Shown one piece after another: positions 1 through 64,000 of a DNA stretch of 64,000 nt. The DNA lies in the NCBI GenBank assembly GCA_025617745.1, contig CM046859.1, positions 24,986,006 through 25,050,005 of the forward strand, read 5' to 3'. Below the pieces are notes generated by a model. It was not told the origin of the DNA, made no database searches, and worked only from the letters and a program-made list of their open reading frames with translations. Every line of letters begins with the position of its first letter. The first letter of the stretch is position 1. The position numbers and the translations under genes are program-made. The DNA is from Heliocidaris erythrogramma (Eukaryota > Echinodermata > Echinoidea > Camarodonta > Echinometridae).

Positions 1-430
1 CTATTCATCATGTAAGAGTCAATATTTTACAAAAACGATGCCAGATGTGCTTGAATCGGGCTATTTAGCGAACGAAATGATTAAAAAATACAATAAAAGT
101 CAATTTAATAATAGTTATTCGATATAATATGTTTCATTTATCGACAACAATATCAACTTTGAGATGAAATCAAGTTCCCAGGCTCACAAGACAGTAGAAC
201 TTTTTACTGCGTAATGGGCAAATGATTTGAGAACACTGTTATATCTTTTTTAGTTTTATAGCATGACAATTTTCCATTTTGTTTTTGTTCAAATTTCATA
301 CCCTGTACTTTCAAGGCGAAATGAAAATTTCTGTTTCTAATGCCCATATCACATTCGGCCTCAAACAAAAATCTAAGAAGTTCGGTTAGCACATTTCTGG
401 CGTAACTTGGTTTATAATAATAACATGGAA
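1..430 (-). other. 3' flank / 3' UTR of HSP70
   Basis: AT-rich sequence downstream of the HSP70 stop codon. I see no canonical AATAAA on the minus strand; the best candidate poly(A) signal is an ATTAAA (read on the minus strand) at 114-119, about 310 bases past the stop. No other gene is visible. Confidence 0.5.
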
Positions 431-2261
431 TTAATCCATCTCCTCGACGGTGGGCCCTCCACAGCCGGATGACGACGAATTCGCTTGTGGACCAGCGTGT
501 AGTTTAGCCATGATGGGAGAGCATGTCTTCTGCAACTCTTCCAATTTGTATGATAATTCCTCCTTGTCCGCCAAAGTGTTGGTCTCCATCCAAGTGATGA
601 CATCATCAACTGTTTTGGTTACAACATCCTTGTCGCTGGAGCTAAGCTTGTTGTCTGCTGAAGCGTCATTGACGGCGGACTTGACGTTGAAAGCGTAGCT
701 CTCGAGTTGGTTCCTGGTGGCGATGCGCTCGCGTTGAGCATCATCCTCGGCCTTGAATTTCTCAGCATCGCTGATCATGCGATCGATGTCATCTTTGGAT
801 AGCCTACCACTGTCGTTGGTGATGGTGATCTTGTTGCTACGACCCGTACTCTCATCCTTTGCAGTGACGTTCATGATGCCGTTGGCGTCGATCTCGAAAG
901 AGACTTCGATCTTGGGGATGCCTCGTGGTGCAGGAGGGATGCCGGATAACTCAAACTGGGCAAGTCGGTTGTTGTCCTTGGTCATAGCTCTTTCCCCTTC
1001 GAATACTTGGATGGTGACGGCTGGCTGATTGTCAGCGTAGGTGGTGAAGGTATTTGCTGCCTTGGTAGGGATTCTAGTATTCCTCTCAATAAGCTTTGTC
1101 ATCACACCACCTGCTGTCTCGATGCCAAGAGAGAGAGGAGCCACATCGACTAGAAGAACCTCCTTGATTTCTTCGCTCTGGTCGCCAGAGAGGATGGCGG
1201 CTTGGACAGCGGCACCGTAGGCGACAGCTTCATCAGGATTGATAGACTTGTTGAGATCCTTGCCGTTGAGGAACTCCTGCAGAAGTTTCTGGATCTTGGG
1301 AATACGTGTCGAACCACCGACAAGCACCACGGTGTCGATCTTCTTCTTGTCGATTTTAGCATCGATGATAGCTCTCTCTACTGGTTCCAAACACTTTCTG
1401 AAGAGATCTGAACACAGCTCCTCGAATCTTGCTCTGCTGACGCTTGAGTAGAAGTCGATTCCTTCGTAAAGAGAGTCTACTTCGATGTTCGCTTGAGCAC
1501 TGCTGGATAGTGTTCTCTTTGCTCGTTCTGCTGCTGTGCGAAGGCGGCGAAGCGATCTGGGGTTGGACTTCATGTCCTTCTTATGCTTTCGCTTGAATTC
1601 CTCGGCGAGATGATGGACAAGTCTATTATCGAAGTCTTCTCCTCCGAGATGTGTGTCACCAGCTGTCGACTTCACTTCAAAGATCCCGTCATCAATGGCC
1701 AGGATAGAGACATCGAATGTGCCACCGCCGAGATCAAAGATGAGGACATGTTGCTCTCCCTTCAGCTTCTTGTCGAGTCCGTAGGCCAGGGCAGCAGCAG
1801 TGGGTTCGTTGATGATCCTGAGGACTTTGAGCCCTGCGATCACACCTGCGTCCTTCGTCGCCTGTCGCTGTGCATCGTTGAAGTAAGCGGGAACAGTGAT
1901 GACGGCATCGCTGATCTTCTGGCCAAGGTAAGCCTCGGCTGTCTCTTTCATCTTGGTCAGGACCATGGAGCTGATTTCCTCTGGTGCCATTGTCTTCTTT
2001 TCTCCGAGGTACTCTGCCTGCAGCATCGGCTTGCCTCCTCGGTTGATGACGTTGAATGGCCAATGCTTCATGTCAGATTGAACAGTCTCGTCTGTGAATC
2101 TTCTCCCAATCAGACGTTTGGCATCAAATACCGTGTTCTTGGGATTCCTGTCATGAAAAGTTAAGACAATTAATAAATTGTTGTCAGTTGTAATTATTAA
2201 TTTTTACGCGTAATGTTGTTAGAGTTGTTAGGACTAATTAGGGAGCCCCGGCATCCCTCAA

Positions 2262-2297
<36 letters not shown>

Positions 2298-3205
2298 GGA
2301 GTAAAGGAAATACTGCTTGACTATTAAAGGAGGAGTCGTAAGGCTTTAAGATTTTGTCAGGACTTATGAATTACCTATTAATAAAATAAAATAAAATTGT
2401 TCTATAAACTTGCTTCCAATTAATCATAACATTTCGTCTAATTTACAGGCTGGTATAGTTCGAAGAAAAGACAGTAGGCCTAATTGGAATTCTACCAAAA
2501 AGGTGGAAATTATGGCATCCGCATCTTGTCGGTACGGTACATACGTATAAGTAAACTGAAATATACTGAAAGAAAAAAATACAAAAGGGGTAAACCTCCC
2601 TCAACACTGAAAATACAATTCTGATTTCATTTTAGAAAAATTTTGAGTCTATAAACAAATCAATTTAAATATTATTAGCGTCTATCTTATGATGTACTGT
2701 TATTCATTACTTATAGGCCTACATAAAGAAGAAATAAATAAAAAGGGGGATAATTTACTAATTAGTCTGTTGTTAATATAATTTGGATAATAATATTTGA
2801 AGAAAAAAAAGTTCAATTGATAATTATGCCCTTACAACACCAAAGATGGTATTTGAAAATTATGAGAAGGCAGGCCAATTAAATAAATGGTATAAAATGA
2901 TTCCCCATTCTTCACTGCAAGAAATAAAATAGAACATTGGAATTAGTTCGGCATCGTAGCTAAAATAAACGCCATCGAAATACAACAAAAGCAATTGAAA
3001 AAAATTAGAATACTTACATTGCCACCTGATTCTTGGCTGCATCACCGATCAGTCTTTCGGTGTCTGTGAAACCAACATAACTGGGTGTGGTCCTGTTTCC
3101 TTGATCGTTGGCAATAATCTCCACCTTCCCGTTCTGGAAGACTCCAACACAAGAATACGTGGTACCCAAGTCAATTCCAATTGCCGGTGCTTTTCCTGGT
3201 GCCAT
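431..3205 (-). CDS. HSP70: Cytosolic heat shock protein 70 (HSP70/HSC70 class)
   Basis: ATP-dependent cytosolic/nuclear chaperone. Coding exons are complement(3018..3205) and complement(431..2147), joined by a phase-2 intron (donor GTAAGTA, acceptor ATGACAG) that splits the Met63 codon; this gives 634 residues, close to the family norm of about 640-650. All three HSP70 signatures are seen: [13 protein letters not shown] near residues 9-21, [12 protein letters not shown] near 199-210 and [14 protein letters not shown] near 336-349. The interdomain linker region ([13 protein letters not shown]) and a full substrate-binding domain and lid follow. The C-terminal tail is short and ends GGPTVEEMD rather than the usual EEVD; EEVD is the docking tail for TPR co-chaperones such as HOP and CHIP. 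The start is fixed by the N-terminal [14 protein letters not shown]. It lies head to head with a DNAJB gene. Whether it is the inducible or constitutive form is open: the heat-shock elements argue for induction, while the intron resembles constitutive HSC70 genes. Confidence 0.97.
2148..3017 (-). other. HSP70 intron 1 with (GA)n microsatellite
   Basis: An 870-bp AT-rich intron. It contains a (GA)n run at 2264-2296 and otherwise only short A/T tracts. The only long open frames over HSP70 itself are antisense shadows of the exon. Confidence 0.85.
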
Positions 3206-3470
3206 TTTTAATGTTCTAGAAGGAGCTGTTTTTGTAGATAATCAGATTCTAACTTTTGAAAAGTTTCACAAGGAATTTGTATTTGATGGTCGTCTGCAAA
3301 TTATCCGCGATGTAATGGTCTCTCCTTTAGAAACACAAAATTATGTAAAAATGTCGGCAAATAAGTAGTAGGTATTTTCTTGTAGAAAAACGCTCTGAAG
3401 ATGAGATTTTCCTCTATCGATTTGTTGTGTCACTTTATGTGTGATCTCTGAGCAGTCGAGATTCGAATTG
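3206..3470 (-). promoter_or_regulatory. HSP70 5' UTR with proximal heat-shock element
   Basis: Stretch between the start codon and the inferred transcription start near 3465. A heat-shock element dimer, TTCTAGAA, lies at 3214-3221, only 9 bases upstream of the ATG. The 5' UTR extent is inferred from the TATA box at 3495-3501. Confidence 0.5.
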
Positions 3471-3494
3471 AAGCTTGAACGACGATAAACTGGG

Positions 3495-3501
3495 TTATAT
3501 A
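3495..3501 (-). promoter_or_regulatory. TATA box of HSP70
   Basis: TATATAA on the minus strand. Its position, 30-50 bases downstream of a heat-shock element array and about 290 bases from the ATG, is the usual hsp70 promoter layout. Confidence 0.6.
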
Positions 3502-3515
3502 GCACAGACGCCAGC

Positions 3516-3549
3516 TTCGACAAGATAGGAGAAGCTTCTAGTGTGTTCT
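3516..3549 (-). promoter_or_regulatory. Heat-shock element array upstream of HSP70
   Basis: A perfect HSF dimer site, aGAAGCTTCt, is at 3530-3539. Further TTC units stand at 3516 and 3546 in the same 5-bp phase. HSF binds arrays of inverted nGAAn units, so this is the likely heat-response element. A perfect CRE/ATF palindrome, TGACGTCA, follows at 3638-3645. Confidence 0.65.
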
Positions 3550-3637
3550 CGGTGCAGTGCGTGGCAGCTGTGTTTATAAATAGCAGGGCCTTTTCACATC
3601 GCCGGGAAAACCCCAGATTGTTCTCGGCTGAATTTCG

Positions 3638-3645
3638 TGACGTCA
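3638..3645. promoter_or_regulatory. CRE/ATF-type site
   Basis: Perfect TGACGTCA palindrome about 140 bases upstream of the HSP70 TATA box. Such sites occur in many metazoan promoters; use here is an inference. Confidence 0.4.
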
Positions 3646-3982
3646 TATTAGACTGTTCTCGTTTCTTGGAGCACGAGCGTTGCGGATTATCGTGCTTCCT
3701 TGCACGAATCATGTGGCACGTCGAGTGCAAATGAATTTGGTTTTTACCAATCTATACCATCGTCGTCTGCTATGTCGAGACGATGTGAAGCCTATAGCTC
3801 GGCCGCTTGTGTACAATCAATGTTTTTAATGGCAGTTCGAGCATTGAGTTAGAGGATCATACTGGAAAACGGGGTTTTAAATAATATACATTCAATATTA
3901 TTATGCATCTGAAATGCAATAACTGGCGTCGAATCTAGGCTTATAATTTAATAATATAATAATTATATAACAATTTTTTTTT

Positions 3983-4194
3983 TTGCCATACCTTCAAAAT
4001 TCGCTCAGTACGGGGTTATGGGGGTCCACTTCCCCTCCATAATTCCCTGACAAGCAAAAAAAAAAAAAAAGGTCTTCCATTCTAAAAGGGGGGGGCACAA
4101 TCGAGAAAATGGCGGATCGTCTATGGTCAAAATGCATACTTCTCTTCCAAAAGGGGGGGGGGGGCACCGGAAGTGCCCCCTGGATCCGCCAATG
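3983..4194 (-). mobile_element. Poly-G MITE (GGCGGATCC family), 5'-truncated copy
   Basis: Keeps one terminal inverted repeat, CCTGGATCCGCCAATG, at 4179-4194, and the family's internal blocks: a 'ccctccataattccctgacaag' type block, an A-run, and G-runs followed by GCAC. The other end is missing. Confidence 0.7.
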
Positions 4195-4493
4195 CCTTAC
4201 ATTACCTTACAAATCCCTTGAATGCACTGAGCTATACGGTTGCCGAAGCTTTAGCCAGGGTAATAATATCCAAAGTCCTTTGGAAGCGCATAGAAACGTA
4301 TGATGTGATAAAAATTATGCGCTATACAAGAACGGAATATTATTATTTTCATCATTATTATTCATCGAAAAATTGTACCTTTTGACTAAACTCTCACCCT
4401 CTCTGCCCCTCCCGCCTCTATCTCCCTCGGCCACCTTGCCTTACTCTGCATGCACATGAGTCGTATTTAAGTTCGACAAATAATATGGTTCCT

Positions 4494-4545
4494 ACCATGG
4501 CCCACCATGTATCCCAGACTGGGATACATGGTGGGCCATGGTGGG
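4494..4545. repeat. Short near-perfect palindrome
   Basis: Arms of about 24 bp (ACCATGGCCCACCATGTATC and its complement) separated by 2 bases, able to form a cruciform. No target duplication was recognised, so its origin is unknown. Confidence 0.75.
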
Positions 4546-4872
4546 GACCATATTCCCAGTTATAATTGCCATGGAGGTTGGGGGGGGGGGGTTGCAGGGA
4601 TACGGGGAAAATCATCCGAGCTCATGCCGATTCTTAGTCTTTAGCAAAATTAAGGCCAGGCCATGCAGTAACTAGTATTTTGTGCATGGGAATTTATACT
4701 TAAGCGATTCGGTAATGTCTCTGTGATTAAGGAGTTAATATCACAGAACTCTCCTTGGCTGCGATTTATCCCTATAATGTTAGACAACTCTCACAATGCG
4801 AGAGGAGGAATAAGGAAAATGTGTTATGAGAGAACTTAACTGAGATCCAAATGATCACAGTGGATTTACCAA

Positions 4873-5000
4873 TTCGTCAAAAGTTTGAGATTCTCAGCAT
4901 CAACTTTAAAAAAGGCTTCTTTGAGTTAAGTTTGAGATTCTCATTGATATGGTTCTTTGAGTTAAGTTTGAGATTCTCATCATCAACTTTAAAAAAAGCA
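4873..5000. repeat. Short direct repeats
   Basis: Three copies of a TTTGAGATTCTCA block interleaved with CTTTGAGTTAAG and CATCAACTTTAAAAAA blocks, immediately left of the 100-bp MITE. Confidence 0.7.
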
Positions 5001-5010
5001 AGTTCTGATC

Positions 5011-5110
5011 TAGACCGAAAATTCTGTCTCTCGTTCGTTAGCCTCTTATTTGGATAGGGTCACCGGTCGGCTCTAAGAGCTAACGAACGAGAGACAGAAT
5101 TTTCGGTCTA
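5011..5110. mobile_element. 100-bp palindromic MITE with 9-bp target duplication
   Basis: Perfect terminal inverted repeats of about 32 bp begin TAGACCGAAAATTCTG. The element is flanked by GTTCTGATC at 5002-5010 and again at 5111-5119. A 9-bp target duplication is typical of Mutator-like elements, so this is likely a non-autonomous MULE. It lacks coding sequence. Confidence 0.85.
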
Positions 5111-5119
5111 GTTCTGATC

Positions 5120-6300
5120 TTGCTTATCCGATTTCTGTGCTGCAGTCTGCAGACTTCCGTTTTTCACACAATTCAATAAACTATAGACGAAGAATATGGT
5201 CTGTCGACCAATCATGACTGCAATACCGTTAAGGCCAAATAGAATTAATTCCTAGTTTCTCGTCCCCTCCTCCTCTGAGTCTCTCTTTTTTTTTGGCCCG
5301 CTTCATTTTTTTCACGGTTATTTGATATTGTTCGGAATGAAATAATTAAGAAACTGAGAACATTTATAGATTATTAATTAACAACTTTTCAATATGCAAT
5401 TTAGCCTTGTTTCAATTAAGCTTCTGCAGTATTATACAAATGAAATTCAATTGAGAAATTGTTAGTAGAAACTTCCATAGTGTTTACATGGAAAACATCA
5501 AATATCAAATAACATGGAATTCAGTGACCCTATCCTCATTTTTCAAAATTTCGGACGAGCAAATAGGAATCAAATTTACTTGGCCTAATATATTCTCTAG
5601 GCCTGAATGAATGAAAATTATGAAAGGCCCAATTAAGTGAGCCGATATTGGTCCTATATGCAAATTGGCTTTTATCAGGTGTATATCACTTGCATAATTA
5701 TGAGTGGATGGGCGGACTCTATGTAGAAATGTTTACCGATCTAAATTTATATTATTATCGGGCTTATAATATAGGCATAAAACTAAAAGGGCATGAACAG
5801 TTGACATTGTATCATGGCAGATCGCAAAAATAAATCCGCAGTAACAGATCAGGTGAGAGTATAGCACCAAGACAAGTAGACAGAAAAGTCCGTCTGCCTT
5901 GGAGGAGTTTTACAACATTTTTGGCTCTTGAGGAGGAGGGATTCTGCGAAGCCAGATCAGACGTAGACTCAGCGATATCCCTGAACGAAATAGCTGACTT
6001 TTTCGGTCTAAAGCAAGGTTGGTCTAAGCACCAAGGAGTTATCACAGGTGCATGCACCTTTTTAGTGGAGAAGTCATCCACGACTGAGGTGTTCCACTAT
6101 GGTGATGCGTTTCCATGGCCATAATCCAATGGGTGTTTCCCCCGGCCTCTCAGAAAGAAAGCCAGTGTCAGAAACACAGGGACAAAAAACAGTGCTCTTT
6201 ACTCCAAAAATCGCCCAACATCTGCAGACCTGTGTGACAACCCGTAGCGAATCTGTTTCAAGAAAAGCTACTAGCCCAAACAGGCGGTTTATACGCAGGA
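5120..6300. other. Distal part of the HSP70-DNAJB spacer
   Basis: AT-rich. Open frames at 5812-6081 (minus) and 5921-6124 (plus) overlap on opposite strands and match no family I recognise. I see no convincing gene. Confidence 0.5.
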
Positions 6301-6304
6301 TCCC

Positions 6305-6380
6305 CTCCAATTGGCGCGCGCGCGCGGTGTGCCTTGTTTACATCTTTCTCGATGCTTCGAGAATGTTCGTGTTTGAACGA
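6305..6380 (+). promoter_or_regulatory. DNAJB promoter: CCAAT box and three-unit heat-shock element
   Basis: A CCAAT box is at about 6307-6311, followed by a (CG)n run. A perfect three-unit heat-shock element, cTTCgaGAAtgTTCg, lies at 6355-6369. It is about 450 bases upstream of the start codon. No strong TATA box is visible, so the transcription start is probably between about 6400 and 6500. Confidence 0.7.
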
Positions 6381-6822
6381 GAATTATTACACGAGAAGCT
6401 AATTTCAGAACCGGGCAGAAGAAGCCGGTTAAAAGGCAAAAGATTGCAAAATATCACGAGAACATTTTATTCAGTACTTGAGTGAAACGGACGAGCTGTC
6501 TTTATCGTGAGTTCAGGTGAACATTAATTGTGAGGAGTGAACATTGATTTTTGTGACTTTGTCAACGTTAAGTTTTGTTGTTGCAGCGCCTTGTTCGATT
6601 CAATTAACAACCCACCACATCGCCTCTTCGCTTCACGAGTCGTCCAGCTGTCTGATCAGCAGTGAGCGAGTTTGCCTTTGCCATTTTTAACAGCTCTTGT
6701 TCGAGAGTGAAAGATCTGCCTCAAAGCCATCTGAAAGAGGAAAATACTCTTATTACTTAGAGAAAGGGATATTTTTTCATCTTTGGTTGTGATAGGAAAA
6801 ATAGCTGTCACCTATGACCAAA

Positions 6823-9800
6823 ATGGGGAAAGATTATTACAAGGTGCTGGGGGTATCCAAGGATGCCTCTGACGATGAAATCAAGAAGGCATATCGGAAG
6901 ATGGCACTGAAGTATCACCCTGACAAGAATAAGTCAAAGGGAGCGGAAGAAAAATTCAAGGAAATAGCAGAAGCATATGAAGTTTTGAGCGACAAGAAAA
7001 AGAAGAGCATTTACGACAAATACGGCGAGGAAGGTCTAAAGGGAGGTGCAGGTGCCCCACAAGGAGAACAGGGAGAGAACTACCATTGGACATTCCATGG
7101 CGATCCCAATGCAACTTTCACAAGCTTCTTTGGTGGCAACAACCCATTTGACATGTTCTTCAATGTTGGTGGCATGGGTGGCCAGCAGAACACTCGATTC
7201 AATTTTGGTGGCCAACCTGAAGCAATGGACATAGATGATGATTTTGGGTTTGGCGGTGGGTTCCCTGGAGTCCACCAAACACGAAGTAACAGTCAGAGGA
7301 AACGCCAAGATCCACCCGTACACCATGACCTCAGGGTCACGCTAGAGGACATTTTCCGTGGTTGCACGAAAAAAATGAAAATCAATCGTCGAGTATTGAA
7401 TGAAGATGGCCGAACAACAAGGACTGAGGACAAGATTCTTGAAATTAATGTGAAGCCAGGATGGAAGGAAGGCACAAAAATCACATTTCCCAAAGAAGGA
7501 GATCAAGGCCCAAAGAAGACTCCAGCAGATATTGTGTTCACCCTCAAAGACATACCACATTCTGTGTTCAACAGAGATGGCACCAACTTAATCTTCAAGG
7601 CTAAAATTCCACTAAGAGATGTAAGTATTTCAGCTTCCTGATTTTCCAAATTGTAAGTTTTAATTGATCTTCAAATTTTATGTTTATTGACATATTTCAT
7701 CTTTCATGTTGTTTTCCTGATAATCCTACTGGGACAAGTCCAAGCTATTTTGTCCCATATTCTACCGACCCCATCTAAGATTTTAGTACATCTGATCAAA
7801 CTGATGACGCTATCAAGCTGATCCTAGAGTTTATATGAGATGAAATATCAAGTAAAATCATATTTATTTCACTTTATGTTAATTCACAATTCCATAATAC
7901 TTTGTATTATAACCTTGTACATTGGATGAGTGGTGACGTGTGTGGGATATACTGTACCTGGGACTTGCCCACTCTGAATCTGAATCTGTTCTGTTCCTGT
8001 TCCTGGTCCTGATCCTGATCCCGATCCTCGAAGTGGGATATTGTTGACCAATAAGGACGTTAGCTGGCCCGTTAGCTTTTGAGAGAGTGTGTAATATATT
8101 TAGTACAGTTATAGTCCCATTACTTTACAATTGCATGGAGAGACTATATTTATACTGCTCCTGTGGATTACATTCCAGAGTTTGTCATCATATCTGTTTT
8201 ATAGTCATAAAGATAAATTTTTAATTCTTTCATTTCATATCATACCCTCAAAATGTTAATGTTATGTACAGGTATAACCTACATTAGAATTTGTATCATC
8301 TTGGAAGCTTTACACCATTATCTGTTATTTGTAAATAGTATGCCTCTCACCAGGGAGAGTGCAAAATAAGCCAGTTAGTAAAATACAATTTGCGCATGTT
8401 CAGATGAAGGTCTTTTGTACCGAGTACAATTGACCTTTGTACGCTTCCATTTTTTACACACCACGATGCGTGCATCAGTATGATTTTACATGTTAAACAA
8501 GTAGCGTGTCCACCAAAACCAGTGGGCGTGCGCATACAAATTTGGGTCATTTCAGGGTCATTTGTACCATGAACTATTACGAACCAGCTTATTACATCTC
8601 CCTCCTCCAAGTTTATATGATGCACTTGTAATGATCTGTATGCCATATATTTCGCATACAGATTATTTCACGATTTGGGACTAGGTACATGTAGGGGAAT
8701 TCGCGAGGGTTTAATTTCGTGATTTTCGTGACATTTTTGTTACTATAAACAGCTATATATTGAAGAGGACTGACATGCGAAAATCGTGAAAATAAAACCA
8801 CCGCGAAAATAACCACTTATACAGTACTTATTGTCTCCTTGGAGCCAGAAGGGTGTTAACTAATAGCACTTTACATACATGTACATGTACATGTAGCCTT
8901 AATGCCCTTTTGGTTCTCAGCAGATGATGTATGATCTACTTCTGCGTAAGCGTCAGTAGATAATGAGTCGAATTCAAAACACCAAACCCATCACCTGCTT
9001 GGCATTTTAGCTCTTGTGGTGCTGGCGAAGCAATTCCTCGTAAAAGCAATTTGTGTTCCAGAATGTGGGACCACGGCTAGCTAGCAAGGCATGTTGACTG
9101 ACAGCTATCCAACTCAATTTTGTGTAGAAGTCTGAAGGGTTAAGACAAGTTGATGGTCAGGCCACATAGTGGGGGAAGCTAACCCCTTCACTGTTGATGA
9201 GGGTTTCCATTCGATCAGTCCCTCTTTCCAGGGTCTGTGAAATATTTCATAGTTGTCTGAAAGGCCAGGGTGCAGTGGAATATTTAGAATATTCCAATTC
9301 AACTTTTAGAATTTGTGTAGGCTTCACTGTAATCAGTATTTTTAACAGCCACACTGACAAGTGCAAATGTAGTCTGTATCAGGAACATATGAATGGGAAA
9401 TCTTTGCTATATATCTGGCTGTTCTTTCATCATATTATTTCACTCTTAATCCTTTAATCATTTAATCATTATATCTTACATATGTATACCCCAGTGATGA
9501 AATGAGAAACATGCAGCTTTACAAATATAAGCTACTCTACATGTGCTACATGTTGTAGTGTGGATCATACACTGGATATTTCATATTTATCATCTAAAAT
9601 GAACACGCCTTCAAAATTTATCTGGGTGACCCAAATTTGCTTTGATAGTACATTCTGATTCGCTTCCCAAAAGAACAAATTTCTTTTGCCATGCATGAAG
9701 AATCCTGTCCTTAGCATTATAGCATACAGGTACATACATGTATACATATTATAGGCCTACATTGTATATTTTGTATTGTGTAAAAGCTCAATTTTTGGAG

Positions 9801-12583
9801 AAAGAAAGACTTACTGATACTAATATGTACATGTAGTTCCTTTTTTTTTTATCAAGTTCCTTACCCAATTCCCAGTAATTGACTTTATGAACTATATAGA
9901 GTACATGTATGTACATATTGGATATGTATGCTGTATGCATGACAAGCATTCATTCAGTGTATTAAATTGGATGGGTTTTGTTGTAAATCCATATCGGATC
10001 AAAGGTAATACCTATGGGGGGGGGGGGGGGTGGGGGGTGTTCAGGATGGGCTGGCTCTGGCTACATGAAGTGCAAAATATGTGCACAGTATACAGCTTAT
10101 ACAGTAGTGGACACGGTTGTGATAGTACAGTATATGAGCTGCAGGCTGATGCAAATTGAATCAGATGAAGCAGAGGAACAGTTTCAAGGCAGATGGGTCA
10201 ACTTGAATAAATTTGCAGCTCTGCACATGCACGTACAACACATGTATGTGAGATAGAGCGAGAGGGACACATTCTCATGCATTAAACTTCACACTGAGTA
10301 TCAGCATAAACCAGAAAGTGCATTCATTTAATGAAGATTCTAGCCAGTACACTTTGACTGACTAAAACCTTTTCATTTCTCTCCTTACACTGTAGGCTTA
10401 CTTCTTGTACAGTTTATTATTTTATTAGAATAGATAAACCTGTTAAGGCCACAGCGCACCTTACGATCGGTCTACGATCCGATTTTGAAAGAAACTGTTA
10501 TAGCATTAGATATACTGTATATACAGTTTAACAAATAGAATGTTTTATTGAGGTTCTGAATAGTTACATAGATAATAAAATTGAAGTTACGGTCTATTAC
10601 AAGCCTCCTAGTTGGAGGAAAGGCCAAATCGGCTCCGAATCGTAGTGACGTCAGAGCAGTCCTGCGATTGTCTACCATTTGAAACTGATTTGGCCCTTAT
10701 TCCGGATATAAGGCTGACATTGCACCAAATTCCTACATGTATGTTGAGTAATCATTGTTCAGAACCTGAATCAGGAAGCTTTCACTATTAAACTGCCTAT
10801 ATTTAATGAGATTGCGATTTATTTCCAAAATCGGATCGTAGACCGATCGTACAGTATAGTGTGCGGTGGGCTTTAATGATACCGGTATGCATAATTTGGT
10901 TATTGGGATAGTTCAGTAACTTCAGTTCTCGAACCAGACTTCGATGGCAGACTAAGCCCTCAGCCCGATCGAGTTCCACACATCAACGTGGAGCTGCCAG
11001 ACATTCCTGTCTCTCTGCCTCATAGCTAGCATCTCACAAACACTTGGCCTACTTTGGTATTTGCCACAGTCAGGGGGTCACGCGATATTTATAGGTTCCT
11101 GTCATTTGGGACAACCCAGAGCATCATCAGTGCTGCCCCTGCGCCACCGCCTCAGCTTGCGGAGCCTCGCATCATTTTTAATCCAAGACGAAAAGTTTAG
11201 AAACTGCAGAGGGTGCACCCTGCAAGCTACATTAATTACAACCTTGACGGACCTGAATGGAGGCCGGGTCCGCAGAATGCATCGTGGGAGAATTGGGGGA
11301 AAATGGGGTCACTGACTGTATTATTATGCCGATTACTTGGGAAGCTGGGGCCTGATAATCATTCAAGAGCTGTTAAGTTGTACACGATGATAAGCCAACA
11401 CACATGTATGTGACAATGGAAACAGACAAGTCATGGACGATTTGATAAAGGGCAATTCCATGGAATGGAAAGACATTCAGATACAGTTTGTGTGTGATTG
11501 TCCTTCCGTTACCGTGGAATTGCCCTAAAGGGAGCCAACATGTGCATCATGTACTTGACATGGACAGAGATGACATTAATAAGGCTTGAGACAAGAAATA
11601 AACATGTACCTGTACATGTGTTGCCCTACAGGATACAATGTACATATAATGTAATGCCAAGAATTTATGATCTGGGATCTCCATTACTCACCCACCCATT
11701 TTATGCACTAGTAGCATTCATAATCCACTAATACTCTTATGTACTGTAGTAGCCCTCATTGTATGAAAGAACATAATCTTTAACATATCTTTCTATAATT
11801 AAAGGATTTGAGTTGGTCATTATGTTACAAATTACATTTTTAGAGGAGATGAAGAGCAAGAGCTTGCTATACATTTACATACATGTATTTATGTCCATGT
11901 ACATGTACATCTAAATAAAACGATGATGAAACATTCTGTAATCAATAGAATATATATGTAAACAGGTCTCCATACTACATGATACAGACTACAGAGGTTA
12001 AACAATGGAATGTCAGCTTGAGGACCTTGATGTTACAGGGTAAACTTCAAGAAATCTACGCTGATGATATTTTTCTTTTACCTCTTTTAAGGTCTAATAT
12101 CACCTTTGTAATTTAATGTTCATTCCAGTCTTTGCCTTCTACACGTACTTCCCCTAACCTTTTTTAGAGTTAATTTCTATTATGATCACTAGAAACTTCT
12201 TTGAAATTGTCATGTTATCTCCATTTTTGAGCTTGACTCCCTTTAAATAAATTGCCAACTTTGTTTTCATTTAAAAAAATTGTCTTTGTGTATAATTCCG
12301 CAAATCTAAATTGTGTTTTTCTCAATTTTCCTCTTCTTCTGTTCTCCAGGCCTTGGTAGGGACCAGCCTCAAAGTACCGACCATCGATGGACGAACAATC
12401 ACGGTTCCATGCAAAGAAGTCATCAAGCCCAACTCCAGAAAACGAGTGACTGGTGAGGGACTCCCCTACCCCAAGCAGCCCAGTCGCCGTGGCGACCTCC
12501 TCATCACGTTTGATATCGTATTCCCCGACCATCTTCCTAGTACCACCAAGGAAATCCTATCTGACTGCCTACCCTCGTCATGA
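6823..12583 (+). CDS. DNAJB1: DnaJ homolog subfamily B (type II HSP40, DNAJB1/4/5-like)
   Basis: J-domain co-chaperone that stimulates HSP70 ATP hydrolysis and delivers clients. Coding exons are 6823..7620 and 12350..12583 (donor GTAAGTATT, acceptor TTCTCCAG, phase 0), giving 343 residues; human DNAJB1 has 340. The J domain occupies about residues 1-70, with the HPD motif at 32-34. A Gly/Phe-rich linker (about 71-160) follows, then two C-terminal beta domains; there is no zinc finger, so this is class II. The second exon starts [16 protein letters not shown] and ends with a dimerisation-type tail. An upstream in-frame ATG at 6814 would add MTK, but 6823 has the better Kozak context (A at -3, G at +4) and gives the family's MGKDYY start. 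The gene is head to head with HSP70 and has its own heat-shock element. The assignment among DNAJB1, B4 and B5 is uncertain. Confidence 0.96.
8365..8593. mobile_element. MITE with AATAAGC terminal inverted repeats
   Basis: The left end AATAAGCCAGTTAGTAA and the complement of the right end AATAAGCTGGTTCGTAA are about 17 bp long with few mismatches. It is non-coding and about 230 bp. Confidence 0.55.
8694..8815. mobile_element. Foldback MITE rich in CGCGA/AAAATC motifs
   Basis: The left block (TTCGCGAGGGTTTAATTTCG, then TGATTTTCG) pairs with a complementary right block at 8778-8811, giving arms of about 32 bp. It is non-coding. Confidence 0.6.
10447..10872. mobile_element. MITE with TTAA target duplication
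   Basis: The left part GGCCACAGCGCACC is followed by ACGATCGGTCTACGATCCGA, and the right end carries the complement. Flanks are TTAA at 10443-10446 and 10873-10876. This is 426 bp and non-coding. TTAA duplication fits Kolobok- or piggyBac-type mobilisation. Confidence 0.65.
11450..11525. mobile_element. Small palindromic MITE
   Basis: GGGCAATTCCATGG at the left and the complement of GGGCAATTCCACGG at the right, 76 bp in all. It lies in the DNAJB intron. Confidence 0.5.
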
Positions 12584-14350
12584 TGAGGACATGATCAGGG
12601 AATGTTTGTGAGCCCTTCCGCATCAGGGTTCATCCCTCGTCACGATAGCTCATCATTGCTAGAGACATCTATTGGATGAAGTGAAGGGCAAGAAGGAAAT
12701 ATGTGGAGGGGCCTCCGAAGTAGGGTGTGTTGAAGGAGTCAAAGAGATTGAATGAAATGAAATGGAGGAGGAGGATGTATCACTGGCTGCAGCTGGGATT
12801 AGTGCGGTACGCAGACCGATGACATCAAGAGTAAACTTTATCCACAAGCATACAAGGAAGACTGTCTACCTGGTGCTATATAATGTTGTACATGTACATT
12901 GAAGGAACATTGTCATATGAGGACATCATTAAGATTACACCAAATGTCATAAAGAGATGAAGTAGATAAAGGGAACATGGTTACACCTGAATATCATTAA
13001 TAATATACCAAGTATCTTGAATATAAATGCTGGTTAATACTAGTCATGGTTAGTAAAAGGCTGAATCCAGGGAAATGTAACTTAGTTACATTTCCCTGAT
13101 TGATCTATAAATGTAAAGTGTATTTGTATGGGCGTATTGCTTTCAAAAATATGAATGCTTTCATTTTTGTTGCACTCTTGTGATAAAGGAACACAGACAC
13201 TATATCCTGTTTCTTTGATGTACAGTGTAAAATGCAATATGTTACACGTTTACTTTTTAGGGTTTCTTTGACTTTGTAAGTTGAAATTTCTCTCCTCTTC
13301 TCACATATTAAGGAAGTCAAACTGTGCTGTCGATTTAATACCAAATATAAATTTGGAAATAACCTCGTGATCATCAGAACAATGCAGAACAGGATAAAAG
13401 TGGGCAGCATTGTAAAATCATTGTCGTTTGCAAGTCTCAACAATGAAAGCCATATATGTTTCGGGTCAAATCAAACTGCCAGCTGCCAAAACAAGCAATG
13501 TTTTTTTTTCAATTCTGTATAAAGATGATGTCATAGATATGTGTACAAATTGCAAGTTCCAATAAGATTTTACAGCAAACATGTATAGGTATATTTCACT
13601 TTCAATTCTATTCATTATCATGGTTGTTGTTCTTGTCTGAAATATTGTTCCTTTTTGTGAGTGTCGTATTTACACAAAGAGAAAAGTAACAGATTTATTT
13701 GCTATATTTCCTTATGTCAAAGAGTTCATGCATTTGATGTTATGTATGCAAGCATATTTCTAAATTCTTTTATCAAATAGTATATTGTGAATGTAGAGGT
13801 TCTAAATCAACAAAGTACATATCTGTATATAGAAATATCTATTGTGATTTGTGAAGCATTTGTTTTTACTTATTTTCTTTTCTTTTAAATGGAAAAGGTC
13901 ATTTGAAATAATAAAGCGGTCGTCGTATATGTGAAAGAAATCATTATGTGATAGTGGTGCAGTTATTTGTTAGAAAAATGAATAAGAGAATGACGTAAGC
14001 TGAAAGCTTGTCATTATTTGAGTTCTATTTTCACCTGGATCACAAGTACAGAGTACGGAGAGATAAAGAAAGGTATACACAATTTGTTTTTACTTATTTT
14101 CTTTTCTTTTAAATGGAAAAGGTCATTTGAAATAATAAAGCGGTCGTCGTATATGTGAAAGAAATCATTACGTGATAGTGGTGCAGTTATTTGTTAGAAA
14201 AATGAATAAGATAGAATGACGTAAGCTGAAAGCTTGTCATTATTTGAGTTCTATTTTCACCTGGATCACAAGTACAGAGTACGGAGAGATAAAGAAAGGC
14301 ATACACAATAGAACAAGGAAAATATGTCTGCTTTAGATGGTCTGGTGGGC
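12584..14350 (+). other. DNAJB 3' UTR, with a 224-bp tandem duplication
   Basis: Non-coding after the stop codon. AATAAA signals occur at 13910-13915 and about 14134-14139, one in each copy of a tandem repeat (13859-14082 and 14083-14309). The transcript probably ends in or near this block; the exact end is inferred. Confidence 0.5.
13859..14309 (+). repeat. 224-bp tandem duplication in DNAJB 3' region
   Basis: Two near-identical copies, differing by a C/T change and a 4-base insertion (gata) in the second. The duplication doubles the AATAAA signal. Confidence 0.9.
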
Positions 14351-17300
14351 TAGGCAAAGTTTCTGTGTTGAGTGAAATGTGGTATGTTGTGTATTATCAA
14401 CTGTGGATGAGGTATATGTGCATGAGCCAGGAATTTAAAGGTAATATTGTGTTCTGGTAATAAAAAGACACATAATTCTTCTTCAAATTGGCAATAACCA
14501 AGGAGGTAAAAGGCTTGCCTAGTACCTCCTTGCAATAACATGAATTCCCACTACATAATAAACAAATCCAGCAATATTTGCACTGGATGACAACTGTCAT
14601 ATATATGTAAAATGAAAAAGAATATAGAAAAACTTAGTAATCAAAGAAATCTCAAGACTTCTTGGTAAATTATAGAATGGAATCAGGAATTATTTTAGAT
14701 TATATCTTATACCATTTTTATTGATACCAGAACCCAAGATTACTTTTGATTAACAAAAATTGTCTTGATTATGAAGGACTTGATTGCAGTGTAGAAAAGA
14801 ATGATTTGTAATGTTATTGTTTATTATAGAATAGGCCACTCTTGTGACGTAATGTATTCAAATTTATACATATGTGTACCTCCTGACGAATCATTACATT
14901 CACATGTGTTGCTAGGTCAGGTCATTTTGGCATGTCCAACCTAGCAACATTTCATGTATACAATCTGCATTCAGACTATTGAAATACATCAACTTGCATC
15001 ATGTGAATGTATATATAGTTCATCACTAGGCATTCTACATAGTGGTATACTTTAAATTTGAATGCAATATAAAGATGGCCTATTGGAACAATAGCTCCTT
15101 GAGGACAGAGTGTTACATGTACATGTATATGTATATGAACAGTTGCTAGTTTGTGGGGATGCCAGGTGTTGAAAAAGAAAATTAAGAAATCACAATGGTA
15201 TAGTTCTGCATGAATGAAATTGCCGCGCAGATGCTGTTTGTTTGCGCTGCCAATTTGAGGTCAGAAGCAGTGACAAATCAAAATAAGTTAGATTTCTTAG
15301 AGAAAAGAAGAATAGAAATGAAATGAGTCAATGACATATCACAATAAATTACGCCATGCCTCTATCCCATGCCAGACAGGTTTCAACTTCTTTGTGCTTT
15401 GTAACTTTCAAGGTGATGAACTCATTGTAGGCTGAGCAGTACAAATTTTGTTCTGTGAATTAAATCCCAGTGGTTTGACAATGCAGTATTTTCTTTGTGC
15501 CACAAAATGACAAAATGGCAAACACAGGCTGTACTACATTGTCAGGATTCTCACTTTATTCAATAAATTTTCTTTTTCCAAATTTGTGTTGTGACTTTCA
15601 GGTGGGGGAGGTGGGGGGGGGGGGTCATTACTGGCAGGGGCATCCATAATAAACGAGGGGCTTCTTGTATGAAAAAATTGTGATGAAATGCATTGAAACT
15701 AAGCTACGGTACTCCGTTTTCAACCAATCAACATAAATATGTTGTTAATTTTGACTGTGCATAGACAAATGATGATTGTGTCAAACAGGTCTGACAGAAG
15801 AGACTAATGTCTGTGTGCATAATTTTGAATTGTGTTCAAAGAATGAGATTTTTTTTTCTTCAAAATACAATTGAAGCAGAGTAAGAAAGGAATTCAAAGT
15901 GGTAAAACCTGGAAATAATTTTTGCATACCGGTACATGTATAATTGTGTGGCACCAAATGTCCACACCATTTTTGTATGTTCTTTTGATAATCACAATAT
16001 TAACTTTTTGGATAGAGTCTATTTTCCATAGACCCTGGCCCAAATTATCTTGGGCTCCGTTTTCAACAAGTTCAGAGTACATATTGATTTTTTTAAAGGA
16101 TCATTGGCATAGTCTGTTGATGTACAAAAATGTAAGCAGTTATGTTACGTTTTAATTAACTTCTGAAATATGTAGCCTTTGTTTAAAGCAACCACCACAC
16201 TAGATAATGGCTTTAATTTGAATCATTGCAGAAAATGTAAGAACGAGAAAGAGGGGAATCCATTGTTAGTTCACCTCCAAATGAACTTTAGAGGATATGA
16301 AGTGACGTTGAGTGTGATGTTGCCAATTTGGTAACTCATCGTTGTATATAAGTGGTCTATTTATTGAGGAATGAGGTATTTGCTGTAAGTCTAATGCAAG
16401 AAAAACAATGCATGTAAAATTGTGAAATATGCAAAGAATTTGGTCAGGTTTGTACATGAAGCATGTATGTGACAAGTTTTCTACGAATATAGTATGCTAT
16501 ACTATGCTTGTTATTTGACATGTGCAAACATGATGAAAATTAATCAAGTATTTGTCAAGTTTGAGTCGGCCAGTACTCTAAAAATGGGGCCCTATCAAAA
16601 CCAGACATATATATGTATATAGATTGATCCAATTTGATATTCCATTGCGCAGAGGGAAGAAGTTATTCAAAGTTTCAAGAAGTAAGCTGCATTAGAGGAG
16701 AAAGTTTTATTTCTGTTGTATTTCCCTTAAATCAAGATCGAATGCAGAAAACATGCTGTAGTTCATGTTTCTTTTGCTTTATGTTCTCAGTTTAATAGAC
16801 TCTTCCCATCTTGCAATATATAAAATACCAGCGAAATATGGCTGCATGTTTGAAGACGGAATTATTTTGTAAACTCTGATTTGATGCCAGTACAATAAAA
16901 CCTACTGTATAGAATTGATTTGAACTGTGAAACGAAATCATGTTGTATTTAATGATTATTTCAAGTGTGTTTTGATTTTGATCAGTTATACAGGTACAAT
17001 TCAGGATTTGCTGAATGTTACTTTTCTTTGGCCTGATAAAAGTAGAACATATTAGTTTCATATGCCTGCATTATTGACAAATCACATTTGTATGAATTTC
17101 TCAAAGAAAACAAGTTTATCTGAGCTCATAATTTCACTGGCAATAATTAACACTACAAAAACTAAATTCTAATAAAGAAGAGCATCATAATCTAAATTGT
17201 ATTCACCTAATCCATGACCTTGATCTATACTGGTTTTTCTTAAAATATTAATATTTATATTTTGATTTATTTGATTTATATTACTCAACGAAATACACCC

Positions 17301-20300
17301 ATACACACACACACATACAGAAGTAACAGAAAACAAACCAAAAACAAATAAAAAATTCAAACCTGAACAATATATATCAACATTTTGAACAACAAATATA
17401 TTTATTCTTCATTATATAAACAAGCAAATAATAAAATACGCTCATAGAAATACAATTTAATTCAAATTGGATGGGATAACTGAGTTATAAATTATGTACA
17501 GTAATATTCAGAAAGGATTAACGATAGCTTCCACAATAGCTACACCCTAATCAATCAACACGGATCTTGCTGTTAATCTTCCAGATTAAGATCAAGTATT
17601 TGAGGGGCAGCAACTGGGGCCACGTTAATCCAAATATGTCCCCGTTTAAATCCCACTATGTCCTCATTTTCTCTGAATCCTCTTTCTCTGACGCACCCTC
17701 ATGAAAGAAGATTTTCTTCAGCAGCTGGTGGTATATTAAAAAAAATGTCCTATTTGATTTTTTAGAAAGGGAAGACCCCCCACATGTCTTTAAGCTCAAT
17801 AATTGCTGATGAAAATATGTGTATATCATAATTCATGGATTTTATAGCAATTGATAACTCTAGAATATTATAAAAGCCCAAAGTTCAGCTAGTGCCATCA
17901 AGAATAATAATGATATTAATTTTTTTACTTCCATGTTACATTCTCTTTGTAGGGGAAAAACATATAAAAATATATATAGGAAATATATTTTCATAAACGA
18001 GGCTTGCATGCCAAAACAAAAACAAGGATATTTAATATTTATACATTGCTGTAAATAACTGCGGTTAGATGATGGGAGCCATAATAAATCCATAAATATA
18101 AATTCTGACCTACCATGTATGGAGTATTTACATATGATACAGTGATGGCGTTAACTTTGTACAAAACATGATCGCTCACGACCAAGAATATATATATTAC
18201 ACTAATACACTTTAATACACAGATCATACATCAAAGCTAGCCAAAATCCTTTTGTATAGCATTCATAAAGTCCTTGGCTTATCATATCATTTAGCCTTGC
18301 TAAAACTGATACATATTGGCTGGCTCAATCATTTCAACATTGAATCTATCACATGAAAATAGCTGGTACACAATAGAAAAACAGTTGATAGGAATCATGA
18401 ATAATTTCGATCAAGGTTAAGTTAAGGCAATGTTCGACAAGGTGATATCATTGTTTCGATAAAGGTTTTCATCTTCAAGAAAGGCATACTATAAAACCAG
18501 AACCTATTGCTTCTGTATTTGGAATGGGGTACCAGTACATTAGTACGCCTGAAAGTAGACAGACCTGGGGGCATTTCATGAAAGGACTTGTCAGATATTT
18601 TATCCGACAAATTTGCTCTCAGCCAATCAGATGCAAGGATTTCAGTAGCTTATAACAGTTGTCAGATGAAATATCCGACAACTTCCTTTCATGAAACGCT
18701 CCCCTGCATACTGGTTTGAAACGACACCATGGAACACCATCTCACAACAAGAATATGTTACAATGTATGATATCTATGGACGGATTATCATGATGTTTAA
18801 TGGTGTCACAGACATATAAAAATACAGCTTAATTTATATTTTTTGAAAGGTTTACACAGGCATAGATAAAGAAGGCATGTTGGAAGAAAAGATGGATGAT
18901 AACAATACACACAGGCTCGGAATTGAGAGGTTGGAAATATCAAAGGCAAAGATATAGTTCATTCAAATTTGCATAAGATCTCTGATCACTGTACAATTTT
19001 GAATTAAAGTCACAAACCAGTAAAGAGAATGTAAAGAAATGAAATAACACATTTTACACAGGATCGAAAAAATATCTCTAATATCATAGTGAAAGAAATC
19101 CAATATTGAGAATTAAATTTTGATAATCTACTCAAGTAATGTGTATGTACATACTGTACCACCCAAGTGAGTGACAACTTTGTCATAATTTTCCATAATA
19201 CTCCTGTGCAATTGGGGGTACACAGGGAACATATGAAAATCTTAATTGATGCTACATTCATTCATTCTTTACCTGAAATTTTAACATATGTACTATTACA
19301 AGATATGTAGCATTACATCACAAATATCGATGTGCACACATCATCAAAACCAACCACCAAATACATCTACCATTCATTTCATTTCATTTAATTTCATTTA
19401 TTTATTCCTTCTCTCGCATTTCATATTTGAGGGTAGTCTGGGTGAGAGGGTGGCTGTTGCCTTTAAGCGGCACTTAATTCACAGTCATTCGACCTAGGTC
19501 AGGCTCACAGAAGCTGAAAACAAACCCAACATACAAGGCCACATGGAGATTCTGTTTCCCTCCCATACCCCAAGTCTATGGAGCAATTCCTATCTCAGTT
19601 CCTCTAAACGGCTGAGCGCACCGTCTTCCACTCACTATACTTCCACTTCATTGCACGTGACATTCAAGACATGGAGTAATTCACCGTTAAGACAGTCCCC
19701 AAGGCTTGAATTCCTTCCAGTCATAGGCTTGCTGGCTGGCCTGGACCTTGATGGGGATTCATCACAGGGATTCATCACCAGCATTAACATGAAGCTATAA
19801 CCACATTCCTTCCTCTCCCCGCCCCCTCCCCACCCCCCTCCCCTTGCTCATATGTAGTGTCATGAGGGATATCCTCAAAGGGGTGGGGTAGGAGGCATGG
19901 AAGCTAATGGGGGGGGGGGCCTGTGATGTTAGGGACTTTTGGGGAAAATATTAAATTCCCTTTTTCAGGGGAGGGGCGATTAAAATGCTGACTAATTTTA
20001 AAGGGGCTTCTAAGTCTATTCCTTTTAAAGGAATTGCCAAGTTAAAAGAGGTAAAAACTCTGTTAAATCTAATGGGGGGGGGGGGGGGCTTTTGTACCCA
20101 AGACTCCCTGGTCTTTTCGCTGCATGTAACTTGCAGCCTGCAACATCAATTCAGACAGTGAGATATAGGAAGTACAGTTATGACTCAAAACAAAAGAATG
20201 TCCTTCTTTCGCTTTACAAGGCATACTTCCTCACACATTCATATGTGATATCAACCTAGATCAAATTACTGCTTGCAAAATGAGCACTGACTCAATCTTG

Positions 20301-22645
20301 AATACACTGCCCAAAGCCATATGCCCCATTTTGGCTTAATACTGAGCCAAGTGATTATAAATTCCACAATTATTTGTGAGAGATAGTAACCTTAATATAT
20401 TCAAGGTTAAAGGGGAATGTGTCATCTGAGAGATGTGGTGTCTCAATCGCACAAATCATACAATCTTAATGTGCATGTGAACATTCCCACAATGAATAAA
20501 TGGGTCTGTTCCCATGTTCAATTCTCAATCATTAAGATCACATTACACAATGCACTATCCATTCTTTAAAACAATGATTCAGTGGATATGTTACATACAT
20601 GTAGGTAAGCAGAGGAGAGACAATAGTAGCAGTTTAGTTGAATCTTGAAATATGCAGCGTATTGTATTTCAACATTAAACCCATGTGAAACTTGCATGCA
20701 CATTGCTGTTACAGTATGCAGTGAGGAGTATTAAATAGAGTTTCTTATAAAATGCAGAGATGCAATATTTAACTTTAGAAACAGCTTTGCTATTATGACA
20801 TAATAGATGACGGCACCGATTAATATTAATAAGTAAAAGAACATAAAACAGTAAAAAGAAAAAAGGAAATATGAAACTGTCATAAATGATGTACCTCTAC
20901 GCCAAGCATTGATATACATGTACGGGGAGATTTTGGAATGTTAAGTACTTGGGTTTCACATTGTCTCATGTTTTGGTCTCGCTAACGGCACATAGCTCAC
21001 TCACACCTCATGTTGCCTGTAAGTAACAGACTTGCCATCTAAACAGATAGGAAGTTATCAATTAACAACTTTGTTGCGCATGACTCACAGGTTCATAATT
21101 TCAGGGGCCATTGTTCAGCTCTAAGCCTGCAATATCCAAAACATCTCAATACAAAACACACAACAAAGTCAGCAACACTGCAGTGCCTTTCATAGCTGTG
21201 TTGAAATATCTAGTTTCTTTTGAGTCCGTATTGGATTATATGGAAGAATATCACATGACCTGTTCAAAATTGTTGGTATATTCAATTTCTTGTCTGCTTA
21301 CATGTTACAGGTCCAATTACTTTCTTCTTAAAACAGATATTTCATACAATGTTCTCTCCGTTTTGAAAATTTTTCTTTTTCTTTTCCTAATTCAAACAGT
21401 TTCACTTGGTCTTCTATTTATCTCTATAGTAAGAGGCTTGTGTCTAATTTCCATGGATTTTAAAAGTTTAATCAATAACATCCAGTACTAGAGAGAGAAA
21501 GAAAACATTCGGTCCATGTCCTATAAGTCATACATCACAAAATTTATATAAAATTTACATAAAATTTCTGGGAAAGGTGGAAATTGCATCACACTGCAAA
21601 GGCATGTTGAAAGACGGTAATATATGATGTGTAAATTCATGGTTGGATCTCATTTTGGATGCCAAATTTTCAAACTGAACACTATCTTTATCATCTGTTG
21701 GATACTAAAGCAAGGCATTGATTTCATGGTACTGCTCACTCAAGTCTATCTTTGCTAGTCAGTCCTGCCCATGAGGTGATGCCCACATACCACGAGGATC
21801 AACTTACGGGCCCATGAAACCTGAATGGCTTCGGCTGCTAACCTTACAGGCCAAGGTAAAGGGCATGGGGGCACATGGTTTAATGATGCTCCTTCTTAAA
21901 GCTCAAGTCATAAACCATGTAAAAAGTTGTGAAGATTACTTGAGTGCATATGAACATGAACAATCCAGACTTTTGTAAGGAATAAGAACCCCGGATAAGG
22001 GTATAACAAGTAGTTGCCATAGTTGAAAACAATTTCCACTAAATAATGTTCACTCTTCTTTTAATTGCATGGTGTGCCCAATGACTAATTTCATTTCAAA
22101 AGACATAGCCCTTGAAAAAAAAAGTTCAGAAAGCTTGCAAAGACAATATATCATTGTTGTCGTTAACACCTGTCTTTAATACTTCCTTGACAATGACATT
22201 GGTAACCATGTGTGCAAGGGAGGGCGAGGTGCAAATGTGTGCTAATGTGTCAACGTTAACATGATCTATCATCTGAACAATTTACTTAGGCACAGATGGT
22301 TGCATTCAGTTTCAAGGTGTGATGATTCCATACAAGAATATGGAGTAAACTCGGAAGGCTTATTGGTATAGAAAGATAAATGATCAAGCTGAAAAGTTGT
22401 ATATTCAGTACAGTATACAAAATTGAAAGAACAAAGCAACTCTGAAACCTTCCGGTGCCTCGAGTATTACCCAAAAGATTGTTTCTTCGGGTTCAGGAAT
22501 ACACAGCTAGGTGAGATAATTCTTGTTGTGCCAGGTATTGGTATATCCTTCTGCTATCATTCATAATGAGAAGTCATTCTAAGGAATCTACAATAAAGTT
22601 CACAAGAAAAGTCTACAATATAATCTAAAGACAGGGGGGCATGAA
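14310..22645. other. Convergent spacer between DNAJB and CFAP57
   Basis: About 8 kb of AT-rich DNA without a recognisable gene. It holds ACATGTA tracts, poly-G runs near 15601-15626, 19909-19920 and 20072-20089, and TTTCATT-type short repeats near 19376-19410 that resemble a LINE 3' tail. The CFAP57 3' UTR must lie at its right edge. Confidence 0.6.
18567..18705. mobile_element. MITE with GGGGGC-TTTCATGAAAGGA terminal repeats
   Basis: Arms of about 44 bp: left GGGGGCATTTCATGAAAGGA, then CTTGTCAGATATTTTATC; the right end is its diverged complement. It has no coding capacity. Confidence 0.7.
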
Positions 22646-25600
22646 CTATTGTGCAAGTACAGGAGGAAGCCTTGCACCAGAGGGCGGTCTCTGCGTCACA
22701 TACTGCTCGGCATCCGTGAGTGCCGTCCTCAGCTTACGGATCTCCTCTCGCTGCATCTCAATGATCTTGACGTTCTCGTCATTGCGACCCTCCCTTGAGG
22801 CCAGGCCGGAGGTGACTGATCCGTTGGGGATAGAGGTCAGATCAACTTGGGCAGGAGTCTTGTTCTTCTTGTTGATACCGAGGGCGGCCTCCAAATCGTG
22901 GACCTGGGTACGAGCAATCTTGAGCTCTCTTCTGAGATCATTGATCTCCTTGATTAGTGAAACGTTTTCCTGTTAGAAATATGAAAATAAGTGTTAATAA
23001 TTTCTACAATCCTTCTCTGATTATAGCAAAATTCATTTTAAACTGAACCTGTGAAATCATTTACAGTCATAAACTGCATCACAAAATTCACTACTAAACA
23101 GACTAAAATTTGTGACTGCATCCTTTAATACTATGCAACAGAGCACCATTACTCATATATAAATACTGATGTTGTAAATAACTTCTTTCAATCCTTAATG
23201 TATTCAATATCTTAAAAGTATTAGTTTTTTGACTGAGCAACATTTTTACTGAGTAACATTATACTTTCAAGAACAATATACTGAAAGATTGTCTCAGTAA
23301 TGTCAAAACAACCCATCCATTCAATCATGCCAAAAGGATGACAGTACTGTGCCTAGTCAAATCTTAACCTTTATCACCATTTAACCCGTTGACTACTGAA
23401 TTCACTTATTCCCATAGGCTTAATACAGGGTCCACCCGGTTCCCGCCGGCAATGGGTTAAGTAAAGCTATCACAATTCATTTCATTTCATTTCATTTCAT
23501 TTATTTTCCATTTTCAACATATTCAATTCAATGCAACAAGTATTATCATTCAGTTATTATTTCTGATATCAAGGAGCAGGTTGGGAGGGTAACATACCTG
23601 CATGATCCTAACATTGTCTGCTCTGTGAATCTCTGTATCCTTGGTTAGTTTCTTGCGTAGGGAGGCTACACTCTGCTCAAGATGCTTCCTCTGTCTGCTG
23701 TACTCCCTCTGAATGTCTGCATCAACGCTGGCTGATTCCATCTGGAAAAAAAGAAAGAAGATTTTTGAATACAACACCTGAAAAAAATAAAATTCTAAAT
23801 ACAACATTTAAAAATAATTAGAAATGTGTCAAGGCATCATCGAGTAATGGCCTACAGGTAGGGTCACTGGTATGTTGAGAGATTACAGGTTCAACTTCTC
23901 TTGATTTCATTTCTTATGAGATCATGTAATGAGATATTTATATATATATGTAAGGGCAACCTCTACCATATAATTATGAAACTAATAGTAAACTTAAATA
24001 ACTAATAAAACCTTTGAAAACTGATGTATGATTGCAACAAGGATAACAATTTTTGTTCTTCTTGTAACATAAAACAGTCGAGCAGCACACATCATACAAT
24101 TTTATATCCATGAAAAATTTTCTGCCCCTGTTCAACAATGCAATTCACGACACCTCTCTGTCAGTTTAGTGGAACCAGAAAGTGCAACACAACCACGGAG
24201 TATTTCTCTACTCACTGTATCATCTTGTACATGTTTCTGGTAGAGTGCCTTGATACTCTCCTTCAGCTTCTTAGGCTCCTGGACGAAGCCGACGCAGTTG
24301 TGAAGATCTGTCTTGAATCGCCTACTGATGGCATCCATGTCTCGCACCTACAGAAGGTAGGATGGATTCATTTGTTAAAATTCCACATGAAACAATTTGT
24401 GCTTATACCATTGGATATCTACAAAATAATGGCTTTGACCAAGTATTAAATAAATTAGTACCTGGCATGAAGTAATTCCTTAAATTGTTTGCGTCCAGCT
24501 ATGTAAGTTTAGTAAAAAGCCAGGGTAACAGTAACACTTTTATCCCTTTGTAAAAGTACTACTGAATCACATCATTATTATCATGGCAATCAATAATTGA
24601 TGATAGTAATACAATTATTATGATATGATTGTAATGTAATTAGTATTATGAACATTATTATCATCATATCATCGTCACCACAATCAAAATCAGAATCAGA
24701 TGATCTTTGAAAGTAGAGGTTTGCACAGTGGTACTGATAACATGGAGAAGGTTTACGGTTCACCTTGTGGTTAGTCCTGAAAATGAATATTGAGTAAGAA
24801 GAAGAAAGTGGAGAAAAGGAAGAAAAGGAAAGGCGAGATAGAAATTCAGAGAGTGTAAAAGTAATCTTTCTTGAAAGTGTGAAGTCATGAAAAGGACTGT
24901 GAACCAAATGAGAAGGCTGAATCAGAATCACTGTCATCATACTCATCATCATCATACTCATCATCATCATCATAACCATCATCATCATAACCAGCATCAT
25001 CATCATCATCATATTATCATCATCATCATCATCATCATCACCATCATCAACCTCATACCTTCTGTCTCTCCATAAGCATCTCCTTCTCAGTGGCCTTGAG
25101 CTTCTGCCTGAGCTCTGTGATGTTGAGCTCCAGCTGGGTGTTCTGCTTGTGGAAGCGCTCCAGCTCGCTCTCCATTTCCTGGATCTGCTCCTTCATATCC
25201 TTGATGTCGTTCTCCCTCGGCTCGATCTGCTTTTTCAGCTCCTTGATCTTGTAGTCCAGCACAAACTTGAACTTCTCCAGCTCCTGGTTCTTCTTCTTCA
25301 GGTCGTATATGCGCTTCTCCTGTAGAGGGTAGGTGAATGGATAGGAGGGAAAGAGAATAAGGGGTTTAGAAAGTGATCTTTACTTCTGTCATGAACCAAG
25401 TAATTTGAGTATTGCTAAGTATCTAGGTCATGGTAAAACAGATCCAGTACATGTATTGTAGCTCTAAATGCATAGTAATGGATATCTTCAGGCAAGGAGT
25501 ACTTGTGAAGTATATTTCACAAATGATTTTAATATTTATTGAGTCCTATCAAATATTTTCCTATCTAACTGGGTGGAATTTTCAACTGTAAGTCTCCTGA

Positions 25601-28600
25601 CAGCAAAGATGGACTAATCATGACAGCAAAATGTAACCAAATAGTGCAGAATTGACTGCAGAAATTTCTGACCACTCACAGATTTTACAGATTATCACCA
25701 AACAGTACTTGTATGACTTTTTGCCCTCTTTCTAAATGAACTTGATAACACTGCCTCACAAGTATAAATACCGTTTTGATATGAAAACCTACAGACAGAA
25801 TCAGCACGATCTATGCCTCAAAGTCTTTAAGCAGCACATATGACCTACCTTATCCTGGATGGTCTCATCTCTCTCTTGGATCTCCTTCTTGAGTCCATAG
25901 ATGTCCTTCTCTAGAGACTTGATAACACCCTGTAACTTGGTCTGCTCATTCTGGAGTTTCTTGATCTCATCCTTGTGATCCTCTATCTCCTTCTGCTGAC
26001 TTGTGAACTATGGGATAAACAAATGTCATATCAAAGGTCAGGGCAAGGATCACATAAAAAGTGATATAAAGAGTAAAATAAAGAGTCGTATAGTCAAAAT
26101 AAAGAGTCACATAAATCATTAGGCACCTAGAGTCAAATAAAGAGTCACATAAATCATTAGTCAAATAAAGAGTCACATAAATCATTAGTCAAATAAAGCA
26201 TTAGTCAAATAAATCATTAGTCACATACAGAGTCAAATAAAGAGTCACATAAATCATTAGTGAAATGAAATTAAGAGTTGACTAAAGAGTAACATACAGA
26301 GCTTCACACATTGTCAATATTTTGAACTATAATTTTTTTTTTTCATGAAATAGCCATATTTGTCGATAATTTGTGTAGTCTATAGCTGATAACTGGTAGA
26401 CTACTCAAGTACATGAATTATCTCACACAATCTTATAACCTATCTATTGTTCATTCCTTCCTACCATTTTCCAAATGAATCTGATAGTTACCTTTTTCCT
26501 CATGATGCCAGTCTCTCCTTTGAGTCTCATATTAGCCTCCTTCTCATCTCTCAGACGTCTCTCATACTTGTTCTTGATGTCTAGGATCTCCCTGTCAGCA
26601 TCCTCTTCAATCTGTTTCTTGGTCTCCTCGTACTCACGCTGCTGCTGACGGGACTCCTCAGTAGCCTGAATAAATGAAATATTTCAAATTAATTAAATGA
26701 AATATTTCAAATTAAATAAATGAAATATTTCAAATTAAATAAATGAAATATTTCAAATTAATGGGGCATCACATATTTTTCCTTAATGTATTCATAACTT
26801 AGAAACACAATACCATTATAAGATAGGAACACTAATAAAATTAAAAACTAATTTCAAACATACAAAGTCCAAGACAAAATGTGTAGCAAACAATACCTTA
26901 TTGACAGAAAGTCATGTATTTGTAATGATTGAATTGACTTTGAATATATTAAATTCAAAATTAAAATGTACCATAAAATTACAAGCATATTCCAAGAGAG
27001 GACAAAACAAAATAGTAATTTTATTACTACAGTATTCTATTATTATACAAAATTCAAGACATTAACTAAGGGATATACATACAGTTCTGCATTAATATTA
27101 CATCATAAATCTGGGATTATTGAACTGAATTTGAAATGAAATGAATTAGATCGGACTAGAAAAGAGGGATATCAAAATCACAAACATCTTCCACGAGAGT
27201 GAGGCTAAACAAAAACCTGGAATTCATTATCAAATGGATCCATTTCTTTCTCCACCTACCTGATCCAGGAGTGTAGTCTTCTCCTGGAGCTTGGTCTCAT
27301 AGTACTCAGTGAGCTCCTCCAGGGCTTGCTCCTTGGATTCTTCCATCTCAGCCAGCTGTCTCTCATAATCCTCCTGCATCTTCTGACTCTTAGACTGTAG
27401 TTCCTGGTACTTCTCATACTCTATCATCAACTTCTGATTGTTGGCAGATTCTACACATCAAAAGAAGAACAATATGAATATTGTCACAATAATATCAAAT
27501 GAATCTTGAAAAGAATGGTGTTAATAACATTTAGATTGGTATGTAATGAGAAGCTAAATTCAATTTATCTGTAAGTGAACACAAGGCTATTGCTAACTAA
27601 AATATGAAAGGATGGAAATCAAAACAACATCATTTTGAGTGGGTATAAAAATCTTTATACATTGTAACAGAAGGATTTGGTCGAGCTCCCAAAACTTCTT
27701 TTTGAAAGGGGAATTTTCAAACAAGAGACAAAATGGGTGAGAATCAAGGAATCTTAGTTCATATTTTACAGACACTGTCCACTGATGAGAGAAAGCTGAA
27801 AGGTAACCTGCTTTTTATGAACATTTTAATGAAACCATTCATTTCTCTTGAACATTTGCCCTCACTTTTAATTCCAAGTTCATTAACTTTAGAATTACAC
27901 AGGTTAAATCAATTTCTCCTTCTACAAGAATGACAACATCAGGACCTAAATGCTGGATAAGATCCAAAGCGGAGTACTTACCAAGATCCTGAAGCTCCTT
28001 GGCATGTTTCTCCATGGTCTCCGCAAGCTCCTCATCATGCTTGGCCTCCTCCTTGTCCTTCTCCGTCTTGAGGACCTGGTTCTTGGTCTTGAGGGACTCC
28101 ATCTCCTGGATAAACTTCTCTGTCAGCTCCTTGATCTTCTCATTGTAGTTCATGTCTTTCAGTCTCAGCTGGTACTCATTCTCCATCTTGAGCTCCTCCA
28201 CACGCTGCTTCAGCTCACCCATCTCTTGGTTCTGAGAGAAGTAAAAGAAAATGATAACTTGCAATCTTCAAATGACACAGGCAGTCAAAACAATAAAGAT
28301 CGCTTTGGATAAGAGGTTGATCAATCGATCAAAGAGAACATTAAAGAGAGAAAAGCCAGAACATATGGGGGTATGACAGAAGATAAGTATAAATGTAGAA
28401 TTAAAGAGGTGAATACATGTGAGAACAAGATAGCAAAAAGGAGTGAGAAACATTGAAATAAGAGGGAAGAAGGGAAGCAGAGAGAAAGAATTTAATAGGA
28501 ATAATGAATGAAGAATTGCATACGATAAAATAAGAAATAAAAGCAAAATCCAAAATATAAGAAATAAGATGGAGAAAGAGAGGGAAAGAGAGAGAGAGAG

Positions 28601-31600
28601 AGAGATACAGAATGAGTGTGATATGAGAATTACAGAGACAAAAAAATGGGCAATACAAAAAGTAAAGAAGTTCCCTTACCTTATCCTCCAGGTCTGTCTT
28701 GGTGATGAGGATCTCCTCTGCGTAGCCAACCTCCTTGTCTGTTCTCTTAAGACCACGCCCTTCCTTATCACTGATCTTCCAGATCATAAGGACCGCATCC
28801 TCTGAGATGGTGATGAGGTACTGGTCATCATACGTGATCCTCATCTAATACCAAAAGAATGGAAAATACAATTTATGAATGGAATGCAAGAATGTAAGAA
28901 TGTAAACCATGTCAACCTTTTCATTCATGGACTTCTTACAAACAACTTTTGAGGATCATATTGTTTGATAAGTACTACTGGGTTAAATCATTTAAGCATG
29001 TCATAAAAATGGACAAATAGAACCAGAAATGTATTAATAGAGTTTCAAGATTTAATGCCTAGTAGTTCAAAATTATAAGATTTTAATAACATCCTTCCAA
29101 AATGTGAAAATTTGACATAGAAATGAAATCTATATTATAATCATTAACATTAATTATTATAATTACACACAATGCTTATACATGCATCTGCAAGATGGTT
29201 TCAATGTATCTGCCCTAATGCTTCTCACCGCTTAATGTGCATGACAAACAAAAATTAAAAATTCAGCCCTATTGTTATTCTTTTCTGTGCAAAAAGCAGG
29301 CAGGGGAGTGTCCCAATGACTCGAAAATGAAAGATGATATGAATATTTTATAAGCAATTACACTTCTGCTTCATCTGGTCTTACCTTTGTGATGGCGCCC
29401 CCATGTCCCATATGCTCCTGCCATTCTCCTGGTAGCGTGAGAGGAAACTTCATAGAGCGCAGGGTTCCATTACCGGTACCAGCGAACAGCATCCGTCCAC
29501 TATGTGACATGACAACCTGTGATAGTGTGGTCTCATTGGAGTCTACTTCACGGAGAATCTGTGATAATCAACAAAAGATAAAAGGATGATTTACTACTTA
29601 AAAAATCACATTTCTTGCAAGGAAAACACAGTCACAGAAACTTTCAATACCAATCTTCAGAAGAATTTAGAAGCATAGTGTTGATAACCCCTCGACAACT
29701 ATATCTAAAACTTGTGCTGAGTCCGATTATCAGGTCAAACTTGGGACAACATGTATAAAGTAAACGGCCCTCAAACAGTCTATGGATGTGATACATGGTC
29801 TAAACTAATATTTCATATTTGAAAGTGATATTTCATTTTATTTCTGCAGTATAGCCAATATATAATATATCAAATAGCATTTTTGCAAATGTAAAAAAAA
29901 ATCAAAAACATGCTTTGAAATAACCAGGGCAAATACATTACAAAAGAAAAAGGAAAACAAAAGTCTCTTTAACTGCCATGAAAAAAAGAGAGAGAAATCT
30001 CTTAACTATTACAAGGAGACAAAAGCATACATGAACAATGATCCTTTTCTGAAGGATGGTATCAATCTTCTAGAGTAAAAAGAGAACTTACCTGTGAATC
30101 TGATATTTCCTTGAGGGTCCTGTCGGAGCCCACAGCGAAGGTGACCTTACCGTCAGGGTTAGAGGTCACACAGGTATAGCTGCAGGACTTGAGGACACTC
30201 TCACCCTCTCGTTTACCAGAGAAGGCATTCCATTCATATACAGCACCATCCATACCGCAAGAGATAATCTTGCTGTCATCAGAGCTCCATATAACTGACC
30301 GCACCTAGACAGATCATGAGATTAAAGTTTACTTCATTTGTTCTTTATTTACTTCATTGTATTAGCACAATTAAAATAACCAAAAATATGAACATGCACT
30401 TGTGTAAAAATTTATAATTAATATCAAATACAAACAGGCACATTAAAAATGTCTGGATGTATAAAATCAAAAACAAAAGTTTGGAGAGTAAGTTCTATAC
30501 AATCATTATAAGAAATTTTCAATAGGAAAGAATTATTTGGTAGTACTATTGAAAGAGTTTTCAACCAGCATGCTCTCAAAATTGACATATCCAAGATATG
30601 TTAATTTGCTACAGGTAATATTTACTTTTTGAAAGAGATAATGAAATGCTTTATCCTTACCTTTCCATTATGACCTTTGAGATTGGAAACATTCTCAAAT
30701 GTTGTTGAGGAGTAGATCTGAATAACATTGCCATGTACAGCAGCAAAGAGATGTCCACCATTGCTGAAGGAGCACTATAGATTTGAGGTAAGGGAAAAAA
30801 GAATGTCTGATCAAAAAGAATTGGTATAATCAACCATAAAGATACATGGTGACAATTTTACAATTTACAAATTTTATACTTTGGAAGCAGAAATGAAACC
30901 ATTACCCCTTTTTGCACAATTTCATGTTTGCTTGAAATTACATAGGCAGTGGAACTGTTGAAATGTTTTAGAATCAAGAGTAACTTTTATATTTGTGCAC
31001 AAAATCAGTATAGTCTACATGTAACTTGAATATCCTGTTTATGTCTGAACAGTAAAAATAAATGGATCTAAATAAAAATTGCTGGAATAATTAAAACCAA
31101 AGATAAAAATGTTTAAATGCTTGCTTAACCTTGTAATATATTTTCTTTGCCTATCAGTATATCACATATCTCTCAGGGCAAGTTTCTGTCAAGCACCCTG
31201 TATACCGATACATGTAAAAGACATATGAACCTACCTCTCTGCATCCTCGGATGGGGAACTCCTTAAACTTCTTGATATCATCGATGAGGAGGTTCATGAG
31301 ACGGAGCTTGTCACTGAAACCCACCAGGATGTAGAGACCAGAGGGATGAAGAGCAATGCTGTATGCCTCCTCCTGAAACTCCTTGTACAACTCCAGAGAA
31401 CTGAGAATAAGGAACATTCAAATCACAGTAAATGCCTGCCTCTATAAAGAAATTACAAGAAGGAAGACTCCGACATTTTATAATATCAAGCTAGGCCTCA
31501 CTTATCTGCAATCATCATAGAGACAAAATTCAGTATCTAGGCTATATTTTGACAATTAAAAGCTTTACTTACTTTTATGAACACGATTTTGCAACATGTT

Positions 31601-34600
31601 GGATTGAACAATTTCATTGGCATCTCTGAATATGCCAAAAACAGGTATTACAACATAGAATAATTCTCAAATTCATGGGATAAATTTAGAGGAACATCCA
31701 TGCAATTCATGTACACTAAAATGTGTTTAATACCAAAGTAAAAGTTAAAGAATGTGTCAGGCCATCAGGCAAAGACTTCTATAAGACATAGCAATAAAAG
31801 GGGAGAGATGTTTTCTTCCTTAATTCTTCAAGATGACCTACCATGTTTCATAGTTCCAAACACGCACGGATCTGTCTGTAGAGCAAGTTGCTACTAGAGG
31901 TTTCCTGATGCATACATCTAGGCCAGTGATGACATCAAAATGGAACGGCTGAGATAACACTTCAAATGTTGCCTGGTCTCCCTGCACAAGAACAAGAATT
32001 GAATAGGAGATGCCATTAACAATCAATCAGAGAACATATGTTGCTCTAAATTTAGCAATGTGAATAAAAACGTGTGGAACCACAAAAAATTCATATAAAT
32101 TCTGAGTTTTTCCAGAAAACAACAAAAATAGTAATACTAATCGTCAATTAAACAATTTTTAAATCAAAATCTACTTCAGTGGCATGGATTTTGACTACAT
32201 AACACATTCGCAAAAAGAATTATTTAAAAAAAAAGAAGAAAATATGATCCTGTGTCAACTTGAAAGGCTATGGTAGTGGCTCACAAAAAGAGAAATATAT
32301 TTACCTTGCCAATTTCTGCACTGGACAATGTGATGGCATAGAGCTGATTTGTGAGTGTGCTAGCAACTAACGTTTCCTCAGATGGACTGATAGTAAGAGT
32401 TCTTATCTCATGGCTCTCTGCTCTGCTGTCATCTGCTCCTAGAGCATTGTTGACAATCTGGAAGGTAAGGATGATGCATTAGATTAAAGTGAAGGTTTTG
32501 GTGGAATATTCTCACTAAGCAATTAAAAAGTAATTACCGGTACAGCTTTGTGAGGTTCCATTTACCACAATGTGTCATAGAATATGCAAATTGATAGAAA
32601 AGAAATTGCAGGTAATAGTCTGAAATGAGAATTTGTACAGAGAATGAACAAAACAAAATCAAGAAAGAAAAGAATAATTTAGAAAAAAAAATGAAATATA
32701 AAATCAAAATCTGAGTAATATGTTGTATATCTAAAGTATAAAAGAAAGAAACCCTGCTCACGCAGTAGTAAAATATTACCTTGAAAATCAAAACCAAGAG
32801 AAAAATCATCAGCCTACACCTATTGATTATCAAATCTGCAAATAAAATTCAAATGTGACCCCATTAGAGATGCAAATGATTGTTATGTAATTACTCTGAT
32901 TTCTCTGGACTTCTTGTATGAGTCCTTGTCCTCAGTTTTCTCATAGACGACTACAACCCCATGGCCAGCAGAGCAGGCAAATCCTTTGGATGATGAGACG
33001 ATGGCAGTGATCTGGGGTGTGACAGCTCCTGTCCCCTCATTCTCAGCGATGGTGCCCATAGCAGATCTATGATATGAACGAATTGTGTTTTCAGTTCATC
33101 AGTGATCCCAGAACTCATTCTATTTTGGGTTAAACAATATCTTCTAGTTTTCTTTGGAATATGAAAGTCTTTTAACAGTAGCATTGAAATCTTGTTCCAA
33201 TTCATGACTACAAGACTAAAGTATAATATCATGGATGAATTATAGAGTCACAAAATAGGTTAAGTCAAACTTACAAATACTTGTTAAGAGTAATTTATTT
33301 AGAATAAAAGAATCCTCAATTTGTTGATATCATGAATGCCATTAGTCTTAATCAAGATAAAGTGAAATGAGACTTTGTTCATATCAAATTTTACTAAATA
33401 GATTTACCCCCCCCCCCACCTCTCGCCCCAAAAAGAAAAACCATAGTAATAAAGTATTATAGATATATTTTTATTTAGCTCATCAGCAAATGAATAATTC
33501 AATAAAAACACACATTAAACACCATGAGAAAACTTGGAAAGCTGAAGTGTCCTACTTTTTAAAATGATCATGCTCATCATGGAATTCGATATACAAGGGT
33601 TTCCTGAGATAAATGGTTACTTACTTATCAGCGTCTTGCTTGGAGCTGACTTGGACCACCATCTCATTCCTAAGTTCTCCAGCCTCAAAGAGCAGGAGCT
33701 TTCCCATGTCCGTGCCCACAATCACCCTCTCATCAGAGACCCATGCTTGCGAGAGGTAGTTCTGAGGCTCAAGCTTCTGGAAGGCAAACTGCTTGAGGTT
33801 ACCCTCGCTGTAGCGGTACAGCTTGAAGATGCCATTTCCAACAACGCAGATTTGGGTGTTGTCTTGGGGATTGAATGATACCTAGATAAGAAAAAAAAAT
33901 CAATTTAGTTTAGATACATCGCAATAGCAATGCCTTGCAAATATAAATGAATTACTATTGAAGAAGCTATCATAAGAGTCTGTCTACATTTTTTTTTAAA
34001 GACATGAAATTTGAGGAGTGGTAATTCAAAGCTTTACATTGAGATGTGAAGATCCTAGTTTAAATAGACATAACACTGGATTTGGAGTATTTGTTATTAT
34101 GAAAATTAATTATCCTAGTTAAATCCAATGAGCTACACTTATTCGGTCACAAATCTACTTTCATGACAAAACGGCTTAGAATTACATTTTCCCATTATAC
34201 AGAATTTTATAAGAGAGAAAAAAAATGTCTTTATTATATTAGAGACTGAGTAACAAACTCTAAATTATTCCATTAATCTTTAAAAAGTATATCAATTATA
34301 AAAGTATGTCTGCTTTACTTAAGTGTCAGCAATAAACCTTACACCAATGTAAATTCCATGTAATATGTAACTTCAATGATATCAATAATCTGTCTCATTT
34401 TTTGTCCAACTTATGAGCCACTAAAATGGATTCTAATTTTTTTACCTGGTAGACATCATTATTTGCAGGATTTGTAGTCTTTGTCACAGCCATCACTTTG
34501 GATTTTTCCCAGGTCCAATAGACCAAGGTCCAGTCTGGCCTGCCCCCCTGGGCAATCAAATACTTGGAGTCTGGAGAGAATGCCATGCTGATGACTTCGT

Positions 34601-34916
34601 TTGATTGGATGTCGGTCGAGCTCAGGGCTTTCCTTTTCCTCAACGAGTGGAGATCGTAGATGGTGATCATCGCTTTGTCTGCCCCTCTTTCTGCAACCGC
34701 AATGTACCTTCTGTTGGGGCTAACGCATGTGGCAGAGAATCCGGAGCTCTTGTCGGATCCAGGTATGAAGCGCTGTGTCTTCTGATCAATGTTGTAGAGG
34801 ATGATGTTGCTACCACAAGGGTAGACCACTGTCTGTTCGTCCACATAGCTGATGTTGCCGCAGACATCCCCCTTCAAGCCAAATACATGGCGGGGCTGGG
34901 AGAGTGCTATTGACAT
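22646..34916 (-). CDS. CFAP57: Cilia- and flagella-associated protein 57 (WDR65)
   Basis: Axonemal protein needed for assembly of a subset of inner dynein arms (known for FAP57 in Chlamydomonas and CFAP57 in mammals). Eighteen coding exons: 34446-34916, 33625-33881, 32895-33066, 32305-32457, 31842-31981, 31235-31400, 30661-30774, 30092-30304, 29385-29558, 28680-28844, 27982-28231, 27260-27450, 26492-26665, 25849-26007, 25059-25319, 24216-24347, 23598-23741, 22646-22969. All have GT-AG borders and compatible phases, giving 3,660 nt and 1,219 residues, against 1,250 in human. WD40 propellers fill about residues 1-660 (for example [30 protein letters not shown]). A long coiled coil follows (about 675-1130, rich in E/K/Q heptads such as [20 protein letters not shown]), then a short tail. 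The start [16 protein letters not shown] aligns with the family N-terminus. It looks fully intact. Exons 8 and 16 begin with GTG, which can mimic internal starts. Confidence 0.97.
23381..23460. mobile_element. 80-bp TTAA-bounded palindromic MITE in CFAP57 intron
   Basis: TTAACCCGTTG at the left and CAATGGGTTAA at the right, in the intron before the last coding exon. The TTAA ends suggest a target duplication. Confidence 0.55.
23480..23516 (-). repeat. (TTTCA)n tract, probable LINE or SINE 3' tail
   Basis: Pentamer tandem TTCAT repeats ending near TTTATTTTCC. Similar tails occur at 19376-19410 and, in the other orientation, at 57068-57096. Confidence 0.4.
24930..25050. repeat. (CAT)n microsatellite in CFAP57 intron
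   Basis: Interrupted CAT trinucleotide array ending 9 bases before the donor side of exon 15. It creates spurious open frames of poly-His or poly-Met on both strands. Confidence 0.95.
26060..26280. repeat. AGTCAAATAAAGAGTCACAT minisatellite
   Basis: Irregular tandem units of about 28 bp built from AGTCACATAAATCATT and AGTCAAATAAAG blocks, in the CFAP57 intron upstream of exon 14. Confidence 0.85.
26671..26760. repeat. 23-bp tandem array next to CFAP57 exon 13 acceptor
   Basis: Four units of a 23-bp repeat, each containing the palindrome TGAAATATTTCA. The array begins 6 bases from the exon boundary at 26665, so it replaces the usual polypyrimidine tract. Confidence 0.9.
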
Positions 34917-34953
34917 ATTTGTACTTTTTTTTCTGTATCTTTATGTTGTGTTT
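34917..34953 (-). promoter_or_regulatory. CFAP57 5' UTR segment behind a splice acceptor
   Basis: On the minus strand a pyrimidine-rich TTTTTTTCTTTCCAG ends at 34954, 37 bases upstream of the ATG. This looks like a 3' splice site, implying a non-coding first exon further right (beyond 35 kb). Confidence 0.5.
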
Positions 34954-35188
34954 CTGGAAAGAAAAAAATATTACATTCTTATTTCCTTTACATTACAAAT
35001 AATCAAATATTCATTCAATATTCTATCAAATCAAATTTTCAAAACAGCTTTAATTTAAGCCTGCATCTTTCAGGAAGATGTTTGTTACATGATTAACAAG
35101 AATATTGCTACATTATCAGACAAAGCCTTTCTTAAGCATTGTAGGGTACTTGTATATTTGACTATAAAAATATAAGAGTAAAGCGTAA

Positions 35189-35456
35189 GGCCAAAAAAAA
35201 AAAATTTGTTGTATTGGCGTAACGGGTCTCTGAAAAATAGGGTCGGTCGGTCGGGATTTTTTTTTTTTTTTTTTTTTTTTTTAACGACAGTATAATACAT
35301 AATACACGCAGCTAGTTCTGTCCGCAGCACTTCCGGGTTTTCGATCACGATCGCGATCGCAAAGGCAGCACGATACGCGATATCGATAGTCAAAAAAAAA
35401 AAAAAAAACCTAGGGTCGGGCGGGTTACGCCAATACAATAATTTTTTTTTTGGGCC
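35189..35456. mobile_element. PIF/Harbinger-like MITE with TAA target duplication
   Basis: Ends GGCC followed by an A-run and TTGTATTGGCGTAAC, with the complement at the right end (arms about 35 bp). TAA flanks at 35186-35188 and 35457-35459. The 268-bp element is non-coding. Three-base target duplications and GG-starting ends fit PIF/Harbinger. Confidence 0.7.
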
Positions 35457-35894
35457 TAATTATCACTAACTACCACAAAAATCACGGTAGAAAAACATGA
35501 TGAAACAATCATATACCTACCTACATGTACAGTGTATGGCATGGTTTATTTTCTACATTTATTCTGGTGTCAACTGATGAAATAATATTTTGCTAAGCCA
35601 GCAAATTACCAAGATATTAGATAATTAAATCAAAGAAATTAAAATATGTCCCCCCCCCCCCCCCTCCGGCACTCATGGAACCATCACTATATGGGGCTGT
35701 GTCAAATTTGGCTGCGGTTGTGACCTCTAACTTGAAGAGTTAAAAACACCAATATAATACCGGTAGACAAAGTTTTATAAAATACTTCCTTCTACATTTT
35801 AGGATGATAGAATATTGGATTTCATGCCAGATTCTATAAGGATCTTTATCAATATCATCTTGATCAAGTGAAATTTTCAGGCTGTTTCTGGCCA

Positions 35895-36718
35895 GTGATC
35901 TTGCTCCTCTCCAGCACACATATGTGCTAGAGATAACACACTAGCTATGGGAGGCAATTCTTTGTGGTTAGAAGGGAGCTGTACGAGCTCCTTAGCTTAT
36001 CAATCTGGTACTGGCCTACGGAGCTGTACACGGCTTGCTATACTATGGCCTGTATCGGATCTTGTCAACACAGAAATCCAATGCGTCATAATCACCCATT
36101 CCCACGCACGGTGAACCTTGCAAACCACCCTCGGTATTTGCTGTGTCTAGAACGTCTAGAACTAGACTAGTACTGACCCCTCGCCGACTCAGCTGCTCGA
36201 GAGAATTAGAGGTCATCGTTTGTCATGATAATGATAATTCTTACAGCAACATGCGGAAGTTAAGCTGAATCCTATCCCCGCTGCCGAATTTTGTAGATAA
36301 GTGTTCATATTATCAATAAAATATTAACTTTATAATTGCAATATGACCAGGACCACCACAGCAAATACCGAGGGTGGTTTGCACGGTTCACCGTGCGTGG
36401 GAATGGGTGATTATGACGCGTAGGATTTCTGTGTTGACAAGATCCGATACAGGCCATAGTATAGCAAGCCGTGTACAGCTCCGTAGGCCAGTACCAGATT
36501 GATAAGTCAAGGAGCTCGTACAGCTCCCTTCTAACCACAAAGAATTGCCTCCCATAGCTAGTGTGTTATCTCTAGCACATATGTGTGCTGGAGAGGAGCA
36601 AGATCACCCATTCCCACGCACGGTGAACCTTGCAAACCACCCTCGGTATTTGCTGTGGTGGTTCTGGTCATATTGCAATTATAAAGTTAATATTTTATTG
36701 ATAATATGAACACTTATC
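35895..36718. mobile_element. Compound foldback repeat
   Basis: Arm A (35895-36145) is the reverse complement of A' (36357-36607), 251 bp each with few differences. A second pair, B (36296-36411) and B' (36603-36718), overlaps A'. Each arm contains short frames that are open in both copies but match nothing I know. No clear target duplication was found. Confidence 0.85.
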
Positions 36719-36719
36719 G

Positions 36720-37440
36720 TATGGGTGTGAGGTTATCTACAATAACCTTGCAGCAAGTGCCCCCAATGATACATGAAGTTATTTGCCCCAAAATTTCCTA
36801 AAATCATTTTTAAAAACTCAACAAAGACAAATAATTATTTCAACACAGCAAAAAAAAAAAAATCAAAAAACAAAGTTGTCACATTGATCTCGAAAATCGG
36901 AGTGTCAATCTGTGACAATCACCATTGCGCACTCGCAGTAGTGCTTCAACATGTGAGAAAATACTGTTCGCGATCGTTCTCGATATAATATTCTCGTTTT
37001 TTTTCATCAGAAAATATTCAAATCGTAAAATTCATCCTCCTTTACGCAAGTTTATGAATTTTTATTGCAGTTTAATTAAGGTTCGTGAGATTATCTTACG
37101 TGGGATTTGTAATATTTTTATCGAAATACGGTGAAACAACAAAGTTATCAACTTGACTGCATTTGAATGCAGAGCTCCGCTGCTGAGTTGGGACCTACGT
37201 GCGCGTGCGTTCGCTATATAGTATTTTGTTCGCCTCGATTTACTTGCGAAACCCCGTTGACAACATGGCAAATTGGGGTTAATTTAATATAAATCTTGGA
37301 CTATTTCAAAACTCAGATATGCCTACGTGTAGGTGCACTATATTAAGTATCTGATAATCATTACATTCTGTGTATTTTCTTTTCATTTACGCCTTCATAT
37401 TTAAAATTTCGGGTTGGGGTCAGGTACCTCACCTGAACGT
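36720..37440. other. Spacer possibly holding the CFAP57 upstream exon
   Basis: Nothing coding is recognised. A GTTGACAACATGGCAAAT string at 37255-37272 resembles a degraded RFX X-box, the usual ciliary promoter motif, but the match is weak. Confidence 0.3.
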
Positions 37441-37466
37441 CCATAGGGACCACTCAGGGCTACATT

Positions 37467-38115
37467 ACTGTAAATAGTTGGTATCTTATGTCGCATGTAC
37501 TAAAGGTATGGGGGGAAAATAAGATAAATATTTTAAATACTTGCTTTCAAATTCAGCCCTTAAAAATCTCACTCCTACTTCAAATGGCCGTTAGGAAGAA
37601 CTTTTGATATTTTCAGCAAAATCTTGTCCAAAACTGGAGAAATCCCCGCCGATTTGTTTCGTGATCACGTGTTGTTTACATACTGCCGATGTCTTAGACT
37701 AAATTTTTTGTCCACGAAGAAACTCGGGATCGCAAGTGTACATCGATCTTTACACCAAAAATCGCACACCAAAAATCGCGACTTTTTCGTGTACGCCATA
37801 GGGACTGAATTTTTAAGGACAAAACTCTTTTGGGGAGATGTCAGCGCTGGCGGCGACCAGGAAATGTATACAATGACTCTTATAGCTCGTTTCGCGAGAA
37901 TCAACAGTAAATTACGGATTTCATTTTTGGAAATATCTTTTCCAACAAAAGGCAACATCGGTGAGTTGAATTTATTGTATTTCTTGGATATTTTTGGGTC
38001 GGTTTTTGTAAATTAAATGCCGATTTTGAGTGAATGTTGGTGACTTTTGTGCAGTGGTATTTTAAAAAGTTGAGGTGTATGACTGCCTACATTCTACACA
38101 CGAAGTATAGGAATG
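37467..38115 (+). repeat. R2 repeat, copy a
   Basis: First of several copies of a roughly 650-bp repeat (others in 44930-46716). It contains a frame open in most copies, with residues such as TGEIPADLFRD and TEFLRTKLFWGD, but copies differ mostly by replacement changes, so coding is doubtful. Confidence 0.8.
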
Positions 38116-38298
38116 TGTCTAGCTCTATGAGTGATAGGGACATTGATTAAGCTCACTCGATGCCTATGGGAGACTTCCGTCTGTCTTAGAGGAGAACCTC
38201 TAAAGTCAGAAAATGTTATAAAACTCCTCCAAACAGACAGATTTTTCTGTCTATTTTGGTACCAGCTAGAATAGTAGAAAGATCATCATCAAATTTAA

Positions 38299-38425
38299 CC
38301 ACTCAAAGGTACACGCCATTGCCGACTGTGTAGTAACGCAGCCAACACACATCCCATACCTAAACTGCATCACTGTGCATTTTTGGCTATATTTAATTGA
38401 AACTCATATATTGCAGTTTACTTAA
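38299..38425 (+). repeat. R1 repeat, left fragment interrupted by a transposon
   Basis: Begins CACTCAAAGGTACACGCC and matches 44115-44240. It continues at 43099 on the far side of the 4.67-kb element. Confidence 0.85.
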
Positions 38426-38756
38426 AGGTCCCCTTTTATGGAATTACAAAGGAACTTCATTTAATAGACTTTTCTACTGTGAATTCAGATCTGTCAATCA
38501 TATTACCTGAATTCCATTCATTAATCTGTAACCTTGAAAATAAAAAAATAACTGGGAACGCCCCTAAAAATTTTGGAAAATCGGTCCAGCGATCGATGAC
38601 GTCATGTGACGTCACCCACAGAACGCTTGACTCACACAAGCTGGATCGAGTATCGATGTGTGTGTTATGGCTATTGAGCTTCGTGTAGATCCCTTCGACT
38701 TCGTGCCATTTCAGCACTTCATTTTAGCTTTTTAAAGACAAAATCCTACATCAACG

Positions 38757-40148
38757 ATGGCATCATCTTCTTCAGCCAGGACACTTATTCAGGATCAGAT
38801 ATATCTGATTTGGAGCATCAAGTCCCAGAAGAAATTGAAGAGGAATTAGGGGCCCGGCCGTATACTATGTTTGACTTTGAAGTTTGAGCCAGACATGGCT
38901 GATTCTGGGCAAGATTCTGATGATGACAGAGACGTCCCTGATTTTAATAACGGAGAGGATATCGACGGGAGACTTTGGAATAACAACTGGTAATTATTTT
39001 TTGATAATAAATTACCGATTAAAGTTTTATGAATCTTGTTTACGCTTGCAAATTGCCCGAGCTGATACTTCGCTGATCGAGGCAGTGAGCTCGATGTGCG
39101 GCCGGGGTACCGTACACGCCGCGCCGTTTGGTTGTTCGCCTGCTGACCCTGCCTGGACTTGCGCTTGGGCAGTTTTACTGGTGCATGGGGTGGTAGCGTT
39201 TGATTCTAGTAAATTCTAACATTGATTTCCAGAAAACTCTTAGCTCTCCTGTTATCTTGCTTGTTTTCTTTGTGCTGCTACACTAAGTAAGTGTAGGTAC
39301 CGTTATAGTTGACAATAGATATGATCTTCTTCTTCTTCTTCTCCACCCAGGGTTTCATCCAGTGTGTCTGCATGGAGCGGTATGTGATGGAAACTGCTTA
39401 CTATTTGTATCGACAGCAGTATGGCGGACAGGCAAGGCAGGATGCAACTGAAAATCAGTGAGTACACCATATTTTTTGTTTTAATCCTTACTGCAGTATT
39501 CCTGTATTATAAAAGCAGTTTGGATGCAAAATGCCAATTTGGCTCCTTATGAAATTAATATTACGATATTCTATAAAAGAAAATAATGTTTTAGCCTTAA
39601 TGTAAATAGAGGAAGATTATCTTCTATTGTTTATTTGTGAAGTTCAAAGTAAAAGTTACCTCACTATCACCTACATCATAGACTACACTGTGCATTGTTT
39701 TGAAGTTGTCTAATCATAGTTTCCTTTGTACTCTTAAAAAAAAATCTTTTATAGGAAAGCCAGGCAGGGCAGGACGTGTTCCTCTCCCATCTTGTGCCGT
39801 GACAAGAATCCGTGCAGCATTTCCATCAGAACCATTGGCGGATCCAGGGGGCACAGCCGGCCCGGTCCCCCCCCCCCTTTTGGAAGAGAAGTATGATTTT
39901 TTTTGTTGCTTGTCAGGGAATTATGGAGGGGAAACTGGACCCCAATAACCCCTTACTGAGCGATTTTTGAAGGTTTGGCGAATTTCTTTTTTTGCCCCCC
40001 CCTCCCCCCCCCCCTCACTGAGCGACTTTTCGAGAAGCAGGCGAGACCAGAAAAATACGGGTCTACCTTTTGACAAACTTTCATTTTTGTGCCCCCTCTT
40101 TTACTCAATCCTGGATCAGAACAGAACAGGGGCTTTGAAGAGGCGTAG
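38757..40148 (+). pseudogene. Broken gene resembling the P2X7 cytoplasmic (ballast) domain
   Basis: Three exon-like blocks: 38757-38989 (acidic, with DISDLEHQVPEEIEEELG and RPYTMF, ending GRLWNNNW before a GTAATT donor), 39351-39457 (GFIQCVCMERYVMETAYYLY, flanked by TTCTCCACCCAG and GTGAGT) and from 39755 (RVPLPSCAVTRIRAAFPSE). These match the order seen in invertebrate proteins with a P2X7 C-terminal ballast-type domain. There are defects. The first block carries a one-base frame change near 38793 and a 13-bp tandem duplication near 38870-38890. The zinc-binding exon with the CxC and CC cysteines is not visible between the first two blocks. A MITE interrupts the last exon at 39833-40114. Beyond the MITE the frame resumes as QNRGFEEA and stops at 40146-40148. 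Identification rests on remembered family features, so it is moderately sure. Confidence 0.6.
39833..40114 (+). mobile_element. Poly-G MITE inserted in the ballast-like pseudogene
   Basis: Starts CATTGGCGGATCCAGG and carries the family's poly-C block and TCAATCCTGG end; the right terminus is shortened. ATCAGAAC flanks it at 39825-39832 and 40115-40122, an 8-bp target duplication as in hAT elements. Confidence 0.8.
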
Positions 40149-41514
40149 ACCTACATACAATTTTGCTGTTATCTTTTCCCCCACCTTGTCAAGATCTATG
40201 TTTACAGAAAATATATGTTTTACTTCCACCTTATTACTGAGATTTTTATTACTGTTCTAAGATAGATTTTCAAAGATATTTTTTTTAAATTGGAAATATT
40301 CCCTGCATTTTACCTCTTTAGGGTATTTTCTTTTCAAAGTTTACTGTATGTATATATATTTTTTTAACCTTTGCAAAAAAAATCAAAAGGGAGGGCAGCT
40401 CTGTGGAACTTTAATTTAAGCTATGCAACCATTATTCTCATATTTTTTTTTACTGGGGCTTGGATATGACATGCACAAATCTCAACATTATGCAAAGGTG
40501 ATAGTAGAATTGAACATTTTAAAAATATTTATGTATCAGAACTGTTGTTCCATCAGTGTAAAAATTTACACAAAGTCATTATTTGAAAGGAAAAAATACT
40601 CAGTACTAATGACTGGCAAACATCTTTTATTTAATCGGGTCATTCATGTGATCATCATTATTGTTGCTTCACATCATATTTCTTTTCAAATTGACATTAT
40701 TTTTTCTACAGATTTTTTTTTCTTCTTTCATTTGATTTATTGTTGTATTTATTATTATGTACTTATATATGTTGGTCTAGTTGTTAACTTGATAACGCTT
40801 AGATAGCATATACATTTATCATGTATATAACTGTTTATAAGAAATGTTAAAAATGCTAGTACGTCATTGTTCAGTCTATCTTTTCATGATATTTAATTCC
40901 TATACATGGATATCAGTTTCCCTGAAAGTTGGGTTTATTACATGAGGGTGTGCTACACTGACAATGTGGTAAAAATTTTATTGCTGTTTTTGCTTCAAGT
41001 ATCAGAGGAAAAGAGGAGTCTAGGAGGCTTATTTTGAATATTCACTTTCACTGTCAAATAAAATTGGAATTGGGTAACTGAGTTCACATCTAAGTATTTG
41101 CCCAGAGCATTTTTTGTAATTGATGTTGTAAAGATGCATGTATCTCAGTCAAGAATGATAACTCTATTGTTAATGGCATATGAGGTCTGTTATTTTTTAT
41201 GGCATTTGTTGTTTAATTTGTTAATGAAACACACTTTGGAAGCTAATCAGTTTTGTTTGTTTTGTTTTGTTATTTTTTTTTTCGGGGGGGGGGGGTGGGC
41301 ATTCTATTGAATTTTTGATGTTCAATTGTAAGACAACCATTTCCTGGATACAACATCTGTATCTACATTTTTCCAGAAGTAATAATATATTTCAAATCAA
41401 TTGAATATTTTTGTCATATCTGGAAGAGCTCAAACACATTTACTATGCAAGGTTTGTCGTGAATGAAACTAACAATTGAAAAGAAAGGTATGAGTGCGGG
41501 AATGAGATCAAAAC

Positions 41515-42025
41515 CAACAATTGGCAGAATGGAAAAAGAGAGATAAAAAGTTGAGAGGAGATGTGTGTAATTGGAGAATATTGGGCAAAAAGAAGGAGAA
41601 AGGGAGACAGAAAGCACAAGAGAAGAAATAGTGAAAAAGAGAGGGAATCACTGGGGGAAAAAGGGAGAGATAAAAAAGTTGAGGGAAGATGTGTGAAAGT
41701 GGAGAATTTTGGGCATAAAGAGGGAGAAATGGAGGGAAAGCACAAGGGAAGAAATAGAGAGAGAGGGAATCATTGGGGGAAAAAGGGAGAGATAAAAAAG
41801 TTGAGGGAAGATGTGTGAAAGTGGAGAATTTTGGGCATAAAGAGTAAGAATTGAAGTGAAAGCACAAGGGGAGAAATATAGAGAGAGGGAATCATTTGGG
41901 GAAAAAAGAGAAAAAGTTGAGGGAAGATGTGTGTAAGTGGAGAATTTTGGGCATAAAGAGGGAGAAAGGGAGGGAAAGCACAAGAGAAGAAATGGTGAAA
42001 GAGAGAGAGGGAATCATTGGAAAAC
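41515..42025. repeat. 122-bp purine-rich tandem array
   Basis: About 4.2 units with period 122 bp (GAGGGAATCA recurs at 41641, 41763, 41885 and 42007). The plus strand is almost pure purine, giving open frames on both strands that are not genes. Confidence 0.9.
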
Positions 42026-42203
42026 AGATTTTCTGTCAAATGAACTACATGTATAAGGTAGAGAAGTAGGAATCAACCTGTACCTGTGATGTATACCCCT
42101 TTTTCCTGCCGAAGGAGGGGGGGGGGGGGGGGTTGTAGGTTGAAAATTGCCCGTTACATTTTCACTACATTCAGGGTGGTAACAAAAATCAATATTAAAT
42201 ATA

Positions 42204-42377
42204 CGGTGGAAACTTAGTATAACGAGGTCCTTGGGACTATTAAAATTACCTGGTTAAATCCAGAATCTTGTTATATCAGTTTAAAAAAAAAAGAATATAA
42301 AGAGTTGAGACCAAAATATTGCCTTGTTATATCAGGAATATTGTTGTATCAGACCTCTTTATACTGAGTTTCCACTC
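42204..42377. mobile_element. Tc1/mariner- or pogo-like MITE with TA target
   Basis: Ends TGGAAACTTAGTATAACGAG and the complement of TGGAAACTCAGTATAAAGAG, flanked by TA at 42202-42203 and 42378-42379. The 174-bp element is nested in the 4.67-kb transposon. Confidence 0.7.
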
Positions 42378-42545
42378 TACCATGATAAACATTTTTATAA
42401 CACTCTTTATGGAGAAAGATCTTTTTCTTCATCAAGAACAAAAAAAAAAAATTTTTAATAGTAAAGACCAATTGAGAGAGGTGCTTGTGAGGTAAAGCTC
42501 AGAGTCGCCAAATTTCATATTGATACATGTATGATCAAACTTGTT

Positions 42546-42782
42546 TCAGGGACGGCCTCTTCTTGATGCCATACGCAGCCCCGTGCTATCGACGAAGTCC
42601 TCCGCACAAAAGTGCTCGGAGCACACAACACTGTGCTCACTCGGCCCCTTCCAATGGGCGCGAGTTAATTTTACTTTTGCGGTCCATTTCCTTCTTATAT
42701 TTGGGTCTTTAGGGAATAAATGTAGACTGACACCCTCCTTTGTGGTGTTACTGCAACCTGCAACAACGCAGCGTTGCGGCAT
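42546..42782 (-). CDS. THAP-domain protein (transposon-borne)
   Basis: A 78-residue ORF with a near-complete C2CH THAP zinc finger: CVVAGC near residues 5-10 and CSEHF near 54-58, with the conserved Trp and a late FPKD-type block between them. THAP domains bind DNA and occur in P-element and Kolobok-type transposases and their domesticated relatives. It ends at a stop right after SRRGRP. It is short of the usual AVPTF box, so it may be the first exon of a longer protein or a truncated remnant. It reads inward from the right terminus of the 4.67-kb element. Confidence 0.7.
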   Translation of the reverse strand: MPQRCVVAGCSNTTKEGVSLHLFPKDPNIRRKWTAKVKLTRAHWKGPSEHSVVCSEHFCAEDFVDSTGLRMASRRGRP

Positions 42783-43098
42783 ACTTTTTAAGAGGTGGTT
42801 TTACGAGGTGGTATACACAGCAGCAAGTTAGTTTGCACATGTAATACATAGGCAATATTGTAAACAAGCATCGGCAATGTCGGTTTGTGACGTCACACGT
42901 CAATCATGCTCGCGGAACGAGAATTCAGGGTTTAAAAGGGGGCGGAGCTTAAGAGACTGTTTTGGACATGAATACCTGGGGGAAATATTATTTTAAAAAT
43001 ATTTTGATACGTATTTATTGCAAACGGATGTGATTTTTCAATTTAGATGAGATGCATGTACAAAATACCAAGAATTATAATTTCATAAAAGGGGACCT

Positions 43099-43335
43099 TT
43101 AAATCCAAATACTTATGTTGAATAATTTTGTGACCTTTGAAGAGGGTTTCCTGAAATTTTGGGTCCTTTTTGTCGATAACTGCTATCGAGACTGTCCCGT
43201 CAGCATCCAGTTTGTATTTTTCACGATTATGATGAAGGGAGCCCTCAGCGCTCGTAGTAGTACCGGCGCGATCGGTTCGTCGATCTCCTACGAAGACCTG
43301 GAAGGGCCAAACTGACGACGTAAAAAAATAAAAAA
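43099..43335 (+). repeat. R1 repeat, right fragment
   Basis: Continuation of R1 after the transposon. It matches 44240-44430 and, inverted, 44580-44740. It holds a short frame, unrecognised, ending SSISYEDLEGPN, also present in the inverted copy. Confidence 0.8.
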
Positions 43336-44093
43336 TATTACGTACGTACGTAATATTTTTTATTTTTTTACGTCGTCAGTTTGGCCCTTCCAGGTCTTCG
43401 TAGAATAGCTTGTGTGCGTAACATTCTGCGTACGTATCTACGGTGCGTAACCATGTAGAGCGGCCTCACTAGTGCGCAACATACTGAGAGCAGTCGTCAT
43501 CCGTATGGAGGTGTGGGTAACAAGTACCAAAAAGAGGGCTGTAAATGTAAGTTTTTATAACTTTCTACATTTTGTATCTTAACGAACTGATAACTTAAAA
43601 TCTAAAGAATGATACTTAAGTATCAGTTTGCCCACAAAAACTTCCATTTCAAACAAAATTACATCTGTATCCCCAATACCCAATCTGATCCTAATCACAT
43701 CAGCAAGCAATGGTCATATTGACCATTAGGATCATATACATGTGTGTATACTGGGTATTGGGGATACAGATGTAATTTTGTTTGAAATGGAGGTTTTTGT
43801 GGGCAAACTGATACTTAGGTATCAGTCTATACATATGAATTTACAAGTTCGTTAAGACACAAAATGTAGAAAGTTATAAAAACTTACATTTACAGCCTTG
43901 TTTTTGGTAGTTGTTACACAGACATCGATACGTATGACGACTGCTCTCAATATGTTGCGCACTAGTGAGGCCGCTCTACATGGTTACGCACCATAGATAC
44001 GTACGCAGAATGTTACGCACACAAGCTATTCTACGAAGACCTGGAAGGGCCAAACTGACGACGTAAAAAAATAAAAAATATTACGTACATACG
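43336..44093. mobile_element. Foldback element with about 350-bp arms
   Basis: Reads as a hairpin: the left arm from ACGTACGTAATATTTTTTAT through the CTTGTGTGCGTAAC block pairs with the right arm ending in the complement. The centre lies near 43718 at the palindrome AATGGTCATATTGACCATT. A smaller perfect palindrome with about 58-bp arms spans 43284-43402 at the left edge. Confidence 0.85.
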
Positions 44094-44114
44094 TAATAAT
44101 ACTATGTAGGCCTA

Positions 44115-44912
44115 CCCACTCATAGGTACACGCCATTGCCGACTGTGTAGTAACGCAGCCAACACACATCCCATACCTAAACTGCATCACTGTGCATTTT
44201 TGGCTATATTTAATTGAATATCATATATTGCAGTTTACTTACATCCAAAGAATTGTATTGAATAATAGATGATTAAAACTTACCAGGTTGTTTTGTGACC
44301 TTTGAAGAGGGTTTCCTGAAATTTTGGGTCCTTTTTGTCGATAACTGCTATCGAGACTGTCCCGTCAGCATCCAGTTTGTATTTTTCACGATTATGATGA
44401 AGGGAGCCCTCAGCGCTCGTAGTAGTACGTATTATTATTACGTACGTACGTAGTAATTATTACGTACGTACGTACATAGTATTATTACTATCGTACGTAA
44501 TATTTTTAATTTTTTTACGTCGTCAGTTTGGCCCTTCCAGGTCTTTGTAGGAGATCGACGAACCGATCGCGCCGGTACCAGTACGAGCGCTGAGGGCTCC
44601 CTTCAGCATAATCGTGAAAAATACTAAATGGATGCTCTGACGGGTCTCAATACTACGATAGGTGTTATCGAAAAAAAGGACCCAAAATTTCAGGAAACCC
44701 TCTTCAAACTCAAAGGTCACAAAACAAACTGGTAAGTTTTAATCATCTATTATTCAACATAATTAGGCCTAGGCCTAGTTATATTTAAGTAAACTCCAAG
44801 ATATGGGTTTCACTTAAATATAGCCAAAACTGCACAGTGATACATTTTAGTACCGTACTCACTATTGCCTGCGTTACTACACAGTCGGCAATGGCGTGTA
44901 CCTATGAGTGAT
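44115..44912. mobile_element. R1 foldback element
   Basis: CACTCATAGGTACACGCC at the left and its complement at the right. Arms of about 320-400 bp meet at an ACGTACGT-rich centre (44425-44510). The left arm holds the near-empty site of the 4.67-kb transposon. Confidence 0.85.
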
Positions 44913-44929
44913 CCTAATGGTCAATATCA

Positions 44930-46716
44930 CTCCCGGGTACATTTCTGTAAAATAGTTGGTATTTTCTGTCGCATGTACTAAAGGTATGGGGGGGGGAAAT
45001 AAGATAAATATTTTAAATACTTGCTTTCAAATTCAGCCCTTAAAAATCTCACTCCTACCTCAAATGGCCGTTAGGAACACTCCCGGGTACATTTCTGTAA
45101 AATAGTTGGTATTTTCTGTCGCATGTACTAAAGGTATGGGGGAAAAAATAAGATAAATATTTTAAATACTTGCTTTCAAATTCAGCCCTTAAAAATCTCA
45201 CTCCTACCTCAAATGGCCGTTAGGAAGAACTTTTTATATTTTCAGCAAAATCCAAAGTCAAAATCTTGTCCAAAACCGGAGAAATCCCCGCCGATTTGTT
45301 TCGCGATCGCGTGTTGTTTACAAACTGCCGATGTCTTAGACTAAAATCGGCCAATACAATTTTTGTCCACGAAGAAACTCGGGATCGCAAGCGCACATCG
45401 ATCTTTACGATCGCGCACACAGAAAATCAGAACTTTTCCGTGTACGCCATAGGGACCGAATTTTTGAGGACAAAACTCTTTTGGGGAGATGTCGGCGCCC
45501 GCGGCGACCAGGAAATGTACACAATGACTCCGATAGCTCGTTTCGCGAGAATCAACAGTAAATTACGGATTTGATTTTTGAAAATATCTTTTCCAACATT
45601 GGTGAGTTGAATTTATTGTATTTCTTGGATATTTTGGGGTCGGTTTTTGAAAATTAAATGCCGATTTTGAGTGAATATTGGTGACTTTTGTGCAGTGGTG
45701 TTTTAAAAAGATGAGGTGTATGACTGCCTACATTATACACACGAAGTATAGGAATGTAGCTATGAGTGGTTAGGAAGAACTTTTGATATTTACAGCAAAA
45801 TCCAAAGTCAAAATCTTGTCCAAAACCGGAGAAATCCCCGCCGATTTGTTTCGCGATCGCGTGTTGTTTACAAACTGCCGATGTCTTAGACTAAAATCGG
45901 CCAATATAATTTTTGTCCACGAAGAAACTCGGGATCGCAAGGGCACATCGATCTTTACGATCGCGCACACAGAAAATCGGAACTTTTCCGTGTACGCCAT
46001 AGGGACCGAATTTTTGAGGACAAAACTCTTTTGGGGAGATGTCAGCGCCCGCGGCGACCAGGAAATGTACACAATGACTCCGATAGCTCGTTTCGCGAGA
46101 ATCAACAGTAAATTGCGGATTTCATTTTTGTAAATATCTTTTCCAACATTGGTGAGTTGAATTTATTGTATTTCTTGGATATTTTGGGGTCGGTTTTTGA
46201 AAATTAAATGCCGATTTTGAGTGAATATTGGTGACTTTTGTGCAGTGGTGTTTTAAAAAGATGAGGTGTATGACTGCCTACATTATACACACGAAGTATA
46301 GGAATGTACCTATGAGTGGTCAATATCACTCATAGGTCCCTATGGCGTACACGGAAAAGTTCCGATTTTCTGTGTGCGCGATCGTAAAGATCGATGTGCC
46401 CTTGCGATCCCGAGTTTCTTCGTGGACAAAAATTATATTGGCCGATTTTAGTCTAAGACATCGGCAGTTTGTAAACAACACGCGATCGCGAAACAAATCG
46501 GCGGGGATTTCTCCGGTTTTGGACAAGATTTTGACTTTGGATTTTGCTGTAAATATCAAAAGTTCTTCCTAACGGCCATTTGAGGTAGGAGTGAGATTTT
46601 TAAGGGCTGAATTTGAAAGCAAGTATTTAAAATATTTATCTTATTTTCCCCCCCATACCTTTAGTACATGCGACAGAAAATACCAACTATTTTACAGAAA
46701 TGTACCCGGGAGTGGT
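44930..46716. repeat. R2 repeat array: direct and inverted copies
   Basis: A short partial copy at 44930-45075, a full copy at 45076-45768, a tandem copy at 45770-46318 (offset 549 bp) and an inverted copy at 46322-46716. Junctions carry CACTCCCGGGTACA or CACTCATAGGT and a GGTCAATAT motif. Open frames exist on both strands in each copy. Confidence 0.9.
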
Positions 46717-46739
46717 CAATATGACCATTGCTTGCTGAT

Positions 46740-48070
46740 GTGAATTTAACTTCAGTGTCTACAGACTTCACTCACACATTTTTTTCAAACAAAATGTCTG
46801 AATTGTTCCTCGATTTGGCATCAAAATTAAAAAAATGAGAAATAAGCTTTTCTTTTTAACGTGACTGCACTGAAAATTGATACACTATGCTCTAAATCAC
46901 CTTGAGAAGTTAAAGTCTATCGTATCGACCATCATCAATTTCTGCCTTTTCTGGATTTCACGTCACACCAAAAGAAACCAATATCAACAAACACAAAACG
47001 CAACGTATGGGACTGATCATCAAAAGAACGATCTTGAACACGTCACATTTCACACAAAATCGTGTCACACAAGATACCATATTCAACAAAAAAATTATTC
47101 TTACAGAAAGAAATAGTATTACTCTATCAATTTTTCTGATCTTAAGGTAAAATTTTGCCTCACTTACCTAAAAAATGTAGAAAGTCTTCGATTTACCTTG
47201 ACGCCGGGCTTCTTCCACAGTACAGTCAAGCGCGTATTGATATCTTGTTGCTATGGTCTTGTCCAACGAACGTAGAGGGCGGCAACACTTTGCAGTCTTG
47301 CTATGAGGAAGGTTCACTCACAGAACTCCAAAAGACGGAGTTCTGTGGGTTCACTTCGCTAAATTTCTGTGACCATCGTTTTCTCTCAGAGAGGTTTTTA
47401 GGTAGATTGTAGATTTGATTTTTTTTCAATTTATACTTTCAAAAACTTTTGAATTAAAATTTTAAAATTCGATGTTATGTTTCATAATATTTTTATATGA
47501 TTTTTATAATTTTCAAGAGAAAAAAGATTAAAATTGTTATAAATTTATCATTTTACTTTACGATACAATAATATGTATTTGTGAGGTTGCTAACGTTTTC
47601 CTGCTATATTTCGCTGCTACTGCACTGTACATGTACTGTATTTCGATTTCGATCCATGTCCGTACCGGTATTGCACTTTGCAGTTCTCTCCACATTTTAG
47701 GAGTTCTGTGGTTCTAGATCTGACCGCCTATAGACTCAGAGTCATAGCTCGACGATGGATCAATCAAGGTTTGATTTTAGATTAACTTATTTGAAATGAT
47801 GATGAAACAAATTTGGCAATCCAGGGTAATAAAATAGAGAGAGCTGTTTGTTACTAGTGTTAGCATGCATGTAACGTTAATTTGTTAAATTAAAAAAAAA
47901 ATGTTCGGATGCTGGAATCCTGGATGGAGCGATGATGATCATGATGATGGATGGGGGATCAGATTCGGATGACCGGACACTAAACTAAAATGAAAAAATA
48001 AGGTGGCTGGGACATAAGGAATTCTTGCCGTGATAATCATCATCGATATATTTTTCTATAAATAATATCG
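46740..48070. other. Repeat-flanked stretch without a recognised gene
   Basis: AT-rich. An 85-residue frame at 47155-47412 has no recognisable family. The segment 47258-47312 is the exact reverse complement of 53546-53600. Confidence 0.5.
47258..47312. repeat. 55-bp inverted repeat, left partner
   Basis: Perfect match, in inverted orientation, to 53546-53600, beginning CCAACGAACGTAGAGGGCGG. The pair is 6.3 kb apart. Confidence 0.85.
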
Positions 48071-48411
48071 GGCAAACCCACAAAATAGGGGCAGGTCGGC
48101 GTGCGCGTGCCAACTTTTACAGTGCGGAGATCGGCAGAGGCAAAAATGATAATCAAGTTCAAAACAACTTCCAAATATATTTTAAATCAAGTAATTAATG
48201 CTGTGATAATCATATTGTCCTCTTGGCTTTCAGATTTGTAGTTGTTTGATATGAAAATCATAACGATTTTAGCCAGAAATGGAGTCAAACTCGCAAATGT
48301 TTCATCGCTGAATCTGGTACAAGATCGTCGCCGCCGCCGCGCTGGGCTACATTTGCTTGCACACAAATGAATACAGCACGCGCAGACCGGCCCCTATTCT
48401 CCGGGTTTGCC
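48071..48411. mobile_element. MITE with GGCAAACCC terminal repeats
   Basis: Arms of about 40 bp: GGCAAACCCACAAAATAGGG at the left and the complement of GGCAAACCCGGAGAATAGGG at the right. The flanks contain TAATA on both sides, a possible target duplication. Confidence 0.65.
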
Positions 48412-48581
48412 TAATAATAATTTAGATCAAAATAGGTCTAACTTAGGCCTAACATTAACAAAGTTAGGCCCTAATGTTAACCATAATGATAATTGTATTT
48501 GTAACTTGTAACTTTTCACAAACTTGAGACAAGGTCAAACTTAAAGGCAAGCATGATGATGTTTTATTTTTTTTTAATTTC

Positions 48582-48607
48582 AAGAGAGAGAGAGAGAGAG
48601 AGAGGGG
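48582..48607. repeat. (GA)n microsatellite
   Basis: Uninterrupted AG dinucleotides followed by a short G-run. Confidence 0.9.
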
Positions 48608-48839
48608 GTTCATATTTAGTCTTGATTCTACTATTTGTAGACCAGAATCAAAGCACTTTTAATGAGAGGTAATAATACATCTCCACAGAGTAATATATCA
48701 TATGGATGGCCTTTGTTGTTACAGTGACTTTCAGTAATCACATTCATTAGTCTCATGTTGACTTTGATTGCCCTCAGATAAACTTGGCAAGGAACTAACT
48801 TGTGGCTGATCTACTTGAAGATCTAATAGAGCCTATAAT

Positions 48840-49218
48840 CAGGGGCGGATCCAGGATTTAGTAAAAGAGGGGGCACAAAAATGAAAGTTTGTGAAAAGGT
48901 AGACCCGTATTTTTTTGGTCTCGCCAGCTTCTCGAAAAGTCGCTCAGTGGGGGGGGGGGGGGGGGGGGGGGGGGTAGGGACGAAAAAAAAAATTTCCGCC
49001 AAACCTTCAGAAATCGCTTAGTAAGGGGTTATGGGGTCCACTTTCCCTCCATAATTCCCTGACAAGCAAAAAAAAAAAAAAAAAAAAAAAAAGGTCTTCA
49101 CTCTAAAAGGGGGGCACAATCGCGAAAATGGCGGATCGTCTATGGTAAAAATTCATACTTCTCTTCCAAAAGGGGGGGCACGGGCCGGCTGTGCCCCCCC
49201 CCCCTGGATCCGCCAATG
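48840..49218 (-). mobile_element. Poly-G MITE, complete copy with target duplication
   Basis: Ends CAGGGGCGGATCCAGG and CCTGGATCCGCCAATG. CTATAAT stands on both sides (48833-48839 and 49219-49225). This is the best full-length copy, 379 bp, with internal G-runs, an A-run and no ORF. Confidence 0.9.
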
Positions 49219-49885
49219 CTATAATGTTAGAGGTCTACATAACTCAACAACTGTTAGAGGTGCCGGATGAAGCGGAAAGTCCTACTATAAAAGACTTTGA
49301 TGAGACGTGAGAAATAAACAGGTAGGTCTAGGCCTAAAACTAACTATTTGGACCTAGACTTAATAATACCAAGGAGTTACTACAGGGTATTACAGCTAAA
49401 ACTTATAGGTCTGGTAATGGTGGATGGTGGATCCAGGATCGGTTTACTTGGGGGGGGGGGAGTTTTTAGTGTACATTGTCCAACCAAAACAGCAACAACA
49501 ACAAAATAATTCTGAGAGAATGGACATTTCATTTGTCCTTTTCCTTTATCCACCACTGAGATCTGTTAGCTGTTTTAGTGTCTAAATCAATTATGAGATC
49601 TTTAGGGAATGTTCAGTGTGATGTCAGTATAAATAGAATTTTTAGTCCCCCTTAATTATTATATTAAACATTTCATTAATTAATGCAAACAGAAACAAAA
49701 CAAAGTAAGATGGGTGAATACATTCCACTTTTATTATAATCCACAAATATTTTAGGATGGATTGTACATGCAGTTAGTATTTATCCTCTTTGAAAAGATC
49801 ACGAGGGTGAGGATGAGCGTATCTCATTTTTTTTTCTTAATACATAATAATGCTTCTCTACACGACTCTCCTTCATCTATTTTAC

Positions 49886-49970
49886 AGATGATGATGAAGG
49901 CTTACGCTGAGAATGAAGACAAATTCTGAGAGGAACAAATAAATACTTAGCTGCTCCAGTTTTGCATGGT
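49886..49970 (+). other. Exon-like segment, unassigned
   Basis: A pyrimidine-rich TCTATTTTACAG precedes ATGATGATGAAGG and a GTAAGT donor stands at the end (about 49970). A second acceptor-like TTTCTTTCAACAG lies at 50507-50519. No protein of note is encoded; possibly a non-coding transcript or chance. Confidence 0.25.
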
Positions 49971-50000
49971 AAGTCTATGCTGTAAGAGTAAGATTGCTAT

Positions 50001-50199
50001 CAGGGGTGTCGATCCGTTTTTGGATTGGGGGGGGGGGGGCAAAACAGCCTAATAGTACTATATATGATTTTTTCAACGCCTCTTAATTACCAGCTTATCC
50101 ACGGTTACGGGGGGGGGGGGGGCAAAATGATATATTTGCCCTCTCAATATTATCCGAGGGGGGGGGGGGGCAACTGCCATTGCATAATCGACGCCCCTG
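50001..50199. mobile_element. hAT-like poly-G MITE (CAGGGGTGTCGAT family)
   Basis: Ends CAGGGGTGTCGAT and the complement of CAGGGGCGTCGAT, with three G-runs inside. Flanks ATTGCTAT and GTTGTTAT are a decayed 8-bp duplication. Confidence 0.7.
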
Positions 50200-50591
50200 G
50201 TTGTTATTAGTACCTCAATACAATCTAGGTACACATATTTTTTTTCACATAAACATACCAACTGAATTTTTTGAGACTTTACTAATTTGGTTGCTTTTGA
50301 ATAGCCTTGAAAATTTTATGTGTCCAACTTTTTTCCTCTTTAAATACTTTTGAGAATTCACACTTATTATTCCATTTCATATAAAGAGTTGATGCTAACT
50401 GTGTTAATAGGAAGCTCGAAGTTTCAGGGTTTTATTTTAATTCTAATTGTTGCTTGTTTAATTATCAAATACACAATGGATGCTATTTTCTAAAATCTTT
50501 CCTCTTTTCTTTCAACAGATATGGATTTCTACTTCAGCTCTTCTGTAAAATAGCCCCCTGCTTTGATCAACATATATCTCTTCTGGGTCCG

Positions 50592-50762
50592 CTCGCTATT
50601 CAAAAGGACAGCTATTCATAGAAAACCACTATATTAATTTTAACACACGTTATGAATAGCAGTTCTTATGAATAGTTAGGAATAATGGTAATTTGTCTAT
50701 TTAGAAGGACCGCTATTCATTTAGTCACGCATTATGAATAAGCGGTCCTTATGAATAGCGAG
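50592..50762. mobile_element. MITE with CTCGCTATTC termini
   Basis: Left end CTCGCTATTCAAAAGGAC and the complement of the right end CTCGCTATTCATAAGGAC, with further GCTATTCAT blocks inside. Non-coding. Confidence 0.65.
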
Positions 50763-50819
50763 GTTACCCCATTTCTTCATATTAAAATCATATCTGGATT
50801 CAAGTATAATATGCATGTT

Positions 50820-51092
50820 GAGGTGTCGTGGTCTAGTGTATGGCGTCACCAGACTGTGGATCATATGGTTCACGGTTCGAATCCTGCCGCAGCGCTAATG
50901 GCAAAACAGTCATCTACATTTGTCACTCTCCACCCAGGTGAAGTAAATGGGTACTGGTTGGGAGAAATTACTTAAATGCCTTTGCGCCTTTCATGGCGGC
51001 TCGGCTAAAGCTGCGGTAATTGAAGGGCAGAGAGTATATTTGTATAGTAGTTGCGCTATATAAATGGACATACATGTATATTATTATAATTA
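50820..51092 (+). mobile_element. tRNA-derived SINE
   Basis: A tRNA-like head carries an A box (GTGGTCTAGTGTATGG at 50828-50843) and a B box (GGTTCGAATCC at 50874-50884), the split RNA polymerase III promoter. A non-tRNA body follows (CACCCAGGTGAAG..., AAATGGGTACTGG, GCGCTATATAAATG) with an AT-rich tail. It is a retroposon, not a functional tRNA gene. Confidence 0.85.
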
Positions 51093-52229
51093 GAATGCTT
51101 GAACAGCTAGGAGTTTAAAGTTCTTCAATTATATCTTGACCATTTTATCCACCCCCTCCCCATTTCAAATGTTGTAGTCACATGCAGCCATTTTGTTATA
51201 GTAGCTCGTTATTGTGAGGAGGTCTTCCGCTTCTGTGTGACCTATATTTTGTGAGATTACAGGGCCCCTAAATGATATTAAGATAAGCACTGCCAGGGCC
51301 ACTCCTTTATTAAATCTGCCCGCAGTGTATCACAAACTAATAATAATCTTATCTGATTCTATGAATTTATAAATTATCAAGTAAATTATTATTTTATTCA
51401 TTATCTACTGAGAAAATCCGGTATTCAACACTTCATTTGACTTGAAACTATCTAATTAGATCTTTGTGTGTTCCTCCTGCCCCTTTTTTATAGTTAGATT
51501 TATAATAATAGTAACATGCAATATACATGTACCAACCTAAAAGGAGATGGATCATTTAAAGAGTTCTTACAACTGTCAAAATTATCTTTGTTTTTTAGGA
51601 GTAAAATTGTTGTCATTGGTGTGTGTTGAACAGAAATCTTTGTAGGGGTGCAGTGGGTAAATAATCTTTAAATTGTAATTCAAATAATTTACTTCTTGGA
51701 AAGGGATTGAAATTAATAACGTATGATTCATTTAGATTGAAATTCTTTTTTTTTAAATGCATGTACATAATTTGTACTAAGAGAATATTATTTGACCTTG
51801 ACAAGTCGGCTGTGATGGAACGTGATGGTATGACTGCAGATGAATTATATAAATTATGTTGGATTTTTTAAAGGAGAAGTAAACGTGTATTTAAGAAGTA
51901 AGACAATGTCTAAACTTCTCTAAAAACTGTCCTCATTTCTGCATGCAAGAAAATATTCATTAAAAAGTAAAAAAATATAAACATATTTCTTAATAGACGT
52001 GTATAAACTATTGTACCTTAAATCTTGATTGTGAGAAAGATATACATATAATTGAAAATTATTCTGTGAACATGATAAAGGTCCTTTCACATATCAATGA
52101 AATGAACCATATAGGGGAGGGGTGAATGAACCAGGATGTGTGATCAAGGTGTATGTATGAGATAGAGAGGGAAGGCAAAAAAGATGAGAAAAGGCGAAAC
52201 TGAGAAGATATGGTGAAAAGGAAAGAGAG
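51093..52229. other. AT-rich stretch, no gene recognised
   Basis: Nothing coding and no clear repeat was seen besides short A/T tracts. Confidence 0.5.
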
Positions 52230-52561
52230 AAGGGGCGGATCCAGGGGGGGGGGGGCACTTCTGGCCCCTGCCCCCCCCCCACTTTGGAAGAAAAGTATGC
52301 ATTTTGTGCCCCCTTTTAGAATGAAGACCTTTTTTCTTTTCTTTTTTTATGAAGGGGAAGCTGGACCCCCCATAACCCCCCCCACCCACTGAGCAAATTT
52401 TGAAGGTCTAGCGAAATTTTTTTTGTTGTTGACAAACGCCCCACCCCCCCCCCCCCCCGAACGACTTTTCGAGAACTGGCGAGACAAACAAAATATGGGT
52501 CTACCTTGACAAACCTTCATTTGTGTGCCCCCTCTTATACTCAATCCTGGATCCGCCCCTG
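52230..52561 (+). mobile_element. Poly-G MITE, opposite orientation
   Basis: Starts AGGGGCGGATCCAGGG and ends CCTGGATCCGCCCCTG. Internal blocks match the copy at 48840-49218 in reverse. A target duplication is not clear. Confidence 0.85.
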
Positions 52562-53545
52562 GGTGAGGTCTGAATAGAAGTGGTGACGATGTCAAATTAA
52601 ATTTAGCTTAACCCCTCTAAAAACAATAACAATGAAATAGGTTAATAAATGAATATATACATACATAAATTTTTAACACACCTAATATTAATAATATTGA
52701 TTATTATTTTTTTTTTAAATAAATATTTGAATAAATGAATAAAAAATAATACAAAATATAAATCATGAATAACCAAAAATTAATGAATAGAATTATTTCA
52801 AACTTTTTAATAAAAGATAATATGAATTGAATTCATGTCGAAATTTCCAATTTCCAATTTCCAATTAAATTCCCTACCGCAAGAATCACTGGTTTTGCTT
52901 TTAACGTTGGTGTTGTTGCTGTTTTTTTTTGTTTTTGTTTTTTTGTTTGTTTTTTTTTTTGTTTTACTGATGTGTTTAGCAGTTATCATGAATTATGAAA
53001 TAATCATACCCTGACAGCACAGCTATATATACGTCCTCAGGCACGTCCAGTATAACGCTCGGTACCTTTCCCTTGCCTTGCCCAGCCGCCTACGCTGACG
53101 CTAGCTAGCAAGCCCAGCAGACGACGCATTCATTGATATCGCACTTTGATGGATCAGCGAATGGATTTTATTTAATTTCAGCAGTACGCCCGCAGCGGGA
53201 GAGAGGTTACCCCTATCCCGAAATGCATTGCGAGTGGTCACAAAATCAGCTTGCCGAAAACGTCATGAATTTAGCACACTGATACAATCACTAATCACAA
53301 AGGTGCCTCTTTACGGTAAGATTATCTATTATAGAAATAAAATTTACACGGTATCATGAATAGAATAATGTTTAAAATAATGTATACTTGCGTGAAATAT
53401 TTTTTTTAAAGTCTGCATCTATTCATAGTATCTCCTTTTGTCTTCATGTCGCTATCAATCCGTCATTGTATTACTTCGATTTATGGTTTTGTTGGCATGC
53501 CTACCAAAATGTGCGCGCACTTCAACTGCATGCGCGGTAAGAAGT
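52562..53545. other. AT-rich and repeat-poor stretch
   Basis: Includes a GTTTTT-rich low-complexity run near 52920-52965 and a GC-richer block near 53020-53230 with no recognised ORF. Confidence 0.45.
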
Positions 53546-53600
53546 GAACCTTCCTCATAGCAAGACTGCAAAGTGTTGCCGCCCTCTACGTTCGTTGGTC
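53546..53600. repeat. 55-bp inverted repeat, right partner
   Basis: Reverse complement of 47258-47312. Confidence 0.85.
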
Positions 53601-53662
53601 TTGTCTATAATCACTGTTGCTATGTGGCCGTGGCCTCCGAATTGCATGGCCTCCGAATTGTA

Positions 53663-53822
53663 CGAAGACCTGGAAGGGCCAAACTGACGACGTAAAAAAA
53701 AAAAAAATATTACGTATGTACGTACGTGATAATATTACGTACGTACGTACGTGATAATATTACGTACGTACGTGATAATTACTACGTACGTACGTGATAA
53801 TTACTACGTACGTACGTAATAA
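53663..53822. repeat. R1 terminal block with (ACGT) microsatellite
   Basis: Starts with the R1 block ACGAAGACCTGGAAGGGCC and continues as units of TACGTACGTACGTGATAA. The same block borders the foldback elements at 43.3 and 44.5 kb. Confidence 0.85.
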
Positions 53823-53984
53823 ATCACACGTGAAAAAGGTTGAAATTACACAGCTGCCTTATTATTATCCGTCGATTCCCGTTGATTTGCCACAATATTG
53901 TGAGCCTGTGGGCTCTAGCTTGTCTAGTGTGAAGAAACCTCAACATTTGTGTGGTGTGTGACGTGTGTGTGTTTGGATATGTGT

Positions 53985-54900
53985 GTGTGTGTGTGCCTCT
54001 TCATTTTCCCAGCGGCAAGTCCGGTCCCAGACAAATCAAAACAGAATAAAGCAGTTCGACTCTGTTCGAGTAAAATCGAACAAAATGAAGTTATGAATCT
54101 TTATGACACTGAAAGCTAATGAAAACAAAGAAAATCACTAGACAAATTGGCCACTTTGTCATGAATTTGTAACGTCCCATATCCTCATCACAAGCCGTCA
54201 ATGATTTTCCCAGAATATGATTTCCTCATAACTTGAACCTATGATCATAGACGATTATATATGTTTTTACATGTATCCGGGAAAAAAAGTCAGTGAGACC
54301 GCTTTCAAAATATTACATATTCCTAGTCATTGTTTATTTTTTTATTTTTTTTATCTTCATGCTATTAAAATAAAATATAATTGCATTCAATTTCTGACGA
54401 AATCATAGGCCTATTCTTGGACAAAACGTAAAATGTTTTATTAATAGGCCTGTAGGAAACAGATAATTGCTTTTTCGTCAGCACTGATCTTTAAATAAGA
54501 TTTTTTTAACGTGTATAGAGAGGTAGAGACTATTTGAGCACCAAGTCGGACACATTCATGAGCTTCATGCAACACGCGCGCGCGCGCCTTCTTATTACAT
54601 GTGGCTATTATAGTGGGCATCGAAGTGGGCAAAATCGCGCATTGGTGCTCATTATAGTGACTTGGTGCTCATTAAACGTGTGCCAAACCCTACGAGGATT
54701 GTAGGAATGATTATCTGTAAAAATTTGGTTTCAAATGAACTTTATTTACGTCTCAATATTGTCTTTAGCATCTATTCATCTAGACAATGACTTTGATTTT
54801 CTTAGATTACAATCTTGATGACTGTTTTCAAACAAAATCGCGCATTGGTGCTCATGAAACGTGTGCTAAACCCTATACAGGGGTTATAGGAATAATTGTC
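53985..54900. repeat. Left arm of a ~10-kb inverted repeat
   Basis: From the (GT)n-bordered CCTCTTCATTTTCCCAGCGG rightward, it is the reverse complement of the right edge of the window. The inner part (54655-54900) holds about one unit of a 225-bp repeat that is present about 2.3 times in the right arm. At 54650-54655 it carries the empty site (CATTAT) of the MITE at 62947-63324. Confidence 0.9.
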
Positions 54901-54902
54901 TT

Positions 54903-55227
54903 CAGTGGCGTCAGGGGGGGGGGGGGACAAAACTTTCGAGGAAATGATTAGCGGAAATTGTTTGGAGGGAGATCCATATGTTTTTCTTCTCGTCATCCCT
55001 TGAAAAGTCGCTCAGTGGGGGAGGGGGGGGGGGGGGGGGGGGGTATGGGGGTCCAGTCTCCCTCCATAATTCTCTGACAAGCAAAACAAAAGTTTTCATT
55101 CTAAAAGGGGGCGGGGGGGGGGGGCACAATCGATAAAAGGGCGGATTCTCTACGGTCAAAATGCATACTTTTCTTCCAAAGGGGGGGGGGGGGCACGGGC
55201 CGGAAGTGCCCCCTGGATCCGCCAATG
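54903..55227 (-). mobile_element. Poly-G MITE with mixed termini
   Basis: The right end is CCTGGATCCGCCAATG, as in the main family; the left end CAGTGGCGTCAGG resembles the CAGGGGCGTC sub-family. It looks like a recombinant or diverged copy. Confidence 0.75.
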
Positions 55228-55439
55228 GACGTTATCATTGTTCTTGGTGCTTCGTGATACCTACATTCTTTCCAACTGGAGCAACTAATTTTTAATTTAA
55301 GTTGAATGAAACATGCTGAGATAATTATTTCTGCAAGACAGTGTAAAATATGATTAATAATGTATAATTTACACATACCTTAAAATAGGTTATACTGGCT
55401 GTAGCAAACTTTTAGCTTGTCATCACCAAAGCATCGAAT

Positions 55440-55850
55440 TTCACTTTGTTTATTAAAAACTTTGTTTATAAAAAGTTGTGTTGTGTCCGTAATTCTCTTA
55501 AATAATATATCTTATGTATTATGTATGTTTGGGGACAAACCTTTGATAGACCCTTGGCCTTTGTCCCTCCACATTTATATATTTTCTGTTTATTTGTAAC
55601 TATGTCAATCAGGGGCGGATCTAGCATTTAAGGATATAAGGGGCACACAAATGCATGCAGGTGTGCCAAATTTGGTCTCGAAAAGTCGCTCAGTGGGGGG
55701 GGGGGGGGTATACTGTACTTATCATTGTTGTTGAATTTTTCATATTTCTATTATTATTAATATTTCGGTATATTTCCAATTGTATTCTATCACTGTCATT
55801 TTTATCGAATGTGGAATAAATTTAATTTAATTCAATTGAAAAAAAATACT
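55440..55850 (+). mobile_element. Probable LINE 3' tail, with a MITE fragment inside
   Basis: An untranslated region ending in AATTTAATTTAATTCAATTG short repeats. It is interrupted at 55610-55708 by a truncated poly-G MITE starting CAGGGGCGGATCTAGC. No ORF. Confidence 0.4.
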
Positions 55851-56061
55851 TGCAAAGAACAGGTAAGACTATACGAAAAATACTGAATGCCTGAACACAA
55901 AGAGAATATGATGTTATGTATTGCATAATGAATTTATATAGTCAAATAATTTTACACATTCATGCATACTAAATGACAAAATTAACGTGTTAAAAAATTG
56001 CCTTATTTTAGTAGCCTGCCTTACCATAATATACGACCTTTCTGGAAAGAATACTATTATT

Positions 56062-57096
56062 ACAAAAAAGGGTCATTCGCATTATTTGTAATTCTAATTT
56101 CCGTTCTCATTCTGATCCTTTGTTCCTTAAAACTAAGATATTAAAGATAAATGATTTATACCTTTTTCAATTAGGACAATTTATGTATAACTATAACAAA
56201 AATTGTTTACCATCCATTTTCAATGATATGTTTTTTAAAAATCAGTCCGTCCACACTTACCCAACGAGACACAGTGTTGAATTCCATCTACCCCTTTTAA
56301 GAACACACTTTGCCCAAAGCACACTCTTCTATAAAGGCCCACAATTTTGGAACAACTTAAATAATGATATCAAAAGTTCACCATCTATTTTTTCATTTAA
56401 AAGAAAATTAAAATCATTCCTATTGCAATCGTACACTGTCTCATGATTAATTTCCAAGATTCCAACCTACTTGTTTCATTTTGTCTTAGGTCGTCAAGTT
56501 TTTCACAATCTACTGTAGTTGGGTGCTTCTATCCACCTCTCTCCGCTTCCTTTATTAATTTTGCTTCATTTTGAACTTGTATATGCAGCCTTTCTCTCTC
56601 TCTCTCCCTCTATCTCTCTTATTACATCTCCGTTTTTTCTCAACTGTTATATTTTGTTGTGTTTGTTTTGTTTTGTCTTGTTTTCTCTTGTTTTGTCATG
56701 TACCGTCCTATCATGTATATCGTCCGAATTCCACCAGGTTCATATCCCATAGAAATTATGCGTTGCGTCTCTGTTGGCCTCTTAACATATTTTATAACCT
56801 AACAACGAGTGAAATTCAGTGATCAGTTTTGCTTTTTTTTGGTCTTATTTTTTACTATGTTAATATTCTTTGAGGGATCCATGATTTACAAGCAATGCTT
56901 TTTAGTGGATTCCTCCATTTCCGCAGAAAGTAGAAAAAAAAATGCAATGTTTTTTTTCCCTCTTAATTATAATACTGTTATTTTCCATTTATTTAATTGT
57001 CATAATTATTGGTTATCGTGTTATTTTGTTAAAATGCACTTTGATATGTACCTTTCTGTTGGAAATGAAAATAAAATTGAATTGAATTGAATTGAA
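56062..57096 (+). mobile_element. LINE remnant: C-terminus of a non-LTR reverse transcriptase plus 3' UTR
   Basis: The frame from about 56062 to 56446 reads QKRVIRIICNS, then SDPLFLKTKILKINDLY, YPTRHS, FWNNLNNDIK and SFKRKLKSF. This is the typical end of CR1/L2/jockey-group LINE polymerases after the catalytic core. A 3' UTR and a (GAATT)n tail at about 57075-57096 follow. It is 5'-truncated and lacks the YADD motif, so it is dead. Confidence 0.8.
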
Positions 57097-57509
57097 TATA
57101 CTTTGGTCACTATAATTTTCATTATGGATATGTAGAAATTTGGATCCACTGGATAATATTTTCCATAATGTAAACCACAAAATCATCTTGTCAGATTTAT
57201 ATGTGTTTTGAGATTGACAGATAAAAATAGGCCCATGGTTGCAAAACTTTATCAAGCATTATAGAATCATTTGAATGTAATTAAGATTCTATCATCATCT
57301 GAAAAGCAAAGTGAGTTCAGCATTATCAAATTATATTACTTGTAAGCAATAAACGTCATTAATAGACGTCCATATGCACTCTTAAATGTTCATCAAAAGA
57401 TAATTCTTGTGTGCAATGTAAATCATATCACAATATATAAATAAAAAGAGCAAAATAGGAGGTAAAGATCAGAATCCAGAACTTTAGTAACCCCCAGTAT
57501 GGGTGATAA

Positions 57510-58612
57510 CAGGGGCGGCGGAGCGTCTTTCGAAGTGGGCGGGAGGGGGGCACCAAAAAAGGGGCACTTTGGGGGAAAGGGCCCCTACAAAGGGTGAAAA
57601 TATTGCAGAAAATGCCACTTTGAGCTCTAGATAAAAAAAAAAAAAAAGAAAAGAAAAAATTACTTTGCAGTTGAGTGCAATGAAGATATTTTGAATAGCA
57701 GCGATTTTCCTAATATGATAAAATGGTAAATGCGAGCGAGCGTATGTAAGGGCACTGCTCATTCTTGTATAACTTAGAGAATTGTGCCCCTCCTGCCCCC
57801 TGCTCCACTGCTCTCATTGTGCTGATATCAGTAGGGGATCGGAATCTATTATTATGAAGCCTCTCTGAGCTAGGTAGGCCTATGTGGTTCTTTTGTGGAC
57901 TTTAGGGCTCAGTTTGTAAGCGAAATCGGAGTATATAGGTACAATATATTAAATATATATAGGTATATAGGTAGGGCACTTATCAAAAGGGAAAATAATA
58001 CTAGTAGAAAGAAAAAAAAGGCACTGATCAGAAGTAAAAGGGGCACTAAAAAAGAGGTATTTATCAGAAGGTGAAAAGGGCACTTATTAGAAAGAAGAAG
58101 GGGCAGCCATTCAAAGAAAAAGAGTCACTTATCAGAGGTGAAAAAGGGCACTTATAAGAAATGAAAATTGTACTATTAGAACGGAAAATTGGCACTAATC
58201 AGACGAAAAACAAAGCCACAGATTTCAAAAGGGGTTACTTATCAGAAGGTGAAAAGGGCATTTATCAGAGAGAAGAAGGGGCGCAGTTATACGAAGGAAA
58301 AGGGGCACTTATCCGAAGTGAAAAGGGACACTATGTCTTATCAGAAGGAAAAATTGCACTATTAGAACGGGAAATGGGCACTAATTAGACGAAAAAAGGG
58401 CAATTATTGGATTTCATAAACGGCAGTAATGTCTGAGATTAAAGGAGGCACTTATCAGAAGGTAAAAGGGCACTTATTAGAAAGAAAAAAGGGCACTATA
58501 CGAAAAAAGGGGGCACTTATCAGCTATGAAAAGGGGCACTTTTTGGGTACTTGAAAAAGTGGGGGGCACTGTGTCCCCCTGTCCCCCCCCCCCCCCCGGA
58601 GCGCCGCCTCTG
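57510..58612. mobile_element. hAT-like element with internal GGGGCACTTATCAGAAGG array
   Basis: Ends CAGGGGCGGCGGAGCG and the complement of CAGAGGCGGCGCTCCG. Flanks GGTGATAA and TGTGATAG share 6 of 8 bases. The interior (about 57970-58545) is an irregular minisatellite. There is no transposase. Confidence 0.7.
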
Positions 58613-59036
58613 TGTGATAGGCTGCATGATCCTCATATAAATAAAAAAGTAACAAACACAACACAGCCAATAAAGTAATATTTAAATATTATATTAAGTA
58701 TTTATACTTCTTTGTCAACTCAATATATTTGATATCAATAACAAGTGTATGTTCTTCTCATGTAAATGTAATTAATTCTACTTGAATATTCCACTGTCTC
58801 GACAAGCATCATAAAAACGATATTACTTTAATTGGTCAGAACTATTACAACTATTATTTTGTGATTCCCTTTTTCTGTTATTGTACTTTGTATTCTCTGT
58901 TATATTGTTTTCCTGAAAATGAAATAAAATAAAATAAACTGTTATTAAGATAGAGATTTCTGTTGTTGAAAGATCGCAATATATAACCAATAATACCTAA
59001 TGACTACTCTACAAAATATAACCAGCAAGATATGCA
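58613..59036. other. AT-rich stretch with a LINE-like tail
   Basis: The segment ending ATGAAATAAAATAAAATAAA near 58940 resembles a LINE 3' terminus; nothing else was recognised. Confidence 0.4.
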
Positions 59037-59044
59037 TTCTAAAC

Positions 59045-61390
59045 GGCTTTTGCTAAACAGTCGGGTAACGTCGCGTCGCGTTGGTAGAAATTTTCGAACA
59101 TTTTTCAGGAAGGTGTCTTCAAGGGGACAAATTGAAAAAGAGTCCATGTCAGTATGATTTTTCCCGTTTTCAGGCTAAAAACGACAAACAAGGGAATAAA
59201 GAAAACAATAAAAGGATAATGCAAAGAAAAACATGAACTATAAAGAGAGAATAGAAGGGTAGGAAGGATGGAAGAAAATATGATGAAAGGAAACAAAGAA
59301 TACAACAAAAGGAAAGTTGGAAAGTAAAAATAAGTGGATAAAAACAAAGAATAACATAAAGAAAGATAGAGACATAAATGATAGAAGGATAAAGATATTA
59401 AGAGTAACATAAGGAAAGATAGAAGAGAAGATGATAATTTGAATAAAGGAATAACATAACGAAAGAAAAGATGAAAGGAAAACAAAATGATAGGATAAAA
59501 GCAAAGAATGTTTTAAGGAAAGTAAGTAAAGATGGGAAGCAGAAAATGATTTTAAAAAGAATAATATGAAAGATAGAGAGAGAAATGATAGGACAAAAAA
59601 GTTTAACTTATATAAAGAAAGACAGAGAGAGAAATGATAGAAGGATAAAGATTTACATGAGGAAGGTGGGGGAGAAAATGATAACAGGAAACAAAGAATA
59701 TCATAACGAGAGGAAGGATGGAAAGATAATTGATAGAAGGATAAAAGCAAGAAATGACAAAGCGAGAGATAGAGAGAAAAATGATAAAAAGATAAATATA
59801 AACATGAAGAAAGGTGGAAGAGAAGATTATAAAAGGGAACAAAAAATAACAAAGTGAAGATGGAAAGCAATAAAAAAAGGAGGATAAAAAGAATAAATAT
59901 AAACAGTAACATGAAACGAAATCCGTTCGTGTGTGCGTGTGTGTGTCCGTCCGTCCCTCCGTCCGTCTGTCCGTGTGTCCCTCCGTCCATGTGTGCTCAA
60001 AAAGTTAGAAAATGCTACTTCTCCGTCATTTCTTGGCCGATTTTGATTCTGATTGTTTTATCTGATAGGGCTGAGTGGGGGCTTCCAAACTTCTACACAA
60101 AATCATGAAATTCATCAATTATGCAAATTTATGCAAATTTATTCAAAATCGACGAAAAAGCTACTTCTCCTCTATTTCACACCGTATTTTGAATCTGATT
60201 GTTTTATCTGATAGGGCTGGGTAGGGGCTGTCAAACCTTTGAAATTTTGAAATTCATTAATTATGCAAATTTATTGTAATTTATTCAAAATCAACAGAAA
60301 ATGCATTTATAATCATAAAACATTAATTTGATAATTCATTTCTCACATTTATCTTCAAGGTTCTATCAGAAATTACATAAATTAACAGCCATTCCACAGA
60401 CCTACACTTCTGGCGGGGACATATTACGCATCGCGTAATTACTAATTCAGTTGTTTTTAATCCTTTTAATTTTTTCTTTCCACCTTTCCTTTCATTACGT
60501 ATTCTTTTATTGCTTTTATCATTTTGTTTTCCATCTTTCATAATGTTACTGTTTATATTTATATTTTATTGCTTTCCATCTTCACTTTGTTATTCTTTGT
60601 TCCCTTTTATAATCTTCTCTTCCACCTTTCTTCATGTTTATATTTATCTTTTTATCATTTTTCTCTCTATCTCTCGCTTTGTCATTTCTTGCTTTTATCC
60701 TTCTATCAATTATCTTTCCATCCTTCCTCTCGTTATGATATTCTTTGTTTCCTGTTATCATTTTCTCCCCCACCTTCCTCACGTTAATCTTTTTCCTTCT
60801 ATCATTTCTCTCTCTGTCATTCTTTATATAAGTTAATTTTTTTTATCCTATCATTTCTCTCGCCATCTTTCATATTATTCTTTTTAAAATCATTTTCTGC
60901 TTCCCATCTTTACTTACTTTCCTTAAAACATTCTTTGCTTTTATCCTATCATTTTTTTTCCTTTCATCTTTTCTTTCGTTATGTTATTCCTTTATTCAAA
61001 TTATCATCTTCTCTTCTATCTTTCCTTATGTTACTCTTAATATCTTTATCCTTCTATCATTTATGTCTCTATCTTTCTTTATGTTATTCTTTGTTTTTAT
61101 CCACTTATTTTTACTTTCCAACTTTCCTTTTGTTGTATTCTGTTTCCTTTCATCATATTTTCTTCCATCCTTCCTACCCTTCTATTCTCTCTTTATAGTT
61201 CATGTTTTTCTTTGCATTATCCTTCTATTGGTTTCTTTATTCCCTTGTTTGTCGTTTTTAGCCTGAAAACGGGAAAATCATACTGAGATGGACTCTTTTT
61301 CAATTTGTCCCCTTGAAGACACCTTCCTGAAAAATGTTCGAAAATTTCTACCAACGCGACGCGACGTTACCCGACTGTTTAGCAAAAGCC
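59045..61390. mobile_element. 2.35-kb foldback element with perfect 8-bp target duplication
   Basis: Arms of about 850-870 bp (59045-59917 and 60538-61390) are near-perfect reverse complements, starting GGCTTTTGCTAAACAGTCGG. TTCTAAAC flanks it at 59037-59044 and 61391-61398. The left arm is strongly purine-rich on the plus strand (AGAAAGATAGAGAGA-type blocks) and the right arm pyrimidine-rich. The spacer holds a CCGT/CCCT-rich run at 59940-59992 and a 146-bp direct repeat at about 60012-60300. Long frames in the arms are low-complexity artefacts. It probably needs a transposase supplied elsewhere; the 8-bp duplication fits the hAT or P groups. Confidence 0.9.
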
Positions 61391-61398
61391 TTCTAAAC

Positions 61399-62186
61399 TA
61401 CAACGTCTACGCAATGCCTAATTTGTTATAGAATATTTCATTATTGATTAAATCAGATTTCAGTTTCATCAATGAGCCTAAAAGTGTGAAATGAGATTGT
61501 TGTCAATGATGTCCAATCACCATTTGTTCACATGAAATATTCAGTGTTGCAAGTTCAAGGTTCAAAATAACCATAGTGGCTATACAGCTTACCATCACAG
61601 TAGGCCTACATTGAAGCCACTAAGGTTACGACTTTGGATTTAAAAAGAAATCACATATTATCAAAATGGTAGATTGTATGATTCATAAATTATATTCAAA
61701 GAAAATAATTATATTTTTTCATTCAACATGAGTAAGGCAATATTGGTTGTTCCCGTTAGCAAGAATAAAGAAATCTCTAGGCACAATTAGAGAGAAAATC
61801 GACTAAACAAATAAAGATTTCAAAACGATCATGAAGATAAGATTAATAATCACTCCTGATCTTATCTGGGTGTATTAGAGGTACAAACAATACCATAACT
61901 GCCTGGTTATTATATCTAACTCATATTTACACGGAATTATATAAAAATATATTTGTTTTAATTAAAAAAATCATTAAAAACTACATTTACATGAATAACG
62001 GTTACCATGGCAACGAAAATTGATAGAAATATATTTTTGTTAGTTTAAGTCATGGAGAATATCATTCTGAACAGAACATCCAAGTTTAAATGAAGTAGGA
62101 TTATGAGATAAAAAGTTATGGCCTCTAAGGTCACTGTTTATGTGTTCTGTTTGTTGACATTTTTCTAAAACGGAGGTTGATTGCAG
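61399..62186. other. AT-rich spacer with an X-box-like motif
   Basis: No gene recognised. A perfect RFX X-box consensus, GTTACCATGGCAAC, is at 62001-62014. Confidence 0.5.
62001..62014. promoter_or_regulatory. Consensus RFX X-box
   Basis: GTTACC-AT-GGCAAC fits GTNRCC(N0-3)RGYAAC exactly. Such sites control ciliary genes, but no start codon or gene is visible nearby in this window. Confidence 0.4.
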
Positions 62187-62392
62187 CAGTGGCGGATTTA
62201 GGGGGAGGGCACATCCGGCCCGTGCCCCCTCCCCCCTTTGAAAGAAAAGTATGCATTGTGCCCCCTTTTTTCGATTGTGCCCCCTCCTTTTAGAACGAAA
62301 AACCTTGTTGCTTGTCAGAGAATTACTGAGGGAAACTGGGCCCCCATTAACCCCCCCCCCCCCCCCGAGCGAATTTTTGAGGTCTGGCGAAA
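62187..62392 (+). mobile_element. Poly-G MITE, truncated
   Basis: Starts CAGTGGCGGATTTAGG, runs through the poly-C block, and ends abruptly before the second terminus. Confidence 0.75.
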
Positions 62393-62404
62393 AAAAAAAT
62401 CTCG

Positions 62405-64000
62405 CAACTAGTTCATTTTGAAACAAAAAAATCAAGATAATGATTCCTACATTCCCCGTATGGTTTAGCACACGTTTCATGAGCACCAAGGCACTATATG
62501 AGCACCAATGCGCGATTTTGTACTTGTTTGAAAACAGTCATCAAGATTATAATCAGTACAAATCAAAGTCAGTGTTTAGATGAAATGATATTAAAGACAA
62601 TACTGAGACGTAAATAAAGTTCATTTAAAGCAAAATTTTCAGGATAATCATTTCTACAATCCTCGTAGGGTTTGGCACACGTTTAATGAGCACCAATGAG
62701 CACCAATGCGCGATTTTGTTTGAAAACAGTCATCAAGATTGTAATCTAAGAAAATCAAAGTCAGTGTCTAAACAGTCATCAAGATTGTAATTTCAGAAAA
62801 TCAAAGTCATTGTCTAGATAAATAGATGCTAAAGACAATATTGAGACGTAAATAAAGTTCATTTGAAACATAATTTTCAAGATAATCATTCCTACAATCC
62901 TCGTAGGGTTTAGCACACGTTTCATGAGCACCAAGTCACTATAATGCACTAGCGGATCCAGGGGGGGGGCCGAATCGGCCGCGGCCCCCCCTATTGGCGT
63001 GGAAAAAAAGAAAAAAAGAGGGGGAAGAAAAGAAAAAGAAAAAAGAAGGAGAAGGGGAAGTATTTTTGAAGGTTTGACGACAATTTTTTTTTGTTCGTAC
63101 CCCCCCCCCCCCCCCCACTGAGCGACTTTTCAAGAAGCTGGCGAGACCGAAAAATACGGGTCAACCTTTTTGAAATTTTTTTTTTTTGTTCCTACCCCCC
63201 CCCCCCCCCCCCCCCACTGAGCGAATTTTCGAGAAGCTGGCGAGACCGAAAAAATACGGTTCTACCTTTTCAAAAACTTTCATTTTTCGGCCCCCTCTTT
63301 TACTCAATCCTGGATCCGCCCCTGATAATGAGCACCAATGCGCGAATTTGCCCACTTCGATGCCCACTATAATAGCCACATGTAATAAGAAGGCGTGCGC
63401 GCGCGTGTTGCATGAAGCTCATAAATGTGTCCGACTTGGTGCTCAAATAGTCTCTACCTCTCTATACACGTTAAAAAAATCTTATTTAAAGATCAGTGCT
63501 GACGAAAAAGCAATTATCTGTTTCCTACAGGCCTATTAATAAAACATTTTACGTTTTGTCCAAGAATAGGCCTATGATTTCGTCAGAAATTGAATGCAAT
63601 TATATTTTATTTTAATAGCATGAAGATAAAAAAAAATAAAAAAAATAAACAATGACTAGGAATATGTAATATTTTGAAAGCGGTCTCACTGACTTTTTTT
63701 CCCGGATACATGTAAAAACATATATAATCGTCTATGATCATAGGTTCAAGTTATGAGGAAATCATATTCTGGGAAAATCATTGACGGCTTGTGATGAGGA
63801 TATGGGACGTTACAAATTCATGACAAAGTGGCCAATTTGTCTAGTGATTTTCTTTGTTTTCATTAGCTTTCAGTGTCATAAAGATTCATAACTTCATTTT
63901 GTTCGATTTTACTCGAACAGAGTCGAACTGCTTTATTCTGTTTTGATTTGTCTGGGACCGGACTTGCCGCTGGGAAAATGAAGAGGCACACACACACACA
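62405..64000. repeat. Right arm of the ~10-kb inverted repeat (runs off the window)
   Basis: Holds about 2.3 tandem copies of the 225-bp unit (62405-62940), a MITE (62947-63324), and the outer segment 63331-64000, which is the reverse complement of 53985-54650. It is still matching when the sequence ends. Confidence 0.9.
62947..63324 (+). mobile_element. Poly-G MITE with documented empty site
   Basis: CACTAGCGGATCCAGG at the left, CCTGGATCCGCCCCTG at the right, ATAATG on both sides (62941-62946 and 63325-63330). The left arm of the inverted repeat has a single ATAATG at the same place. Size 378 bp. Confidence 0.9.

Follow-up and report, generated by a model that had tools for sequence, protein, structure and literature searches.

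A 4,673 bp insert lies at positions 38426-43098 of the window, by which we mean the whole 64,000-nucleotide stretch of Heliocidaris erythrogramma DNA analyzed here. Its left terminal inverted repeat (38426-38449, plus strand, AGGTCCCC...) matches the right one (43075-43098, minus strand) in 22 of its 24 bases, and TTAA target-site duplications flank the insert on the left (38422-38425) and on the right (43099-43102), as an earlier note on this DNA had claimed for both the inverted ends and their flanks. With TTAA demanded outside both arms and an arm spacing of at most 10 kb, the best of 20 dinucleotide shuffles reached 17/24, and none of the 20 attained 22/24. The actual window holds 18 such TTAA-flanked inverted pairs, the element's own included, so the count of pairs is not unique to the element; several of the other 17 fall within palindromic host repeats. 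The termini read AG...CT, that is, 5'-RR...YY-3', in agreement with the rule for Kolobok termini, and the 4-bp TTAA duplication is likewise the one expected of Kolobok. Of the piggyBac combination, TTAA with ends that are not 5'-RR, the element shows the TTAA together with AG...CT ends. Long terminal direct repeats of the KolobokP type (about 450 or 660 bp) were not seen: no direct repeat links its two ends among the best 20 of 42 repeat families or in a blastn comparison of the element with the window.

The element sits inside a local repeat, of which two further, uninterrupted copies lie nearby. The second copy (44113-44429, plus strand) reads TTAC at the target, while the third (44575-44910, minus strand), which is inverted, has a single TTAA there. 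The insert-free second copy described in the earlier note is thus indeed uninterrupted, but its target is TTAC rather than TTAA; taken with the single unchanged TTAA of the third copy, it indicates that the empty site is real. A useful feature of this element is that its target repeat is present three times, in one case with a single TTAA and no insert. The left flank (38296-38424, 129 nt) is 97% identical to 44113-44241, and the right flank (43126-43263, 138 nt) is 100% identical to 44291-44428. Aligned across the entire site, the interrupted and second copies show 10 differences in 292 bases plus one 25-nt gap; against the third copy, which is inverted, there are 38 in 287 bases, with more gaps. 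Over longer stretches, blastn gives only 82% and 80% identity to the two uninterrupted copies. The bases immediately to the right of the target are different in all three.

Because the interrupted repeat is close in sequence to the second copy and the genes of the element seem to have lost whole parts, those genes may have been defective before the insertion took place. This argument is weakened by the third copy, to which identity is lower, and by the 82% and 80% over longer stretches; gene conversion could likewise give the insertion a young look. Just beyond the right flank, nested palindromic host repeats include a spacerless, perfect inverted repeat of 58 nt (43288-43403), and the segment 43202-43420 folds far better than its 200 shuffled versions (z -17.4). 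Farther along, between 54365 and 63612, several distant TTAA-flanked inverted 24/24 matches suggest a very large inverted repeat.

Reading inward from the right end of the element is a frame that encodes a THAP domain (42549-42782, minus strand), 78 aa long and followed by TGA, with a Pfam THAP score of 54.6 bits against a cut-off of 23.9; a THAP reading frame entering from one end had been predicted and is confirmed. It has C-x4-C...C-x2-H spacing; the AVPTIF box is absent, the frame ending before it. THAP is the sole family listed in a six-frame Pfam scan of the element at E<=1, a scan in which no catalytic transposase domain was found, and so no counterpart of the Kolobok DDD/E transposase with its C/DxxH signature; the lack of such a domain is expected for a non-autonomous copy.

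The putative KolX-like remnant consists of three open pieces that read inward from the left end. The putative N-terminal piece (38895-38990, plus strand) is an acidic open frame ending in ...GRLWNNNW, and the putative middle piece (39351-39458, plus strand) is an open frame that begins GFIQCVCMERYVMETAYYLYRQQYGG...; we presume by eye that these two belong to KolX. The C-terminal, P2X7-ballast-like piece (39754-39834, plus strand) ends in ...GRVPLPSCAVTRIRAAFPSEP and has a sub-cut-off match to P2RX7_C. The two genes described for the element are thus not intact: the THAP frame stops after 78 codons, with no catalytic domain found, and the KolX-like gene is fragmented.

No Pfam match was obtained for the N-terminal piece, and the middle piece matched only Atypical_Card (E=0.2). 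For the last piece, P2RX7_C is the sole family listed among 24736 models, both with the full 88-aa ORF (E=0.074, 13.4 bits) and with the ORF trimmed to 24 aa (E=0.016, 15.6 bits); the match spans 16-25 of the 192 profile positions, and both scores fall below the Pfam cut-off of 23.5 bits. The ballast-like gene proposed earlier is thus weak, only its last piece resembling P2RX7_C, at 13.4-15.6 bits. P2RX7_C does not appear in the six-frame scan of the element at E<=1. Composites of the KolX pieces gave P2RX7_C at E=0.11, behind DUF591 at 0.084 (99 aa), and at E=0.14 (81 aa), while a 144-aa composite and a reversed 63-aa composite had no Pfam match. A phmmer search of the 99-aa composite against PDB did not recover P2X7; its single match was weak and unrelated.

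Against a profile built from three P2X7 segments, the last piece ranks first of the 2111 window ORFs of at least 20 aa, but with E=0.41. The motif LPSC....IR..FP, a pattern written post hoc, occurs once among these ORFs, in the last piece; a similar pattern, likewise written after the piece had been seen, has no occurrence in 60 simulated windows. KolX has 7 conserved cysteines, and inspection of the open frames by eye showed no zinc-cysteine stretch. Among viral contigs, a search for relatives of the KolX pieces gave 25 pattern matches, none of them confirmed, and the ends of the element had no exact match.

Where the last KolX piece ends, a dispersed repeat begins (39832-40117), which may be MITE-like. 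Partial copies of it occur elsewhere in the window, at seven locations: 3982-4194, 48848-49218, 52234-52553, 54966-55228, 55676-55707, 62187-62391, and 63062-63316. The element also contains a tandem array of a 122-nt unit repeated 4.0 times (41531-42020); in the blastn comparison of the element with the window, only this array and the dispersed repeat were matched. Searching the window for the end pattern with two mismatches allowed gave 5 matches, with 4.68 expected, and two of these are the element's own ends.

Near the two ends of the element are three TGACGTCA palindromes, which are CRE-like. Two of them (38597-38604 and 38607-38614) start 171 and 181 bp in from the left end, and the other (42888-42895) ends 203 bp from the right end. 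They account for three of the five such palindromes in the window; none of 1000 simulated elements contained three, the simulated maximum being one. The palindromes may serve the two genes as promoter elements.

The components of this element have counterparts in print. In Kojima and Bao 2022 (PMC9587614), the Kol0 lineage of Kolobok is described as encoding a transposase and KolX, a protein similar to residues 476-595 of human P2X7 that adopts the ballast fold; P2X7 is reported there to have arisen by fusion with KolX, its tail being KolX-derived. For Kolobok, the same paper gives a TTAA target and 5'-RR ends, in distinction from piggyBac; the word THAP is absent from its main text. According to PMC6004289, THAP and DDE domains are typical of Kolobok transposases, and the first of these is present in our element. 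In addition, Rump 2020 (PMC7016195) reports an Ixodes ORF that combines THAP (printed as 'TAHP') with ZCD, the ballast-type domain. Together, the KolX, Kolobok THAP, and Ixodes reports mean that a THAP-ballast pairing is already in print, contrary to the suggestion in the earlier note of a pairing "not well described".

Comparison with these systems shows both likenesses and differences. With Kol0 (the Kolobok-1_XT type), the element shares TTAA duplications, 5'-RR ends, and the remains of a transposase-type and a KolX-like gene; it differs in that it has no detected catalytic transposase domain, its KolX is broken, and no zinc-cysteine stretch was seen. The Xenopus XKol full-length elements and T2-MITEs (PMC6004289) have the same AG ends and TTAA flanks. 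XKol transposases contain THAP and DDE, and the T2-MITEs are presumed to be non-autonomous members. The ten full-length XKol copies in Table 5 of that paper measure 6.8-13.9 kb and include transposase coding sequences, whereas our element is 4.7 kb with no catalytic part detected. Metazoan ZCD/ballast proteins (PMC7016195) share the ballast-type domain, once together with THAP, but in Ixodes the two occupy one ORF, whereas here they are two opposed gene remnants in one transposon.

We consider it quite probable that the element is a non-autonomous, gene-decayed Kolobok copy in an animal genome, most likely of the Kol0, KolX-bearing kind. The TTAA, the AG...CT ends, and the THAP domain argue for Kolobok, in keeping with the earlier assignment. 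The full reading rests on the ends, the TTAA flanks, the uninterrupted repeats, the THAP exon, and the short sub-threshold P2RX7_C motif. Counting against it are the lack of a detected catalytic transposase domain on which membership could be judged; the sub-cut-off KolX match, the zinc-cysteine stretch that was not seen, the worse scores of the longer composites, the E=0.41 against the P2X7 profile, and the failure of the six-frame scan to recover P2RX7_C and of the PDB search to recover P2X7; and the TTAC of the second repeat copy with the differing bases to the right of the target. On the Kolobok reading, a transposase from an intact relative would have recognized the ends of the element and moved it by cut-and-paste into TTAA. 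The THAP piece would be what remains of the DNA-binding part of the old transposase, and the left gene the remainder of KolX, with a putative accessory role. That the ballast-like gene could be a transposon-encoded accessory protein, as had been suggested, fits this evidence, and KolX is so described in PMC9587614. As one more degraded copy, the element agrees with the connection already published between the KolX of Kolobok and the ballast of P2X7, and does not extend it.

On another reading, the element is a Kolobok but the resemblance of its left gene to KolX arose by chance or the sequence there is unrelated. The scoring part is a short motif that stays under the cut-off, no profile supports the first two pieces, the composites score worse, and the six-frame scan misses P2RX7_C. 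We nevertheless regard this as rather unlikely, given that P2RX7_C is the one family of 24736 models listed for the last piece, that this piece comes first of 2111 window ORFs against the P2X7 profile (though at E=0.41), and that one Kolobok lineage is known to carry KolX (PMC9587614).

Still less probable, in our view, is a TTAA element of piggyBac type that encodes a KolX-like protein without cysteines and has captured a THAP exon. Such an element would share the TTAA target, and PMC9587614 mentions that a protein resembling the C-terminus of KolX, but missing most of the 7 cysteines, occurs in a few piggyBac families; no cysteine stretch was seen in our element either. This explanation is opposed by the ends, whose AG...CT form (5'-RR, YY-3') marks the difference between Kolobok and piggyBac in that paper, and by the usual occurrence of THAP in Kolobok transposases (PMC6004289). 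We think it hardly credible that a trans activity of the two remaining products, a lone THAP domain and a form of KolX lacking zinc cysteines, keeps the shortened element in existence, for instance through repression by binding at the ends of intact relatives.

The window has no Rfam matches at gathering scores and no tRNA genes. An HSP70 reading frame (434-2203, minus strand) covers profile positions 56-597 of 599, and a reading frame with a DnaJ domain (6805-7638, plus strand) lies a few kb from it. A further reading frame at 34398-34940 on the minus strand has WD40/beta-propeller matches, all under the curated cut-offs, and presumably resembles the start of a CFAP57-type cilia protein.
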